DNA of 64,000 bases from Neisseria elongata subsp. elongata (GTDB lineage Bacteria > Pseudomonadota > Gammaproteobacteria > Burkholderiales > Neisseriaceae), in NCBI RefSeq assembly GCF_900113545.1, contig NZ_FOPS01000005.1:62001-126000 (forward strand). The letters run 5' to 3'. The first letter of the stretch is position 1. Each line of letters starts with the position of its first letter. The position numbers and the translations under genes were made by a program. Below are positions 1-64,000 of the stretch, in pieces. A model generated the notes under the pieces. It had not been told where the DNA came from. It did no database searches and was given only the letters and a program-made list of their open reading frames with translations.

Positions 1-642
1 CACGTGCTGACCTGCGCCCGCCACCTGCCGGAACCGCTGCCAGACGGCATTACCTTCCGCCGCTGCGATTTATCCCTGCCTGCCGAACGCGACGCGCTGG
101 CCGCATGGGTGCGCGACGAACATCCCGATACCGCCGTTTTAATCAACAACGCCGCCGTGCAGCGCACGCTTGATTTTGTCGGCGGCGAACGCGCAGCCCT
201 GCTGCAAAACCTCGCACAGGAGCTGGCGGTCAACCTTGAAGCCCCCGTTGCCCTGACCGCCGCGCTGCTGCCCGTGCTGGCAAGCCAGCCGCAGGCCGCC
301 GTGGTCAACATCACCACCGGTCTTGCCCTCGCGCCGAAAAAAAGCGCCCCTGTTTACTGCGCTGCCAAGGCAGGACTGCACAACTTCACCCGCGCCCTGC
401 GCTACCAAACGGAAGCCGCCGCGCCACACATCCGCGTACAGGAAATCGTGCCGCCCCTGGTTGACACCCGCATGACCGCCGGACGCGGCAGCGGCAAGCT
501 CAGTCCCGAAGCGGTCGCTGATGCAGTCGTCCGCGCCATTGAAAGCGGTCGCGCCGAGACCTGCATCGGCAAAATACACCTGCTCAAATGGCTGCTGCGC
601 CTCGCCCCATCCGCCGCCTACCGCATTTTGCGCAACGAATAA
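1..642 (+). CDS. SDR-family oxidoreductase, 5' end outside window
   Basis: C-terminal 213 residues of a short-chain dehydrogenase/reductase. The frame is open from base 1, so the true start and the N-terminal glycine-rich NAD(P)-binding motif lie upstream of the window. Visible family marks are the LINNAAVQ motif (NNAG-like), a Ser in the VNITTGLAL strand and the catalytic YCAAK (YxxxK). The sequence resembles DltE-like or general SDR oxidoreductases; the substrate cannot be told. The gene is followed by an inverted pair of GGCAGCCTGAA sequences (AG-kingDUS-like, not the AG-DUS used in most of the window), which probably end its transcript. Confidence 0.85.
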   Translation, partial: HVLTCARHLPEPLPDGITFRRCDLSLPAERDALAAWVRDEHPDTAVLINNAAVQRTLDFVGGERAALLQNLAQELAVNLEAPVALTAALLPVLASQPQAAVVNITTGLALAPKKSAPVYCAAKAGLHNFTRALRYQTEAAAPHIRVQEIVPPLVDTRMTAGRGSGKLSPEAVADAVVRAIESGRAETCIGKIHLLKWLLRLAPSAAYRILRNE

Positions 643-657
643 CCCCGTTCATTCGCA

Positions 658-697
658 CGGCAGCCTGAAAACGGATTTCCCTCCTTTCAGGCTGCCT
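658..697 (+). terminator. Inverted-repeat terminator built from kingDUS-like sequences
   Basis: CGGCAGCCTGAA (658-669) faces TTCAGGCTGCCT (686-697), giving a hairpin just after the SDR stop codon, followed by a short T run. The arms match the Kingella uptake dialect AGGCAGCCTGAA (12/12 for the second arm, 11/12 for the first) and not the local AGGCCGTCTGAA. A third copy, AGGCAGCCTGAA, lies at 749-760. The rest of the 643-981 gap holds no gene that I can support. Confidence 0.6.
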
Positions 698-910
698 TTA
701 AACCAAACAGCACTCATCTTTGCCCACACAAACGCTCCACCACGCCAAAGGCAGCCTGAAAGCGCGTCCATACGCTTTTGCAAAGCGAATTATAGTCAGT
801 TTGCATGGTCAATAAAAAACATGCCCCCCTACCCTACGCCTGCCAAAGCTTATTGTTTTGATGTCGGCCCGTATCGGAATCTGTTTGTCCGTTATCTGCA
901 AATAATAGTC

Positions 911-946
911 GAAGGCCGTCTGAAAGATATGTTTCAGACGGCCTTC
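911..946. terminator. AG-DUS inverted repeat between SDR gene and clpP
   Basis: A 15-bp perfect inverted repeat (911-925 and 932-946) made of two AGGCCGTCTGAA uptake sequences, 36 bp beyond the clpP stop. It serves as a clpP terminator on the minus strand and could also stop plus-strand transcription from the SDR side. Confidence 0.8.
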
Positions 947-981
947 TTATATCAAACAGGTTATCCCTGGGAATTTCCGGT

Positions 982-1617
<636 letters not shown>

Positions 1618-1637
1618 CTCGGCTCCTTTTGTTTAAA

Positions 1638-1670
1638 AAGCACCAAAGCGCATCGGCAGCTTCGGTGCTT
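1638..1670 (-). terminator. Intrinsic terminator or attenuator between tig and clpP
   Basis: On the minus strand AAGCACC (1664-1670) pairs with GGTGCTT (1638-1644), extended by an AAGC/GCTT inner stem, and is followed by TTTTT. It sits directly before the clpP ribosome-binding region (AAAGGAG), so it may lower read-through from tig into clpP. An AG-DUS (TTCAGACGGCCT, 1680-1691) abuts the tig stop codon. Confidence 0.55.
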
Positions 1671-1690
1671 GTTTCGCTTTTCAGACGGCC

Positions 1691-3001
1691 TTAGGCTTGG
1701 TTGCCCATGACTTCGTCGAACGACAAAGCTTTTTCGGTTACTTTGGCTTTGCCCAATACAAAGTCGGTTACATTGGCTTCAACAGCCAAGGAAGTCGGGC
1801 CTTGCAGACGGCTGTTGTCTGCGTGGTACCAATCGATGACTTCCTGCGGATCTTCGTAGCTTTCGGCAAAGTCGGCGATAACTGCGTCGATTTGCTCTTT
1901 GCTCGGTTCTAATCCGTTGGCTTGTACGACTTCGGCCAGAATCAGACCCAATTTAACGCGGCGTTCGGCCTGTTCTTTAAACATATCGAGCGGCAAATCC
2001 AAATTTTTCGCATCGGCCATGCCTTGGTTGATGAAGTTCTGCTTCATTTCCGCAGCCAGTCGGGCAGCTTCTTCGTTAATCAGGGCGTTCGGCACCTGCA
2101 GTTCGCTCACGGCAAGCAGTGCTTCCATTGCGGCTTCTTTGTTTTGGCTGTCTACGCGGCGTTTTACTTCGCGCTCAACGTTTTTCTTCACTTCCGCGCG
2201 CATGGTTTCAATGTTGCCGTCGGCAATACCCAAGGCTTTGGCGAAGACTTCGTCTACTTCCGGCAGCACCGGCTCGGCTACGTTGCGCACGGTAATGGTG
2301 AAGACGGCGGTTTTACCGGCAACTTCTTTGCCGTGGTAATCTTCGGGGAAGTTTACTTCGACGTCTTTGCTTTCGCCTTCTTTCAGGCCATTCACACCTG
2401 CTTCAAACTCGGGCAGCATTTGGCCTTGACCCAATACGAAGGCATAGTTTTCGGCAGAACCGCCGGCAAAGGCTTCGCCGTCGATTTTGCCTGCGAAGTC
2501 GATGATGACGCGGTCGCCGTCTTTGGCCGCACGTTCGGTGTGGTTGAAGCGGGTGCGTTGCTGACGCAGGATGTCGATGGTTTTTTCAACTTCCGCATCG
2601 CCGACGGTGGCGGTCACTTTTTCAACTTCCTGGCCGGACAAATCGCCGACTTTCACTTCGGGGAAGACTTCGAATACGCCGGAGAACAAGAAGTTTTCTT
2701 TGTCGTCTTGACCTTCAACGCCTTCCAAACGCGGCATACCGGCGATTTTCCAGCCTTCTGCAACGGCTGTATCGAAAAATACTTTTTGTGCCAATTCGTT
2801 CATGACGTCGTTTTGGATGCCGGCGCCGTACATGGATTGAATCATCGACAGGGGGGCTTTGCCGGGGCGGAAGCCGTCAATGCGGGCTTTGCGCGCGGTT
2901 TGTTTCAAACGCTTGTCGCATTCTGCGTTGATGCTGCTCCAAGGCAGGGACAGCGTTACTTTGCGTTCCAGGTTTTCAAGTGTTTCTAGTGTTACGCTCA
3001 T
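1691..3001 (-). CDS. tig: Trigger factor, ribosome-associated chaperone
   Basis: Ribosome-bound chaperone with peptidyl-prolyl isomerase activity that shields nascent chains. At 436 residues it has the family length and the three expected parts: N-terminal ribosome-binding domain with the GFRPGKAPLS signature (about residues 44-53), a central FKBP-like PPIase domain (about 150-245), and a helical C-terminal chaperone domain. Start ATG 2999-3001 is preceded by AAGGG. First gene of the tig-clpP pair. Confidence 0.97.
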   Translation of the reverse strand: MSVTLETLENLERKVTLSLPWSSINAECDKRLKQTARKARIDGFRPGKAPLSMIQSMYGAGIQNDVMNELAQKVFFDTAVAEGWKIAGMPRLEGVEGQDDKENFLFSGVFEVFPEVKVGDLSGQEVEKVTATVGDAEVEKTIDILRQQRTRFNHTERAAKDGDRVIIDFAGKIDGEAFAGGSAENYAFVLGQGQMLPEFEAGVNGLKEGESKDVEVNFPEDYHGKEVAGKTAVFTITVRNVAEPVLPEVDEVFAKALGIADGNIETMRAEVKKNVEREVKRRVDSQNKEAAMEALLAVSELQVPNALINEEAARLAAEMKQNFINQGMADAKNLDLPLDMFKEQAERRVKLGLILAEVVQANGLEPSKEQIDAVIADFAESYEDPQEVIDWYHADNSRLQGPTSLAVEANVTDFVLGKAKVTEKALSFDEVMGNQA

Positions 3002-3166
3002 CGTAAACCCTTAATTTTTTCAGTTAGTCGGTGTGTATGGGCCAAAGCCCGTTCGGTATGGAAGCCCCGTTCTGCGGGACGGAAAACAAAACGGCGAGTT
3101 TAGCATAATTTTGTTTTCTTGGCATGACGGCTTGCGTGTCGGCAGAATGCGCCCCCAAGATGCGGA

Positions 3167-3230
3167 AGGCCGTCTGAAAAGGAGTTACAGGAATCCTGGA
3201 CAGGCGGAATGTCATGTTTTCAGACGGCCT
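3167..3230. terminator. Spaced AG-DUS inverted pair
   Basis: AGGCCGTCTGAA (3167-3178) and TTCAGACGGCCT (3219-3230) face each other across 40 bp that contain a small CAGGATTCCTG-type palindrome. Lies 10 bp past the end of the next minus-strand gene; probable terminator for it. The rest of the tig upstream gap (3002-3166) shows no gene. Confidence 0.55.
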
Positions 3231-3240
3231 GCATCCTTAT

Positions 3241-3900
3241 TCAAAATTCGGATTCAGAATCCGCGCGCCATATTTGCAACCCGTATTGTTCGGAGGCGTG
3301 CTCGAAATCGGCCGCATCCTGTTGCGGGACGGCAATGAATGTGTAGTAGTCGCCGCCGGTTTGCACACTGTAGAGGACGGCGCCGGCAGCCAGCAGCACG
3401 GAATAGGCAGCCAAGACCAGTTGGTCGGGCAGTGCTTCTTCCATTTGCTCTTCGCTCCATTCCAGTTTGGCGTTGAAGCGGTCGGCGATGTCGGCAATAA
3501 AGCCGATAAAGCTTTCCCCGTCTTTCCAATCCACGGAAAACAGATGCTCGGTATCATTCAAATTATTGTGCAGCAAAAAGAAACTTTCAATGATGCTGCC
3601 GTAGTCCAATTCTTCCTCATCGTCGGCGTTTTCTTCAAGGTTGGCAATGATGGCATCGACTTCCTCGGGTTTGTCGCGGTAGATAACGCCCAACCATTGC
3701 CTAAACAGTGCTTCGGCGGACCCGTCGTCTGCTTCTTCTTCCGAATATTCGGATTCTTCCGGCAATACGGCTGGCCCGGCATGCCCAAGCAGCGCGTCGG
3801 ATTTGTCGGACGGCGCAGCCTGACTGCCGTTTTTACGGAAAAACAGCAGTGCCAATAAGGGCGACAACAGCAACAGGATAACTATCCAAAAAAATTTCAT
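3241..3900 (-). CDS. Conserved membrane-anchored protein, DUF6630-like
   Basis: 219 residues from ATG 3898-3900, chosen because it follows AGGAAACCTC (a ribosome site) and starts directly with a membrane segment. An upstream in-frame start at 3978 would hide that segment. Residues 3-23 form one strongly hydrophobic helix (FFWIVILLLLSPLLALLFF), then an acidic linker rich in Glu/Asp, then a globular domain containing VDWKDGESF and YSVQTGGDYYTFIAV. The domain looks like the DUF6630 family, from memory only. The protein is probably an inner-membrane-anchored cytoplasmic or periplasmic protein of unknown role. Confidence 0.75.
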   Translation of the reverse strand: MKFFWIVILLLLSPLLALLFFRKNGSQAAPSDKSDALLGHAGPAVLPEESEYSEEEADDGSAEALFRQWLGVIYRDKPEEVDAIIANLEENADDEEELDYGSIIESFFLLHNNLNDTEHLFSVDWKDGESFIGFIADIADRFNAKLEWSEEQMEEALPDQLVLAAYSVLLAAGAVLYSVQTGGDYYTFIAVPQQDAADFEHASEQYGLQIWRADSESEF

Positions 3901-4143
3901 GAGGTTTCCTTGTGGTTGGATGATGTTGAAATCGGTCGAGAGGCCGTCTGAAAAACAAGTTTTCATTTTTTCCGCCACGTTTGAAAATCAGGCGTTTATC
4001 TCCCGATAAAAACGGATGAACTCATCTTGATATTCGGCAACCGCCGAAACCGTCAATTCCCTATCATATAGCAGAATACCTCGTATGAAGGCAGTAAAAG
4101 CGGAGTAAGCCGTTTTTTGTAAAAATGAAGCACCTGCATCCCA

Positions 4144-4614
4144 TTATGACCGCCCTGCCCGACCGGCTGCGGCTGCCGCGCCGCGGTTGGCCAGTGCGTC
4201 CGCACGTTCGTTGTCCGTATGCCCCGCATGGCCTTTTACCCACCGCCAAACGACGTCGTGTTCGCCGCACAGGCGGTCGAGTTCGCGCCACAGGTCTTCG
4301 TTTTTGACCGGCTGTTTGGCGGCGGTTTTCCAGCCGTTTTTCTTCCAGCCGTGTATCCAGCTTTCCATGCCGTTTTTAACGTATTGCGAGTCGGTGTGGA
4401 TTTCGATGCGGCTGCGGCGTTTCAGGGCTTTCAGGCCTTCGATGACGGCGGTCAGTTCCATGCGGTTGTTGGTGGTTTGGGCTTCGCTGCCGAAGAGTTC
4501 CTTCTCGTGCCGGCGATAGCGCAACAGCGCGCCCCAGCCGCCTGTGCCGGGATTGCCTTTGCATGCGCCGTCGGTGTAGAGGTATACGGTTTTGTCGGTG
4601 GTTTCTTGCATCAT
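4144..4614 (-). CDS. rnhA: Ribonuclease HI
   Basis: Cleaves RNA in RNA-DNA hybrids (R-loops, Okazaki primers). The 156 residues carry the four metal-binding acids Asp15 (YTDGAC), Glu53 (MELTAV), Asp75 (HTDSQY) and Asp139 (ERADAL), plus His129 in KGHAGH, all offset by five from E. coli RNase HI. The C-terminus ends in an Ala/Gly/Arg-rich tail. ATG codons at 4612 and 4609 are both possible starts. A leading AG-DUS (4625-4636) separates it from the TraB/GumN gene upstream, with which it may share a transcript. Confidence 0.97.
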
Positions 4615-4642
4615 GTTTTCGGGCTTTCAGACGGCCTTTTGT

Positions 4643-5587
4643 CTATTCGGCAACAGGTTCAACCGTATAACCCTGCCGCCGTAACTGCATAATCAGGCCG
4701 TTTTCGTCGGGCAGGTGGGCGATGCCGACGGCAATCAGGTTTCGGCGTTTGGGCAGTTCGTTCAGAATTTTCGGCAGCCACGCGCGGTTGCGCGGCAGCA
4801 GTACGCTTTGTTCCAGCCAATTTTGCCAAAAGGCCGTGCTCTGCGGCGGCAATCCTTTACTGTATTCGCTGCTGTCGGAGGAAAGGCGTATCAGTTCTTT
4901 CAGACGGCCTGAATGATACAGTGCGTATTGCCGTTCGATTTGGGCGGCGGCTTGTTCGGGATGGCGGTTGTTCGCGGCGATGAGTTCGGCAATGCGCGCG
5001 GTCGGCAGGGTTTCATAAGGACGCGTGATGTCCTGATAACGCTCCAAACTGTCGGCAGGTATGCGGTATTGCTCGGCGGCACGGGCAAGCAGGCGGTCTA
5101 TGCCTGAGGCCGTCTGAAAACCCTGCGGCTTGACGGAAGCCTGCAGCATCAGCGCACCCCAAGGCGTCATATCGTCCAAACCGGCGGCTGATGCGGCGGT
5201 GGAGGGATAGGCACTCAGGCGTTTTTTCAAGGCGGCGACATTCTCTACGCCGATAACGGACGACAATTTCCGCCCGCCGTTTTGAAAAGCGCGCCCGCGC
5301 ATGGCGGCCACATCGCGGCTGTACGCGGCATCGGGCTTGGACGGCATGGCAACTTCGGTTATCAGCCGGTCACTTTGCTGCAGGATGCGGCGGATGTTGT
5401 CGGGCAAGGCATCGCCGCTGCGGCCGACGTGGTGCGTTCCCAAAAGATAAGAATCGGGCTGGCCGGCCTTGCTGATTTTCCACAAACGGCTGTCCATTGC
5501 CGGCGTATGCCAGTCGAAAGCCGCCGCCAATGCGGGGAACGATAAAAACAGCAGGCAGGCGGCATGGCGGATAAGGCGTTTGCACAT
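4643..5587 (-). CDS. TraB/GumN family protein, exported
   Basis: 314 residues with an N-terminal signal peptide (about residues 1-23, ending ALAAA) and the family hallmark LGTHH (Gly50-His53). The C-terminal part carries the second conserved stretch, ending VGIAHLPDENGLIMQLRRQGYTV. TraB/GumN proteins are proposed metal-dependent hydrolases or haem-binding proteins; substrate unknown. The start codon overlaps the stop of the upstream oxidase by one base (TAATG), so translation is coupled. Two AG-DUS copies lie inside the coding sequence. Confidence 0.85.
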   Translation of the reverse strand: MCKRLIRHAACLLFLSFPALAAAFDWHTPAMDSRLWKISKAGQPDSYLLGTHHVGRSGDALPDNIRRILQQSDRLITEVAMPSKPDAAYSRDVAAMRGRAFQNGGRKLSSVIGVENVAALKKRLSAYPSTAASAAGLDDMTPWGALMLQASVKPQGFQTASGIDRLLARAAEQYRIPADSLERYQDITRPYETLPTARIAELIAANNRHPEQAAAQIERQYALYHSGRLKELIRLSSDSSEYSKGLPPQSTAFWQNWLEQSVLLPRNRAWLPKILNELPKRRNLIAVGIAHLPDENGLIMQLRRQGYTVEPVAE

Positions 5588-6963
5588 TACGGCTGCTCCG
5601 GCAAAAGTTTGTTCGGATTCATCATATTGTGCGGATCGAAAGCAGCCTTGACCGCCCGCATCAGGGTGATTTCGGCAGTGCTCCGCACACGCGGCAGCCA
5701 GTGGTTTTTCACTTGGCCTATACCGTGCTCGGCGGCAATCGTACCGTCGCAGGCCAGCACGTTTTCGTACACAACCTTATTGACTGCGTCTTCATAAGCA
5801 TAAACACCGTTGTCTGCAGTTTGCGGCAGGAAAGTGTTGTAATGCAGGCTGCCGTCACCCAAATGACCGAATACCACGATGTCTATGCCCGCAAAAGCCG
5901 CCTGTAAGGCATGGCCACAGTTGGCGACAAACTCGCCCACCCGCGCAATCGGCATAGCGATGTCGTGTTTGATGCTCGCGCCGAGACGGCGTTGGGCGGC
6001 AGAAATGTTTTCGCGCAACGTCCACATATCGCGCCGCCCGCTTTCCGACTGAGCCAAAATACTGTTGTCGAAACCATGCTCCGTCAAGGTTTCGGCCAAC
6101 AGGTCGGACAAATCACCACGGGAAAGCGAGTCGGTCAATTCCAACAGAATGTGCCATGGCGCATCGGTCGGCGGCGTAATACCGCTGTATTCGGACGACA
6201 ATTCCAAAGCAAAGCGGCTGATCAATTCAAAACTACACAGGCGTTCGGCAAAGCGTTCCCGAATCAGGGTTAGCAATTCTACCGCCTGCCCGATGCCGTT
6301 CACGCCCACCCAAGCCGTTTCGCGGCTTTTCGGCAGGGCAAACAGTTTCAGCGTGGCTGCGGTGATGATGCCCAGCGTGCCTTCGCTGCCGACAAACAGT
6401 TGGCGCAGGTCGTAGCCCGTGGTGTTCTTATGCAGCGGATGCAGGTGAGAAACCAATTCGCCGTTCGGCAGTACCACTTCCAAACCCATCACCAAATCGC
6501 GCATCGTACCGTAACGCAACACGTTCAGCCCGCCCGCATTGCAGGCAATATTGCCGCCGATTTGGCACGATCCTTCGCTGGCCAGGCTGAGCGGAAAAAA
6601 CCGACCCGCACCTTCCGCCGCCTGTTGCACGTCATGCAGCACGCAGCCCGCTTCAACGGTAATCGCATTGTCAGCCGTACTGATGCTGCGGATGCGGTTC
6701 AGACGGCTCAAATTCAGCAAAACGCCGCCACTCGGCACAGCCGCGCCGCAGAGTCCGGTATTGCCGCCCTGCGGGGTAACGGGGATGCAGTGCTCGAAAC
6801 AAAAACACATGATGGTTTGCACTGCCTCCACGCTTTGCGGCTGTAACACCAAATCAGCCGTTCCGGTATAGCGGTGGCGTTGGTCGGTCAGTAGGCCTGC
6901 AGGCTCGGACAGAATTTCCTGCGGCAGCAGCAAAGCGGCGAGTTGTTGGTAAATAGCAGACAT
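5587..6963 (-). CDS. FAD-linked oxidase, GlcD / D-2-hydroxyacid dehydrogenase type
   Basis: Flavoprotein of the VAO/PCMH family, 458 residues. The FAD-binding motif PQGGNTGLCGAA is at about residues 64-75 and GSEGTLGIITAATLKLF is near the middle. The C-terminal cap has HIGHLGDG-like FGHLGDGSLHYN, and EHGIGQVKN precedes a MNPNKLLP end. These are typical of GlcD, D-lactate and D-2-hydroxyglutarate dehydrogenases, which oxidise a D-2-hydroxyacid and pass electrons to quinone or another acceptor. No GlcE/GlcF neighbours are present, favouring the single-subunit D-2-hydroxyglutarate/D-lactate type; the exact substrate is uncertain. Confidence 0.9.
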   Translation of the reverse strand: MSAIYQQLAALLLPQEILSEPAGLLTDQRHRYTGTADLVLQPQSVEAVQTIMCFCFEHCIPVTPQGGNTGLCGAAVPSGGVLLNLSRLNRIRSISTADNAITVEAGCVLHDVQQAAEGAGRFFPLSLASEGSCQIGGNIACNAGGLNVLRYGTMRDLVMGLEVVLPNGELVSHLHPLHKNTTGYDLRQLFVGSEGTLGIITAATLKLFALPKSRETAWVGVNGIGQAVELLTLIRERFAERLCSFELISRFALELSSEYSGITPPTDAPWHILLELTDSLSRGDLSDLLAETLTEHGFDNSILAQSESGRRDMWTLRENISAAQRRLGASIKHDIAMPIARVGEFVANCGHALQAAFAGIDIVVFGHLGDGSLHYNTFLPQTADNGVYAYEDAVNKVVYENVLACDGTIAAEHGIGQVKNHWLPRVRSTAEITLMRAVKAAFDPHNMMNPNKLLPEQP

Positions 6964-7010
6964 AGCATTTAAATATTGGCAATGGAGCGCGGAATTATAA
7001 TGGAAACAGA

Positions 7011-7043
7011 CAGGCCGTCTGAAAAAGGTTTTCAGAAGGCCTG
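7011..7043. terminator. DUS hairpin with one arm mismatched
   Basis: CAGGCCGTCTGAAAA (7011-7025) pairs with TTTTCAGAAGGCCTG (7029-7043) with one G/A mismatch. One arm is a perfect AG-DUS, the other a degenerate copy. It lies between the lipoprotein gene and the oxidase gene upstream region. Confidence 0.5.
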
Positions 7044-7112
7044 TCGCCGCATCGGGACGGATAGGCTGATTTCAACCATTCTGAACTGCATCAAACCGAC
7101 AATGGTCAAAAC

Positions 7113-7139
7113 AAAAAGGAACGCCGAAGCGCTCCTTTT
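7113..7139 (-). terminator. Intrinsic terminator of the alanine-rich lipoprotein gene
   Basis: On the minus strand AAAAGGAGCGC, a TTCG tetraloop, then GCGTTCCTTTTTG. A compact GC-paired stem with UUCG loop and T tail 20 bp after the lipoprotein stop. This is a non-DUS terminator, which supports real expression of the small gene above it. Confidence 0.75.
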
Positions 7140-7159
7140 GAGAATGATGCTTTACAAAA

Positions 7160-7420
7160 TTATTTGCTGGCAGCAGATGCAGCTGCATCAGCAGCAGATG
7201 CAGCTGCCTCGGCAGCAGATGCGGCAGCCTCTCCGGCAGAAGCAGCAGCATCGGTAGCGGCAGATGCAGCAGATGCAGCAGCAGTAGATGCAGCAGATGC
7301 AGCTTCAGTAACGGCGGCAGATGCGGCGTTAGCAGCAGAAGCAGCAGTGTTAGCGGCTTTATCGCCACAAGCAGTTAAAAACAAAGACATCAAGGCAGCA
7401 GCCAAAAGAGATTTTTTCAT
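7160..7420 (-). CDS. Small alanine-heptad lipoprotein, Lpp-like in build
   Basis: 86 residues from ATG 7418-7420, six bases after an AGGTG ribosome site. The alternative GTG start three codons upstream overlaps that site. Signal peptide MKKSLLAAALMSLFLTA ends in a lipobox (LTAC), so Cys18 would be acylated. The mature 69 residues are nearly all Ala and Ser with Asp/Glu at seven-residue spacing: AAASAGE, AAASAAE, AAASAAD from about residue 58, ending in a terminal Lys. Heptad alanine coils with a lipid anchor and C-terminal lysine recall Braun lipoprotein Lpp, but there is no sequence proof of homology. It has its own -10 box and terminator, so it is a stand-alone gene. The Ala-rich frame on the other strand is a shadow. 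Confidence 0.8.
   Translation of the reverse strand: MKKSLLAAALMSLFLTACGDKAANTAASAANAASAAVTEAASAASTAAASAASAATDAAASAGEAAASAAEAAASAADAAASAASK
7170..7232. repeat. 21-bp tandem repeat coding the lipoprotein heptads
   Basis: Three consecutive 21-bp units (7170-7190, 7191-7211, 7212-7232), each starting GCAGCAGATGC, correspond to successive seven-residue Ala/Ser/Asp units. Slippage here would add or remove whole heptads in frame. Confidence 0.65.
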
Positions 7421-7445
7421 ATTAAACACCTAACTTTAAAACAAT

Positions 7446-7451
7446 ATTATA
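7446..7451 (-). promoter_or_regulatory. -10 box of the lipoprotein gene
   Basis: Minus-strand TGACTATAAT, a perfect TATAAT, 25 bases before the chosen ATG. No good -35 hexamer is visible, only a T-rich stretch 16-17 bases upstream. Confidence 0.5.
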
Positions 7452-7473
7452 GTCAATAAAATATCAGCAAAAA

Positions 7474-7530
7474 CACACCATCCGGCTCCGTTTGGGCCGG
7501 ATGGAAAATTTTGCAGATTCATGCTGAACG
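7474..7530 (-). ncRNA. Candidate small RNA ending in an intrinsic terminator
   Basis: A perfect 9-bp stem, CCATCCGGC / GCCGGATGG (7478-7486 and 7496-7504), is followed on the minus strand by TGTGTTTTTG. About 30 bases before it is a sigma-70-like promoter: TTGATT (7559-7564), exactly 17 bases, CATAAT (7536-7541). Together they would give a transcript of about 55 nt with no convincing ORF. The 7430-7917 gap is otherwise free of genes. This is a prediction only; the hairpin could instead just insulate the lipoprotein promoter. Confidence 0.3.
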
Positions 7531-7572
7531 CCGCAATTATGCCCCTCCGCTCCCGCAAAATCAATCATACTT

Positions 7573-7586
7573 TTGACCTGAATCAC
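7573..7586. promoter_or_regulatory. FNR-box-like site
   Basis: TTGACCTGAATCAC matches the FNR consensus TTGAT-N4-ATCAA in 8 of 10 defined bases. It lies just upstream of the putative small-RNA promoter on the minus strand. Its centre is roughly 50 bases before the predicted start, not at the usual -41.5, so the match may be chance. Confidence 0.25.
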
Positions 7587-7917
7587 ACAGCATTAAACCT
7601 ATGCAAAGTAGAATCTCCCTTTTTTGAAACAAGATATATACAAAAGACATATACGAAACATGAGTATTCAACACCGCCCTGGCTATATTTTTCCATTTCT
7701 ATCACTGTGTTAATCATCATTTTCTGATACTCCGGTTAAACATTCGCGTAAAATATTTATTTACCACAATATCGGTTTATACGTAGTAAAAACGCAACAA
7801 TAATCCTCAAATAGCAGAGGGGTGGCTGCACTCCCCTAAGCCCGACAGCAAATAACAAAGCACATACGGGTACTATGCTACAATGCAATCTTTAACAACC
7901 TGTTCCGAAAGACATCC

Positions 7918-8391
7918 ATGATTAAAAAAGACACCGTCGTCGGCCTGCATTACGAAATGTTTGATGCCAACGACCAGCTTATCGACAAAACAGAGCAGCC
8001 GATTGTATATCTGCACGGCGGTTACGACGGTATTTTCCCTCTGGTGGAAGAAGCGTTGCATGAAAAAAACATTGGCGACGAAGTGGATGTCGTATTGCAG
8101 CCCGACGATGCTTTCGGCGAACATGACTCCGACCTCATCCGCATCGAATCTGCCGACGCTTTCCCGACCGAAGTCAAACCAGGCATGATGTTTGAAGCCG
8201 ATATGCCTGACGGCGACGTGGTGGTGTTCCGCGTAGAAGATGTGGCGGAAGGCAAAGTCGTGGTAAACGGCAACCATCCTTTGGCCGGCATGAAAATCCG
8301 TTTTAAAGCCAAAATAGAAAGCATCCGCCCGGCAACCGCAGAAGAAATCGAACACGGCCATGTTCACGGCCCGCATGGCCATCATCACTGA
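7918..8391 (+). CDS. slyD: FKBP-type peptidyl-prolyl isomerase, SlyD
   Basis: 157 residues. The N-terminal FKBP half carries a YLHGG loop; an inserted-flap domain follows, then a second FKBP segment (GNHPLAGM). The C-terminal tail is His-rich (HGHVHGPHGHHH), the metal-binding tail typical of SlyD. It acts as a cytoplasmic folding helper and nickel or zinc binder. A TACAAT -10 element lies at 7879-7884. It is the last chromosomal gene before the prophage and ends at a DUS hairpin 24 bp downstream of its stop. Confidence 0.95.
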   Translation: MIKKDTVVGLHYEMFDANDQLIDKTEQPIVYLHGGYDGIFPLVEEALHEKNIGDEVDVVLQPDDAFGEHDSDLIRIESADAFPTEVKPGMMFEADMPDGDVVVFRVEDVAEGKVVVNGNHPLAGMKIRFKAKIESIRPATAEEIEHGHVHGPHGHHH

Positions 8392-8414
8392 TCAGCCTGT
8401 TCCAACTCATTATT

Positions 8415-8450
8415 AAGGCCGTCTGAAAACCGATTTTCAGACGGCCTTTT
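8415..8450. terminator. AG-DUS hairpin after slyD
   Basis: AAGGCCGTCTGAAAA (8415-8429) pairs perfectly with TTTTCAGACGGCCTT (8434-8448), followed by TT. Probable slyD terminator, 30 bp before the prophage left end. Confidence 0.85.
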
Positions 8451-8475
8451 ATCTTAACCAGTCTGGTTTTCCCAT

Positions 8476-8480
8476 CTTTT
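8476..8480 (+). repeat. Left copy of 5-bp target duplication (CTTTT)
   Basis: CTTTT directly precedes the TGT... left end of the Mu-like element and is repeated at 15449-15453 directly after its ...ACA right end. Mu-family transposition makes 5-bp duplications, so this fixes the insertion boundaries. Confidence 0.85.
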
Positions 8481-8643
8481 TGTGGGGTGGTGTTAGTTTT
8501 GTCATAGTGGGGAATACGAAAAAAAAGGGTGAAATTTTAATAAAAACAGAAAAATAGAAGAAAAGCCGGCAAAATTTAAAAATGCAAAAAATCGCGCAAA
8601 ACTTGTCAAAGTTCTGACAGTTTCGCGCGATTTTTGTCATAGG
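8481..8643. promoter_or_regulatory. Prophage left end with transposase-site repeats
   Basis: AGTTTTGTCATAG at 8495-8507 and TTTTTGTCATAGG at 8631-8643, with a weaker AAACTTGTCAAAG at 8599-8611. The last two flank a long imperfect inverted repeat of AATCGCGC / GCGCGATT. Three sites at the left end fit the L1-L3 arrangement of Mu. Confidence 0.65.
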
Positions 8644-8667
8644 CCTATCAGAAAACAAACAAAACCA

Positions 8668-9513
8668 TCACGACGCGATACCGCAGTCCCAGAGGTACTT
8701 ACCATAAATTTCGAAGTCGTAGTCTTGGCTTTGAGATAGATCGAGGATTTCAGTCGGATAGCTGTCTTTATTGGAGCTGTCACTTACAATTCTGTATGTA
8801 TAGCGGTTTATCCTATGTAGGCGTTTAATGCGGATGTCGTCATATTGGCGGAATAGATATATTCCCTCACCTAAATAATCGGCGGTCATCTGCCAAAGCA
8901 CTGTCCCTCTATCTATAAGGGTTGGCTCCATGCTGTCGCCTTTTATACGGGAACAGAAGCATTTATCCGGCGATACGCCGAGTACATCAAAAAACGAGGC
9001 GCGAAACCACATAGCTTCGGTAATTAACTGTTCATCGAAGCGTTCACCGTGTCCTGCCCTGCCAAAGAGGTTAGTGTGGTAGCGAACAGGCACGATTGAA
9101 CTAACATCTTGACCTTCTGACCAAATGTCGTATTCATTGACCATATCCTGCATAACCAATGGAATAGCCGGCTCGTTTACACCTGATTTTCGTTTCTGAA
9201 TAGCTGTTTGATGTATCAGGTAAGCAGCAGGGGGCTCATTTATTTTTTGATTTTCAACTTTATTTTCTAAATGGGATTTTTCAAGTAATGGAATCAATCC
9301 CTTTGCCTGTAACTCTTTAATAACATCATTTGGTAGGCTATAAACAGTTTTTTGACCATTTCTACCCCCTTTTCCTTGAACTATTCTACTTTTCCATCCT
9401 TCTTTTTCGGCTCTTATTTTCACACCGCTTTTTGATGATGGGAGGTCAATATGTATCTGTTTAGCCGTTGCTTGACTTACTAAATCACATATTTCTTGTG
9501 CGCTATATTCCAT
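8668..9513 (-). CDS. Mu-like prophage repressor (Mu DNA-binding plus S24 peptidase)
   Basis: 281 residues. The first about 70 residues form the Mu-type winged-helix DNA-binding domain shared by Mu repressors and transposases (GRNGQKTVYSLP). The C-terminal half is a LexA/CI-like S24 domain with nucleophile Ser194 in GDSMEPTL and the paired Lys230 in DIRIKRL, so RecA-stimulated self-cleavage is possible. It is transcribed toward the left end, as in Mu. ATG 9511-9513 follows GAGAGG. Three 13-bp operator-like sites lie directly upstream. It is the only phage gene that looks complete in both sequence and control region, so the element could still give immunity. Confidence 0.9.
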   Translation of the reverse strand: MEYSAQEICDLVSQATAKQIHIDLPSSKSGVKIRAEKEGWKSRIVQGKGGRNGQKTVYSLPNDVIKELQAKGLIPLLEKSHLENKVENQKINEPPAAYLIHQTAIQKRKSGVNEPAIPLVMQDMVNEYDIWSEGQDVSSIVPVRYHTNLFGRAGHGERFDEQLITEAMWFRASFFDVLGVSPDKCFCSRIKGDSMEPTLIDRGTVLWQMTADYLGEGIYLFRQYDDIRIKRLHRINRYTYRIVSDSSNKDSYPTEILDLSQSQDYDFEIYGKYLWDCGIAS

Positions 9514-9531
9514 AAAAAATACCTCTCCATA

Positions 9532-9588
9532 AAGTGGACTACTTTAATTCCCAAGTAGTCCACTTTTTTATCTCAAAGTAGTACACTT
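9532..9588. promoter_or_regulatory. Three repressor operator sites
   Basis: AAGTGGACTACTT (9532-9544), AAGTAGTCCACTT (9553-9565) and AAGTAGTACACTT (9576-9588). Each is an imperfect palindrome (AAGT...ACTT). The first is the exact reverse complement of the second. Centres are 21 and 23 bp apart, two helical turns, allowing cooperative binding by the adjacent repressor on the same DNA face. An AACTTA...TAAGTT inverted repeat (9629-9648) lies further right, possibly a Ner-type site. Confidence 0.7.
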
Positions 9589-9783
9589 TATTTTAATTAA
9601 AATCATATGGTTATGTGTTTTGGTAGACAACTTAGCGTAAATTAAGTTGCGCACTTCGGTGTACTACTATACTATGTTTACAACTTCAAACGGGAACTTG
9701 TAAAGAAGTATAACTGATTTGGACTTGATCTTTAACAATTTGGAAAAAAGCCGAAAAAAGACGGGTATGCCCCGCCGCCCGAT

Positions 9784-10818
9784 GTGATGAAACAGATTCA
9801 GGCGCGGAAGCTGGAGGAGGCCTTGGGCGGACTGGCAGATTTACCCTCGCCCACGGAGATGGAAGGCAAACCCGCCGTCAGGAATGAAGAAACCCCACTC
9901 GCCCTGCCTGAAACGGTGTGTATTGTCGATGGTTCGACCGAGCAACAGCGTTTATGCGAATCATCGCGCCGTGGTGTACTGGCGGCGGTTGAGCGGGTAA
10001 TGGCCGAAGCGGGCGTATCGAAGGAGGCGGCGATTACTACTGTTTTGACTCAGGCGAAGATGCCGGGCTTCGAGCATATTGCGAAGCTGTTTTCCCTTGC
10101 GGCGGATGGGCGCGGCGGCGGCGGAAAGCTGCCGAGCGTGCGGACAATCAAGCGTTGGTTTGCAGCCCGCGAACGTAACAGCCTTGCGCCGAAAATGTCG
10201 CAGAAAGATATGAACGTACCGTCTTGGCTGCCGCTGTTTATGGAATGCTACCGTCTACCGATGAAACCGTCAGTTGCCGAAGCTTACCGTTTTTTTTTAC
10301 GGCGTCTGGAATCGGACGGGAATGAATGCCCGAGTATCCATACCGTGCGCCGCTGGTTGGACAAGGTGGGCAATGTGGAGCGTGAACGCGGACGACGCGG
10401 GGCGCGGGATTTGAAAAATATCCTGCCGCACAAACGGCGCGATTTTATGCATTTGAAACCTGCCGCTATCTACACCGCCGACGGTCATACGTTTGATGCG
10501 GAGGTGTTGAATCCGTTATCTGGGCTGCCGTTCAGACCTGAAATCACGACGGTCTTGGACGTTGGCACAAGACGGTGTATGGGCTGGAGCGTGGGGCTGG
10601 CGGAAAGCCGGTTTACCGTGCTGGAAGCTTTAAGCCACGCAAGCCGCGCGGCCATCGGTGCGCTCTGGTATGTGGACTGGGGCAAGGGCTTTGAAAACTT
10701 GATGATGACGGATGAGGCAACCGGTCTGATGGGCAGGCTGGGCATGACGATGACGCATTCGCGGGCTTATCCCCGTACGCGGTATCAAGCCGTCATCGGA
10801 CAAAATGTTGCGGATTGA
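9784..10818 (+). pseudogene. Mu-like transposase (MuA) fragment
   Basis: Middle part of a MuA-type DDE transposase. Open reading continues upstream in frame to 9736 (QFGKKPKKDGYAPPPDV...), so the listed start is inside the gene and the N-terminal end-binding domains have been deleted, as has ner. TADGH holds the first catalytic Asp and MTDEATG probably the second. The frame then reaches MTHSRAY, after which the sequence switches at about 10,770 to terminase-coding DNA, so the catalytic Glu and C-terminus are missing. The last residues of this frame read out-of-frame terminase sequence. It cannot be an active transposase. Confidence 0.85.
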
Positions 10819-11023
10819 GACCTTGCAGCCGCACATGGCAAACGGGCTGATCCTGCTCAACCCCGACCAAAAGACGCTGATTAGCCAGTTGCGCCATTTC
10901 CCGAAAGCCGATCACGACGACGGCCCCGATGCGCTGCATATGCTGTGGATGGCGGCCACCAGCGGCCGCGCAACGGAAAACATGAGGGCTTACGAAATCC
11001 CCGTTGTGCCCTTTACCATCTAA
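10805..11023 (+). pseudogene. Terminase large subunit (Mu gp28-like), C-terminal fragment
   Basis: Reads RIETLQPHMANGLILL...DHDDGPDALHMLW, the C-terminal end of Mu-like terminase large subunits, where DGPDAL belongs to the nuclease-end region. In-frame homologous sequence starts at about 10,775 (GIKPSSDKM) right at the junction with the transposase fragment. The ATPase and most of the nuclease are absent. Frame differs from the transposase fragment, so no fusion protein forms. Confidence 0.75.
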
Positions 11024-11029
11024 TTTGTC

Positions 11030-11058
11030 AGGCCGTCTGAAAAGGTTTCGGACGGCCT
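11030..11058. terminator. DUS hairpin inside the prophage
   Basis: AGGCCGTCTGAA (11030-11041) faces TTCGGACGGCCT (11047-11058), one base off a perfect AG-DUS. It lies between the terminase and portal genes and just before the portal ribosome site. An uptake sequence inside phage DNA shows long adaptation to neisserial hosts. Confidence 0.65.
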
Positions 11059-11070
11059 GAGGAGTAAAAA

Positions 11071-12213
11071 ATGTTCGGATTGATTAAAGGTAAAAAACGT
11101 CAGGCCGCCGTCAAACACCTGACCGCGGCCACCGAAGACGCACTGTCGAATATGTTTGCCGATATGACGGGCAACGACACCCTGCTTGCCCGCCTCGGCG
11201 TGGGCAGGCAGCACGCCTTCGATGTGGTTTACGCCGACGATGAGGTGGCCGCCTGCACCGAAGACCTGCGCGCCGCCATGCTGGCCAAACCGTGGCGGCT
11301 GTACGGCGACGGCCTGTCCGAAGAGGACAAAGACCGCCTGTGGAAAATGCTGCGGCAACATATGGCCGCACTGGCGGAATCAGTCATCGATGCGCGCCTC
11401 AACGGTTACAGCGTGGCACGCTACGTCTACGCGCAGGGCGACGACGGCATCCGCATCGCCAACGTATCAAGTAAACGGGGCGAGTTGGAACGTTTCGTCC
11501 CCTACCGCGACGGCAGCCTGATGTACCGAGGCACGGCGGGCGAAGAGGTGTGCGACACCAATGTGATGTACCTGTTTCTGACCCACCGCGCCACCTCGAC
11601 CAACCCGGCCGGGGAAATGGCGGCCGCGCGGCTGTACGCCCCCGTCGCCTTGCGCAGCAAAGGCTTCGTCTTTGCCGCCCAATTCATCACCCGCTACGCC
11701 CAGCCCTATATGGTGGCCAAAATCAACGCCGGTACGGACGAGGAGCACCGCGGCTTCATGCGGCGGTTTATCGACTTTCTCGGCGGCGGCGCAGTCAGCA
11801 TCGAGCGCGAGGACGATGTGAAGATGCTGCAAAACACCGCAGACGGCCAGGCCTTCAAACGGCTGGAAAACCTCGCCAACGCCCGCATCCAAAAAACCCT
11901 GCTGGGCAAGGTCAAGACCAGCGACCTTGAGACCGGCAGCCGCGCCGCGCAGGAAACCGAAGAAAACAACCGTGCCGAACGCATCGCCTCCTATCTGGTC
12001 ATGCTCTCCCGTGCCGCCCAGCATTTCGTCGACGCCGCCGTCATGGTCAACAATGCCTACGGCAGGCCGATTCATGCACCGAAAGGCGTGTGGTTCGAGT
12101 TTGACGACGAAGTGCGGATAGACAAAACCCGTGCCGAGCGCGACAAAATGTACCTTGACGCCGGGCAGCTGGTATTGACCGAAGAATACTACCGCGACGT
12201 GCTGGGCTTTTAG
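11071..12213 (+). pseudogene. Mu gp29-like portal protein (DUF935), C-terminally truncated
   Basis: 380 residues from ATG 11071, well placed after GAGGAG. Sequence is that of the DUF935/Mu gp29 portal family (DVVYADDEVAACTEDLRAAMLAKPWRLYGDG...; KGVWFEFDDEVRIDKTRAERDKMYLDAG). Family members are about 510-520 residues, so roughly the last quarter is missing: after YYRDVLGF the reading meets a stop created at the junction with tape-measure DNA. It may be translated but would not make a working portal. Confidence 0.8.
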
Positions 12214-12511
12214 GCATTAAAACCGACCAAGCGCGCTCGGAGCTGGCCAAGGTCAAACAATCCTATGCCGAACTGAAGGCAAGCGGCACGCTGACCAAAC
12301 GCGAATTGAAACAGGCAACCGCCGCCTATACGGCCAGAGTGCGCGAACTGAAGGCCGAATTGAAAGGCGTGCCGTCCAAACTCAACCCTATTGCCGCCTC
12401 CGTGCGCGGCATGGGTGGGGCAATGCTGGGCGTGGCGGGTGTGGGCGGCGGCCTGTATGCCATTAAAGAGGGTTTACAGCAGGTCGTGCAGGCGACGGCG
12501 GAATATGCCGC
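12213..12511 (+). pseudogene. Tape-measure protein fragment (N-proximal part)
   Basis: In the frame starting GIKTDQARSELAKVKQSYAE the sequence reads as a coiled-coil tape-measure protein, then a membrane-like Gly/Ala stretch (GGAMLGVAGVGGGLYAIKEG). The frame has no start codon of its own and runs out of sense at about 12,510, where the tape-measure reading continues in another frame (DAGIVADETAAKVGN). A deletion with frame change, or a frameshift, separates it from the next fragment. Confidence 0.65.
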
Positions 12512-12535
12512 CAGCCGCTGCGCGATGCCGGCATC

Positions 12536-14407
12536 GTGGCGGACGAAACGGCGGCCAAGGTCGGCAACATCGGCGGCGAGGCGCAGAAAGCCGCGCAGGC
12601 GGTGGAGGCCGCGTTCGCCAAAATCGGCGTGGACGTGGGGCAGGTAACGGACGGCATCATCACCGCCGCCCAATACGACCAGGCCGTCGCACAGGTCAAG
12701 GTGCGGACGGACGAACTGGCCGCCGCCTCCGCCGCCGTCGGGCAGCAGGCCGAAACGGGCTACGCGCAGGCATCGCAGGCCGCCGAACGCTACGGCCATA
12801 CAGTCAGGCAGGCCGCCGACGGCCACAAAGAGGTCGGCCATGCGGCGCAGGCATCCGCCCAAACGGCGGGCGGCGCGTGGGGCAAGATGACCGTCAACGT
12901 CCACGACTACCTGAGCATGACGCGCGAACAAATCCGGGCGATGGGCGACGCGATGAAAACCCTCACCCCTTTGGGCAGCATCGGCACGGCGGGAATCAAC
13001 GGCGGCTTTAAAGAGTGGGCGGCAAGGGTTAAAACCTTCAAAGACGGCGTCAGGGAGGCGGAGGCGGCAACCGAGGCACTCAACCGCGCCGTATCGGACG
13101 GCACGGTGAATATGGAGATGATTAACCGTGCCACCGCCGCCGCCACCTTGCAATTCGGGCGGCTGGACGATGCCACGTTGGACAAACTCAATGCCGCCGT
13201 TGCCGCCGCCCGCGACAAAATGGCCGCCCTCAAAGACGAAGCGGCCGATACCGTGGCCCAACTGCAAACCGAGCTGGCCCGGTTGCGCGGCGACGGCGAA
13301 CAGGCCAGGCGGCTGGAAGAAGAGCGCAAACTGCGCGAATTGAACGTGAAGCTGGCCGAAGCCGAAGCGCAGGGCAACAGCGAGGCCGCCGCCCGATACC
13401 GGCAGGCCGTCTCCCTGCAGCGGCAGATTTACCGCGAACGCGCCGAGCAGGAAGAGCAGGCCGAAAAGGCGCGGGCGGAAAACCCGCAGGCCGGCCTTGC
13501 CGCCGCCTTCGAGGCCGCGCCGCCGCAAATCGGCATCCCGCTGTCCGACCTGCAACGCCTGATTGAGGCGCGGGACAAACGGGTGCCCGTCTTCCGCAAG
13601 GGCGACATGATCGTCATCGGCAACCGCCTCAAACAGGATTTGGGCGGCAGCTTCACGGGCGGCCAAACCGTCGCCCTCGCGCGGCAGAACCTTGACCGCG
13701 CCTGCCTGCTGGACGCGCAGGGCAAACACGTTTCGGCGGAAAAATACAGCATCGATTTGGCGGCGGGCAAACTGACCTTTGCCGAGCCGTTGAGCCTCGC
13801 AGGCCACACCCTGCCGCTGACCGCCGTCCTCGCGTGGGAGGAGGAAAACCGCATCACGGCCGCCGACGTTTCAGGCCGTCTGAAACTGCAAACCCCGCTG
13901 ACCCGCGACTACCCGCAGGAAGGCACATATGTTTCCTCCGCCCTGGTCGGCGGCGACCTGCTGGTACGCGCCACCGAACCGTTTGCACAAAAAACATGGG
14001 ACGGCGTGTGGGCGGAGGCGGTGCGCGGCGACCCGATACTGGCCCGCCTCAATACCGCCAACTACCCGATGGCACTGAAAAGTAACGGCGCGGTAACCGA
14101 ACGCTGGCTGATCCGCTTCACGGGCGAGAACACCTACCAACTGTACGGCGAGACGCTGGGGCTGGTGGTGCAGGGCGACACCGTTACCGACCTCGCCCCG
14201 CCGAACCCCGCCACCGGCAAACCCTATTTCACCTTACCGGCGGCCGCGTTCGGCGGCGGCTGGTCGGCGGGCAACTGCATCCGCTTCAACACCTACGGCA
14301 CGCCGATGCCGGTGTGGATATTGAGGAGCGTGCAGCCCTCCGCCGCACGGCAAACGGAAAAAGACGGCTTTACCGCCTGCCTGCGCGGCAACACCGTGGC
14401 CGAATAA
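12536..14407 (+). CDS. Chimeric phage ORF: tape-measure segment plus tail-associated C-terminal part
   Basis: 623 residues. Roughly residues 1-320 are tape-measure-like: Ala/Gln/Lys-rich coiled coil with phage-type repeats. From about residue 325 (IPLSDLQRLIEARDKRVPVF) the composition changes to a compact beta-rich protein ending in KDGFTACLRGNTVAE. I think the two parts were joined in frame by a deletion near 13,490-13,540, but a natural join cannot be excluded. The GTG start at 12536 is arbitrary because the true N-terminus is lost; an AG-DUS (13873-13884) sits in the coding sequence. Function improbable. Confidence 0.55.
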   Translation: MADETAAKVGNIGGEAQKAAQAVEAAFAKIGVDVGQVTDGIITAAQYDQAVAQVKVRTDELAAASAAVGQQAETGYAQASQAAERYGHTVRQAADGHKEVGHAAQASAQTAGGAWGKMTVNVHDYLSMTREQIRAMGDAMKTLTPLGSIGTAGINGGFKEWAARVKTFKDGVREAEAATEALNRAVSDGTVNMEMINRATAAATLQFGRLDDATLDKLNAAVAAARDKMAALKDEAADTVAQLQTELARLRGDGEQARRLEEERKLRELNVKLAEAEAQGNSEAAARYRQAVSLQRQIYRERAEQEEQAEKARAENPQAGLAAAFEAAPPQIGIPLSDLQRLIEARDKRVPVFRKGDMIVIGNRLKQDLGGSFTGGQTVALARQNLDRACLLDAQGKHVSAEKYSIDLAAGKLTFAEPLSLAGHTLPLTAVLAWEEENRITAADVSGRLKLQTPLTRDYPQEGTYVSSALVGGDLLVRATEPFAQKTWDGVWAEAVRGDPILARLNTANYPMALKSNGAVTERWLIRFTGENTYQLYGETLGLVVQGDTVTDLAPPNPATGKPYFTLPAAAFGGGWSAGNCIRFNTYGTPMPVWILRSVQPSAARQTEKDGFTACLRGNTVAE

Positions 14408-14427
14408 CATTTCGAAAGGAAAAAATC

Positions 14428-15276
14428 ATGTTTCAAACCGAACGCGTGCCCGTCACCGTCTACCGCTCCACCGACGAGGGCGCGCCGCAGCTTTCCGCCG
14501 CCGCCGGCAGCCTGAAGACCGTTTTAAAAGCCTGCCTGACCAACGGCTACGGCACAAAACAGCCGCTGGGCTGGGAAATGCAGTATGAAGACGGCCACGC
14601 CGCCTGCTGGCGCAGCAAGCACAACCGCGCCACGGGGGCGGTACTTTCCCTTGACGACAAGGGCGGATACGGCCTGATGCAGGTGTTTCAGACGTCCTCC
14701 TCCGCCACGGCGGGCGACAAGCCGCTCATCAGGTACGATTCCGGCTACGACAAGTTCTCCTATTACTCCCGTAACGCAGCCAACGCCTGGGTATTGGTCG
14801 GCCATGCGCGCGGATTCGTCCTCATCCTGCCGACCGACAAGAACGCGCTTGTCCCATTCCTTATCTTCGGCGACTACGCGGGATTGGGCGTGTCGCATCA
14901 GGAAAATGTTTTTGTTGCGGGCATATTTTCCAATGGCACAGAATACAACTCCTCGAGTAAAGGAATCCGTTACTTTACTTACGATTATCTGGCCGTCAAA
15001 AAAAGCATCGACGTGAGCATGGTGTCGCTGGCCGATACCTATGGCGGCAAATACCCGTCTCCCGTCGCCAACGGCTTCTCGGCCTCGGAAATCTACCTTA
15101 CCGAGGGCAGGGCGGGAAAAGACACACCCCTGCGCGGCCTGCTGCCGGGCATCCTCCGTATTGCCGAGGAAATGCCCGATTTCACCGCCGTCCCCGTCGG
15201 CACGGTTTATGACAACCTCGACGCATCGGGCGATGCCTACCTGGCCTTTAGTGCAAACAGCACATGCGACTCTTAA
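14428..15276 (+). CDS. Phage tail-associated protein of unknown function
   Basis: 282 residues from ATG 14428, chosen for the strong AAAGGA site at 14415-14420; a longer open frame upstream overlaps the previous gene. I recognise no domain; the beta-rich, Gly/Ser-rich composition and position at the right of a Mu-like genome suggest a tail, fibre or host-contact protein. It is the last phage gene before the right end and appears intact at the start; the C-terminal SANSTCDS could be natural or a deletion scar. A hairpin follows it. Confidence 0.6.
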   Translation: MFQTERVPVTVYRSTDEGAPQLSAAAGSLKTVLKACLTNGYGTKQPLGWEMQYEDGHAACWRSKHNRATGAVLSLDDKGGYGLMQVFQTSSSATAGDKPLIRYDSGYDKFSYYSRNAANAWVLVGHARGFVLILPTDKNALVPFLIFGDYAGLGVSHQENVFVAGIFSNGTEYNSSSKGIRYFTYDYLAVKKSIDVSMVSLADTYGGKYPSPVANGFSASEIYLTEGRAGKDTPLRGLLPGILRIAEEMPDFTAVPVGTVYDNLDASGDAYLAFSANSTCDS

Positions 15277-15287
15277 AGGTATAAGAT

Positions 15288-15320
15288 AATCCCCATTTAA
15301 CAGACCATTAAACGGGGATA
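15288..15320 (+). terminator. Terminator-like hairpin after the last phage gene
   Basis: ATCCCC (15289-15294) pairs with GGGGAT (15314-15319), extended by TTTAA/TTAAA, 12 bases after the stop codon. Followed by AAATTTG, so only a weak T tail. Confidence 0.4.
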
Positions 15321-15360
15321 AATTTGGGCAAAAGCTGATGGGTGAGTTAAAATTTTCGCA

Positions 15361-15448
15361 ACTTTTGTCATAGATTCTGTGCGCGACTTTTGTCACAGCC
15401 TATGACAAAACAAATGCAAAACTATGACAAAACTCGCGCGACCTTACA
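15361..15448. promoter_or_regulatory. Prophage right end with four transposase-site repeats
   Basis: ACTTTTGTCATAG (15361-15373) and ACTTTTGTCACAG (15386-15398) in one direction; CTATGACAAAAC (15400-15411) and CTATGACAAAACT (15422-15434) in the other. The outermost copy stands at the same distance from the CA end as its partner on the left end. Confidence 0.7.
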
Positions 15449-15453
15449 CTTTT
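15449..15453 (+). repeat. Right copy of 5-bp target duplication (CTTTT)
   Basis: Directly follows the TTACA right terminus; identical to 8476-8480. Confidence 0.85.
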
Positions 15454-15493
15454 CAGGCCTTTTTTCCTGCCGAACCGGACTTCACCGTACACA

Positions 15494-15600
15494 TATAGTG
15501 GATTAAATTTAAAACAGTACGGCGTTGCCTCGCCTTGCCGTACTATTTGTACTGTCTGCGGCTTCGTCGCCTTGTCCTGATTTAAATTTAATCCACTATA
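15494..15600. mobile_element. Correia repeat-enclosed element (short form)
   Basis: 107 bp with 20-bp terminal inverted repeats beginning TATAGTGGATTAAATTT at both ends and the conserved core GGCGTTGCCTCGCCTTGCCG ... CTGCGGCTTCGTCGCCTTG. This is the short internally deleted form of the neisserial Correia/NEMIS element, a MITE that inserts at TA and can carry promoters or RNase III sites. It lies 45 bp outside the prophage. The rest of the 15,454-15,750 gap has no gene that I can support. Confidence 0.9.
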
Positions 15601-15750
15601 ATTGTGCTTTCCCGCTTTCTTCTATCCGACCTTGGGCAAGCGGCAGGCCCGCAAAACAACAGCCGGTTTCAAAAAATCCTGCTTAAACAATCCTGAACGG
15701 TATCAATCGCATCAAATTCGGCTTGCGGTTTTTATGCGTTTATTCATTGC

Positions 15751-16212
15751 CTATTCAGGACATTTTCCAAATTTCACGATATATTCGTAAGCCTTGCGAT
15801 AGCTGGACTTCCCATACAGCACATCATCAACCATACACTTTCCGCCATTGCAGGAAATCTTGAAATCATTATCGACCCGGCGTTTCCCCTCAACCAAATA
15901 ATGCGCGTGCACCATGCCGTTCGGACGCACGGAAATCTTCAATTTCTGCACCCACGGCACTTCGCTGTCGCCGTTACTGAAGCCCAATTGATAATGCTCG
16001 AACAACTCGCATCCCATCGGCTCGTCCCGATAGACAATCTTCTCCCCCTTGCGGACAATCCGTTTAAACTCAGGAGAGGCATATTTCATAAAACCTTGTT
16101 CCCGATAAATCTTTTCCACCAAACGGATTTTCTCCGCATCCCGGTCATTACCAGCCCATGCCGTGCAAACGGCGCAAAGCAGCATAGACAACATCACACC
16201 CTTCGTTTTCAT
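15751..16212 (-). CDS. Exported hypothetical protein
   Basis: 153 residues from ATG 16210-16212, preceded by AGGAAAT; a longer open frame to 16275 lacks a ribosome site and would bury the signal peptide. Signal peptide about residues 1-21 (MLLCAVCTAWA-G). The mature part has three cysteines (CELF, SCNGGKC), basic and aromatic residues and no domain that I recognise; the pattern KIRLVEKIYREQGF ... DDVLYGKSSYRKAYEYI recalls DUF3828-type periplasmic proteins, but weakly. Probably periplasmic. Confidence 0.65.
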   Translation of the reverse strand: MKTKGVMLSMLLCAVCTAWAGNDRDAEKIRLVEKIYREQGFMKYASPEFKRIVRKGEKIVYRDEPMGCELFEHYQLGFSNGDSEVPWVQKLKISVRPNGMVHAHYLVEGKRRVDNDFKISCNGGKCMVDDVLYGKSSYRKAYEYIVKFGKCPE

Positions 16213-16353
16213 ATTATTTCCTGTCAAACCAAAATCGCCATATTCTAATTTCCACCAGCCCGTACGGCAAATCAAACCTCAAGGCCGTCTGAAAACGCTA
16301 TAATCACGGCCGCCGCCTTTTCAGACGGCCCGAACACCATCAAGGAAAGCATC

Positions 16354-16893
16354 ATGGATTTAACCGAAACCCAAATCAGCAGCGAACCCATTTTTAACGG
16401 CACATTTGTCACCATCGCCTGCGACACCGTCCGCCTGCCCAACGGCAATGACAGCAAACGCATCGTCATCCGCCATCCCGGGGCTGCCTGCGTTTTAGCC
16501 GAAACCCCTGACAACAAAATCGTCTTTGTCCGCCAATGGCGTTACGCCACCGGCCAAGCCCTGCTCGAACTGCCGGCCGGCAAACTCGACGCAGGCGAAG
16601 ACCCTGCCGCCTGCGCCCTGCGCGAACTGGCGGAAGAAACGCCTTATGCAGCCGAAAAAGTGGAATTGGCCGCCACCTTCTACACCGCGCCGGGATTCTG
16701 TGACGAAAAAATGTACCTCTACCGCGCCTTCAACATCAGCAAAAGCAGCAACCTGCAACCCGACCAAGACGAATTCGTCGAAACCGTGCTGCTGGACCGT
16801 CAAGAAGTACTGGCCGCCGTCAGAAACAACGAAATCCAAGATGCAAAAACCTTAATCGGCCTGCAGCACTGGCTACTGGCAGAGGCCGTCTGA
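16354..16893 (+). CDS. NUDIX hydrolase, ADP-ribose pyrophosphatase type
   Basis: 179 residues; hydrolyses a nucleoside diphosphate linked to a moiety X, most likely ADP-ribose by similarity to NudF/YrfE. The Nudix box runs from GKLDAGE to RELAEETPY (G-x5-E-x7-RE-x2-EE). All metal-binding residues are present, but the usual Gly near the end of the box is Pro. A perfect TATAAT lies at 16299-16304 between two AG-DUS copies, and GGAAAGC precedes ATG 16354. Ends directly at an AG-DUS. Confidence 0.9.
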   Translation: MDLTETQISSEPIFNGTFVTIACDTVRLPNGNDSKRIVIRHPGAACVLAETPDNKIVFVRQWRYATGQALLELPAGKLDAGEDPAACALRELAEETPYAAEKVELAATFYTAPGFCDEKMYLYRAFNISKSSNLQPDQDEFVETVLLDRQEVLAAVRNNEIQDAKTLIGLQHWLLAEAV

Positions 16894-17031
16894 AAAGGCC
16901 GCCAACTGCCCTACCCTGCCTTTCAGACGGCCTCCACCGACAACCGGCATCATCCGCCAACTGTCAAAGCCACACTAAAACCTTTATAATCCCGCCGTCT
17001 GCCACACCGAAGCAAAACAACGGAGCACAAA

Positions 17032-17688
17032 ATGGACTTTGCAAAAGCACGTTTCAATATGGTCGAGCAACAAATCCGTCCGTGGGACGTGTTGGACTTC
17101 GACCTTCTCGACGCACTGGAAGCCATCCCGCGCGAAGCCTTTGTCGGCGAGGAACAGAAAAACTATGCCTACGCCGACCTTGCGCTGACCCTACCTAACG
17201 GCGGTACCATGCTGGAACCGAAAATCGTCGCCCGCATGATTCAGGGGCTGGCCTTGAAAAAGACCGACAAAGTGCTGGAAATCGGCACTGGTTCGGGCTA
17301 TGCCTCTGCCGTCTTATCCAAACTGGCGGCGGAAGTGGTTACCGTCGATATCGACCCCGAACAACAAGCGCGCGCAAAAGCCGTACTGGACGGATTGGGC
17401 TACGACAACATCGTTTTCCAAACCAACGACGGCCTGATGACGCAAAATGCCGCCGCCCCGTTTGATGCCGTATACGTCGGCGGCGCGGTGGACGACATCC
17501 CCGAAATCTTGAAACAACAATTGCGCGACGGCGGCCGCCTGATTGCCGTTACCGGCAGCCATCCCGTTCAGCGCGCCCGCCTGATTACCCGGAACGGCGA
17601 CAGTTTCAGCGAAAAAACACTGTTCGACACCCTGATTCCCAACTTGAACGGTAAAAAAGCCGCTCCTTTCGGCGGATTCGATTTTTAA
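17032..17688 (+). CDS. pcm: Protein-L-isoaspartate O-methyltransferase family protein
   Basis: 218 residues; SAM-dependent methyltransferase that starts repair of isoaspartyl residues. The SAM-binding motif VLEIGTGSGYASAVL (about residues 81-95) and the N-terminal MVEQQIRPWDVLD stretch are those of the Pcm family. The N-terminal part differs somewhat from E. coli Pcm, so it may be a Pcm-like paralogue. CGGAGC precedes the ATG. The next gene is a single-domain rhodanese on the same strand, 108 bp downstream. Confidence 0.85.
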   Translation: MDFAKARFNMVEQQIRPWDVLDFDLLDALEAIPREAFVGEEQKNYAYADLALTLPNGGTMLEPKIVARMIQGLALKKTDKVLEIGTGSGYASAVLSKLAAEVVTVDIDPEQQARAKAVLDGLGYDNIVFQTNDGLMTQNAAAPFDAVYVGGAVDDIPEILKQQLRDGGRLIAVTGSHPVQRARLITRNGDSFSEKTLFDTLIPNLNGKKAAPFGGFDF

Positions 17689-17796
17689 ACCATACTTCCA
17701 TGATGCAGCTTGCGGCCGGGCATTTCCACCCGGCCGTTTCTACTCAAAGGCCGTCTGAAAACGGCAAACCGCATTCACACAAACCGAAATCCGATT

Positions 17797-18123
17797 ATGT
17801 ACGACATCCCGCAACTGACCCCGCAACAACTGCAAGACAAACTCTCCGCATCCTCCGATATCCTGCTGCTGGACGTACGCGAACCGGAAGAAGCCGCCCT
17901 CTGCCGCCTGCCGAACAGCATTCTGATTCCGATGAACGAACTATCCATGCGCCAAAACGAATTGCCGGACAGCAAAGAAATCATCGTCTATTGCCACCAC
18001 GGCATCCGCAGCCAATATTGCGCCCTCTATCTGGCCGACGCCGGCTTTGAGCAAACGGCAAACCTGAAAGGCGGCATCGACGCGTGGGCGCGCGAAATTG
18101 ATCCTGCCATGCCCCGCTATTGA
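17797..18123 (+). CDS. Single-domain rhodanese-like sulfurtransferase
   Basis: 108 residues from ATG 17797; a longer open frame to 17710 reads through a DUS (LLKGRLKTA) and is unlikely. Contains LLLDVREPEE (Asp26), the catalytic Cys66 in YCHHGIRS, and the LKGGIDAWAREID end, all typical for GlpE/PspE-type rhodaneses that carry persulfide sulfur. Cytoplasmic, as no signal peptide is seen. Confidence 0.9.
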   Translation: MYDIPQLTPQQLQDKLSASSDILLLDVREPEEAALCRLPNSILIPMNELSMRQNELPDSKEIIVYCHHGIRSQYCALYLADAGFEQTANLKGGIDAWAREIDPAMPRY

Positions 18124-18147
18124 CCGGCTGCCCTTTTCGGATAAACA

Positions 18148-18180
18148 AAGGCCGTCTGAAACTATTTTTTAGACGGCCTT
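18148..18180. terminator. DUS-derived hairpin between rhodanese gene and spoT
   Basis: AAGGCCGTCT (18148-18157) pairs with AGACGGCCTT (18171-18180) across a T-rich loop. One arm is a full AG-DUS; the other has lost TTC of the TTCAGAC side. Placed between convergent genes, it can serve both. Confidence 0.7.
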
Positions 18181-18209
18181 CATTTACTTCAAATATTTGC
18201 TTTAAACAT

Positions 18210-20366
18210 TCAAACGCGGGTAACGCGCCGGACATTCGGAATGCTGTGCAAGGCGTGGATAATGCTGTTTAACTGTTTCAAATCTTTGGTTTTGATTCGG
18301 AACTTGAATTCGATGAACCCTTCCGTGCCCGATTGGCTTTGGGAAGGCGTATCCACTGCCTCGATATCCGCCCCCTGCTCCGACATGGCTTGCGCCATTG
18401 CCGCCAGCAGTCCGTGGCCGTCTTGCGAAGCAACCAGCAAATTGGTGTGATAATTGCGCCCGCCTATGGCCTCCCAATCTGCATCCAGTTGCTGGTCGGA
18501 ATCGCTTTTCAGGAGGTTGGGACAAGTATCGCGGTGGATGATGATGCCTTGATCCTTAATCAATACCGCACGGATGGCATCGCCCGGAATAGGGTTACAG
18601 CAGGGGCCGAGGTGGACACGGCCGGTCTCGTTACCGTTGATTTTTATCGGGCTGAGTTTGACCTCGCCGCCCAAATGCTGCCCGGCCAATTCGGCAATAT
18701 GCATCGCCACGGATACAGGCAGGGTATGCCCCATACCGACGTTGTACAACACATCTTCAAAACTGGTCTGCTTTTCAGTCAAATCATTCAGATAGGCTTC
18801 TTTCAGTTCTTCAGACAGTAAAACATCGCGCGGCAACAGGCTGGACAGGGCTTTTTGCAGCAGGCTCTCACCCAATTCCACCGCATCGTGCCGGTTCATG
18901 TTTTTGATGTAGCTTCGAATCGCGCTGCGTGCGCGGCTGGATACGGCAAAACTCAGCCAAGCGGCATTCGGCCGTGCCTGTTCGGAGGTAATGATTTCCA
19001 CCGTATCGCCGGTTTTCAGCGGAGTGCGAAGCGGAACCGGGCTGTTATTGACCCGGGCGGCCACGGTGCTGTTGCCGATGTCGGTATGCACCGCATAGGC
19101 AAAATCGACGGGGGTCGCGCCTTCGGGCAATACCAATATCCTGCCTTTGGGGGTAAAAATGTACACTTCGCTGGGGAAGAGATCGACTTTGACGTGTTCC
19201 AGGAACTCAATCGCATTTGCCGAGCGTGCCTGCAAATCAAGAATGTTTTGCAGCCATTTGTTGGTATTGAGCGTTGCCTGATCGAGTTTGTCGTCGCCGG
19301 ATTTATATGCCCAATGGCTGGCCACGCCGCTTTCCGCCACTGCATTCATCTCGCGCGTGCGTATCTGGACTTCTATCGGCAGGCCGTGCGGGCCGGTCAG
19401 CGTGGTATGCAGGCTTTGGTAGCCGTTGCTTTTCGGAATGGCGATATAGTCTTTGAATTTTCCCGGTTTGGGCTGGTATAGATTGTGCAACGCACCCAAT
19501 GCGGCATAGCAGGCCGGGATGCTGTTGGTAATCACGCGGAAGCCGTAAATATCCATCACTTCGTCAAAGCGCAGGTGTTTGTTGCGCATTTCCTGATGGA
19601 TGCTGTAGAGGTTTTTTTCCCGCCCTTTGATTTGCGCTTCGATATTGGCGCCGACGAGGCGTTGGCTGAAAGCGGCCAACACCTTGCCCACCACGTCGCG
19701 CCTGTTGCGGCGGAAATTGTTCATGGCTTTTTGCAGCGTGCGGTAGCGGGCGGGATGGATATTTTGAAAAGCCAAATCCTGCAATTCCCGATAAACGGGA
19801 TTCAAACCGATACGGTTTGCAATCGGGGCATAAATTTCGAGCGTTTCCTGTGAGATGCGGCGGCGTTTTTCCAGCCGCATCGAACCCAGTGTACGCATAT
19901 TGTGCAGGCGGTCGGACAGCTTGACGATGATTACGCGCATGTCTTTGGTCATCGCCAAAATCAGTTTGCGGAAACTTTCCGCCTGATGTTCGGTTTGGTT
20001 GTCGTACTTCAGTTTTTCCAACTTGGACAAACCGTCCACCATATCGGCAACGGTTTCGCCGAATTCCGCCGCCATTTCCTCTTTGGTCGTACCGGTGTCT
20101 TCCAAAACATCGTGCATCAGCCCCGCACTCAGGGTTTGAAGGTCCATGCGCCACTTGGCCAATTCCGTCGCCACGGCAATCGGGTGCGTGATGTACGGCT
20201 CGCCGCTTTTACGCGTTTGCCCGTCGTGCGCACGGAAGGCATAGGCGCACGCTTTTTCCAAACGCTGCTTGTCTTCCTGGGAAAGGTAGGAGGCGGTTTT
20301 GAACAGCAGGCTGCGCGCTTCGGCAGTCAGCGGGTCGTAAGGGGCGGTGGCTTGAGGCGCAGACAT
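18210..20366 (-). CDS. spoT: Bifunctional (p)ppGpp synthetase/hydrolase
   Basis: 718 residues with the full RelA/SpoT order. The N-terminal HD hydrolase domain has intact metal ligands (His61, His85-Asp86, and ED 89-90 in MHDVLEDT). The synthetase domain follows (GREKNLYSIHQEMR ... DIYGFRVI), then the TGS domain (VYIFTPKGRILVLPEGATPVDFAY), the zinc-finger/helical region (GPCCNPIPGD) and a C-terminal ACT domain. The intact HD site marks it as the SpoT type, able to both make and remove the stringent alarmone. It is the last gene of gmk-rpoZ-spoT, the same order as in E. coli. Confidence 0.96.
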   Translation of the reverse strand: MSAPQATAPYDPLTAEARSLLFKTASYLSQEDKQRLEKACAYAFRAHDGQTRKSGEPYITHPIAVATELAKWRMDLQTLSAGLMHDVLEDTGTTKEEMAAEFGETVADMVDGLSKLEKLKYDNQTEHQAESFRKLILAMTKDMRVIIVKLSDRLHNMRTLGSMRLEKRRRISQETLEIYAPIANRIGLNPVYRELQDLAFQNIHPARYRTLQKAMNNFRRNRRDVVGKVLAAFSQRLVGANIEAQIKGREKNLYSIHQEMRNKHLRFDEVMDIYGFRVITNSIPACYAALGALHNLYQPKPGKFKDYIAIPKSNGYQSLHTTLTGPHGLPIEVQIRTREMNAVAESGVASHWAYKSGDDKLDQATLNTNKWLQNILDLQARSANAIEFLEHVKVDLFPSEVYIFTPKGRILVLPEGATPVDFAYAVHTDIGNSTVAARVNNSPVPLRTPLKTGDTVEIITSEQARPNAAWLSFAVSSRARSAIRSYIKNMNRHDAVELGESLLQKALSSLLPRDVLLSEELKEAYLNDLTEKQTSFEDVLYNVGMGHTLPVSVAMHIAELAGQHLGGEVKLSPIKINGNETGRVHLGPCCNPIPGDAIRAVLIKDQGIIIHRDTCPNLLKSDSDQQLDADWEAIGGRNYHTNLLVASQDGHGLLAAMAQAMSEQGADIEAVDTPSQSQSGTEGFIEFKFRIKTKDLKQLNSIIHALHSIPNVRRVTRV

Positions 20367-20387
20367 TTTCAGACGGCTTGTTTGATA

Positions 20388-20594
20388 TTATTTGCTGCGG
20401 TTCAGGATGTCGGCTGTAATTTGGCCGGCGGCAATTTCGCGCAGGGCGGTAACGGTGGGTTTGTCGTTACGCACATCGTCCACCAGCGGCGCAGTGCCAT
20501 TTTCCAGTTGGCGGGCACGGCGTGCAGCAGCAAGGGTCAGGTCGAAATGGTTGGGGATTTTGTCGGAACAGTCTTCTACTGTAATACGTGCCAT
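20388..20594 (-). CDS. rpoZ: RNA polymerase omega subunit
   Basis: 68 residues, [28 protein letters not shown]..., the standard RpoZ start and helix 2, ending near the conserved [10 protein letters not shown]. It supports assembly of beta-prime into RNA polymerase. Lies between gmk and spoT; 21 bp separate it from spoT, with an AG-type DUS-like TTCAGACGGC in the gap. Association with spoT in one operon fits omega's role in ppGpp binding. Confidence 0.96.
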
Positions 20595-20637
20595 GTTTTA
20601 CGTCCTTATCGATAATAAATTGTTTAAAATAGGGAAA

Positions 20638-21258
20638 TTAGAAATTTTCGGACAACAGTCCTTCAATGAAATTTTTCTGCCGCGCCTGGGTTTGTCGTTG
20701 AGAACGGATAATCGCGCTCAATTGTGCTTCAGCTTCTGCCAAGTCGCAGTTAACAACCACATAGTCGAACAACAGGGATTGTTCGATTTCGCCGCGTGCC
20801 TGCCGCAGCCGTTTCTCAATCACTTCCGCGCTATCGGTGTTGCGGCCGCGCAGGCGTTCCGACAATACGGCAAAACTCGGCGGCAGGATAAAAATGCTGA
20901 CGGCCTCCGGCAGCGCACGGCGCACCTGCTCCGCACCTTGCACGTCGATTTCCAGGATAACGTCGAAACCTTCGCGTTGCAGTGCTTGCAGACCGCTGAA
21001 GCTGGTGCCGTAGTAATTGCCGAACACATCGGCATGTTCGAGGAATTCGCCTTTGCCTATCATGCCCTCGAATTCGGCCGTACCGACGAAATAATAATGT
21101 TCGCCGTTCCTCTCGCCTTCGCGCGGGGAACGGGTGGTATGGGAAATGGAAACGCGGACATCGGCATGAGCCGACAACAGCCGGGAAACCAGTGTGGTTT
21201 TACCCGTACCGGAAGCGGCTGAAATGATGAAGATATTGCCGGGAGTCGGTTTGTTCAT
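20638..21258 (-). CDS. gmk: Guanylate kinase
   Basis: 206 residues; phosphorylates GMP to GDP. P-loop AASGTGKT is at about residues 14-21, followed by the GMP-binding segment (VSISHTTRSPREGERNGEHYYFV) and the EIDVQGAEQVRR stretch. First gene of the gmk-rpoZ-spoT unit, divergent from apt. Confidence 0.97.
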   Translation of the reverse strand: MNKPTPGNIFIISAASGTGKTTLVSRLLSAHADVRVSISHTTRSPREGERNGEHYYFVGTAEFEGMIGKGEFLEHADVFGNYYGTSFSGLQALQREGFDVILEIDVQGAEQVRRALPEAVSIFILPPSFAVLSERLRGRNTDSAEVIEKRLRQARGEIEQSLLFDYVVVNCDLAEAEAQLSAIIRSQRQTQARQKNFIEGLLSENF

Positions 21259-21365
21259 GATAGTAAAATCGGCTTAATAACGGCTCTTGATTATAACGCA
21301 TCCCTCTGCGGAATAGAAAATTTGTTACAATGGGCGTTTTTGATTTCAGCCATGAGGATACGGCG

Positions 21366-21932
21366 GTGTTGATTCATCCCGAAGTGATGGGCGTGGAAGC
21401 CCTGTTTGAAAAAATGCGGAAAATTCCCAACTGGCCCGAGGAAGGCATTTTGTTTCACGACATTACGCCCATCCTGCAGAGCCCGCAATATTTCCGCTTG
21501 TTGGTGGATTTGCTGGTTTACCGTTATATGGATCAGAAAGTCGACGTTGTGGCCGGTTTGGATGCACGCGGCTTTATCATCGGCGCGGCCCTGGCTTATC
21601 AGCTGAATGTCGGCTTCGTACCCATCCGCAAAAAAGGCAAGCTGCCGTTCGAAACCGTTTCCCAAAGTTATGCGCTGGAATACGGTGAAGCAACGGTGGA
21701 AATGCACACGGATGCCTTCCATAGCGGCGCGCGCGTTTTGCTGGTGGACGACTTGGTAGCCACCGGCGGCACCATGCTTGCAGGTGCGGAACTTATCTGC
21801 AGACTCGGCGGCGAAGTGCTCGAAGCTGCCGCTATTTTGGAATTTACCGACCTGCCGGGCGGCAAACGCATCCGCGATGCGGGCATTCCGCTGTTTACCC
21901 TGTATCAAAACGAGGGTTGCATGCCGAAATAG
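21366..21932 (+). CDS. apt: Adenine phosphoribosyltransferase
   Basis: Salvages adenine to AMP with PRPP. I place the start at GTG 21366, giving 188 residues. GAGGA stands eight bases before it and the protein then begins VLIHPEVM, as in related neisserial Apt proteins. The ATG at 21330 in the same frame lies inside the TACAAT promoter element (21326-21331) and cannot be the start. The PRPP loop [14 protein letters not shown] is intact, as is [14 protein letters not shown]. Ends with a 19-bp stem DUS terminator shared with convergent pbpG. Bases 21,933-22,112 hold no gene that I can support. Confidence 0.93.
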
Positions 21933-22112
21933 AGAAAATCGGCTTCGCTTTCGTTACCGTGCCGACTTGCCTAAACTTAAAGAAAACGCTTTCCAAGCGT
22001 TGGAAGCAACAAGTTACTCGGTTCGTACGATTTATATTTATGGTTCATATTTACGGTTTGCCGATTTGCATCAATATCGGTTAAAACTTCGGCATGCGCC
22101 GCATTGGAGATA

Positions 22113-22159
22113 AAAAGGCCGTCTGAAAACCCGCGATAAAGGTTTTCAGACGGCCTTTT
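22113..22159. terminator. Long perfect AG-DUS hairpin between apt and pbpG
   Basis: AAAAGGCCGTCTGAAAACC (22113-22131) pairs over all 19 bases with 22141-22159, with A and T runs on both sides; a bidirectional terminator for convergent genes. Confidence 0.9.
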
Positions 22160-22182
22160 CATATTTAAACTGCTGCTGCCGC

Positions 22183-23124
22183 TTAAGACGGACGCTGCAT
22201 CATCCAACTTTGGATTTTACGTGCATCATTGACGCGCGTGGTGGATGTGGGCGAATTGAGCAGGACGATGGTAACCGGTTCCCTGCCTATGCGGGCGCGC
22301 ACGACCATCGAACGGCCGGACTCGCGAATATAGCCTGTTTTCTGCAATTCGATGTCCCAAGAACCTTCACGCACCAAGGCATTGGTATTTTTATAATCCT
22401 GCTGGCGGCCCGCGCTGGTATACACCGAGCCGTAGGTGGATGTGCTGTTTTTAGTGATTTGCGGATAACGGCTGGCCGCAGCGGCCAATTTATTCAAATC
22501 GGCGGCGGTAGAAACGTTGCGGTAATCCAAACCGGTCGGTTCGTAAAAACGGCTGTTGGCCATACCCAAGCTTTGCGCTTTGGCATTCATGGCGGCCACG
22601 AAGGCAGACATGCCACCCGGATAAGTACGGCCCAGCGCATGGGTGGCGCGGTTTTCACTCGACATCAGGCTCAAATGCAGCAATTGGGCGCGTGTGAGCT
22701 GCGTGCCGACAGACAGGCGGCTGCCCGTGCCTTTCAGCCGGTCGATTTCATCCTCGGTAATGGTGATGACTTCGTTCATATTCAGGCGCGCATCCAAAAC
22801 CACCATCGCCGACATCAGCTTGGAAATAGAGGCAATCGGCATAACGCGGTTCATATTTTTTTGATACAGCACTTCGCCGGTACGGTTATTGACAATCAGG
22901 GCTGCCTGCGACGACAGCAACGGGCCGGCAATCGCCGCTTGCGCTTCCAGCATATCGTCCGGATTTTCGGCCAGGAAAGTACCCAACGGGTCTTGGTCGG
23001 ATGTCAGGTTTTGCTGCAGAAACTGGCCGAGCACGTCCAAATCGTCGGCTAAAACGGGGGCGGAAGCCAAACTCAGACCGAGGAAGACGGCGGCGGCTTT
23101 TTTGTAAAACGGTGTAGAAAACAT
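22183..23124 (-). CDS. pbpG: D-alanyl-D-alanine endopeptidase (PBP7-type)
   Basis: 313 residues with a signal peptide (about 1-26, ending APVLA). Carries the three S11 peptidase motifs: SxxK as SISK (Ser99, Lys102), SxN as SEN (156-158), and KTG (Lys262). Length and order fit PbpG, a periplasmic enzyme that cuts DD-crosslinks in peptidoglycan, rather than the longer DacA/DacB carboxypeptidases. Upstream lies a 349-bp gap with a predicted RNA structure. Confidence 0.92.
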   Translation of the reverse strand: MFSTPFYKKAAAVFLGLSLASAPVLADDLDVLGQFLQQNLTSDQDPLGTFLAENPDDMLEAQAAIAGPLLSSQAALIVNNRTGEVLYQKNMNRVMPIASISKLMSAMVVLDARLNMNEVITITEDEIDRLKGTGSRLSVGTQLTRAQLLHLSLMSSENRATHALGRTYPGGMSAFVAAMNAKAQSLGMANSRFYEPTGLDYRNVSTAADLNKLAAAASRYPQITKNSTSTYGSVYTSAGRQQDYKNTNALVREGSWDIELQKTGYIRESGRSMVVRARIGREPVTIVLLNSPTSTTRVNDARKIQSWMMQRPS

Positions 23125-23241
23125 CAGGCTGTCCGTTAAATTAACAAAAAGAAATTCGGAAAGGGGCGGCGGGGCTCAAACCGACCGTGAGGCCGTCTGA
23201 AACACAGTTTGCCGGCGAAGCGGGCTTTGTTTTTTGGTTAT

Positions 23242-23360
23242 ACCGCCATCAAGGGATTGTTGTGTGCGCCTTGCTTTGAAGCAAGTCATTATTTTCCTTG
23301 AAAAGCAAACGGTTTGTAAAGCAAACATACGCAGTTTTGCATGAGTTTGCGTTTGGCGGT
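23242..23360. ncRNA. Candidate structured RNA element, three-way junction
   Basis: Within the 23,125-23,473 gap between divergent pbpG and clpX. Closing stem ACCGCCA (23242-23248) / TGGCGGT (23354-23360); second stem TCAAGG (23249-23254) / CCTTGA (23296-23301) enclosing a CTTGCT-TTGA-AGCAAG hairpin (23270-23285); third stem GCAAAC (23321-23326) / GTTTGC (23345-23350). Nested perfect stems over 119 bases with no ORF suggest a small RNA, leader or repeat. Strand is undecided because both strands fold alike; another hairpin, TGCCGC-ACCTT-GCGGCA, follows at 23376-23392. Confidence 0.3.
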
Positions 23361-23417
23361 GGCCCCGCCCTTTCCTGCCGCACCTTGCGGCAAATTGAAA
23401 AAAGCACGGCTGCTTAT

Positions 23418-23423
23418 TATAAT
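23418..23423 (+). promoter_or_regulatory. -10 box upstream of clpX
   Basis: Perfect TATAAT 51 bases before the clpX start, followed by an AG-DUS-like TTCAGACGGCCTT in the leader. Confidence 0.5.
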
Positions 23424-23473
23424 CCCCGTTTTTTCAGACGGCCTTAGGGCCGATTCAGACAAAGGCACACTCG

Positions 23474-24739
23474 ATGACCACAGAAAACCGCCACTGCTCG
23501 TTTTGCGGTAAAGCCGAACAGGAAGTCAAACATCTGATTGAAGGCGAAAACGCCTATATCTGCAACGAATGCGTGGAAACCTGCGGCATCATGCTGGAAG
23601 GCGGGGACGACGCGGCCGCCGAAGGCAAAGCTTCCGCCACCGATGGGGACGGCAAACTGCCCACCCCGTCCGAAATCGTCGCCAACTTGAACGACCACGT
23701 TATCGGCCAGGAGCAGGCGAAAAAAGCCTTGGCCGTTGCCGTTTACAACCACTACAAACGCCTGCGCCATCCGAAAGCGGGCGGCGCGGTGGAGCTGTCC
23801 AAATCCAACATCCTGCTCATCGGCCCCACCGGTTCGGGCAAAACCCTGTTGGCGCAGTCTTTGGCGCGCAAACTGGACGTGCCGTTCGTGATGGCCGATG
23901 CAACCACGCTGACCGAAGCAGGCTATGTAGGCGAAGACGTCGAACAAATCATCACCAAACTTTTGGGCAAATGCGATTTCGATGTCGAAAAAGCCCAGCG
24001 CGGCATCGTCTATATCGACGAAATCGACAAAATCTCACGCAAAAGCGACAACCCTTCGATTACCCGCGACGTCTCCGGCGAAGGCGTACAGCAAGCATTG
24101 CTGAAACTGATTGAAGGCACGGTGGCCAGCGTTCCCCCTCAAGGCGGGCGCAAGCATCCGAATCAAGATTTCATCCAGGTAGACACCACCAACATCCTCT
24201 TTATCTGCGGCGGCGCATTTGCCGGCTTGGAAAAAGTCATCCGCCAGCGTACGGAAAAAGGCGGCATCGGCTTCGGCGCGGCAGTACACAGCAAGGACGA
24301 AAACGCCGACATCAGCGAACTGTTCGAAATCGTCGAACCGGAAGACTTGATCAAATTCGGCCTGATTCCCGAGTTAATCGGCCGCTTGCCCGTGATTGCA
24401 ACTTTGGCCGAACTGGATGAAGACGCACTGATCAACATCCTCACCGAGCCGAAAAATGCCCTGGTCAAACAATATCAGGCATTGTTTGCCATGGAAGGCG
24501 CGGAACTGGAATTCGAACCGGACGCACTGCGCGCCATCGCCAAACTGGCCATGACCCGCAAGACCGGCGCGCGCGGCCTGCGTTCCATCGTCGAACGCGC
24601 CCTGCTGGAAACCATGTACCGCCTGCCCAACCTGCCGCAGGTAAAAAAAGCCGTCATTACCGCCGAAGTCATCGAAAACAACCGCCAGCCCGTCCTGCTG
24701 CTGGCCGACGGCAAAGAGTATCAAGACAACGCACAATAA
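23474..24739 (+). CDS. clpX: ATP-dependent Clp protease ATP-binding subunit ClpX
   Basis: AAA+ unfoldase, 421 residues, that feeds tagged proteins to ClpP. The N-terminal zinc-binding domain has Cys8, Cys11, Cys30 and Cys33. Walker A GPTGSGKT is at about residues 117-124, Walker [11 protein letters not shown] follows, and an IGF-type loop (KGGIGFGA) that docks on ClpP is present. The gene is about 22 kb from clpP and has its own promoter and a DUS terminator, so the two subunits are expressed separately. Confidence 0.98.
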
Positions 24740-24753
24740 GCGTGCAATCTTGG

Positions 24754-24791
24754 AGGCCGTCTGAAACCGAACAACTGGTTTCAGACGGCCT
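24754..24791. terminator. AG-DUS hairpin after clpX
   Basis: AGGCCGTCTGAAACC (24754-24768) pairs with 24777-24791, followed by TTTCC TTTTT. Confidence 0.85.
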
Positions 24792-24880
24792 TTCCTTTTT
24801 CAGACGGCGGCATACCCGATTGCCCCCGCCCCCCACACCCCGCTATACTGCCGCCTTTCCCACATAAAACGGAGCACGCC

Positions 24881-25945
24881 ATGCGCCACCCCAAATCCGC
24901 CGGCAACCGCCTGCCCGAAAAATGGTTCAGACGCGGCCTGTGGCTGATTGCCTTTATTTTTGCCTCCTTCCTCATCGGATTGGGCGGCAAAGTCATCAAC
25001 GACCTGCCGTCCGTCGAACAAACCCGCGAATTGGACGACTACATGGGCGAAAAAGGGATATTGCTGCAGCAAGCCCGCGACCGCCTGAACGAAGAAGACA
25101 CCCGCCTGACGGAAGAAGCGGAACGCTCCGCATTGGAATTGGAAAAACAGCGCAACCAAACCGCCGCCGAACAGCAAAGCCTGCAAAACTGGCTTGCCGC
25201 CCGCTCCGCTACCGAACAATCGGAACAAAATCCCGAAGTCATCGCCCGCACCCGCAAGCTGGACGAACTGAAGGCCAAAGAGCAAACCCTGCAACAACAA
25301 TATGCCGCCATCCAGCAGCGTCAGCTCGACAACCGCCAGCAGCGCGACCGAAACGAAAAAGAACTCGAACAGGAGCAGAATAACGCATCAAAACTCAAAG
25401 AAAAGGACGACCGCCGCATCGAACTGCAAGTCTTCCTCTACCGCCTCGCCCTCACCCTGCCGCTGCTGCTTATCGGCGGTTACCTGTTCGCCAAAAAACG
25501 CCGCTCGCGCTGGTGGCCGTTTGTTTGGGGCTTCATCTATTTCGCCCTGTTTGCCTTTTTCGTCGAACTCGTCCCCTACCTGCCCAGCTACGGCGGCTAT
25601 GTACGCTACGCCGTCGGCATCCTGATGACCATACTGATCGGCCGCTACGCCATCGTCGCCATGAACCGCTACCTCGAACGCAAGCGCAATGAAGAAGCAC
25701 TGCCCGCCGACGAGCGGCAGCAGCAGATGGACTACGACCGCGCCCAGCAATGCACTGCCAAAGGCATCTGCCCTGGCTGCGAACGCCCGCTGGACTTCCA
25801 ACATCCCGAAATGGATTACTGCCCGCATTGCAGCATCAACCTGTTTAACCGCTGCGTCAACTGCAACACGCGGAAAAGCGCGTTCAACCGCTACTGCTTC
25901 CATTGCGGCTCCGCAGCCGGCCCAAACGATACCGGTCATAAATAA
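24881..25945 (+). CDS. Membrane protein with coiled coil and double zinc ribbon
   Basis: 354 residues; not recognised as a named gene. Segments in order: a membrane helix at about 19-38 (GLWLIAFIFASFLIGLGG); a long charged coiled coil (about 50-180, rich in Glu, Gln, Arg); three or four membrane helices at about 184-260 (LALTLPLLLIGGYLF, FVWGFIYFALFAFFVELV, VRYAVGILMTILIGRY); then a cytoplasmic tail with two zinc ribbons, CPGC/CPHC and CVNC/CFHC (DZANK-like). The coiled coil between membrane segments is probably periplasmic. No enzyme motif seen. Stand-alone gene bounded by DUS repeats. Confidence 0.8.
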   Translation: MRHPKSAGNRLPEKWFRRGLWLIAFIFASFLIGLGGKVINDLPSVEQTRELDDYMGEKGILLQQARDRLNEEDTRLTEEAERSALELEKQRNQTAAEQQSLQNWLAARSATEQSEQNPEVIARTRKLDELKAKEQTLQQQYAAIQQRQLDNRQQRDRNEKELEQEQNNASKLKEKDDRRIELQVFLYRLALTLPLLLIGGYLFAKKRRSRWWPFVWGFIYFALFAFFVELVPYLPSYGGYVRYAVGILMTILIGRYAIVAMNRYLERKRNEEALPADERQQQMDYDRAQQCTAKGICPGCERPLDFQHPEMDYCPHCSINLFNRCVNCNTRKSAFNRYCFHCGSAAGPNDTGHK

Positions 25946-25951
25946 ACCTTC

Positions 25952-26003
25952 AGGCCGTCTGAAACACCCGGCAAACCGGCGCGCAACGCCTTTCAGACGG
26001 CCT
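25952..26003. terminator. Spaced AG-DUS inverted pair
   Basis: AGGCCGTCTGAAA (25952-25964) faces TTTCAGACGGCCT (25991-26003) with a 26-base loop that has its own short CCGG-rich pairing. Confidence 0.65.
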
Positions 26004-26032
26004 AATATCCCCAAACAACAGGAGAATCAGCC

Positions 26033-26293
26033 ATGCCCGAAATCAAATACCTTCCCGAACAACGCCGCTTCCAAATCGACATCGACGGACTCGAGGCCGG
26101 CTACATCGGCTACACTGAAGAAAACGGCGGTTGGAATGTCGTGCATACCGAAGTATCGCCGAACTTCCGAGGACGCGGCATCGCCAAAATGCTGGTCGAT
26201 GCCCTGATGGCGCACGCCGAAGCCAACGGCATCCCGCTGAGTGCGGAATGCGATTATGCCGCACGCTTTATCGGTAATACGGACAAAGAGTAA
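26033..26293 (+). CDS. Small GNAT-fold N-acetyltransferase (YjdJ/CG type)
   Basis: 86 residues. Contains HTEVSPNFRGRGIAKMLVDALMAHA, the acetyl-CoA pyrophosphate-binding motif (RGRGIA) of short GNAT proteins, and a second beta-strand with GLEAGYIGYTEENGGWNVVHTEV. These single-motif GCN5-related proteins are about 85-100 residues, so the length is complete. Acceptor unknown. CAGGAG precedes ATG 26033. Confidence 0.87.
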   Translation: MPEIKYLPEQRRFQIDIDGLEAGYIGYTEENGGWNVVHTEVSPNFRGRGIAKMLVDALMAHAEANGIPLSAECDYAARFIGNTDKE

Positions 26294-26316
26294 CGTTGAA
26301 AAAACCGCAATACTTC

Positions 26317-26352
26317 AAAGGCCGTCTGAAATGTATTTTTCAGACGGCCTTT
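26317..26352. terminator. AG-DUS hairpin after the GNAT gene
   Basis: AAAGGCCGTCTGAAA (26317-26331) pairs with TTTCAGACGGCCTTT (26338-26352). Confidence 0.85.
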
Positions 26353-26443
26353 GACGTTTGCCGCCATAAAACGGCGGCATACCGTTACGGTATTTGACAG
26401 ATTTGACTATAATCCGCCCTTTCCTCCCAACCGAGACCCTTAT

Positions 26444-27316
26444 ATGGCTTTTGCATCCCTGTTTACCCTGCTCGACGACATCGCATCCGTACTCGACGAC
26501 GTTTCCCTGATGACCAAAATGGCGGCGAAAAAAACCGTCGGCGTGGTCGGCGACGATTTGGCCTTGAACGCCAACCAAGTAACCGGCGTATCGGCCGACC
26601 GGGAATTGCCCATCGTCTGGCGGGTGGCCAAAGGTTCGCTGGTAAACAAGCTGATTCTGATTCCAGCCACGCTTCTGCTGTCGTGGCTGGCTCCCGCGCT
26701 GATTACCCCGCTGCTGATGCTGGGTGGCGCATATCTCTGCTTTGAAGGCGTGGAAAAACTGCTGCACCCCTTCCTGCACCGTCATGAAACCGGCCATTCG
26801 CCCGAAGCCGTTCCCGACGAACTGCCCGACGAAAACGATAAAATCAAAGGTGCAATCCGCACCGACTTCATCCTGTCGGCCGAAATCATCATCATCTCCA
26901 TGGGTGCAGTGAATGCCGACTCAGGCATGCTGCAACAAGCCTTGATGCTCTCCGTCATCGGCATCGGCATGACCATATTTGTTTACGGCTTGGTGGCCAT
27001 GATTGTGAAACTGGACGATTTAGGTTTATTCCTGATACGGCGCGGCGGCGCACAGAAAAGCGTCGGTAACGCCCTGCTGGCAGTTATGCCCGTTTTCATG
27101 CGCGGCTTGAGCGTCGTCGGCACACTGGCCATGTTTTTGGTCGGCGGCGGCATCATCGCCCACGGTGCGCCGTTCGTGTCCGATTTCCTGCACACCATGC
27201 ATTGGGAGGGCGGCATCATGGGCAATCTGGCCAACCTAATTGTCGGCCTGCTGTCCGGAGCAATCGTTTGCGCCGTCGTCTTGCCGCTGATCAAACTGTT
27301 CGGCAAAAAGCATTAA
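26444..27316 (+). CDS. DUF808 (YedI-like) inner-membrane protein
   Basis: 290 residues from ATG 26444; an earlier in-frame start at 26351 precedes the promoter (TATAAT 26408-26413) and is excluded. Starts MAFASLFTLLDDIASVLDDVSLMTKMAAKKTVGVVGDDLALNANQV, the DUF808 signature, with several membrane helices (LILIPATLLLSWLAPALITPLLMLGGAYLCF; IIIISMGAV; ALMLSVIGIGMTIFVYGLVAMIV; the C-terminal pair). E. coli YedI is the known relative; role unknown. Lies 33 bp before the nitrilase-family gene and is probably co-transcribed with it. Confidence 0.9.
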   Translation: MAFASLFTLLDDIASVLDDVSLMTKMAAKKTVGVVGDDLALNANQVTGVSADRELPIVWRVAKGSLVNKLILIPATLLLSWLAPALITPLLMLGGAYLCFEGVEKLLHPFLHRHETGHSPEAVPDELPDENDKIKGAIRTDFILSAEIIIISMGAVNADSGMLQQALMLSVIGIGMTIFVYGLVAMIVKLDDLGLFLIRRGGAQKSVGNALLAVMPVFMRGLSVVGTLAMFLVGGGIIAHGAPFVSDFLHTMHWEGGIMGNLANLIVGLLSGAIVCAVVLPLIKLFGKKH

Positions 27317-27349
27317 ACGGAAAACAGGCCGTCTGAAAGGAGCAACGCC

Positions 27350-28153
27350 ATGAGGAAAATCCGTGCCGCCGTCATCCAAACCGTTTCCGGCACCGACCCC
27401 GCCGCCAATACCGCCGCCATGCGCCGCCTGGTGCGCCAAGCGGCGGAGCAAGGTGCGGATTGGGCGTTGCTGCCCGAATATTGGCCGCTGATGGGGCAAA
27501 ACGACCGCGACAAACTCGCACTGGCCGAGCCTTTCGGCAGCGGCACCCTGCAACAGGCGATGGCCGAAACCGCCGCCGAATGCGGCATTACCCTGTTCGG
27601 CGGCACGATTCCGCTGCAATCGCCCGCACCCGGCAAAGTATGGAACAGCCTGCTGGCATACGACAAAAACGGCGAATGTATCGGCCGCTACGACAAAATG
27701 CACCTGTTCGGCTATTCGGGCTTGGGCGAACGCTACGCCGAAGCCGACACCATCGCCGCCGGCTGCGAAGTCCCCCATCTGACTGCCGACGGCTGGAATC
27801 TGGCGCAAGGCATCTGCTACGACTTGCGCTTCCCAGAATTTTTCCGCGCCCAAAGCCCGTTTGACGCGTTTTTGCTGCCCGCCGCCTTCACCCACACCAC
27901 AGGCAAGGCGCATTGGGAACTGCTGCTGCGCGCCCGTGCGGTGGAAAACCAATGCTACGTTTTGGCGGCCGGACAGGGCGGCCTGCACGAAAGCGGCCGC
28001 CGCACCTTCGGCCACAGCATGATTATCGACCCTTGGGGCGAAATCCTGGCCGTGCTGCCCGAAGGGGAAGGCGTAATTACCGCCGAACTCGACCCCGCAC
28101 GACTGAACAGCGTGCGGCAGCGTCTGCCCGCACTGGCACACCGCATCCTGTAA
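27350..28153 (+). CDS. Carbon-nitrogen hydrolase (Nit family)
   Basis: 267 residues with the nitrilase-superfamily triad Glu43 (LLPEYW), Lys116 (YDKMHLF) and Cys156 (GICYDLRFPE). The CYDLRFPE context is that of Nit1/Nit2-type omega-amidases and deaminated-glutathione amidases, so metabolite repair is likely; exact substrate not provable. GGAGCAACGCC precedes the ATG. Ends in a DUS hairpin. Confidence 0.92.
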   Translation: MRKIRAAVIQTVSGTDPAANTAAMRRLVRQAAEQGADWALLPEYWPLMGQNDRDKLALAEPFGSGTLQQAMAETAAECGITLFGGTIPLQSPAPGKVWNSLLAYDKNGECIGRYDKMHLFGYSGLGERYAEADTIAAGCEVPHLTADGWNLAQGICYDLRFPEFFRAQSPFDAFLLPAAFTHTTGKAHWELLLRARAVENQCYVLAAGQGGLHESGRRTFGHSMIIDPWGEILAVLPEGEGVITAELDPARLNSVRQRLPALAHRIL

Positions 28154-28158
28154 TACCG

Positions 28159-28192
28159 AGGCCGTCTGAAAAACAAGTTTTCAGACGGCCTC
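28159..28192. terminator. AG-DUS hairpin after the nitrilase-family gene
   Basis: GAGGCCGTCTGAAAA (28159-28173) pairs with TTTTCAGACGGCCTC (28178-28192), loop of four. Confidence 0.85.
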
Positions 28193-28235
28193 AAACCATC
28201 ATAGCCCCGCAAACCCGATTCCGAGAAGAAAGCTG

Positions 28236-28952
28236 ATGAAAACATTCCGACTCTTCCTTGCGGCCTGCTGTACGACGGCTGCCGCACAAACACCGCAAGC
28301 CTTTGTCGAACAAAATTTTTACCGCAAAATACCAAGCTCAAAATGCCTAATCGGGCAAAAAGGCAATACCTGCATGCAACTGAAACAAACCGGCTCCGCC
28401 GAAGGGCTGACCTTCCTCCTCTACACGGGCGACAATGTAAAACTGCGCCCCAACAGCCGTCCCGTTACCCTTCATACCCCACCCTACCCTGCCGAAATAT
28501 TCGTCTTAAAACAGAATAACGGAACATGGCAATTAAAAGCCCGCAGCCAAACGCAGGTCGAGGCTGCCGAATCGGGCGGAAAACCCTGGCGTTTTCTTCG
28601 TTTCGGCACTTCGGCGTGGGGATTTGAAAATTCTATAAGCGGCGGCAGACAGGGCTATAACAATTTTTTCAGCTCACTGCTTGTTTACAGCGGCGGCAAA
28701 TTCAACAGCTACCTGATCATCACCGGTACGGACAATACGGAAGCAGGCCCGTCGGATGAAGAAGTTTCCCTGTACGGCACCCTCACCCCGCGCCCCGACC
28801 TGAAGCAAACAGCCGGACGTTACCCGCTGGAAATCCGCCTCACAGGCAAAAAAGGTAAAAACACCTTCAAAGGCCAATCCTACCTTCTCCCATTCAAAGC
28901 ACGGAATAACGATTATTTCATACCGGAAAACTACCCTGTTTCCGGCTTTTAA
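28236..28952 (+). CDS. Exported hypothetical protein
   Basis: 238 residues with a signal peptide (about 1-18, MKTFRLFLAACCTTAAAQ; a lipoprotein is possible at AAC, but the hydrophobic core is short). The mature protein is rich in Thr, Gly and beta-prone residues (EGLTFLLYTGDNV, YLIITGTDNTEAG), with two cysteines and no family that I recognise. Preceded by AGAAAG; not followed by a close hairpin. The gap 28,953-29,107 shows no gene. Confidence 0.65.
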   Translation: MKTFRLFLAACCTTAAAQTPQAFVEQNFYRKIPSSKCLIGQKGNTCMQLKQTGSAEGLTFLLYTGDNVKLRPNSRPVTLHTPPYPAEIFVLKQNNGTWQLKARSQTQVEAAESGGKPWRFLRFGTSAWGFENSISGGRQGYNNFFSSLLVYSGGKFNSYLIITGTDNTEAGPSDEEVSLYGTLTPRPDLKQTAGRYPLEIRLTGKKGKNTFKGQSYLLPFKARNNDYFIPENYPVSGF

Positions 28953-29107
28953 ACAGAAATATAGCTAGCGCAGATAGAGCCAAAATACCGTACTTGCCAA
29001 TTGTCTTCATGAGCTTACGCAGGCTAATGACGGCCGACGCAGCTGCCGTATCGGAAATTAAGTAAAGGGATACAGAAGAATATCAAATTGACGCCATAAA
29101 CAAACCG

Positions 29108-29147
29108 AGGCCGTCTGAAAACCGTAAGTCGGGTTTTCAGACGGCCT
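29108..29147. terminator. AG-DUS hairpin at the 3' end of the nuo operon
   Basis: AGGCCGTCTGAAAACC (29108-29123) pairs with 29132-29147; 24 bp beyond the nuoN stop on the minus strand. Confidence 0.85.
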
Positions 29148-29170
29148 TTATTTATTTCGCAATACCGCCG

Positions 29171-30619
29171 TTACCAACCTGTTGTCGTGCGGATGGCTTG
29201 AACGCACCAATCCATCACGCCTTGCGGCAGGACACCCCATAACAGCAACAGCAGGCCGTTAGCCGACAACAACACCTTCATCGCACCGTCGCTGCTCAAG
29301 CGGCGGCTGTCGGCAGGTTCTTCAAAGTAAATCGTCCGCACCACGCGCAGATAGTAGAACGCGCCAATCAGCGACATCACAACGGCAAACACCGCTAACC
29401 AAGTGTAATTCGCACTCACCAGCAATTTGATAACCTGCAACTTGGCATAGAAGCCCATCAGCGGCGGAATACCGGCCATGGAGAACATGGCAAGCAACAT
29501 CAGGAAGGCATACCAAGCGTTGCGCCGGTTCAAACCGGCCAAATCGGCAATGTTTTCGCATTCGAACGATTCGTCGGACAACAGCATCAACACACCGAAA
29601 CCGACCAATGCCATCACAATATAGGTCAATGCGTAATACAGGCCGGCCGAGAAACCGACGCTGCCGCTCAAAAACGCCATCAGGACGAAGCCCATATGCG
29701 ATACAGTCGAATAAGCCAACATCCGCTTGATATTGGTCTGCACAATGGCGGCGAGGTTACCGATTAGCAGTGAAGCCACGGATAAGATAACCAGCATCTG
29801 GGTCCAATCGGCATGCTGGTTGTTCATCGCCGTTACCAAAATACGGAAAGCGAAAACTGCCGCCGCCATTTTCGGCGCGGTACCGATAATCGAAGCCACC
29901 GAAGTGGGCGCACCTTCATAAACATCCGGCACCCACATATGGAACGGAACGGCTCCCAATTTGAACGCCAATGCAACCACGACGAAAACCAAACCTAGCT
30001 TCATCAGCCAGCCGTTGGCGACACCGCTTTGACCGTTGGCCAGCACGATGGCGAAATTCAGCGAACCGGTTGCACCGTAAATCATCGAAATACCGTACAA
30101 CAGCAAACCGGAGGCCAATGCACCGAGCACAAAGTATTTCAACGCGGCTTCGGCCGAACGGGCGGAATCGCGCCGCAAGGCAATCATGGCGTAGAGCGAC
30201 AGCGAAAGCAGTTCCAAGCCGATATAGGCAACAAGGAAATGCCCCGCGCTCACCATCACGCTCATGCCTAAAAGGGCAAACAGCGAAAGGGTATAAAATT
30301 CGCCGTTAAACATATTGCGCGCCCGATTGTACGGTTTGGCGTACACAAACACGGCGAACAATGCGGCGTACATGGTCATTTTGCCCAACTGAGACAAACC
30401 GTCGGCCAAATACATATCGTTAAACGTACTGACCGCATTCGGTGTCCAAACATACCATTGTGTCGCCGCCGTCAATACCAAAGTGAACAGACTCAGATAA
30501 TGGGTAATGACGCGGCTATTGTCTTTCAGCCACAAATCCACCAACAACACCGCGCACAATGCCGTGAGCAGCACGATTTCGGGCATGGCGGGGATTAAGT
30601 TCAAATCAGTCCAGTTCAT
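29171..30619 (-). CDS. nuoN: NADH-quinone oxidoreductase subunit N
   Basis: 482 residues, antiporter-like membrane subunit of complex I with about 14 helices. Shows the proton-channel features of the family (LVAYIGLELLSLSLYAMIAL; KYFVLGALASGLLLYGISMIYG; KLGAVPFHMWVPDVYEGAPT; MLAYSTVSHMGFVLMAF). GAGGTG precedes ATG 30617-30619. Last gene of the operon, 9 bp after nuoM. Confidence 0.97.
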   Translation of the reverse strand: MNWTDLNLIPAMPEIVLLTALCAVLLVDLWLKDNSRVITHYLSLFTLVLTAATQWYVWTPNAVSTFNDMYLADGLSQLGKMTMYAALFAVFVYAKPYNRARNMFNGEFYTLSLFALLGMSVMVSAGHFLVAYIGLELLSLSLYAMIALRRDSARSAEAALKYFVLGALASGLLLYGISMIYGATGSLNFAIVLANGQSGVANGWLMKLGLVFVVVALAFKLGAVPFHMWVPDVYEGAPTSVASIIGTAPKMAAAVFAFRILVTAMNNQHADWTQMLVILSVASLLIGNLAAIVQTNIKRMLAYSTVSHMGFVLMAFLSGSVGFSAGLYYALTYIVMALVGFGVLMLLSDESFECENIADLAGLNRRNAWYAFLMLLAMFSMAGIPPLMGFYAKLQVIKLLVSANYTWLAVFAVVMSLIGAFYYLRVVRTIYFEEPADSRRLSSDGAMKVLLSANGLLLLLWGVLPQGVMDWCVQAIRTTTGW

Positions 30620-30628
30620 TCACACACC

Positions 30629-32131
30629 TCAAATCTTGCTTTGCGCCACATGCGCGATCAAATCGTTGGCCGCCTGATGCACCACGGCGATAAACGGCTC
30701 CGGCCACAAGCCCATGCCCAGCACGGTGATGGAAAGGATAGCCAGAATGGCGAATTCGCGACGGTTGATGTCTTTCATTTCGGCCACATGTGGGTTGGTC
30801 ACCGCACCGAAAATCACGCGTTTGTACATCCACAGCGTGTAGGCTGCGCCCAAAATCAGCGTCAGTGCCGCCAGCGCACCCACAACCAAGTTATAGTTCA
30901 CCGCGCCCATAATCACCATAAATTCGCCCACGAAGCCGGAAGTGGCGGGCAGGCCGGCGTTGGCCATGGCAAACAGCATCATGAAGGCAGCAAATTTCGG
31001 CATCACGGTAACCACGCCGCCGTAGTCGGCAATGTTGCGGCTGTGGAGGCGATCGTACATCACGCCGATGCAGAAGAACATGGCGGCGGAAACGAAGCCG
31101 TGCGAAATCATCTGCATAATCGCACCTTTCAACGCCCACGGCTGCAACTGCACCTGATTGGTAAACAGGAACATACCCAAGGTAACGAAACCCATGTGGC
31201 TGATGGAGGAGTAGGCCACCAGTTTTTTCATATCGGTTTGTGCCAAAGCCACCATGCCGATGTAGATCACCGCAATCAGGCTGAGCACGATGATGGCGGG
31301 GGCGAAATAGCGCGACGCATCAGGCAGGATGGGCAGGATGAAGCGCAGAAAGCCGTATGCGCCGAGTTTCAGCGTAATCGCCGCCAGCACCATCGAACCG
31401 CCGGTAGGCGCTTCCACGTGCGCATCGGGCAGCCAGGTGTGCACCGGGAACATCGGCACTTTCACCGCAAACGACAAGAAGAAGGCGGCGAACAGAATCT
31501 GTTGGGTAAACAGCGGAATTTGTTTGATGTTTTGGAAATCTTCAATCGCGAAGCTGCCGCCGGTTTGCAGCGACAAATACACCAAGGCCACCAGCATCAG
31601 CAGCGAACCCATCAGCGTGTAGAGGAAGAGTTTCACCGAGGCATACACGCGGCGTGGCCCGCCCCATACGCCGATAATCAGATACAGCGGAATCAGCATG
31701 CCTTCGAAGAAGATATAGAACAGCATGGCATCACGGGCGGCAAACGCGCCGTTGATCAAGCCGGACATAATCAGGAAGGCCGCCATGTATTGCGCCACCT
31801 TTTTCTGAATCACTTCCCAGCCCGCCAGCACCACCATCAACGTGATAAAGGCGTTGAGGATAACAAACAGCACGGACATGCCGTCCACGCCCAATGCGTA
31901 GTTGATGTTGAGCGCGGGAATCCACGCATAAAACTCGGCAAACTGGAAGCCGCCGCTCAAGCGGTCAAACTGCGTAAACAGCGGCAACGTAACCAGAAAA
32001 CCGGCCAGCGCGCCGACAAAAGCCAGTATCCGCGCCAAGGGGGCACGGCGGTCGCAGCCGGTAGCCAGCACCAATAATCCGGCGGCTATCGGCAGCCAGA
32101 TTGCCAAGCTGAGAAGATGGTTAGAAAACAT
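30629..32131 (-). CDS. nuoM: NADH-quinone oxidoreductase subunit M
   Basis: 500 residues, antiporter-like proton-pumping subunit. Conserved FFEGMLIPLYLIIGVWGG (key Glu), KVPMFPVHTWLPDAHVEAPT and KLVAYSSISHMGFV. It is separated from nuoL by the chorismate mutase and cupin genes and preceded by an AG-DUS (32187-32198). The large open frame on the opposite strand is a shadow caused by His-poor, GC-rich codon use. Confidence 0.97.
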   Translation of the reverse strand: MFSNHLLSLAIWLPIAAGLLVLATGCDRRAPLARILAFVGALAGFLVTLPLFTQFDRLSGGFQFAEFYAWIPALNINYALGVDGMSVLFVILNAFITLMVVLAGWEVIQKKVAQYMAAFLIMSGLINGAFAARDAMLFYIFFEGMLIPLYLIIGVWGGPRRVYASVKLFLYTLMGSLLMLVALVYLSLQTGGSFAIEDFQNIKQIPLFTQQILFAAFFLSFAVKVPMFPVHTWLPDAHVEAPTGGSMVLAAITLKLGAYGFLRFILPILPDASRYFAPAIIVLSLIAVIYIGMVALAQTDMKKLVAYSSISHMGFVTLGMFLFTNQVQLQPWALKGAIMQMISHGFVSAAMFFCIGVMYDRLHSRNIADYGGVVTVMPKFAAFMMLFAMANAGLPATSGFVGEFMVIMGAVNYNLVVGALAALTLILGAAYTLWMYKRVIFGAVTNPHVAEMKDINRREFAILAILSITVLGMGLWPEPFIAVVHQAANDLIAHVAQSKI

Positions 32132-32206
32132 AGTTGTAACCTGTGGTTTGAATAAATAAATCGTCGTTTTTCTGCGTTTGCCGCTTTTCAGACGGCCTCA
32201 AACAGC

Positions 32207-32527
32207 CTAAACGCTGCCCTCTTTCTCAATCACCAAAATCCGTGCTTCGCCGCACGGGTGGGCGACGTGTTCCGCGCCGATGCCGGCGTAGAAGATGTCG
32301 CCGCTTTGCAGCCGCGCCACGTGCTCTTCGCCGTTTTCGCGGTAGTGCATGTCCACTTCGCCGTCCATCACGGCAAACACTTCCTCGCCGTCGTTCACAT
32401 GCCATTTGTAGGGCTGATCCGTCCAATGCAGGCGCACGGTGGTGCCGTTCATATTGGCGATGCTGCGCGCGCCCCATGCCCTCTCGGCGGTGAATTCGGC
32501 GGAACGGATGATGTCGGTTGCACTCAT
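32207..32527 (-). CDS. Small cupin-domain protein inside the nuo operon
   Basis: 106 residues, one cupin barrel: WHVNDGEEVFAVMDGEVDMHY (motif 1) and LQSGDIFYAGIGAEHVAHPCGEARILVIEKEG (motif 2). Single-domain cupins bind metal or small ligands; substrate unknown. Lies between chorismate mutase and nuoM on the same strand, flanked by an AG-DUS and an Eikenella-dialect uptake sequence. Not a complex I subunit; likely a passenger gene. Confidence 0.85.
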   Translation of the reverse strand: MSATDIIRSAEFTAERAWGARSIANMNGTTVRLHWTDQPYKWHVNDGEEVFAVMDGEVDMHYRENGEEHVARLQSGDIFYAGIGAEHVAHPCGEARILVIEKEGSV

Positions 32528-32568
32528 TTTTTCCTCTGTGTGTGGTGTTTTCAGACGGCCTTTTAGTT

Positions 32569-32580
32569 TTCAGGTAGCCT
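32569..32580 (-). repeat. Eikenella-dialect uptake sequence (AG-eikDUS)
   Basis: TTCAGGTAGCCT, reverse of AGGCTACCTGAA, between the chorismate mutase and cupin genes; a standard AG-DUS lies eight bases away (32550-32561). Further exact copies are at 32895-32906, 36729-36740, 37746-37757, 38295-38306 (in nuoH), 39205-39216 and 39812-39823 (in nuoG). Confidence 0.85.
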
Positions 32581-32891
32581 TAATTACCTGTCCCGCCCGA
32601 ACGGTTTACTTCCTGCTCGAAACGGATAAAGGCGGCAATCATGGCCTGCCACACGGCTTCCGCCACATCGGGCGACAAGCCTGCCGCCGCTGCCTGTTCG
32701 CGCCGTGCCTTCAGCACCTGCGCCACCCTTTCGGGCGCGGCCACAGCCTGCGCGTCATGCTTGGGTTTCAGACGGCCTGCCTGTGCGACCAACTGCTGCC
32801 GCTGCGCCAGCAAGCCGATGAGCTGGCTGTCCAGCGCGTCAATCTTCTGCCGCACTTCGGCTAGGGTATCGGGCAAAATATCGGCATCCAT
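32580..32891 (-). CDS. Chorismate mutase type II domain protein
   Basis: 103 residues, an all-helical AroQ-type chorismate mutase: LAEVRQKIDALDSQLIGLLAQRQQLV, then PERVAQVLKARREQAAAAGLSPDVAEAVWQAMIAAFIRFEQ. This matches the stand-alone PchB/AroQ form that converts chorismate to prephenate (or removes pyruvate from isochorismate). No prephenate dehydratase domain is attached. It begins 15 bp after nuoL and ends inside an eikDUS. A metabolic passenger in the nuo operon. Confidence 0.87.
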   Translation of the reverse strand: MDADILPDTLAEVRQKIDALDSQLIGLLAQRQQLVAQAGRLKPKHDAQAVAAPERVAQVLKARREQAAAAGLSPDVAEAVWQAMIAAFIRFEQEVNRSGGTGN

Positions 32892-32906
32892 TTTTTCAGG
32901 TAGCCT

Positions 32907-34916
32907 TTATCTGAACCAAAGCTGCCAGAAGAACACCACAATCAGCACCAGCACGCCGGAAACCATGGCGGCGGCGTAGCTGTAGATGAAGCCGGTTTGC
33001 AGGCGGCGCACCTGCCCTGCCACCGCGCCGACCAGTTTGGCCGCACCGTTTACCAAGCCGTTGTCGATGATTGCGGTATCGACGGCTTTCCAGAAGAAAG
33101 TACCCAGCGCGCGCGTGCCTTTGGCAAACACGGCGAAGTAAATGTTGTCGAGATAGTATTTGTTTTCAAACAACACATACACCGGGCGGAAGGTCTGCGC
33201 GATTTTGGCGGGCAGCTGCGGCGCTTTCACATACAGGAACCACGCGGCCAATACGCCGCCGATGGCCAGATACAACACGGGCGTGTGCAGGCTGTGCGAC
33301 ACCATGCCCATTGCGCCGTGGAATTCTTCCTTCATGATGTGCATCACCGGATGCAGCTCGTGATTGACATAAATCACGTCTTTGAAGAAATCGCCGTACA
33401 GCATGGGCTCGATGGCGATGTAGCCGATAATCACGGACGGAATCGCCAGCAAAATCAGCGGCAGGGTAACCACCCACGGGCTTTCGTGCGGGTTGTCGGA
33501 CGGTTTCAGGCCGTGGTGGTGGCCGTGGTCGTCGTGATGGTCATGCTTGGCCTCGCGCCAGCGTTCTTTGCCGTGGAAGACGATAAAGTATTGGCGGAAG
33601 GCGTAAAACGCGGTAACGAACACGCTGGCCAGCACGGCGAAATAGGCGAAACCGCTGCCGGGCAGGTTGCTGGCATGCACCGCTTCGATAATCGAATCTT
33701 TGGAATAGAAACCGGAGAACAGCGGCGTGCCGATGAGGGCGAGGTTGCCCAGCAGCATAGTGAACCAGGTAATCGGCATGTATTTGCGCAGGCCGCCCAT
33801 ATTGCGCATGTCCTGATCGTGGTGCATGCCGATAATCACGCTGCCTGCGGCCAAGAACAGCAGGGCTTTGAAGAAGGCGTGGGTCATCACATGGAACATG
33901 GCTACGGAATAAGCGGACACACCCAAAGCCACGGTCATATAACCGAGCTGCGATAGGGTGGAATAGGCCACCACGCGTTTGATGTCGTTTTGAATCGTGC
34001 CGAGGAAGCCCATAAACAGCGCGGTAATCGCGCCAATCACCATAATCACGCTCAGAGCGGTAGTGGAGAGTTCATACATCGGCGACATGCGCGACACCAT
34101 AAACAGGCCGGCGGTTACCATCGTAGCGGCGTGAATCAGCGCGGAAATCGGGGTCGGGCCTTCCATGGAATCGGGCAGCCACACATGCAGCGGAAACTGG
34201 GCGGATTTACCCATCGCGCCGACAAACAGCAACAGGCAAGTGATGGTGATCAAATCCCAGCCGAACAGGGTGCTGCCGACCACGTTGGGCAGGTAGGCGA
34301 ACACGTCGGCATAGCGCAGGCTGCCGCCGAAATAGGCCAGCACCAAGCCGATGCCGAGTACGAAACCGAAGTCGCCCACGCGGTTGACCAAAAAGGCTTT
34401 CAGGTTGGCGAAAATCGCGCTGTCGCGTTTGAAATAGAAGCCGATTAACAGATAGGACACCAAGCCGACCGCTTCCCAGCCGAAGAAAAGCTGGATGAAG
34501 TTGTTCGACATAATCAGCATCAGCATACTGAAGGTAAACAATGAGATATAGCTGAAAAAGCGTTGGTAGCCGACTTCTTCGTCCGCCATATAGCCGATGG
34601 TATAGATGTGTACCATGAGCGACACGGAAGTAACCACCACCATCATCAGCGCGGTGAGGCTGTCCACCAGGAAGCCGACCGAGAAATCCAGCCCGTTCAT
34701 GGTCAGCCAGGTATAGACGTTTTCATCGAACTTGGCACGGCTGCCGTCGATAAACCCGCACAGCACATAGGCCGACAGCACGGCGGATACGGCCACGCCG
34801 AGTATGGTAACCGTGTGCGCGCCCCGGCGGCCGATGGTGTTGCCGAACAGCCCGGCCAGCAAACAGCCCGCCAAGGGCGTGAGGGCGATGATGAGGTATA
34901 AAGTCATGTCAGTCAT
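32907..34916 (-). CDS. nuoL: NADH-quinone oxidoreductase subunit L
   Basis: 669 residues, the largest antiporter-like subunit, with the long lateral C-terminal helix region. Conserved FFGWEAVGLVSYLLIGFYF, PLHVWLPDSMEGPTPISALIHAATMVTAG and RVVAYSTLSQLGYM. A His/Asp-rich loop (KHDHHDDHGHHHG) lies at about residue 460. Ends directly at an eikDUS (32895-32906). Confidence 0.97.
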   Translation of the reverse strand: MTDMTLYLIIALTPLAGCLLAGLFGNTIGRRGAHTVTILGVAVSAVLSAYVLCGFIDGSRAKFDENVYTWLTMNGLDFSVGFLVDSLTALMMVVVTSVSLMVHIYTIGYMADEEVGYQRFFSYISLFTFSMLMLIMSNNFIQLFFGWEAVGLVSYLLIGFYFKRDSAIFANLKAFLVNRVGDFGFVLGIGLVLAYFGGSLRYADVFAYLPNVVGSTLFGWDLITITCLLLFVGAMGKSAQFPLHVWLPDSMEGPTPISALIHAATMVTAGLFMVSRMSPMYELSTTALSVIMVIGAITALFMGFLGTIQNDIKRVVAYSTLSQLGYMTVALGVSAYSVAMFHVMTHAFFKALLFLAAGSVIIGMHHDQDMRNMGGLRKYMPITWFTMLLGNLALIGTPLFSGFYSKDSIIEAVHASNLPGSGFAYFAVLASVFVTAFYAFRQYFIVFHGKERWREAKHDHHDDHGHHHGLKPSDNPHESPWVVTLPLILLAIPSVIIGYIAIEPMLYGDFFKDVIYVNHELHPVMHIMKEEFHGAMGMVSHSLHTPVLYLAIGGVLAAWFLYVKAPQLPAKIAQTFRPVYVLFENKYYLDNIYFAVFAKGTRALGTFFWKAVDTAIIDNGLVNGAAKLVGAVAGQVRRLQTGFIYSYAAAMVSGVLVLIVVFFWQLWFR

Positions 34917-34964
34917 GTTGTTGCCATCCTTACGGATAAATCTTTCAATTTTGTGCGGCCCGTT

Positions 34965-35034
34965 TTCAGGTAGCCTCTCCGGCTTTCTTTTGAGGCTGCC
35001 TGAAACTTTCAGACGGCCTGTTTTCAGGTAGCCC
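34965..35034 (-). repeat. Cluster of three uptake-sequence dialects
   Basis: In 70 bp between nuoK and nuoL: TTCAGGTAGCCT (eikDUS, 34965-34976), AGGCTGCCTGAA (Simonsiella dialect, 34993-35004), TTCAGACGGCCT (AG-DUS, 35008-35019) and TTCAGGTAGCCC (eikDUS with one change, 35023-35034). The simDUS and AG-DUS arms face each other and may form a hairpin. Confidence 0.8.
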
Positions 35035-35339
35035 TAGCCTTTGAGGCTGTCCAAATCCGTTACGTTGATCGTGTTGCGGTTGCGGTATACCAAAACCATA
35101 ATCGCCAGGCCGATGGCGGATTCGGCCGCGGCCACGGTGAGCACGAAGAAGACGAAAATCTGCCCCGCGCTGTCGCCGAGGTAGCGAGAGAAGGCGATAA
35201 AGTTGAAGTTCACCGCCAGCAGCATCAATTCGATCGACATCAGCAAAATCAGCACGTTTTTGCGGTTCATGAAAATGCCCATCGCGCTGATGCCGAACAA
35301 CAGGGCGGACAGCACCAGATAATGCGTAATCGTAATCAT
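35034..35339 (-). CDS. nuoK: NADH-quinone oxidoreductase subunit K
   Basis: 101 residues, three membrane helices, with conserved [19 protein letters not shown] (key Glu in helix 2) and [19 protein letters not shown] (second Glu). Overlaps nuoJ by four bases (ATGA). Confidence 0.97.
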
Positions 35340-36013
35340 GCTTTGCCCTCCCCTTCGGCGGCATCGGATTCGGCGGCTTCGCCGTTGTTTTCTTCGCTTT
35401 CAGACGGCCTCTGCACCACGGCTTCCATTTTCACCATACGCAGGCGGCCTTTGTTGGCGTCCACTTTAACCTGGTCGGCCGGATTGATGTATTTCGGCTT
35501 GAACGTTTTGCGGTGTACCAGCGCGATGGCAGCCACCATACCCAGCACCAGCAGCACGGCCGCCAGCTCGAAAGGCAGCAGGTAGGTGGTGTAAATCTGC
35601 GTGCCCAGCTCGCGCACGTTGCTGTGGTCGGCCGGCACGTCGTTCATCTGGCCGAAAGCGGCCAAATCGGTGGCAGGCGCAACCAAAATCATAATCAGCG
35701 CGACGGCCATCAGCACGCCGACCACGGCGGCCACCGGCGCGTTGCGCCAGAAGCCTTTGCGCATTTCCTCCACGTCGATATTGAGCATCATCACCACGAA
35801 CAGGAACAGCACCATCACCGCACCCACATACACCACCACCAGCGTGATGCCGAGGAATTCGGCCTGCATCAGCATCCACATCATCGCACTCATACAGAAA
35901 GTGAGCACCAGATACAGCGCGGCATGCACCGGGTTTTTCACGGTTACGGTTTTCAGCGCACCAAACAGGATGATGGCGGCCAACAGGTAAAACAGAATAA
36001 GTTGAAAGTTCAT
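35336..36013 (-). CDS. nuoJ: NADH-quinone oxidoreductase subunit J
   Basis: 225 residues; membrane helices in the first about 165 ([55 protein letters not shown]), then a hydrophilic acidic tail of about 60 residues ending in Glu/Ala repeats. An AG-DUS in the tail codes PSESEE. Follows the DUF4303 gene by 70 bp. Confidence 0.96.
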
Positions 36014-36083
36014 ATTTTTGCACTTTCCGTTTCGGGATATTTCAATCGGTTTTGCTTTGCGTTCCGGCTTGGCCGGACGCGGT

Positions 36084-36686
36084 TTATTGGCTGCGCCAAT
36101 AGCTTAAAAATTCATCTACCAAGCCTTCGGGGTTGGCGCGTTCCGTCCACGATAAGGGAGCATCGTAATACTCCAATTCGTGTACCAGCACGGGAATATT
36201 TTTGCCGAACGTTCCGGCAATCACGCCCTCGGCAAACAGGCGTTGCACCACGGCGATTTGGGTTTCGACAAAGGCCTGGTAAAACTCGTTCGATTTCTCG
36301 TCTGTTTCACCGCTTTCGTCTTCATCGTCGCCGTCAAACATGGATTCGTATTGTTCTTCGGTATAGGCAAAGGGCGAGTTTGCCAGCCATACTTGGAGTT
36401 CTTGGTTGTTTCTATATGCGTCTACGCCCAACAATTCGGCTTCGTCTTGCAGCCAATAGGCATAATTCCACTTGGCTTCGTCATCCTGATTAAGCGTCTC
36501 ACCCTTCTTGCCTTCAAACTGCCCGCAAGTGTTGTAGCTGACTGAAAGGCCGGGCAGCCACTCATCACCGCCCATTACCCAGAACGATAAGGCATATACA
36601 TCATCCCGAATCTCTTCAGGCAGCCTGGCCAATGCAGCGGCGGTTTTCTGAAAAACCATATCGGCAAAGGCTTGTTGCTTATCCAT
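36084..36686 (-). CDS. DUF4303-like protein inside the nuo operon
   Basis: 200 residues, soluble, very acidic in the middle (MFDGDDEDESGETDEKS). VYALSFWVMGGDEWLPGLSVSYNT and the WNYAYWLQDEAELLG stretch fit the DUF4303 family, which occurs among contact-dependent immunity-like proteins; function unknown. AGGAAATACAG precedes the ATG. A simDUS (TTCAGGCAGCCT, 36613-36624) lies in the coding sequence and an eikDUS (36729-36740) just upstream. Sits between nuoI and nuoJ; not a complex I subunit. Confidence 0.8.
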   Translation of the reverse strand: MDKQQAFADMVFQKTAAALARLPEEIRDDVYALSFWVMGGDEWLPGLSVSYNTCGQFEGKKGETLNQDDEAKWNYAYWLQDEAELLGVDAYRNNQELQVWLANSPFAYTEEQYESMFDGDDEDESGETDEKSNEFYQAFVETQIAVVQRLFAEGVIAGTFGKNIPVLVHELEYYDAPLSWTERANPEGLVDEFLSYWRSQ

Positions 36687-36762
36687 TCTGTATTTCCTTC
36701 AATCACGGCAGCCGGAATATTGGGCTTCAGGCTACCTGAAAACTCTGCGGGCGTTCCGTTCT

Positions 36763-37242
36763 TTACCGGTACGGCGCATCGGCCGCTTTGCGTTTGGCGA
36801 TTTCTGCTTCGTATTGGTCGCCGATGGCTAGGAGCATCGGTTTGGTGAAGTGCAAATCGCCTTTTTTCTCGCCGTGGTATTCGAAGATATGGGTTTCCAC
36901 AATCGCATCGGTCGGGCAAGCTTCTTCGCAGAAACCGCAGAAGATGCACTTGGTTAAATCGATGTCGTAGCGGGTGGTGCGGCGGGTACCGTCTTCGCGT
37001 TCTTCGCTTTCAATATTGATTGCCATGGCGGGGCAGACGGCCTCGCACAGTTTGCAGGCGATGCAGCGTTCTTCGCCGTTCGGATAACGGCGTTGGGCGT
37101 GCAGGCCACGGAAACGCACGGATTGCGGCGTTTTTTCTTCGGGGAAGTAAATCGTGTCTTTGCGGGCGAAGAAGTTTTTGAGCGTTACGCCCATGCCTTT
37201 CACCAATTCGCCCAGCAGGAAGGTTTTTACTAAATTAGCCAT
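36763..37242 (-). CDS. nuoI: NADH-quinone oxidoreductase subunit I
   Basis: 159 residues; carries two 4Fe-4S clusters (N6a, N6b) with ligands in [12 protein letters not shown] and [12 protein letters not shown]. The N-terminal amphipathic helix anchors it to the membrane arm. Separated from nuoH by the GFA gene. Confidence 0.98.
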
Positions 37243-37309
37243 TTTCGGATGCTCTTTTCGGATTATTCTGTTTACAGGCCCTGTTTACAGGCCGTCTGAA
37301 AGCGGTTTT

Positions 37310-37705
37310 TTAACCTGCCGCGCCCACCATTTCTAAAAACTCGGCTTCGGTCAGCTTCGGGGTATCGTTGGCCAAGTCGTAATACGGAGCTTTGCAATCG
37401 ATAAAGATTTGCGAGGTGGTTTCAAAGCCCGCGTTGTCGGCAAACAGCCCGGCGTTGATGTAGTAATCGTTGCCAACTTTCACAAACAGGTGTGTGCCGC
37501 AGTGTTTGCAAAAACAGCGTTGCGCCCATTCGGACGACTGATAATGCGCGATGTGCTCGCTGCCTGTAATTTCGGGCGACTGGGCGGCCAAAGTAAAAGA
37601 CGCGCCGCCGCCCCATACGCGGCATTTTCCGCAATGGCAGGCGTGGAGTTCGCGGTTTTCGGCGGTTTCCAGTGATACTGCGCCACACAGGCATTGAGCT
37701 TTCAT
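37310..37705 (-). CDS. GFA-domain (Mss4-like) zinc protein inside the nuo operon
   Basis: 131 residues with the CENP-V/GFA fold: CLCGAVSLE, CHCGKCRVWGG and CKHCGTHLF give the seven-cysteine zinc pattern. The family was named after a putative glutathione-dependent formaldehyde-activating enzyme; actual function is usually unknown. Lies between nuoH and nuoI. An eikDUS and an AG-DUS sit between it and nuoH. Confidence 0.9.
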   Translation of the reverse strand: MKAQCLCGAVSLETAENRELHACHCGKCRVWGGGASFTLAAQSPEITGSEHIAHYQSSEWAQRCFCKHCGTHLFVKVGNDYYINAGLFADNAGFETTSQIFIDCKAPYYDLANDTPKLTEAEFLEMVGAAG

Positions 37706-37780
37706 CGGTTTCTCTCGGTTTGAAACGGTTAAAAATTTGGGTTACAGGCTACCTGAAAACTTTCAGACGGCCTCCCTGCC

Positions 37781-38854
37781 CTATTTCCACAAGCTCCACG
37801 GCGAAGCCATCCACAGGCCGTAGAAAACGATGGCGACAAAGCCGATGGGAATCAGCACCTTCCAGCCCAAACGCATGATTTGGTCGTAGCGGTAGCGCGG
37901 GAAGGTGGCGCGAATCCACAGATAGCCGTAGAGCACGAAGGCCATTTTGGCAAACATCCAAATCGGGCTGGGCGTGCCGACGATGCCCCAGCTTTGCGGG
38001 AAGGGCGACAGCCAGCCGCCGAGGAACATGATGGAGGTGAGCGCGCCGATTAGAATCATGAAGATGTATTCGGCCAGGAAAAACAGCGCGAAGGCAAAGC
38101 CGGAGTATTCAACGTGGAAACCGGCCACAATTTCGGACTCGCCCTCGGCCACGTCGAACGGAGCGCGGTTAGTTTCGGCCACGGCGGAAATCAGGTAGAC
38201 GAGGAACACGGGGAACAAGGTGAACCAGTTCCACGAGAAAATCGAGCCGCCCGCGATACCGGTGCTTTGCGCGGCCACGATGTCGTTGAAGTTCAGGCTA
38301 CCTGAAACCATGATTACGCACACCAGAGCCGCGCTCATGGCGATTTCGTAGGAAATGGTTTGCGCGGAGGAGCGCATCGCGCCGAGGAAGGCGTATTTGG
38401 AGTTGGACGCCCAGCCAGCAATAATCACGCCGTACACGGAAAGCGAGGTAATCATTAAGATATACAGCAGCCCGGCATCGACTTTGGTTAAAAGCCATTG
38501 GTCGGAAAACGGCACTACTGCCCACGCGGCAAACGAGGGCGCGAGCGAGAGCATAGGGCCGATGTAGAACAAGGCTTTGTTGGACGAGCTGGGGCGGGTA
38601 ACTTCTTTAAACAGCAGTTTCAACACGTCGGCAAACGGCTGAATCAAGCCCCACGGGCCGGTCACGTTCGGGCCGACGCGCAGCTGCATGAAGCCGATGA
38701 CCTTACGCTCGAAGTAGGTCAGGTAGGCCACGGTCAGAATCAGCGGCACAAGGATAATCACGATTTTGACAACAATCGACACCAAGAGGCCGATGTCGTT
38801 GCCCGCCGCGCCGAACCAGCCGGCAAACAGGGCTTGAAACCATTCCTGCATCAT
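37781..38854 (-). CDS. nuoH: NADH-quinone oxidoreductase subunit H
   Basis: 357 residues, eight-helix membrane subunit at the quinone site. Conserved [62 protein letters not shown] and [18 protein letters not shown]. Start overlaps the nuoG stop by one base (TGATG). An exact eikDUS (38295-38306) lies in the coding sequence, encoding part of SGSLNFND. Confidence 0.98.
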
Positions 38855-41109
38855 CAGACTCCTTCCAGTTCAATCGCGTTCATCAGCCCGCCCAGCGCGG
38901 CGTTGGCCGGATGCTGCGGCAGGTGGACGATATTGGGCGGCAAAGTGTTGTCGGCCATTACGGTTACGCGCACGCGGCTGCCGTTCTGCACGGCTTCGGC
39001 AGTTGCGCCGTCAGCCAAACCGAGCGCGGCCAGCGTATCAGGGTGGACGCGGGCAGGCGGCACTTGGGCGTGCGAGGTTTGCTGCAGGGCTTCGGCGCGG
39101 CGCACGATGGCGTCGGTGTGGTAGATGCCCACGCCGCCGGTGCGGATCAGACCTGCGGCGGCGGGTGCGGCTTCGCCCTGCCAGCTACTGCGGTTGTTCA
39201 GTTTTTCAGGTAGCCTTTGGGCATCCAGCGCATCGTGCAGGATTTGCTCGCTGCTGTCGTATTCGAAACCTTCCAGCTCCAGCAAATTGCCCAGCACGCG
39301 CAGGATTTTCCACAGCGGGCGGCTTTCGCCCAGGCCTTTTACTACGCCGTGGAAGGATTGCAGACGGCCTTCCATATTGACGAAGCTACCGGAAGTTTCG
39401 GTGAACGGGGCAATCGGCAGCAGCACGTCGCACACGTCAAGCAAGGTATCGCTGACGAACGGGGTGAACGCCATCACGCTCTTGGCCTGTTTCAGCGCGG
39501 CCACGGCGGCGACTCCGCCAGCCACGTCGGCTTCCGGCTCAACGTTGAGCAACAGCACGGCCTGTTTCGGCGCGGTAATCATTTCGGCAATGCTGCCGCT
39601 GTCGGTGTTCAGCAAATCCGCACCCACGCTGTTGGCAGCCTGCGGCAGGATGCCGAATGACGCGCCGGTTTGTTCGGCCAGCCTTTGGGCGGCGGCGTAA
39701 ATCGCGGTGTAGTCGGGGTGGTTTTGCGCTTCCACACCGAGCAGGACGGCGGCTTTTTCCGCGTCTTTCAAACCGGTGTGAATCGGGTTGGCGGCATCGG
39801 CGGCGAGATTTTTCAGGTAGCCTGCCCATTGGTTCGGATGCAGGGTTTCCTGTGCGGCCAAGGGCATATGCAGTTGTTCTTTACGCGCGGCCACCACGCT
39901 GATTTTGCTGCCTTGGTTGGCGGATACACGCAGGCGGGCGGTGAGCAGCGGCTGCTCTTGGCGCAGGTTCGCACCCACCACCAGCACGGCTTCAGCATCG
40001 GAAAGGTCGGCGATATTGCAGCCCAGCCATTGCGCGCCTGCCAACGTGCCTTTCAGACGGCCGTCTTGTTCGCGCAGGCGGGTGGCGAAGTGGCGGCTGC
40101 CGATGCCGTTGGCCAGTTTTTTCGCCAGATAGAGTTCTTCCAGCGTGTTCATGGGGTTGGCCCAAAAGCCGATTTGCTCTTGGTTGCCGTCTTTGGCGAT
40201 GCATTCGATACCGTTGCGCACGTATTCGAGCGCGGTTTGCCAGTCCACATCGATCCATTCGCCGCCTTGTTTGATTTTCGGGTTTTTCAGACGGCTTTCG
40301 TGGTTCAGGCCTTCGTAGGCGAAGCGGTCACGGTCGGACAGCCAGCATTCGTTGATGGCTTCGTTTTCCAGCGGCAACACGCGGCGCACGGTGTGTTCTT
40401 TGGTTTGCACAATCAGGTTGCTGCCCAATGCGTCATGGGCGGACACGGATTTGCGGCGGTTCAATTCCCAGGAGCGGGCGTTGAAGCGGAAGGGTTTGCT
40501 GGTGAGCGCGCCTACGGGGCACAGATCGATAACGTTGCCGGAAAGTTCGGTTTCCACAGCGCGGCCGATGAAGGTGAGGATTTCGGAATGCTCGCCGCGG
40601 TTGGCGATGCCGATTTCCTGATTGCCGGCGATTTCTTCGGTGAAACGCACGCAGCGGGAGCAGTGGATGCAGCGGCTCATTTCCCGGGTGGAAATCAGCG
40701 GGCCCATGTCTTTGGCCACCACGGCGCGTTTGGCTTCGGTATAGCGGGTGGTGGATTTGCCGTAGCCGACGGCCAAATCTTGCAGCTGGCATTCGCCGCC
40801 CTTGTCGCACACGGGGCAATCGAGCGGGTGGTTGATGAGCAGGAATTCCATCACGCCTTCCTGCGCTTGTTTGGCCATTTTGGAATGGGTGTGCACCACC
40901 ATGCCGTCGGTTACCGGCGTGGCGCAGGCAGGAAGCGGCTTGGGCGCTTTTTCCACTTCCACCAAGCACATGCGGCAGCTGGCGGCGATGGAAAGTTTTT
41001 TGTGGTAACAGAAGTGGGGGATGTAGGTGCCGAGCTTCTGCGCCGCTTCAATCACGGTCGCGCCCTGCTCTACCGATACTTCCTTACCGTCAATGCTGAT
41101 TTGTAACAT
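38854..41109 (-). CDS. nuoG: NADH-quinone oxidoreductase subunit G
   Basis: 751 residues. The N-terminal ferredoxin-type 2Fe-2S domain has [15 protein letters not shown]. It is followed by the His/Cys cluster segment, two further 4Fe-4S sites ([10 protein letters not shown]) and a molybdopterin-oxidoreductase-like domain without cofactor. Two eikDUS copies (39205-39216, 39812-39823) and several AG-DUS lie in the coding sequence, so dialect mixing is not limited to gaps. Confidence 0.97.
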
Positions 41110-41152
41110 GGTGTATTTCCTACGTTACGGGTATTTAAAATTTTTAGTTGTG

Positions 41153-41236
41153 AGGCCGTCTGAAAAAAGGCGGCGGCCTGCGGGCTGTTTTTCAGGCAGC
41201 CTGTTTTCAGACGGCCTTTTTACTTTCAGGTAGCCC
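41153..41236. repeat. Four uptake sequences of three dialects between nuoF and nuoG
   Basis: AGGCCGTCTGAA (41153-41164), TTCAGGCAGCCT (simDUS, 41191-41202), TTCAGACGGCCT (AG-DUS, 41206-41217) and TTCAGGTAGCCC (eikDUS minus one base, 41225-41236). The two AG-DUS face each other and can form a hairpin within the operon. Confidence 0.8.
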
Positions 41237-41250
41237 AATTATTCCGGCAG

Positions 41251-42546
41251 CTAGCACCACTTGTGCTCTTTCATCGGTTTGCCGTGTTCGATGTAGTGGA
41301 CGAATTCGTCGCGGTAGTGCTTCATGAAGCCGCGCACGGGGAAAACGGCGGCGTCGGCAAGGGCGCAGATGGTGCGGCCGGCCATGTTGTTGCCGATGCT
41401 CTCTAAAAGTTCGAGGTCTTCCATGCGGCCTTGGCCGTTTACGATGCGGTGGACGATGCGGTAGAGCCAGCCGGTACCTTCGCGGCAGGGAGTACATTGG
41501 CCGCAAGATTCTTCGAAGTAGAAGTAGCTCAATCTTTCCAAGGCCTTAACCATGCACACGTCCTCATCCATCACGATAACCGCGCCGGAACCGAGCATGG
41601 AACCGGCTTTGGCGATGGCGTCGTAGTCCATGGTGAGGGTCATCATCATGTCGCCGGGAATCACGGGGGAGGACGAGCCGCCAGGGATGACGGCTTTGAG
41701 CTTTTTACCGCCGCGCACGCCGCCTGCCATGGACAAAAGGTCGGCAAAGGGTGTGCCGAGCGGCACTTCGTAGTTACCCGGACGTTCAACGTGGCCGGAT
41801 ACGGAAAAGAGTTTGGTGCCGCCTGCATTGGGAATGCCTTTATCGGCAAAGGTTTGGCCGCCGTCGCGGATGATAAACGGGACGGAGGCGAAAGTTTCGG
41901 TGTTGTTGATGGTGGTAGGTTTGCCGAACAAACCGAACGAGGCCGGGAACGGAGGCTTGAAGCGCGGCTGGCCTTTTTTACCCTCGAGCGATTCGAGCAG
42001 CGCGGTTTCTTCGCCGCAGATGTATGCGCCGTAGCCATGGTGGGCAAAGAGTTCGAAATCGAAGCCGCTGCCCAGGATATTTTTACCAAGGAAGCCTGCT
42101 TCCCGGGCTTCGGCCAAGGCGGCCTCAAAGCGTTGGTAGCCTTCGAAAATTTCGCCGTGAATATAGTTATAACCGGCACACGCGCCCATGGCATAGCCGC
42201 CGATAATCATGCCCTCAATCAGGGCATGCGGATTGAAACGGATGATGTCGCGGTCTTTGAAGGTGCCGGGTTCGCCTTCGTCGGTGTTGCAGACGATGTA
42301 TTTTTCACCGGGGAAGGAACGGGGCATGAAGCTCCATTTCAGGCCGGACGGGAAGCCGGCACCGCCGCGCCCGCGCAGGCCGGAAGTTTTGACTTCGGCA
42401 ATCACGTCGTCTTGCGGCGTTTTTTCGGCCAAAATTTTACGCAGGGCGGTGTAGCCGCCGCGTTTGACGTATTCGTCCAGCGTCCAGCAATCGGGATTGG
42501 CGGTATCCACTTGATCAAAAATCACGCCTGATTGGTAAATAGCCAT
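41251..42546 (-). CDS. nuoF: NADH-quinone oxidoreductase subunit F
   Basis: 431 residues; binds NADH and [19 protein letters not shown] (about 57-71) is the NADH/FMN loop. The 4Fe-4S N3 cluster is bound by Cys348, Cys351, Cys354 ([12 protein letters not shown]) and Cys394. It is preceded by a 186-bp gap full of uptake sequences. Confidence 0.98.
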
Positions 42547-42591
42547 TTTGGTGTGCCTATGTGTTTCGGTTTCTGCTGCGGCCTTGTCGGT

Positions 42592-42732
42592 TTCAGACGG
42601 CCTGTCAATATTGCGGTGTTTTTCAGGTAGCCTGTTAGGCCGTCTGAAAAGGGGTTTTCTGTTTTCTTTCTGTTCGATTTCAGGGCGGCCTGCGTTGGTT
42701 TTTCAGACGGCCTTTGCGGTTTCAGGTAGCCT
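42592..42732. repeat. Five uptake sequences between nuoE and nuoF
   Basis: AG-DUS at 42592-42603, 42637-42648 and 42702-42713; eikDUS at 42622-42633 and 42721-42732; and a degenerate TTCAGGGCGGCC near 42679. The last copy abuts the nuoE stop codon. This is the right-hand limit of the eikDUS-bearing stretch. Confidence 0.8.
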
Positions 42733-43206
42733 CTAACCCAATTCGGCGAGTTTGGCTTCAATCGCTTCTTCAGTCATGAAGCTGCACATTTTGTGGTTGT
42801 TCAGCAGCATCACGGGGGCATCGCCGCATGCACCCATGCACTCGCCTTCAACCAAAGTGAATTTGCCGTCGGGCGTGGTTTCGCCGTAGCCGATGCCGAG
42901 CTTTTTCTTTAGATATTCGCCGGCATCCACACCGCCGCGCAGGGCGCAAGGGAGGTTGGTGCAAACGGTAAGTTTGTATTTACCGACAGGCTTGAGGTCG
43001 TACATATTGTAAAAGGTAGCAACTTCATAGGCCTGCACGGGAGGGATACCGATGTAGTCGGCAACAAATTCGATGGTTTCGGGGGTGAGCCAGCCTTTTT
43101 CGGTTTGCGCAATACGCAGCGCACCCATAATGGCGGAGCGGTGGCGATCAGCCGGGTATTTGGCCAATTCGGTATCGATTTGTTTCAAGGATTCTGCGGA
43201 TAACAT
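42733..43206 (-). CDS. nuoE: NADH-quinone oxidoreductase subunit E
   Basis: 157 residues; thioredoxin-like 2Fe-2S (N1a) subunit with ligands Cys82, Cys87 (VCTNLPCALRG), Cys123 and Cys127 (GECMGACGDAP). Start overlaps the nuoD stop by one base (TAATG). Confidence 0.98.
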   Translation of the reverse strand: MLSAESLKQIDTELAKYPADRHRSAIMGALRIAQTEKGWLTPETIEFVADYIGIPPVQAYEVATFYNMYDLKPVGKYKLTVCTNLPCALRGGVDAGEYLKKKLGIGYGETTPDGKFTLVEGECMGACGDAPVMLLNNHKMCSFMTEEAIEAKLAELG

Positions 43207-44462
43207 TAGCGGTCTACCTCTCCGAATACGATGTCTTGCGTGCCGATGATGGCAACGACGTCGGCGAGCATGTGGCCTTTGGCCATTTCGTCCATGCCTT
43301 GCAGGTGGGCGAAGCCGGGAGCACGGATTTTCAGGCGGTAGGGTTTGTTGGCGCCGTCTGAAATAATGTAAACGCCGAATTCGCCTTTAGGGTGTTCCAC
43401 GGCGGTGTAGGTTTCGCCTTCGGGCACGTGTATGCCTTCAGTAAACAATTTGAAATGGTGAATCAGGTCTTCCATACCTGTTTTCATTTCGGTGCGTTTG
43501 GGCGGTGCGACTTTGTGGTCATCCACGATGACGGGGCCGGGATTAACACGCAGCCAATCAACACACTGCTGGATAATACGCACGGACTGACGCATTTCGT
43601 TGATGCGGCAGAGGTAGCGGTCGTAGCAGTCGCCGTTCACGCCGACGGGAATGTCGAAATCCATTTTATCGTAGACTTCGTAAGGTTCTTTTTTACGCAC
43701 GTCCCATTCAATGCCCGAACCGCGCAGCATCACGCCGGTGAAGCCTTTTTGCAGGGCGCGCTCGGGGGAAACCACGCCGATACCGACAGTACGCTGTTTC
43801 CAGATGCGGTTATCAGTCAGCAGGGTTTCGAGGGTGTCGATGCGGCCGGGGAATCGTTTACAGAAGGCTTCAATGAAGTCGAGCATGGTGCCTTCGCGTG
43901 CTTCGTTGAGCTCTTTCAACACTTTGGCATTGCGGAATTTGCTGGCTTCATATTTGGGCATGAAGTCGGGCAGGTCGCGATATACGCCGCCGGGGCGATA
44001 GTAGGCAGCGTGCATGCGGGCACCGGAAACGGCCTCATACAAATCCATCAGCTCTTCACGATCGCGGAAGGCATATAGGATGGCGGTCATCGCGCCGATG
44101 TCGAGGGCGTGCGAACCGATGCCCATCAGATGGTTGAGGATGCGGGTTACTTCCGCAAACATAGTGCGGATGTATTTGGCACGAATGGGGATGTCGATGC
44201 CGAGCAGTTTTTCGATAGCGAGACAGTAGGCCTGTTCGTTTACCATCATGGAAACGTAGTCCAGCCTATCCATATACGGCAGGGCTTGTAGGTAGGTGCG
44301 TGTTTCGGCCAGTTTTTCGGTGCCACGGTGCAGCAGGCCGATGTGCGGGTCGGCGCGGACGATGGTTTCGCCTTCCAGCTCCAAAATCATGCGCAATACG
44401 CCGTGGGCGGCAGGGTGCTGCGGGCCGAAGTTGATGGTGTAGTTTCTGAGTTTAGTGGCCAC
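43206..44462 (-). CDS. nuoD: NADH-quinone oxidoreductase subunit D
   Basis: 418 residues; 49-kDa-type subunit lining the quinone pocket. [16 protein letters not shown] with the conserved quinone-site His is at residues about 9-24. Not fused to nuoC, unlike in E. coli. Overlaps nuoC by 11 bases. Confidence 0.98.
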
Positions 44463-45042
44463 CGTAGTTCTCCTCGCGGACGACGCGCGGGGTAATTTCG
44501 CGCGGCTCGATGGTTACAGGCTGATAGATAACGCGTTTTTCAGTTTCGTCATAACGCATTTCAACATAGCCGGAAATAGGGAAATCTTTGCGGAAGGGGT
44601 GGCCGACAAAGCCGTAGTCGGTAAGGATGCGGCGCAGGTCGGGGTGGTTTTCGAAAACGATGCCGTACATATCGAAAGCTTCGCGTTCGTACCAGTCGGC
44701 ACTATTGTAAATATTGATAACGGATTGAACCAACGGGAAATCGTCGTTTTCCCCCCACACGCGCACGCGGATGCGCTGATTATTCTTCACAGATAACAGC
44801 TGGCTGACCACGGCAAAGCGTTTACCGGACCAAGGTTCGTTTTTATAGGTGCTGTAATCGACACCGCACAAATCCACCAAGAGCTCAAAGTGCATTTCTT
44901 CGTGGTCGCGCAGGGTTTGCATAATATCGAGATAGTATTCAGGACGGCATTCGACAGTTACTTCATCCAAAGCCAACAGCACTTTATCCGCCTTGCCTTC
45001 CAAGATGCGCTGTGCCGCGCTGTATAAATCTTTCGGGTGCAT
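44452..45042 (-). CDS. nuoC: NADH-quinone oxidoreductase subunit C
   Basis: 196 residues; 30-kDa-type subunit with the signature [14 protein letters not shown] ... [23 protein letters not shown]. Starts 9 bp after nuoB. Confidence 0.98.
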
Positions 45043-45051
45043 GGTGCGCTC

Positions 45052-45531
45052 CTAGTTGCGGGCAATGGTGTAAGTGCGCTTGATTTTGCCCTGAAGCTGA
45101 ATCAGGCCGTAAATCAAGGCTTCGGCAGTCGGCGGGCAGCCGGGCACATACACGTCTACCGGTACCACACGATCGCAACCGCGCACCACGGAATAGGAAT
45201 AATGATAATAACCGCCGCCGTTGGCGCACGAACCCATCGACAACACCCAACGAGGCTCGGCCATCTGGTCGTACACGCGACGCAGGGCGGGTGCCATTTT
45301 ATTGGTCAGCGTACCGGCCACAATCATCAAGTCGGATTGGCGTGGCGACGGACGGAAAATGATACCGAAGCGGTCGAGGTCGTAACGCGCCATACCGGCA
45401 TGCATCATCTCTACTGCGCAACAAGCCAAACCGAAAGTTACCGGCCACAACGATCCGGTACGCACATAGTTGAGCACGGTATCCGCGCTGGCGGTAATGA
45501 ACCCTTTGTTCAGAATGCCTTCTACTCCCAT
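45052..45531 (-). CDS. nuoB: NADH-quinone oxidoreductase subunit B
   Basis: 159 residues from ATG 45529-45531 ([11 protein letters not shown]); the frame is open further upstream but that part is nuoA DNA read in another frame. Holds terminal cluster N2 with Cys37, Cys38 ([10 protein letters not shown]), Cys102 (GSCANGG) and Cys132 (PGCPPT). Overlaps nuoA by 10 bases. Confidence 0.97.
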
Positions 45532-45890
45532 TCCAGCGCTCCTTTTTTCCACTCGTATACAAAACCCACACCGAGCACGACGATGAAGACAAACATCGAC
45601 CAGAAGGCAAACTGCCCCGACTGAGCCAGCAAATCTTTGAACACCACTGCCCACGGAATCATAAACGCCACTTCCAAATCAAACAGGATGAACAAAATCG
45701 CCACCAAGTAATAACGCACGTCAAACTTCATGCGCGCGTTTTCAAACGCCTCGAAGCCGCACTCGAACGGCTGGTCTTTTTCGGCATAGTGGCGTTTAGG
45801 CCCCAGAACAGTGCCCAACAGAATAAACAGAATGCCCGCCAACAAGCCGACTATTAAGAATATTAAAACAGGAAGGTAATTTGCCAACAT
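45522..45890 (-). CDS. nuoA: NADH-quinone oxidoreductase subunit A
   Basis: 122 residues, three membrane helices; [40 protein letters not shown] is the conserved loop and second helix. First gene of the operon; a 377-bp AT-rich control region with a Fur-box-like palindrome lies upstream. Confidence 0.97.
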
Positions 45891-46016
45891 AGTGGTCGCA
45901 CTCGAATCATTAGCAGATAACGAAATTTTACGGAGGCTATTTTAGCCAAGTCAGACTGTAATTTAAAGGGCGTATAGTCAAAATTCGAAGAAAAAATTCA
46001 ATAATTTCAATAATTA

Positions 46017-46035
46017 AATGATAATCGTTATTATT
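46017..46035. promoter_or_regulatory. Fur-box-like site upstream of nuoA
   Basis: AATGATAATCGTTATTATT resembles the Fur consensus of GATAAT hexamers and sits 127 bases before the nuoA start. In the meningococcus Fur is reported to activate nuo, which makes an upstream activating position plausible. No clear sigma-70 promoter could be fixed. The rest of the 45,891-46,212 gap holds no gene. Confidence 0.55.
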
Positions 46036-46212
46036 ATTTGCATATATGTTTGTTTGCCTGTAAGAAATTACGGCTTTTATTTGATTAAATGCCTGACACT
46101 AATCGCTTCACCTCTTGGCTTTAATTAGAAAGACTCCTCAAAAGCAACCCAAGAATAAATAGCAGTTAAAGTAAACCATACTAATCAAAATTAACCCATC
46201 CCTACAAAATTA

Positions 46213-46237
46213 AAGCCGCCTATGTTTCAGGCGGCTT
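46213..46237 (-). terminator. Hairpin after the LysM gene
   Basis: AAGCCGCCT (46213-46221) pairs with AGGCGGCTT (46229-46237), 30 bp beyond the LysM gene stop; on the minus strand it is followed by TAATTTT. Confidence 0.65.
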
Positions 46238-46267
46238 GTATCTTAAACAGTATCGATCAACAAATGA

Positions 46268-47536
46268 TTAATGGATGTTGCTCAAAATATTTATTGTATT
46301 GTGTTCATCATCGTGCGGATCTTGAGGCACATTGGGTTCATGACGGCCATCATCCAACATATTATCTAAATCTTGTCCCGGCTCTGAAGCAGTATCACCG
46401 ATGCTGATATTGGTTTTGCTTTCCAGAATAATAGCAGAGGCAAGATTTTGACTAACACGGTAAACCATTGCCAAACCGGCTTCTTCAGCAGGAATAGAAA
46501 GATACTTCACAACGCTTCTGCTTCCATCTTTACCTTTTGGCATATCCATTTTGACTTGGCGACTACGTTTGTAAAGACTTAAAACCGTACCTTTTTCCAG
46601 ACCATGCGCACTACCTTTATTTAAAGTGATGGTTTGGAATTGGCCCGCTTCACTGATGCCGTCAAAAATGGAAACCACTTTTGCATCAATATGCTGGCTA
46701 GGCGCATGCGGCATCATATTAAAGCTGTCTCCACCATCTTCTAACTTCAACAGGTAATCGCCTTTACGAATTTCGGAAACCACTTCTTCCACAACCATAG
46801 GCTGCGCAGTCTGAGTCGGCACCTTCAGCATCGGATGCAGACGTGTGTAGTATTCTTTATTCGGCAATGCTTCCGCATCTTCCCTGCTTCTGGAATCAAG
46901 CGCACTATTCGTGCTCGGCAAAGTAGCCACAATACCGCTAAACACTACTTCCTGACCCAAATATTTTTTTGTTTCCGGATCCGTAATATCTTTTCTTGCC
47001 CTATAAACTAAATAACGACCAGGTTCGGTAATTTCGTAAGCATAAACACGATCACCTTTTGAATAAATCAACCGATTATCAGGCCCTTCAACCAACCGTG
47101 GTGCATGTTGCGTCTGCATTTGGTCGATAACTTGCGGATGCTGCATAAACATCCGATAGAAGTTTACATTGATGGCCTGAATGCCATAGCCAGAACTGAC
47201 TTCGCGCACACGCGGCGACAATTTTACCAATGGGATGTCACCGCCGGCACCACGCTCGACTGACAAGCGCGGACGACCGTTTACATAGCGCAAAACCAAT
47301 ACCTGACCGGGATAAATACGGTCGGGATTGCGGATTTTGCTGCGGTTTGCGCCCCACAAACGACTCCACTGCCAAGGCCGATAGAGATATTTGCCTGAAA
47401 TACCCCACAATGTATCGCCTTGCTTAACCACATAACGCGTAGGCGCATCCGGCCGAACCTTCAGAGCGGCAGAAAACGCCGGGGCGGAAATAGCCAAACC
47501 GGCCGCACAAAGCAGGGTTATAATACGTTTTTGCAT
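46268..47536 (-). CDS. LysM-domain exported protein
   Basis: 422 residues; signal peptide about 1-23 (ending APAFSA) and one LysM domain at about 34-83 (YVVKQGDTLWGISGKYLYRPWQWSRLWGANRSKI...PGQVLVL), so it binds peptidoglycan in the periplasm. The remaining 330 residues have no domain that I recognise; there are conserved stretches KGSAHGLEKGTVLSLYKRSRQV and VSQNLASAIILESKTNISIGD. Divergent from def, as in other Neisseria. This type of LysM protein next to def is common in beta-proteobacteria. Confidence 0.9.
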   Translation of the reverse strand: MQKRIITLLCAAGLAISAPAFSAALKVRPDAPTRYVVKQGDTLWGISGKYLYRPWQWSRLWGANRSKIRNPDRIYPGQVLVLRYVNGRPRLSVERGAGGDIPLVKLSPRVREVSSGYGIQAINVNFYRMFMQHPQVIDQMQTQHAPRLVEGPDNRLIYSKGDRVYAYEITEPGRYLVYRARKDITDPETKKYLGQEVVFSGIVATLPSTNSALDSRSREDAEALPNKEYYTRLHPMLKVPTQTAQPMVVEEVVSEIRKGDYLLKLEDGGDSFNMMPHAPSQHIDAKVVSIFDGISEAGQFQTITLNKGSAHGLEKGTVLSLYKRSRQVKMDMPKGKDGSRSVVKYLSIPAEEAGLAMVYRVSQNLASAIILESKTNISIGDTASEPGQDLDNMLDDGRHEPNVPQDPHDDEHNTINILSNIH

Positions 47537-47708
47537 GACACTCCCCTTGAAATTGACTCACTCAGTCATCATTAAAAATTTACACACAACAATTCGGGAC
47601 ATTGCCCGTCTTGTCAATTTATCGCGATATTTTACTACTATTTACAGCAAACCTCATAGTATTAAAACCTGATTCGCATATTCCCCGCACAATCTTAGAG
47701 AGAAAGAA

Positions 47709-48212
47709 ATGGCTTTACTGAATATTTTGCAATACCCCGATGATCGCCTGCACACGGTTGCCAAGCCTGTCGAAAAAATTGACGAACGAATTAAGACATT
47801 GATTGCAGACATGTTTGAGACCATGTACGAAGCACGCGGCATCGGTCTGGCCGCCACACAGGTGGATGTGCACGAGCGCGTGGTCGTTATGGATTTGAGT
47901 GAAGAAAAAAACCAACCCCGCGTATTTATCAACCCGGTGATTACCCATAAAAACGGCGAAACCACTTATGAAGAAGGCTGCCTGTCCGTACCGGGAATTT
48001 ACGACACCGTTACCCGTGCGGAAACCGTTACGGTAGAAGCCCTTGATGAAAAAGGCGAAAAATTCACTCTGGAAGCGGACGGGCTATTGGCCATCTGCAT
48101 CCAACACGAATTGGATCACCTGATGGGCATCGTTTTCGTCGAACATTTATCGCAACTGAAACAGGGGCGCATCAAAACCAAACTGAAAAAGCGGCAAAAA
48201 CACAACATGTAG
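47709..48212 (+). CDS. def: Peptide deformylase
   Basis: Removes the formyl group from nascent proteins. 167 residues with the three motifs GIGLAATQ (44-51), EEGCLSVP (metal ligand Cys91) and QHELDH (His133, Glu134, His137). AGAGAGAAAG precedes the ATG. First gene of def-fmt, which supply formyl-Met processing at both ends. Confidence 0.98.
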
Positions 48213-48346
48213 CCCTGCTGCAACCGTGGAGGCCGTCTGAAAAACGGTTTCCAATACCCCCGCACCCTTCAAAACCCAATCTTTCAGGCGGCCTTTTACT
48301 GCCATCAGACAACAGGCCGTCTGAAAACGCCTCCGAAAGTATAACC

Positions 48347-49273
48347 ATGAAAGTCATCTTCGCCGGTACGCCTGATTTTGCCGCTGCCGCCTTAAAAGCC
48401 ATAGCCGCCGCCGGTTTTGAAATCCCGCTGGTATTGACCCAGCCCGACCGTCCCAAAGGGCGTGGGATGCAGCTTGCCCCGTCTCCCGTGAAGCAGGCCG
48501 CATTGGAATTGGGTTTGCGCGTGGCGCAGCCTGAAAAACTGCGCAACAACACCGAAGCCTTGCAAATGCTCAAAGAGGTCGAGGCAGACGTAATGGTCGT
48601 TGCCGCCTACGGACTGATTCTGCCGCAAGACGTGCTAGATACGCCGAAACACGGCTGCCTCAATATTCACGCCTCGCTGCTGCCCCGTTGGCGCGGTGCG
48701 GCACCGATTCAGCGCGCGATTGAAGCGGGCGATGCCGAAACGGGCGTGTGCATCATGCAGATGGACATCGGTTTGGACACCGGCGATGTGGTCAGCGAAC
48801 ACCGTTACGCCATTCAGCCGACCGATACGGCAAACGAAGTACACGACGCGCTGATGAATCTGGGGGCGGCGGCAATTGTTGCTGATTTGCAACAATTAAA
48901 AACAGAAGGCCGTCTGAAAAGCGTCAAACAGCCCGAAGAGGGCGTTACTTATGCGCAAAAATTAAGCAAAGAAGAAGCGCGTATCGATTGGAACGAAAGC
49001 GCGACAGTCATCGAACGTAAAATCCGTGCCTTCAACCCCGTTCCCGCTGCGTGGGTGGAATATCAAAGCAAACCGATGAAAATCTGGCGTGCCGAAGTGG
49101 TGTCCAAACAGGGTAAGGCAGGTGAAGTATTGTCTTGCACTTCAGACGGCCTGCTGGTGGCGTGCGGTGAAAATGCGCTGAACATTACCGAATTGCAGCC
49201 TTCCGACAGCAAACGCATGAGCATACAGGCATTTGCGGCAGGTCGGACGATTGAAGTCGGAACGGTTTTGTAA
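48347..49273 (+). CDS. fmt: Methionyl-tRNA formyltransferase
   Basis: 308 residues; transfers formyl from 10-formyl-THF to Met-tRNA. Catalytic core HGCLNIHASLLPRWRGAAPIQRAI (with Asn, His) and the C-terminal tRNA-binding domain are present. An AG-DUS in the coding sequence encodes part of EGRLKS. No terminator follows; the inserted gene pair begins 35 bp downstream. Confidence 0.98.
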   Translation: MKVIFAGTPDFAAAALKAIAAAGFEIPLVLTQPDRPKGRGMQLAPSPVKQAALELGLRVAQPEKLRNNTEALQMLKEVEADVMVVAAYGLILPQDVLDTPKHGCLNIHASLLPRWRGAAPIQRAIEAGDAETGVCIMQMDIGLDTGDVVSEHRYAIQPTDTANEVHDALMNLGAAAIVADLQQLKTEGRLKSVKQPEEGVTYAQKLSKEEARIDWNESATVIERKIRAFNPVPAAWVEYQSKPMKIWRAEVVSKQGKAGEVLSCTSDGLLVACGENALNITELQPSDSKRMSIQAFAAGRTIEVGTVL

Positions 49274-49308
49274 CTGAATCTATTATTCAAAGGGAAGAAA
49301 GAAACGTC

Positions 49309-49740
49309 ATGAAAAAAATAGTTTTAATCGCTTGTGTCAGTAAGAAGTCAGATAAAAAACAAAAGGCTGAATTACTCTATCAAAGCAGCCTGTTCAAAAA
49401 AGAATTGCAATACGCAAAAGAAGTAATCCGTGCAGATAAGATTTTTATTTTGTCGGCATTACATGGTTTGTTAAATTTGAGTGATGAGATAGAACCTTAT
49501 AATTTAACTTTGAATGATATGGCTGTAGCCAAAAGAAAGGCATGGGCAGAAGAGGTATTGAAATCTTTGCGGGAGAATGCAGATATTGAAAAAGATGAGT
49601 TTGTTTTCTTAGCAGGAGAAAGATACCGACAATTTCTCATACCATTTCTAAAAAATTACAGTATCCCAATGCAGGGTCTAAAAATAGGCATGCAGCTTCA
49701 GTGGTTGACTAAGGAATTGGCAAAACAAAATGAGAAATAA
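49309..49740 (+). CDS. DUF6884-like protein, first gene of an AT-rich inserted pair
   Basis: 143 residues, clearly AT-rich codons against GC-rich neighbours. N-terminal strand IVLIACVSKKSD, then LYQSSLFKKELQYAK, IFILSALHGLLNL, PYNLTLNDM, FLAGERYRQFLIP and a final GLKIGMQLQWL. This order fits the DUF6884 family (from memory); the CS-K-K and GERY motifs look like an active site but no function is known to me. AAAGGGAAGAAAG precedes the ATG. The stop overlaps the next gene by 11 bases, so the two are translated together. Inserted between fmt and rsmB, which are adjacent in other neisserial genomes as I know them. Confidence 0.75.
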   Translation: MKKIVLIACVSKKSDKKQKAELLYQSSLFKKELQYAKEVIRADKIFILSALHGLLNLSDEIEPYNLTLNDMAVAKRKAWAEEVLKSLRENADIEKDEFVFLAGERYRQFLIPFLKNYSIPMQGLKIGMQLQWLTKELAKQNEK

Positions 49741-50368
49741 CAGTTTCATCTTACATCAGTATTTTAACTCATTAAAACGATATAGCTTTAATGAGCTTGA
49801 TACGATTAAGGAGTTAAACGGAATCTATATTTTGTTTGAGAAGGGGGAGAAATTTGCCGATATGGACAGAGTGGTTCTAGTTGGTACACATAACAGACAA
49901 AATGGTCTAGTAAAGCGTTTAGCTGAACATATAAGGCACAATAAAGATCGAAGCATCTTACGTAAACATATAGGTCGGGCAATATTAAATCGAAATAACC
50001 AACAAGAACTACTAGAACAGTGGGACCGTGACTTAACGCCTCGTGAAAGTTACGAGTATTGGAATGGTAAGTTGGATTATGTCGGATTAGACATAATCGA
50101 ACAGGTGGTAAGTTATTATGTTCAGAAGAATCTTACGTTCGCTATCATTCCATTTGAAACAGCACAAGAGCGGTCATTATGGAAGAGCAGGATTATTGCA
50201 ACGTTGGCAAAGGCAAACATATTAGTAAATGGAGCTGTGATGTCGTCTGAGGGCTGGCTAGGTAAATTTGCAACAAACGCTAATATTGTTAAACGTGGAA
50301 TGTGGGTAGTACAAAATTTAGGTGGAAAAGAGTTAACTGATGAAGAAGTAGATGATTTAATCAAATAA
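49730..50368 (+). CDS. GIY-YIG nuclease-like protein, second gene of the inserted pair
   Basis: 212 residues. GIYILFEKG (GIY at 31-33) and RVVLVGTHN (VLVG at 49-52 in place of YIG) are followed by LVKRLAEHIRHN with the expected Arg63 and His67. QERSLWKSRIIATL near Glu147 gives a candidate metal-binding Glu. The C-terminal SSEGWLGKFATNANIVKRGMW stretch is found in GIY-YIG proteins of restriction- or defence-like type. Probable nuclease, but the weak YIG motif leaves room for an inactive form. AT-rich like its partner. Confidence 0.7.
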   Translation: MRNNSFILHQYFNSLKRYSFNELDTIKELNGIYILFEKGEKFADMDRVVLVGTHNRQNGLVKRLAEHIRHNKDRSILRKHIGRAILNRNNQQELLEQWDRDLTPRESYEYWNGKLDYVGLDIIEQVVSYYVQKNLTFAIIPFETAQERSLWKSRIIATLAKANILVNGAVMSSEGWLGKFATNANIVKRGMWVVQNLGGKELTDEEVDDLIK

Positions 50369-50377
50369 ATCATCTAC

Positions 50378-50413
50378 TTCAGACGGTATTTGACAATTAA
50401 AATGCCGTCTGAA
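50378..50413. terminator. Hairpin closing the inserted pair; contains an AT-dialect DUS
   Basis: TTCAGACGGTATTT (50378-50391) pairs with AAAATGCCGTCTGAA (50399-50413) with one mismatch. ATGCCGTCTGAA (50402-50413) is the AT-DUS used by pathogenic and closely related Neisseria, the only copy I found in this window. Confidence 0.7.
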
Positions 50414-50449
50414 ACTGAAAAAACAATAGCAACAAGAAAGTACAAAAAT

Positions 50450-51712
50450 ATGAGCATGTCCCTCGCCCAACAACTCGCCGCCGAAAGCATTACCGCCGTT
50501 GCCAAAGGCCGCAACCTGCAAGACGTATTGGCCGCCATCCGCGCAGCCCACCCCGAACTGACGGTACAGGAACTCGGCGCGCTGCAAGACATCGCCTACG
50601 GCTGCCAGCGTTACTTAGGCAGTTTGAAATATATGCTCGCGCAGATGCTGAAAAAGCCGATTGGCAATCCGCAACTCGAAAGCCTGCTGCTGGCCGCGCT
50701 CTACCAGCTCAACCACACGCGCAACGCGCCTCATGCGGTGGTCAACGAAGCAGTAGAAAACATCGCAAAAATCGGGCGCGGGCAGTACCGTTCGTTTGCC
50801 AACGCAATTCTGCGCCGCTTCCTACGCGAAAAAGAACAATTGAACGCGCAATGCCGCCGCGACGACACCGCCAAATACAACTTTCCCGGCTGGTGGCTCG
50901 ACTATATGCGCCAAGCCTACCCGAAACACTGGCACAACATCGTTACCGCCGCCAACGGCCACCCGCCGCTGACCCTGCGCATCAACCGCCGCCACGGCAA
51001 TGCCGAAGGTTATTTGGAAAAACTGGCCGCCGAAGGCATCGCAGGCAAAGCTTTGGACGAATATGCCGTGATACTGGACGAAGCCGTGCCGGTAAGCCGC
51101 CTGCCCGGCTTTTCAGACGGCCTCGTATCCATACAAGACTTCGGCGCGCAGCAGGCGGCATATATTTTAAAACCGGCAGACGGCGAACGGATTCTGGACG
51201 CCTGTGCCGCACCGGGCGGCAAATCCGGCCACATCCTCGAACTGGCAAACTGCAGCCTGACCGCGCTGGACATAGACGAAGGCCGTCTGAAAAGAGTGGC
51301 AGACAACCTGTCACGCTTAGGCTTTCAGACGGCCTCCCTGCACCGCGCCGACGCAGCCGACCTGTCTTCATGGTATGATGGCAACCCGTTTGACGCCGTC
51401 CTGGCCGACGTGCCGTGCACCGCCTCCGGCGTAACCAAACGCAACCCCGACATCAAATGGCTGCGCCGGCCTGCCGACGGCGGCAAAACCGCCCGCCAAC
51501 AGGAAACCATGCTCGACAACCTGTGGTCGGTACTGAAACCCGGCGGCAGGATGCTTCTGGCCACCTGCTCCTTGTTCCATGAAGAAAACGACGGCCAACT
51601 GCAACGCTTCCTGCGCCGCCATCCCGATGCCGCCTGCACAGAATCGCTGACACTGTTACCCAAACATACCCAAGATGGCTTTTACTACGCACTCATCCGC
51701 AAACAGCCGTAA
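50450..51712 (+). CDS. rsmB: 16S rRNA (cytosine-967-C5) methyltransferase
   Basis: 420 residues from ATG 50450, placed nine bases after AGAAAG; an in-frame start at 50390 lies in the preceding hairpin. N-terminal NusB-like RNA-binding domain, then a SAM-dependent methyltransferase with DACAAPGGKSGHI, catalytic Cys in DVPCTASG and a second Cys in ATCSLFHEEN. Separated from fmt by the inserted pair. Overlaps the next gene by 38 bases. Confidence 0.96.
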   Translation: MSMSLAQQLAAESITAVAKGRNLQDVLAAIRAAHPELTVQELGALQDIAYGCQRYLGSLKYMLAQMLKKPIGNPQLESLLLAALYQLNHTRNAPHAVVNEAVENIAKIGRGQYRSFANAILRRFLREKEQLNAQCRRDDTAKYNFPGWWLDYMRQAYPKHWHNIVTAANGHPPLTLRINRRHGNAEGYLEKLAAEGIAGKALDEYAVILDEAVPVSRLPGFSDGLVSIQDFGAQQAAYILKPADGERILDACAAPGGKSGHILELANCSLTALDIDEGRLKRVADNLSRLGFQTASLHRADAADLSSWYDGNPFDAVLADVPCTASGVTKRNPDIKWLRRPADGGKTARQQETMLDNLWSVLKPGGRMLLATCSLFHEENDGQLQRFLRRHPDAACTESLTLLPKHTQDGFYYALIRKQP

Positions 51713-52316
51713 ACCCGCATACGGCCGCATCGTCCGCGCCGCCCGTGCGGCGACGGCCGTCCTGCTGTTTGCCGTGATACTGCTGAGGCCGTCTGAAGCG
51801 GCGGCGGAAAACATTTCCATCACCCGCCAAACCGCAACCGTAACCGCAGACGGCCGCCTCGACATCAGCAGCCGTTTCCACACCGAACTGCCCGACCCGT
51901 TGAAGCAGGCATTGAAACAGGGCGTGCCGCTCTACTTCACCCTGAACTACCAACTGTCCGCCCCCACCATGGCCGCCTACAAATTCAAACTCGGCCAACT
52001 CGTCGGCAGCGACAACAGCGTTACCTACAAGCTCTCCTTCCACCCGCTGACCAACCGCTACCGCATCACCGTCGGCACCTTCTCCACCGAATACGGCAGC
52101 CTCGAAACCGCCCTTCGCGGCATCGGCGCCATCGCCAACTGGCGCGTCCTGCCCAAAGGCACGCTGGACGACACCGACTGGCGCGAAATCAAAGCCGAAG
52201 TCCGCCTCAGCCTCAGCACCAACCAACTGCCCAAACCCTTCCAAATCAACGCCCTGACGGCGAAAAACTGGCAACTCGACTCCGGCTGGAAACCGCTGGC
52301 GGTCAGCAAAGGTTAA
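51675..52316 (+). CDS. DUF4390 exported protein
   Basis: 213 residues; signal or anchor segment at about 20-43 (AATAVLLFAVILLRPSEAAA), then the DUF4390 domain (ISSRFHTELPDPLKQALKQGVPLYFTLNYQL ... YRITVGTFS...YGSLETALRGIGAIANWRV). Unknown role, but regularly encoded just before the NtrY-type kinase. Starts inside the rsmB end and is followed by ntrY after 3 bases, so it is likely part of the same transcript and may assist NtrY sensing. Confidence 0.87.
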   Translation: MAFTTHSSANSRKPAYGRIVRAARAATAVLLFAVILLRPSEAAAENISITRQTATVTADGRLDISSRFHTELPDPLKQALKQGVPLYFTLNYQLSAPTMAAYKFKLGQLVGSDNSVTYKLSFHPLTNRYRITVGTFSTEYGSLETALRGIGAIANWRVLPKGTLDDTDWREIKAEVRLSLSTNQLPKPFQINALTAKNWQLDSGWKPLAVSKG

Positions 52317-52319
52317 ACC

Positions 52320-54455
52320 ATGCGCCGCCGATACTCCTACCTGATATTCCTCGTCGCACTCGCTGCCGCACTGGTTTACAGCCTCACCCTCGCCACCAAC
52401 AGCGGCAGCCCGTTGTCCGAATATTTCTGGTGGCTGATTGCCGCAGGCGGCCTGATTGTCACCATCCTGCTCGCCATGCTGCTCCGCTACGGCTGGCTAC
52501 TGCTGCGGCACAACCGCCACAACATGTTGGGCTCCCGCCTCACCCGCCGCCTGGCCCTGATGTTCACCCTGATTGCCGTCCTGCCCGGATTGTTCCTGTT
52601 CGGCGTCTCCGCGCAATTCATCTCGTACAGCATCAATTCATGGTTCGGCAACGACACCGCGCAAGCACTCGAAAGCAGCCTGACGCTGAGCAAATCGGCA
52701 CTCGACAACACCCTCGACAACACCGTCGAGCAGGCTGCCGCCTTACAAGTCGAAATCATCAGCCGAACCTCTATGGGCGGCACGGCGGCGGAAGCCCTAC
52801 GCCTCAGCGGCGAAACCGCCCGCTTCAGCCAGGTCGGCCTCTACAACCCTGCCGACGGCACGACCGAACTCATCAGCAACCCGGCCGCCCTTCCCCCGCC
52901 GCCCGCCGAAAAAGAAGTGGCGGAAGAACTGCAACAGCACGGCTCATCCCGCAGCGTCACCAACATCAACGGCAAACTGTACGCCCAAGGCTGGCTGGCC
53001 CTGCCCGCGGCGCAAGAAAAGGGGAAAGCTCTGTTTTTCAGACGGCCTATTCCCGACAACGTCGCTCGGGATGCCGAACTGATTGAAACCGCGCGCAGCA
53101 AATACGCCGAACTCACCTACGCCAAACAAGGCCTGCAAACCTTCTTCCTGATTACCCTGCTGGCCGCCGCCCTGCTCTCCATCATGCTCGCGCTGGTCAT
53201 CGCCCTCTACTTTGCCCGCCGCTTCATCGAACCCATCCTTTCGCTTGCCGAAGGTGCAAAAGCCGTCGCACAAGGCGATTTTTCCCAGCCCCGACCGGTT
53301 TACCGCAACGACGAACTCGGCCAACTGACCCGCCTGTTCAACCACATGACCGAACAACTGGCCATCGCCCGCGAAGCCGAAGAACTCAACCGCATCCGGC
53401 AGGAAGCGGCACGCCACTATCTCGAAACCGTATTGGAAAGCCTGACCGCCGGCGTAATCACACTCGACGAGGCAGGCCGTCTGAAAACCCTCAACCGCAG
53501 CGCGGAAAACATCCTCGGCCTGCCGCTGTCCGAACTGTCGGGCAGCAACTGGCACGACTGGCCGCAAAGCGTGCCGCAATACCTCCTGTTAACCGAACTG
53601 TTCCAAACCATCCTCGCCACCAAACACACCGGCAAACCCGTTCAGACGGCCTACACGGGCGGCGACGAAGCACGCATCCTGCTGGCCAAGGCCACGCCCC
53701 TTCCGGCCGACAACGGCGGCGGCACCGTTCTCGTTTTCGACGACATCACACTGCTCGTGCGGGCGCAAAAAGAAGCCGCATGGGGGGAAGTGGCGAAACG
53801 GCTGGCACACGAAATCCGCAACCCGCTCACCCCCATCCAACTCTCCGCCGAACGGCTGGCTTGGAAACTGCAAGACAAACTGGGCGAACAGGACGCGCAA
53901 ATACTGACCCGCTCCACTGGCACCATCATCAAACAAGTGGCGGCCATGAAAGAAATGGTGGAAGCCTTCCGCAACTACGCCCGCGCCCCCTCGCTGAAAC
54001 TTGAAAAACAAGATCTCAACAAAATTATCGAAGAAGTTTTGCTGCTATACGAAGCGGGTGCGTGTACATTTGACGCCGTTTTCAGTAATATACCCGCCGT
54101 CATGTATGCCGACACCACCGCCATGCGGCAAGTGCTGCACAACATCTTCAAAAATGCGGCCGAAGCCGCCGAAGAAGCGGCACAGCCGCAAGTGCACATC
54201 CACACCGCCAACGCAGACGGCCAAATCACTCTCACCGTCACCAACAACGGCAAAAGTTTCAGCAAAGACATGCTGGCGAACGCTTTCGAGCCCTATGTAA
54301 CCGACAAACCCACCGGCACCGGCCTCGGCCTGCCCGTAGTGAAGAAAATTGTAGAAGAACACGGCGGCCGCATCGCCCTGAGTAATCCCGCAGAAGGCGG
54401 TGCCAGCGTTAAAATCACATTACCCGCATTGGTAGAAGAGCACTATGAGAAGTAA
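52320..54455 (+). CDS. ntrY: NtrY-like sensor histidine kinase
   Basis: 711 residues. Membrane helices in the first about 100 residues and at about 280-305 (FFLITLLAAALLSIMLALVIALYFA) enclose a periplasmic sensor loop. HAMP, PAS-like and kinase parts follow: phospho-acceptor His497 in HEIRNPLTPIQLSAERL, N-box NIFKNAAEAAEE and GTGLGLPVVKKIVEEHGG. Stimulus unknown; in Neisseria NtrYX is linked to respiratory gene control. Overlaps ntrX by 11 bases. Confidence 0.93.
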   Translation: MRRRYSYLIFLVALAAALVYSLTLATNSGSPLSEYFWWLIAAGGLIVTILLAMLLRYGWLLLRHNRHNMLGSRLTRRLALMFTLIAVLPGLFLFGVSAQFISYSINSWFGNDTAQALESSLTLSKSALDNTLDNTVEQAAALQVEIISRTSMGGTAAEALRLSGETARFSQVGLYNPADGTTELISNPAALPPPPAEKEVAEELQQHGSSRSVTNINGKLYAQGWLALPAAQEKGKALFFRRPIPDNVARDAELIETARSKYAELTYAKQGLQTFFLITLLAAALLSIMLALVIALYFARRFIEPILSLAEGAKAVAQGDFSQPRPVYRNDELGQLTRLFNHMTEQLAIAREAEELNRIRQEAARHYLETVLESLTAGVITLDEAGRLKTLNRSAENILGLPLSELSGSNWHDWPQSVPQYLLLTELFQTILATKHTGKPVQTAYTGGDEARILLAKATPLPADNGGGTVLVFDDITLLVRAQKEAAWGEVAKRLAHEIRNPLTPIQLSAERLAWKLQDKLGEQDAQILTRSTGTIIKQVAAMKEMVEAFRNYARAPSLKLEKQDLNKIIEEVLLLYEAGACTFDAVFSNIPAVMYADTTAMRQVLHNIFKNAAEAAEEAAQPQVHIHTANADGQITLTVTNNGKSFSKDMLANAFEPYVTDKPTGTGLGLPVVKKIVEEHGGRIALSNPAEGGASVKITLPALVEEHYEK

Positions 54456-55743
54456 CGACATCCTAATCGTAGACGACGAAATCGGTATCCGCGACCTGCT
54501 GTCCGACATCCTGCAAGACGAAGGGTACACCGTCAGCTTGGCGGAAAACGCCGAAGAAGCACGCCAACTGCGCAACCAAACCCGTCCGGCCATGGTACTG
54601 CTCGACATCTGGATGCCCGACTGCGACGGCATCACCCTGCTGAAAGAATGGGCGAAAAACGGCCAGCTGACCATGCCCGTCGTCATGATGAGCGGTCATG
54701 CCAGTATAGACACCGCCGTCGAGGCGACCAAAATCGGCGCCATGGATTTCCTCGAAAAGCCAATCGCACTGAAAAAACTGCTGAGTGCCGTAGAACGCGC
54801 TTTGGAATACGGCGAACAACAGGCTGCGGCCGGGCTGTCGCTGGACAAACTGGGCAACAGCCCCGCCATTCAAGAACTCAACCTCCGCATCGAAGCCGCC
54901 GTCAAACAAAACGACCCCATCCTGCTCAGCGGCGAAGCCGGATCGCCGTTCGAACTCGTTGCCCGCTATTTCCATAAAAACAATACCCCTTGGGTCGAAC
55001 CGGCCAAAACCGAATACATCGTCGATATGCCGATGGAACTGCTGCAAAAAGCCGCCGGCGGCATCCTCTTCCTCGGCGACATCTCGCAATACAGCAAAAA
55101 CATCCAGCAAGGCATCCACTTCCTGCTCGGCAAAGCCGAAAAACAAAATGTTCGGATTATCTGTGCCTGCAGCAGCCCCTCGGACGAATGGCTGCAAAAT
55201 CCGGCCTACGACCCCAAACTGTTTGCCCTGCTCTCCGGCCTCAAGCTCCAGATTCCGCCGCTGCGCGAACAGGCCGGCGACATTGCCTTCCTGATTAACC
55301 GTATCGCCACCGAACTGTCGGAAACCCAGAAAATCCCCGTCGCCCGTTTCAGCGATGGCGCGCTGGAACTCCTGACCGGATACGACTGGCCGGGCAACTT
55401 CGACCAACTGCACAATGTCGTCAAAACCCTGGCACTGTCGGCAGGCGAAGGGGAAATCGACGAAGTCGCCGTCGCAAATGAGCTCGGTCTGAACAAACCT
55501 GAAAAAAAACCGGAAATCAACATCGGCGGCGGTTTCGATTTCAGCCTGCCCCTACGCGAACTGCGGGAAGAGCTGGAACGCCGCTATTTCGAATACCACA
55601 TCTCTCAGGAAGGTCAAAACATGAGCCGCGTGGCACAAAAAGTCGGCTTGGAACGCACCCACCTGTACCGCAAACTGAAACAACTCGGCATCCAGTTCTC
55701 CCGTCGGCAGAATAAAACCGAAGAAACCGATAAGGATGCCTAA
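54445..55743 (+). CDS. ntrX: NtrX-like response regulator with degenerate AAA+ domain
   Basis: 432 residues. Receiver domain with Asp54 (VLLDIWMPD) and Lys105 (LEKP) is intact. The central sigma-54-activator domain is degenerate: the Walker A site reads SGEAGSPFE (about 162-170) without the GK, and no GAFTGA loop is visible. The domain is also shortened, though IPPLREQAGDIAFLINRI remains. The C-terminal Fis-type helix-turn-helix (MSRVAQKVGLERTHLYRKLKQLGI) is intact. It should bind DNA after phosphorylation but cannot activate sigma-54 polymerase. Confidence 0.93.
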   Translation: MRSNDILIVDDEIGIRDLLSDILQDEGYTVSLAENAEEARQLRNQTRPAMVLLDIWMPDCDGITLLKEWAKNGQLTMPVVMMSGHASIDTAVEATKIGAMDFLEKPIALKKLLSAVERALEYGEQQAAAGLSLDKLGNSPAIQELNLRIEAAVKQNDPILLSGEAGSPFELVARYFHKNNTPWVEPAKTEYIVDMPMELLQKAAGGILFLGDISQYSKNIQQGIHFLLGKAEKQNVRIICACSSPSDEWLQNPAYDPKLFALLSGLKLQIPPLREQAGDIAFLINRIATELSETQKIPVARFSDGALELLTGYDWPGNFDQLHNVVKTLALSAGEGEIDEVAVANELGLNKPEKKPEINIGGGFDFSLPLRELREELERRYFEYHISQEGQNMSRVAQKVGLERTHLYRKLKQLGIQFSRRQNKTEETDKDA

Positions 55744-55760
55744 TCCGCATTAGGCAACCG

Positions 55761-55794
55761 AAGAGGCCGTCTGAAACTTTTCAGACGGCCTCTT
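55761..55794. terminator. AG-DUS hairpin between ntrX and argA
   Basis: AAGAGGCCGTCTGAA (55761-55775) pairs with 55780-55794, followed by TCTTTC; serves both convergent genes. Confidence 0.85.
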
Positions 55795-55827
55795 TCTTTC
55801 CTACAAAATACTGCGGATTAAATAGGG

Positions 55828-57150
55828 TCATAATTCATAAACAAAAACGGCCGACCCACGTTTGCTGTTCCGGTATTCCCGCTGCCGCTCGAGAGGCAAA
55901 TCTTCGGGAGAGGCCGTCTGAAAACCCCTTTCGGCAAACCAATCGCCGGTTTGCGTGGAAAGGGCAAACAGCCGTTTGCAGCCCAACCGTCTGGCTTTAT
56001 CCAACGTATGCTCCAACAGCAACTCGCCGTAGCCGCCGTCCTGGGCTTCCGACGACACGGCCAAACAGGCCAGCTCGCTGCAATCAGGCGCGTCGGCAAA
56101 AGTCTTCACAGCAACACAGCCGTAAATCCGGCGGTCATGCTCCAGTACGGAAAAATCGCCAATATGGGTTTCCAAATAGCGGAGGCTGCGGCGCAACAAA
56201 ATGCCCGCCTCTTCCAGCGGCCGTATCATGGTAACGATATCCGCAATATCTCCGCCCTCGGCCGGACGGATACACATAAACGGATTTTGCGCGATAGAGG
56301 TGCCCGTACCGTTATGGGTAAACAATTCGCCAATCAGGGCACCGTCGTTCAGACCGGAAAGGATTTGGCAGCGGCCGACACCCTTGCCGACGGCATTCAG
56401 GGCGGCATCAAGCAAATCGTGCTGGCGATGACAGATACGGCCGCTTTTCAGACGGCCTTCCGCTTCTTCGGCAGAAAGGTTCGGTAACAGGCGGCCGTTT
56501 TCGTCCAAAATGCCATCCTGCCCAATCAGGAACAACAGCTTGTCCGCTTTCAGGGCGACGGCGGCGGTTTCGGCAATTTCCGCCATGCTGAGATTGAACA
56601 GTTTGCCGCTCGCAGAGGCGGCCAGCGGATTCAGTAAAACCACCGCGCCCTCATCCAGGCTGCGGCTGACGGATTCGGCATCGATTTTCCGCACCCGGCC
56701 GGTATAGCCCATGTCGATGCCGTCGATGATGCCGATGGGGCGGGCCGATAAAAAATTGCCGGCGGCAATCTTCAATCTGCCGCCGCGCCGGGGCGAATGC
56801 ACAGGACCCAGCGACAAAGCCGCCTCGATATCGAAGCGCAGTTTGCCGCAGGCTTGTTTGGCAAAATCCAAAACGGTTTCGTCGGTAATCCGCCGTCCTT
56901 GATGATATTGCGGGGAAATACCGGCAGCCGAGGACAGTTCGTTGATTTGGCTGCGGCTGCCGTAAACCAACACCAGCCTTACCCCCAGCCCGGCAACCAG
57001 GGCGAGGTCGGCGGCGACGCTGCGGAAGCGTTCGGGCTGCAGCAAGCCGCTGGCGATACCGACCACCAGCGTTTTGCCGCGCAAATAATCGATATAAGGC
57101 GCGGCTTCGCGGAAATTTCGGATGAAAACGGAAAGGGCGGCGGCATCCAT
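55828..57150 (-). CDS. argA: N-acetylglutamate synthase
   Basis: First step of arginine synthesis. 440 residues from ATG 57148-57150; a TTG five codons upstream is possible but lacks support. The N-terminal amino-acid-kinase domain (LVVGIASGLL; RLVLVYGSRSQINELS) binds the arginine regulator. The C-terminal GNAT domain (LACLAVSSEAQDGGYGELLLEHTLDKA) holds the acetyltransferase; RGFQTAS encodes a DUS. Length and two-domain order fit bacterial ArgA. Confidence 0.95.
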   Translation of the reverse strand: MDAAALSVFIRNFREAAPYIDYLRGKTLVVGIASGLLQPERFRSVAADLALVAGLGVRLVLVYGSRSQINELSSAAGISPQYHQGRRITDETVLDFAKQACGKLRFDIEAALSLGPVHSPRRGGRLKIAAGNFLSARPIGIIDGIDMGYTGRVRKIDAESVSRSLDEGAVVLLNPLAASASGKLFNLSMAEIAETAAVALKADKLLFLIGQDGILDENGRLLPNLSAEEAEGRLKSGRICHRQHDLLDAALNAVGKGVGRCQILSGLNDGALIGELFTHNGTGTSIAQNPFMCIRPAEGGDIADIVTMIRPLEEAGILLRRSLRYLETHIGDFSVLEHDRRIYGCVAVKTFADAPDCSELACLAVSSEAQDGGYGELLLEHTLDKARRLGCKRLFALSTQTGDWFAERGFQTASPEDLPLERQREYRNSKRGSAVFVYEL

Positions 57151-57165
57151 ATGTTTATATTGCAA

Positions 57166-57630
57166 TCAGCGGTTTAAAGCGATATAGAACAGTTGCAGAA
57201 TCAGGACGGTCAGCATTCCCAACGCCGCTACCATCCAATGATTGTTTTCACGGCTTTTAACCGGTGCGGCAGCCTGAACCTGCACCGGAATTTGCGGCAG
57301 CGGCACCTTCTGAGCGGCATAATGGCCTTTGTCTTCCAATTCGGGCGGCAAGCCGCCGTTCTGTCCGGAATGTTCGAGCAGATAGTCGGCCTGCTCTTTG
57401 CTGAACGAATTCCGTCCGCGCACGTAGGTTCCCAAACGGCGCACCAGTTCGATGTCGCTGATACCGTCGAGCATCCAGTCAATAGAGGCCACATCGGCTC
57501 GGGCAACGAAATCTTTGGCTTTAAACAATCCCTGGCAGTCGGCACATTTGACAAAGCCTTGTGCGACGTTCAACTGACTCTCTTTGACCTTCAAATAGGT
57601 TTTGCAGTGCGGGCAGGAGCAAATCGGCAT
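57166..57630 (-). CDS. Zinc-ribbon protein with C-terminal membrane anchor
   Basis: 154 residues from ATG 57628-57630 (MPICSCPHCKTYLKV); a longer frame upstream runs through a DUS and the pyrE region. N-terminal MJ0042-like zinc ribbon with CPHC and CADC, a middle part with DIELVRRLGTYVRGRNSFSKEQADYLLEHSG, and a single membrane helix at the end (WMVAALGMLTVLILQLFYIAL). Tail-anchored, zinc domain in the cytoplasm; role unknown. Lies 15 bp before argA and is probably co-transcribed with it. Confidence 0.82.
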   Translation of the reverse strand: MPICSCPHCKTYLKVKESQLNVAQGFVKCADCQGLFKAKDFVARADVASIDWMLDGISDIELVRRLGTYVRGRNSFSKEQADYLLEHSGQNGGLPPELEDKGHYAAQKVPLPQIPVQVQAAAPVKSRENNHWMVAALGMLTVLILQLFYIALNR

Positions 57631-57706
57631 AATGTGTTTCTTTATATTTTTTCTGCGGGTGGCGCGGCCGTCTGAAAAAGGCTTCAGACGGCTGCGCAGG
57701 ATAAAA

Positions 57707-58348
57707 TCAGGCAACGCCGTAGCGTTCGCGGTAAGCACGCACGGGTTCGAGGAAACCGCCGAACTCGGCGTTGTTTTGCAGCAGCGTGAACAAGTCGTTC
57801 AGATTGGCAATGGCAACGACGGGCAGGCCGTATTGTTTTTCCACTTCCTGAACGGCGGATAATTCGCCCGTGCCTTTTTCCATGCGGTCGAGCGCGATGG
57901 CGACGGCGGCGGGCGTCGCGCCTTCGGCTTCAATCAGCCTGACCGATTCGCGCACGGATGTGCCGGCGGAAATCACGTCGTCGATAATCAACACGCGGCC
58001 TTTGAGCGGCGCACCGACCAACACGCCGCCTTCGCCGTGGTCTTTCGCTTCTTTGCGGTTGTAGGCAAACGGCACGTTCACGCCTTTTTCCGCCAGCATC
58101 ATAGCCGTGGCGGCAGCCAAGATGATGCCTTTGTAGGCAGGGCCGAACAGCATGTCGAATTTGATGCCGCTTTCGATGATGGCTTGTGCGTAGAATTTGG
58201 CCAGTTGCAGCGTGGAAGCGCCGTCGTTGAACAATCCGGCGTTAAAAAAATACGGCGACTGCCGGCCGGCCTTGGTGGTGAATTCGCCGAATTTCAATAC
58301 GTTCTGCTTTAGGGCGAAGGTCAGGAATTCTTGACGGAAATCAGACAT
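57707..58348 (-). CDS. pyrE: Orotate phosphoribosyltransferase
   Basis: 213 residues from ATG 58346-58348 (MSDFRQEFLTFAL); the longer open frame is excluded because it runs through the DUS hairpin at 58411-58447. Converts orotate and PRPP to OMP. PRPP loop VLIIDDVISAGTS and the flexible loop YNRKEAKDHGEGG are intact. Confidence 0.97.
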   Translation of the reverse strand: MSDFRQEFLTFALKQNVLKFGEFTTKAGRQSPYFFNAGLFNDGASTLQLAKFYAQAIIESGIKFDMLFGPAYKGIILAAATAMMLAEKGVNVPFAYNRKEAKDHGEGGVLVGAPLKGRVLIIDDVISAGTSVRESVRLIEAEGATPAAVAIALDRMEKGTGELSAVQEVEKQYGLPVVAIANLNDLFTLLQNNAEFGGFLEPVRAYRERYGVA

Positions 58349-58410
58349 TGTCGTGCTTTCGGTTGCCAAATTTAAAGCGGGGATTATAAAGGATGATGGC
58401 GGTAATGGGC

Positions 58411-58447
58411 AGGCCGTCTGAAAGGTTTTGCACTTTTCAGACGGCCT
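58411..58447. terminator. AG-DUS hairpin between the protease gene and pyrE
   Basis: AGGCCGTCTGAAA (58411-58423) pairs with TTTCAGACGGCCT (58435-58447); 19 bp beyond the protease stop on the minus strand. Confidence 0.8.
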
Positions 58448-58466
58448 CCCTTGCCTTGATGCAACA

Positions 58467-60896
58467 TTAGGCAAGATAGAAATTGGATGCTTCAAGCTGT
58501 TCCAAGTGGTTGGACAAGGTGACCAAGTGTATCGGCGCACCGCTGCCGTTGCCGTCCGCATCATAGCTCAGCTTGCCGGTTGCACGGTCGTAGAGCAGGT
58601 GTTGGTCGGCCGTGGCGGCGGCCGCGCCGCCGATATGGGCGGAAGTGATGCCACCGGCGAGGGTGCTGAAAATCTCTTTCGCCAAGCCGATACGGTCTTC
58701 GCCGGGGGTAAAGTCGGTGATGACATCGGCAGAACCGCTGTGCGGACGTTCGGCGAAAAGGAAGGTGTCGCGACCCGCGCTGCCGGTCAATGTATCCCGT
58801 CCGCCGCCGCCATGCAGGACATCGTTACCCGCTCCTCCAGACAAGCGGTCGTTGCCGCCTCCGCCGGATATGAAATCGTTACCGCCGTTGCCGTTGATGA
58901 TGTTGTTTGCCGAATTTCCGACGATGGTGTCGTTAAAACGGCTGCCTTCGGCGTTTTCGATGACGGTGCCGTAACCGATAAAGGCCTGGCCGTCATCCAA
59001 CAGGCTGTCGCTTCGGGCACCGCTATGCTGCCACGTTCCACCGTTGAGGTTGAGGTAAACCGCTTGCCGTTCTGCGGAAGCATCGAACGTGTCGTTGCCG
59101 CCTCCGTCCCAGATATAACGGTCGCCTATGGTGTAGGTGTCGCTGCCGGTACGCTGATAAGGGTTTACGCCGTAGAGATATTGGATGGCGGCCACGTCGA
59201 AAATCTGCGCCACTTTGTCGGTATAAAAATACTCCGACGGTTCGGCTCCGTGATACGACATGACGGTAAAGGCCGTAGAGTCTTCGCCACTCGGCAGAAA
59301 AGGAGCTTCATCGCTGTGGCCGTAATGGCCCGGATGTTTCAATCCGAGGGCATGGCCGATTTCGTGTACGGCTACAGACGGATATTTGATGCTGCCGACA
59401 ATGTTGTTGGACGCATCGTTTACCCAGTCATAAGTATTTTTCAAATGAATAATGGATGCGTTGATTTCACCGGTGTTAGGATAGAAAAGGGTTTCGGCGT
59501 AACCTACTGCATCGCCCCCTTGACTGCTCAAACTGTCGCGTTGGAAACGGATATCGACATTGTCGCTGTCGGCCGTTTCGCGGAAAGTCAGATTCGACAC
59601 TTCCGACCAGGCTTTCAAAGCGTTGCGGACGGCATTTTGCTGAGTGGCGGTATAGGGTTCGAAACCGTTGTCTTGCGACGACTTGATAAAGCTGTAACTC
59701 AACTCCGCACCCTGCCCCCTTTTTTCCGTCCAGCTCAAAGTGATGGGCGTATGCACCAGCGACGAAATGAAGTACGGCAGTTCGCTGCTGCCGTCGCTGC
59801 CGTGAACGGTAACGGTAATATTGCGGCTGTTGCCGTCGCTTGCCGTTGCGGTAAAGGTTTCGGTTACCCGCATACCTTCCCCGAGGCCGTCTGAATGGCT
59901 GTTTAAGGTATATGTCCAGCGGCCATCGGACGTCATGGCGAATTTGCCGTGCAATCCGTCGATTTCCCGCTCTAAAAACCGCGGATGATCATTGCGGTCG
60001 GGATCGCTGATATTCAGCTTCCCGCTCACCGAAGCACCGTCCGATTCCCTGACGCTCCCTGCGCTACTGCCGCTGATGACTGACGGATCATCACGGTCTC
60101 TGACGGTAATATTGATATTTTGCCGCCCGCCGTCTTCCGTTTTGACGGTAAAGGTATCGACTGCAGTTTCCCCTGCGCCCAATACACGGGCCTTGTTGGC
60201 ATCAACCGTGTAACGCCATTGGCCGTCGTGTAAAGAAAATTTGCCGTAAGTGCCCTGGATTTCGGCATCCTGCACCGCAACTGGCTGTCCTTTGCTGGTT
60301 GCCCCGATGTGGCCGGATGCCGACTTGGTGCTGTCGGCAGAAGCCCGCATGGTGCCGCTGAACACGGTATCGCTCGCCGGTGACACGGACGGTTTGCCGC
60401 CGTTGCCGGGAGCAGGCGGCGAAGAAGGGGCGGACGGGCTGCTTGCACCATCTCCGCCTCCACCGCCTCCTGCTGCTGCCGCTGCGGCACCCGCCGCCAA
60501 CAATCCGCCGCCTACCAACCACCAAGCCGATGGTGCGGAAGCGGAAGCAGCGGAAGCCGATGCACCACCCATGCCGCCACTGACGGTCTGCGCCAACATG
60601 GCCGCCACTTCGGGTTCGACCGATTCGACACCGATGCCGCTCAAAGCATGGTAGCTGCCGTCCTGCACCGTATACAAATGATTGGGATAATTGAAATAAT
60701 TGCCTACCGCCCAAATCGGCTTATCGGTTTGATTGGCAGAAAATATCAGCAAATCATTGCCTTCGCGCATGAACACGGCCTCTTCACCGGCTGCGGTTTC
60801 CAGCAGCAAGATGCGGTTGGCCTGAGCCGTCGGCGCGGATTTTCCCGGCATCAAGGTTTGCGCGACTTTCCCGTTATTCAAAATATGCAGCTTCAT
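58467..60896 (-). CDS. RTX metalloprotease (serralysin-type) with Bap-like N-terminus and VCBS domains
   Basis: 809 residues from ATG 60894-60896, six bases after GGAAAA; an earlier in-frame start has no ribosome site. Residues 1-90 look like the Bap/BapA prefix domain of type I-secreted adhesins, followed by the usual WWLVGGGLLAAGAAAAAAGG linker. Residues 215-270 and 315-365 are two VCBS-like beta domains. The M10 metalloprotease domain (about 385-580) has HEIGHALGLKHP with His511, Glu512, His515 and His521, and a VMSYHG Met-turn (Met546). RTX calcium repeats GGxGxD run from about 667 to 706, then a serralysin-like C-terminal secretion end (EASNFYLA). Export by a type I system is expected; none is encoded in this window. 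DNA of the opposite strand is open by chance. Confidence 0.9.
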   Translation of the reverse strand: MKLHILNNGKVAQTLMPGKSAPTAQANRILLLETAAGEEAVFMREGNDLLIFSANQTDKPIWAVGNYFNYPNHLYTVQDGSYHALSGIGVESVEPEVAAMLAQTVSGGMGGASASAASASAPSAWWLVGGGLLAAGAAAAAAGGGGGGDGASSPSAPSSPPAPGNGGKPSVSPASDTVFSGTMRASADSTKSASGHIGATSKGQPVAVQDAEIQGTYGKFSLHDGQWRYTVDANKARVLGAGETAVDTFTVKTEDGGRQNINITVRDRDDPSVISGSSAGSVRESDGASVSGKLNISDPDRNDHPRFLEREIDGLHGKFAMTSDGRWTYTLNSHSDGLGEGMRVTETFTATASDGNSRNITVTVHGSDGSSELPYFISSLVHTPITLSWTEKRGQGAELSYSFIKSSQDNGFEPYTATQQNAVRNALKAWSEVSNLTFRETADSDNVDIRFQRDSLSSQGGDAVGYAETLFYPNTGEINASIIHLKNTYDWVNDASNNIVGSIKYPSVAVHEIGHALGLKHPGHYGHSDEAPFLPSGEDSTAFTVMSYHGAEPSEYFYTDKVAQIFDVAAIQYLYGVNPYQRTGSDTYTIGDRYIWDGGGNDTFDASAERQAVYLNLNGGTWQHSGARSDSLLDDGQAFIGYGTVIENAEGSRFNDTIVGNSANNIINGNGGNDFISGGGGNDRLSGGAGNDVLHGGGGRDTLTGSAGRDTFLFAERPHSGSADVITDFTPGEDRIGLAKEIFSTLAGGITSAHIGGAAAATADQHLLYDRATGKLSYDADGNGSGAPIHLVTLSNHLEQLEASNFYLA

Positions 60897-61021
60897 TATG
60901 TTTTCCGTTCCCAACCTGCGGATGACGTTTGCGCAGACTGTTATGTGTTTGTAAAGAAATAGAGACGGAATATACGCGAACTTCAATATACTTTACAAGC
61001 CATACCGCTCGGTGCACTTTC

Positions 61022-61033
61022 AGGTCGTCTGAA
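61022..61033 (+). repeat. Mucosa-dialect uptake sequence (AG-mucDUS)
   Basis: AGGTCGTCTGAA just upstream of the exonuclease III gene. A second exact copy is at 63631-63642 in the amidase gene, where GGGTCGTCTGAA (63039-63050) is one base off. Confidence 0.75.
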
Positions 61034-61083
61034 AAAAAGTGGGTTACAATGTCGCCTTTCTTATTTACCAAACCTTACAAAAT

Positions 61084-61860
61084 ATGCTGAAAATCATCTC
61101 TGCCAACGTCAACGGCATCCGCTCCGCCTACAAAAAAGGATTTTACGAATACATCGCCGCATCGGGCGCGGACATTGTCTGCGTGCAGGAACTCAAAGCG
61201 CAGGAAGCCGATTTGTCGGACGATATGAAAAATCCGCACGGGATGCACGGCCATTGGCATTGCGCCGAAAAACGCGGTTACAGCGGCGTGGCGGTGTACA
61301 GCAAACGCGCACCTGACAATGTACAAATCGGTATGGGCATTGAAGAATTCGACAGGGAAGGACGGTTCGTGCGCTGCGATTTCGGCAAGCTGTCGGTGAT
61401 TTCGCTTTATCTGCCCAGCGGCACCAGCGCGCCGGAGCGGCAGGAATTGAAATACCGTTTTTTAGATGCGTTCTACCCCATGCTTGAAGCCATGAAGGCG
61501 GAAGGGCGCAACATTGTCGTCTGCGGCGACTGGAACATCGCCCACCAAAACATCGACCTGAAAAATTGGAAAGGCAATCAGAAAAACTCAGGCTTCCTGC
61601 CCGAAGAACGCGAATGGATAGGCAGAGTTATACGCGATTTGGGCTGGACGGACATGTGGCGCACGCTCTATCCCGACAATCCGGGCTATACTTGGTGGAG
61701 CAACCGCGGACAGGCGTATGCGAAAGATGTCGGGTGGCGCATCGACTATCAGATGGTTACGCCCGAACTCGCCGCCAAAGCGGTGTCCGCACATGTTTAT
61801 AAAGACGAAAAATTTTCCGACCATGCGCCTTTAGTCGTGGAGTACGATTATGTCATCTGA
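61084..61860 (+). CDS. xth: Exodeoxyribonuclease III / AP endonuclease
   Basis: 258 residues from ATG 61084 (MLKIISANVNGIRS); an ATG 45 bases upstream has no ribosome site. Base-excision repair enzyme of the ExoIII family: VCVQELKAQ (metal Glu), GDWNIAH, WWSNRGQAYAKDVGWRIDY and SDHAPLVVEY (catalytic Asp-His). Neisseria has two such enzymes (NApe and NExo); I cannot tell which this is. Its end overlaps the next gene by 11 bases. Confidence 0.94.
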   Translation: MLKIISANVNGIRSAYKKGFYEYIAASGADIVCVQELKAQEADLSDDMKNPHGMHGHWHCAEKRGYSGVAVYSKRAPDNVQIGMGIEEFDREGRFVRCDFGKLSVISLYLPSGTSAPERQELKYRFLDAFYPMLEAMKAEGRNIVVCGDWNIAHQNIDLKNWKGNQKNSGFLPEEREWIGRVIRDLGWTDMWRTLYPDNPGYTWWSNRGQAYAKDVGWRIDYQMVTPELAAKAVSAHVYKDEKFSDHAPLVVEYDYVI

Positions 61861-62248
61861 AACTAAAAAACGCCGCCGCAAACAAGGCACAGGCCAAGCC
61901 TCCGGGCCGTCTGAAAAACGGCCGCTGATTGCGTTCACGCCTGCCTTTAAATACGGCGTGTTGTGGATGTCGGCCGCCTTTTTTCTGCCCATGCTGTTAT
62001 GGACGCTGTTTACCCTGGCCACACTGAGCGGCCGTATCCCCGTGATGCGTCCGAATCAGGGCTGGGCAATCGCCTGGCTGCTGCTCGCCCTGCCCTGCCT
62101 GCTGACCGCCGCCAAATACTTCCGCTGGCAGGGCGCGAACAAATGGGGCTGGATTGCCTCCGCCCTGTTCGGCTATGCCGTGCTGTCCGTACCCGCCGCG
62201 CTGCTGATTCACTTCCAAATCGCCGAATGGCTGGGAGTGAAACTGTGA
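61850..62248 (+). CDS. Small inner-membrane protein
   Basis: 132 residues; basic N-terminus (ETKKRRRKQG), an AG-DUS in frame coding GPSEKR, then three membrane helices (about 37-58, 70-88 and 100-122). No family that I recognise. Starts inside the xth end and its stop overlaps the GTG of the next gene, so the three genes form one translationally coupled unit. Confidence 0.75.
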   Translation: MSSETKKRRRKQGTGQASGPSEKRPLIAFTPAFKYGVLWMSAAFFLPMLLWTLFTLATLSGRIPVMRPNQGWAIAWLLLALPCLLTAAKYFRWQGANKWGWIASALFGYAVLSVPAALLIHFQIAEWLGVKL

Positions 62249-62808
62249 GGCCGTCAGAAAACGGAGATACTGTCGGGCAGGCGGATGTCCGCGAAACCGA
62301 AACAGGCAAACCGGCACGGAAGAAATGTTATCGGGGAACGGCTTCCAGCCTGCTGTGGGCGGGAGGTTTGGCCGCTTTCGCCCTTTATATGCTATGGGGT
62401 ATGTTTTTCTGGCTGCTTTTCCTGCCGGTTGCCTTATTAAAAATTGTGCAGCACCTGTCCGCCATGCTTTTCAGACGGCCCGAACGCGAACTGCGCGCCT
62501 GCAAAGCGGCCGTCTGGCTGGTCATAACCCTGATTTCGTACGGCATCACGCTCTACCGCGAAACCGCCGTAACCGAAAACGCCCTCCGCGCCGCCGATGC
62601 CGTCGAACGCTACCGCGCGACACACAACGCCTACCCGCCGAATCTGGCCGCAGCAGGGATAACGGAAGAAAAAGGCTTGTACCACCTGTACTATTTCCCT
62701 TCCGACCGCCGGCCGGAGCCACAGTTGGGCTACCCTTCCCCGTTCACACCGTACGACCGTTATTTCTACGATTTCGACCGCCGCGAATATGTGTTTTATC
62801 CCGATTGA
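62245..62808 (+). CDS. Membrane protein with pseudopilin-like C-terminal segment
   Basis: 187 residues from GTG 62245, which overlaps the upstream stop (GTGA). No other start fits, since the frame before this point is shadow of the previous gene. Two or three membrane helices (about 35-72 LLWAGGLAAFALYMLWGMFFWLLFLPVALL and 90-105), then a soluble end ENALRAADAVERYRATHNAYPPNLAAAGITEEKGLYHLYYFPSDRRPEPQ. The RYRATHNAYPPNLA stretch resembles the region after the N-terminal helix of type II pseudopilins. No prepilin cleavage site seen. Function unknown. Confidence 0.7.
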   Translation: MRPSENGDTVGQADVRETETGKPARKKCYRGTASSLLWAGGLAAFALYMLWGMFFWLLFLPVALLKIVQHLSAMLFRRPERELRACKAAVWLVITLISYGITLYRETAVTENALRAADAVERYRATHNAYPPNLAAAGITEEKGLYHLYYFPSDRRPEPQLGYPSPFTPYDRYFYDFDRREYVFYPD

Positions 62809-62863
62809 AATCCTTTTAGAAGCCGTCTGAAAAAACCATCTGTTGTTCGCCAAGGAACCTGAT

Positions 62864-64000
62864 ATGAAGTTTAACGAATACCACCGTTACGATGCCGTCG
62901 GCTTGGCAGAGCTGATCCGCAAAAAAGAAGTGTCGGCCGATGAAGTGTTGCAGGCAGCTTTAAACCGCTTGGACGAAGTCAACCCCAAGCTCAATCTGTT
63001 GGCGCACGATTTGCGCGAACGCGCGGCGGCGTGGCAGGGGTCGTCTGAAAATGCCGATACGCCGCTGGCGGGCGTGCCGTTTTTGCTCAAAGACCTGCTG
63101 GCGGATTGGGAAGGCGCGCCGACATGGTCGGGTTCGCGCATGATGCAGCATTACATTGCCAAGCAAAACAGCGATTTGACCCAAGCCTATCTCGATGCGG
63201 GGCTGCGCGTATTCGGCAAAACCACCACGCCCGAATGGGGCGCGTATGCCGTTACCGAAACCGAAATCTACGGCATCACGCGCAATCCGTGGCATTTGGA
63301 CTATACCGCGGGCGGCAGCAGCGGAGGCGCAGCGGCGGCAGTGGCTTCGGGCGTCGTACCCGCAGCACACGGCAGCGACGGCGGCGGTTCCATCCGCTTA
63401 CCCGCGCACAACTGCGGCGTGTTCGGGCTGAAACCCACGCGCGGCCGCAGCAGTTACGCGCCGAACGCATCGGAGGCGTGGCAAGGCTTGGTATGCGACC
63501 ATGTGTTGACCCGCAGCGTGCGCGACAGCGCGGTTTTGCTGGACATCGCCGCCCAAACCCAAGAGCGCGCCCTGTATGCCTGCCCGCCGCCGCCAGAAAA
63601 CGGTTTTGCAGGCAGCCTGAAACAAGAAACAGGTCGTCTGAAAATCGCTTTTTGGAAGCAGACATGGTTTGGCGGCGGCAACGACGAAGGCACGGAAGCC
63701 GCGTTCGCCCATAGTTTGAAACTAATGCAAGATGCGGGACACGAATTGGAAGAAGCCGCGCCCGATTTTGCGCCACCCGAACAGCTCAACCGCGCCGCCC
63801 GCGTCATCGTTATGGGCGAAACGGCAAAACTGTTCTACCAATATCAATACGAAACCGGACAAAAACTGCCGCACCGCCTACTTGAGCCGACAACGTGGGC
63901 AATGATTGTGCAGGGTCGGCAAATCAGCGCGGGCGAAATGGCATGGGCGCGCGACGTGATGCTGGCGCAGGAGCGTGCCGCCAAAGCATTTTTTACGCGC
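62864..64000 (+). CDS. Amidase-signature hydrolase, 3' end outside window
   Basis: First 379 residues; the reading is open to the window end. Amidase-signature family with the Ser-Ser-Lys triad Lys76 (FLLKDL), Ser152 (GGSSGG) and Ser176 (DGGGSIRLP), spaced as in FAAH and GatA-type enzymes. The GVPFLLKDL and [12 protein letters not shown] segments are typical. More likely a general amidase than GatA, since no gatB/gatC is seen. AAGGAACC precedes ATG 62864. Contains a kingDUS (63610-63621) and a mucDUS (63631-63642) ten bases apart in the coding sequence. Confidence 0.9.

What the first reader, a model, noticed from the sequence alone, without database searches (positions are those of the whole stretch)
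8476..15453. Mini-Mu-like prophage remnant with exact ends, target duplication and an intact repressor
Both termini (TG at 8481, CA at 15448), a 5-bp CTTTT duplication and matching AGTTTTGTCATAG sites at equal distance from each end are visible. Almost all lytic genes are deleted or cut, but the ends, the repressor and three operators survive. Such an element could not move by itself, yet could give immunity to related Mu-like phages and could be moved in trans by a related transposase. Retention of just these parts suggests selection rather than random decay.
Basis: partly seen in the sequence, partly recalled or inferred. Interest (0 to 1): 0.75.

Follow-up and report, generated by a model that had tools for sequence, protein, structure and literature searches.

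The report
Decayed Mu-like prophage with intact repressor
This is the shrunken leftover of a jumping (Mu-like) bacterial virus in a Neisseria chromosome, with its ends, target duplication and repressor gene still readable; the same genome holds two more such leftovers, and the pattern looks like recent loss by deletion rather than proven retention by selection.

Summary
Window 8481-15448 (6,968 bp) is flanked by CTTTT, has matched terminal sites and an open 281-aa repressor gene; the other phage genes in it are cut. A full-length relative in another Neisseria genome (G045, 41,273 bp, duplication TCCGC) ends at the corresponding bases; the window element is colinear with it but lacks about 34 kb. 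New here: the same genome carries two more elements with the same ends, their own 5-bp duplications and open repressor genes (3,230 and 3,544 bp). The repressors are 52-53% identical to the window's and the presumed operators differ, so three immunity types are likely. Selection is not supported: phage-gene fragments that cannot work alone (2,273 codons) hold one stop, so an open repressor is expected in remnants this young. No second copy of the element and no intact transposase of this type were found in this genome. Best reading: a defective Mu-like prophage, recently shrunk by internal deletions, whose repressor probably still works and may give narrow homoimmunity. New member of a known kind.

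The parts
8476..8480 (.). left copy of the 5-bp target duplication CTTTT
   Evidence: read directly
8481..8660 (+). left end: TGTGGGG..., terminal site 8495-8507, inverted partial site 8582-8603, second site 8630-8642; presumed transposase-binding array
   Evidence: aligned with E2, E3, G045, G025, G065, G082
8668..9513 (-). repressor gene, 281 aa, open; Mu-type DNA-binding domain and S24 peptidase domain
9531..9589 (.). three presumed operators AAAGTAGTMCACTTT (9531-9545 -, 9552-9566 +, 9575-9589 +)
   Evidence: function inferred
9727..9744 (+). boxA-like leader sequence GATCTTTAACAATTTGGA
9742..10770 (+). transposase (MuA-type) fragment, residues 44-378 of 712 of the G045 protein
10769..11014 (+). 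terminase fragment, residues 460-541 of 542
11071..12210 (+). portal protein fragment, residues 1-376 of 474
12210..13432 (+). two pieces of a 1413-aa protein (tape measure by PHROG match), residues 179-247 and 1067-1326, 36% identity
13574..14404 (+). C-terminal fragment, residues 903-1179 of a 1180-aa protein (PHROG families of unknown function)
14428..15258 (+). residues 1-298 of a 316-aa protein (PHROG tail assembly), nearly whole, last residues replaced
15263..15448 (-). right end with sites 15361-15373 (+), 15388-15398 (+), 15400-15412 (-), 15422-15434 (-), ending ...CCTTACA
   Evidence: 15263 boundary from the 94% match to E2; aligned
15449..15453 (.). right copy of the target duplication CTTTT
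   Evidence: read directly

Best explanation
A Mu-like phage of the type found whole in genome G045 transposed into the space behind the gene at 7918-8391 and made the CTTTT duplication (ends and duplication shown; transposition inferred from them). About 34 kb was then lost in roughly six internal deletions that removed or cut the early, replication, head and tail genes (the missing parts are shown by comparison with G045; order, number and timing are inferred, because G045 is a relative and not the ancestor). While lytic genes still worked, loss of the repressor would have released lethal phage growth, so it could only be lost after them (inferred), and too little time has passed for point mutations to break it (inferred; supported by nearly stop-free fragments). 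The repressor gene, presumed operators and promoter region look whole, so it probably still binds its operators and would shut off an infecting phage of the same immunity type, a narrow homoimmunity as by-product (inferred). It cannot move by itself (shown by the truncated transposase).
For: Ends, matched sites and duplication. Full-length relative with the same ends and its own 5-bp duplication; 25 identical first letters. Colinear matches to 7 of the 53 ORFs called in G045. Two more elements of the same make in this genome, with duplications ACAGG and AAACG. Fragments that cannot work alone: 1,687 codons in this element with 0 stops, 408 in E2 with 0, 178 in E3 with 1; the three repressors together give 831 matched codons, so about 0.4 stops would be expected without any selection. 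Transposase fragments of E1 and E2 differ with dN 0.020 and dS 0.102 over 228 codons, which fits recent loss of function. A 5-bp duplication is what Mu makes (PMC8705779, passage).
Against: Three of three elements in this genome keep an open repressor, which selection would also predict. The stop count uses tblastn segments, which may end at a stop or frameshift, so it leans low. No empty site was found for this element and no second strain was available, so timing is not measured. Repressor activity is untested.
Confidence: 0.82

Rival explanations
1. Domesticated immunity cassette: the host keeps repressor and operators because they protect it against related Mu-like phages; the three elements form a small set of different immunities.
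For: Open repressor in 3 of 3 elements here, each with its own presumed operator type. Of 9 elements with broken or missing transposase that I examined in the family, 7 keep an open repressor-like gene. Reuse of mobile elements for defence is a known theme (PMC8987985, passages).
Against: Neighbouring useless fragments are just as open. Order of loss predicts the same pattern. G054 keeps the left end but its repressor has lost the N-terminal part. No phage with the E1 operator pair was found in IMG/VR.
Confidence: 0.08
2. Non-autonomous element moved in trans (a natural mini-Mu): the retained ends let a related phage's transposase move it.
For: Both ends keep their site arrays; ends of E1, E2, E3 and G045 are nearly the same, 25-26 of the first 27 letters.
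Against: The three elements carry different deletions, so none is a copy of another. The own-genome search with the whole element found no second copy. No intact transposase of this type in this genome: its two other long family hits are TnsB-like genes beside TnsA, TniB and TniQ. No such short element was seen in the other 45 genomes of the genus with the left 1 kb as query (divergent copies could be missed).
Confidence: 0.05
3. The ends are what is kept: they repel new Mu-like insertions nearby (transposition or cis immunity).
For: Both end arrays are kept. Cis immunity next to Mu ends is described for phage Mu (abstracts of PMC2837660 and PMC7350765, seen in the listing).
Against: Ends are also what lets the insertion be recognised, so their presence is partly a matter of how it was found.
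Confidence: 0.03

Closest known systems
Full-length Mu-like prophage of genome G045 (C1:143419-184691), unnamed species of the same genus
   Same: same end sequences, 5-bp duplication, gene order; repressor about 50% identical, transposase fragment 64% identical
   Different: G045 is 41 kb with a long open transposase; the window element is 6,968 bp with all matched lytic genes cut
Neisserial Mu-like prophages Pnm1, Pnm2 and MuMenB
   Same: Mu-like prophages of Neisseria, of which Pnm2 and MuMenB are called defective (PMC9238386, passages)
   Different: sequence not compared here; in PMC9238386 the true boundaries of predicted prophages are said to be unknown, whereas here ends and duplication are exact
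Mini-Mu and mini-D3112 derivatives
   Same: two phage ends around a short middle without lytic functions
   Different: described as engineered (PMC8705779, passage); here natural, with no evidence of movement
Grounded or degenerate prophages
   Same: loss of most phage genes with a few left (PMC6379469, passages)
   Different: here both ends and the target duplication are exact, so the original insertion is fully delimited

Membership tests
Mu-like transposable prophage (defective member) | TG...CA ends with internal transposase-binding-like sites | tested here: met
   binding itself not tested
Mu-like transposable prophage (defective member) | 5-bp target duplication | tested here: met
   CTTTT on both sides; also ACAGG, AAACG and TCCGC for E2, E3 and G045
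Mu-like transposable prophage (defective member) | MuA-type transposase gene and Mu-type gene order | tested here: met
   as fragments in the same order as G045; transposase truncated
Mu-like transposable prophage (defective member) | able to transpose and make particles | tested here: not met
   transposase covers 335 of 712 residues and head and tail genes are cut; hence filed only as a defective member
Natural mini-Mu moved in trans | same short element at more than one site | tested here: not met
   one copy in this genome; E1, E2, E3 differ in their deletions
Domesticated immunity cassette | repressor under purifying selection after the phage died | tested here: inconclusive
   open repressor, but dead fragments are equally free of stops; no second strain held
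Domesticated immunity cassette | repressor blocks a related phage | not testable with these tools
   needs a binding or infection assay; no phage with the same operator pair found in IMG/VR

The most novel reading that the evidence does not exclude
This genome carries a set of three shrunken Mu-like elements that the host keeps as immunity cassettes: each holds exact ends, a repressor and its own operator type, so together they block three classes of Mu-like phage, and their ends may in addition repel new insertions nearby.
Probability: 0.08. Interest if true: 0.6.

Novelty: new member of a known kind. Interest (0 to 1): 0.3.

Why it matters
It gives a fully delimited example of how a transposable prophage shrinks: three decayed elements in one genome and one full-length relative, with nearly the same ends. 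It supplies a simple control for the common argument that an intact repressor in a remnant means selection: here the useless neighbouring fragments are about as intact. If strain-level data later showed the repressors outliving the fragments, the set would become a good test of whether hosts keep prophage repressors for immunity.

Tried and rejected
Other copies and other phages. An 18-base left-end pattern in IMG/VR gave 2 contigs that share only about 19 bases with the elements. The phage collection gave 30 records, 20 listed, the listed ones matching about 2% of the element, at the terminase where annotated. The E1 operator pair had no exact match in IMG/VR. A genus-wide end pattern was miscounted by one position and carries no information.

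Empty site of the window element. The left neighbour (7918-8391; I read it as SlyD/FKBP-like, but Pfam gave no family at 1e-4) is found in 45 of 46 genomes of the genus, and the right-hand NUDIX gene in 45 of 46 (this genome included). In the ten relatives whose region behind the left neighbour I compared, the right flank did not follow it, so no empty site could be read. For E3, three of five relatives compared (G018, G023, G026) carry the right border AAACGGYATCAGCC without the element; G021 and G007 differ there, and the left half is unrelated in these. For E2 no empty site was readable in seven relatives.

Intact Mu-like phage in the same genome. The two long transposase-family hits (C7:29313, C10:165861) are rejected as Mu: beside them lie genes with TnsA, TniB and TniQ matches. 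Weak hits in this genome (C9:72039, C10:335331) were not followed; C4:71232 and C10:16843 are the repressors of E1 and E2. A search of this genome with 20 kb of the G045 prophage found the window element, E3 and short repeat matches.

Survey of broken-transposase elements: 9 whose repressor could be sought (E1, E2, E3, G065, G054, G023, G027, G020, G019). Open repressor-like gene in 7: E1, E2, E3 and G065 (same repressor family), and G023, G027, G020 (other HTH plus S24 repressors). Not in G054 (N-terminal part missing; the sequence before it reads to me like the tail of an IS transposase) and unclear in G019 (125-aa HTH protein without S24). Dropped before the count: G010:C3 and G041 (transposase essentially open, 692 and 592 aa), G010:C33 and G005:C5 (at or near a contig edge), G005:C2 (TnsA-like gene beside it by my reading), and the weaker hits. 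A single stop or frameshift could be a sequencing error.

The stop-codon control uses tblastn segments, which can end at a stop or frameshift, so the count leans low; ORFs of 344, 380, 623 and 320 aa agree with it. The last fragment (298 of 316 residues) is nearly a whole gene. The two open genes of E2 and E3 (Ner-like, adenine methylase) were left out of the count.

Odds of the best explanation and of the movement rival were not given in the draft in readable form and are first stated here.
Full report
What is there. Window 8481-15448 (6,968 bp, called E1 here) starts TGTGGGGTGG and ends CCTTACA, with CTTTT on both sides. The 13-mer AGTTTTGTCATAG lies 14 bp inside each end in opposite orientation; all 5 matches with up to one mismatch in the 64 kb lie in the two end regions, against 0.04 expected. 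The shorter core has two sites on the left and four on the right, plus one stray match elsewhere, and there is an inverted partial site on the left. A 281-aa gene on the minus strand at 8668-9513 matches a Mu DNA-binding domain and an S24 peptidase domain. Between it and the remains of the early genes are three copies of AAAGTAGTMCACTTT; that they are operators is inferred from place and symmetry.

The full-length relative. A search of 46 genomes of the genus (this one included) with the left 1 kb matched three: this genome, G045 and, in part, G025. In G045 the match opens a prophage of 41,273 bp, C1:143419-184691, with TCCGC on both sides; its first 25 letters equal those of the window element and its right end reads GCGCGCCCTTACA. 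It has a long open transposase (715-aa frame, 712 aa).

Map of the losses. With 53 ORFs called in the G045 prophage, the window element matches 7, in the same order: repressor (residues 20-305 of 306), transposase (44-378 of 712), terminase (460-541 of 542), portal (1-376 of 474), a 1413-aa protein (179-247 and 1067-1326; tape measure by the PHROG match), an 1180-aa protein (903-1179) and a 316-aa protein (1-298). I infer about six deletions and some 34 kb lost. Joints are approximate and some gaps may be older differences in gene content, because identity to G045 is moderate (36-71% in these matches).

Two more elements in the same genome. E2 (contig C10, 14585-17814, 3,230 bp, duplication ACAGG) and E3 (contig C8, 113954-117497, 3,544 bp, duplication AAACG) have nearly the same ends. 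E2 keeps its repressor (272 aa), an open Ner-like gene (106 aa, HTH_35), the first 277 residues of the transposase and the end of an adenine methylase gene. E3 keeps its repressor (270 aa), an adenine methylase gene matching 275 of 276 residues, and pieces of two others. The two repressors are 53% and 52% identical to that of the window. The regions between repressor and early genes carry different repeats: AAAGTAGTMCACTTT in E1, AATTTCCAAG in E2 and AGTTGCGAA-type repeats in E3. I infer three immunity types. A search with 20 kb of the G045 prophage showed no further element in this genome.

Is selection needed? All three elements keep an open repressor. The control lies in the same elements: fragments that cannot work alone add up to 1,687 codons in E1 with no stop, 408 in E2 with none and 178 in E3 with one. 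At that rate (1 in 2,273) the three repressors, 831 matched codons, would be expected to hold about 0.4 stops without any selection. The count leans low, because matched segments can end at a stop. The transposase fragments of E1 and E2 differ with dN 0.020 and dS 0.102 over 228 codons, as expected if most of their divergence arose while the gene still worked. The remnants are young, so an open repressor says little. Order of loss gives the same bias, since a lysogen that loses the repressor first is killed (established knowledge of temperate phages). Of nine elements with broken or missing transposase that I examined, seven keep an open repressor-like gene; selection and order of loss both predict this.

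Can it move? The transposase fragment covers 335 of 712 residues. The other two long transposase-family genes of this genome lie beside TnsA, TniB and TniQ genes and belong to Tn7-like elements. E1, E2 and E3 carry different deletions, so none is a copy of another. Movement in trans is possible in principle and without evidence.

Borders. For E3, three of five relatives carry the right-border sequence AAACGGYATCAGCC without the element. For the window element the flanking genes were not found side by side in the ten relatives compared, so no empty site could be read.

A side result. The five early leaders compared (E1, E2, E3, G045, G025) share TCTTTAACAATTTGG; four of them then have a hairpin, in three built on the letters GCCGTCTGAA (the DNA-uptake sequence, named from my own knowledge), and the window element has lost that part. 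In this genome GCTCTTTAACAATTTGGA with up to two mismatches occurs four times: in the three elements and between the spacer tRNA genes and 23S rRNA. It looks like the ribosomal boxA antitermination signal; that name is also from my own knowledge. One paper held all of boxA, antitermination, Mu-like and phage (listing only).

Literature. Neisserial Mu-like prophages are well known, and Pnm2 and MuMenB are described as defective (PMC9238386, passages). Mini-Mu derivatives are described as engineered, and a 5-bp duplication as the mark of Mu (PMC8705779, passages). Decay and reuse of prophages are reviewed in PMC6379469 and PMC8987985 (passages). PMC12637031 (passages) treats deletion of prophages through transformation; that this could be a route in a competent genus such as Neisseria is my inference. 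The entries listed by searches for natural mini-Mu elements or transposable-phage satellites showed none by title and abstract; of these I read passages of PMC8705779, PMC6379469, PMC12637031 and PMC8987985 only. The original MuMenB paper was not held.

Verdict. Observation confirmed; prophage-remnant reading confirmed; selection not supported; movement in trans not supported. Ordinary in kind, with a neat triple set and a useful control.

Noticed in passing
window 9727-9744; elements E2 (L009) and E3 (L010); L151; L154: The early leaders of these Mu-like elements share TCTTTAACAATTTGG, like the boxA-type sequence in this genome's 16S-23S spacer; in four of five it is followed by a hairpin. 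It may be an antitermination signal for the early operon.
   Followed up: partly
window 15489-15605; L009 from about 9842: A Correia-type repeat (name from recall; IR TATAGTGGATTAAATTTAAA) lies within about 50 bp of one end of E1 and of E2; one search lists several dozen copies of it in the genome.
   Followed up: no
L156 8469-12931; L159 13793-18280 (contigs C7 and C10 of the same genome): Two different Tn7-like gene clusters with TnsA, TnsB-like, TniB and TniQ genes.
   Followed up: partly
L165 5152-7900: In genome G065 a related remnant with left end, open repressor (271 aa) and Ner-like gene is cut in the transposase by an IS1-type insertion; no right end was seen.
   Followed up: partly
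L010 8486-9340 (element E3): E3 keeps an open 284-aa adenine methylase gene next to a broken cytosine methylase gene.
   Followed up: no
L050 10960-11126: A MAG contig labelled Kordiimonadaceae carries a repressor of this family and a left end of this type as a palindrome around an NN gap, probably an assembly or binning artefact.
   Followed up: no
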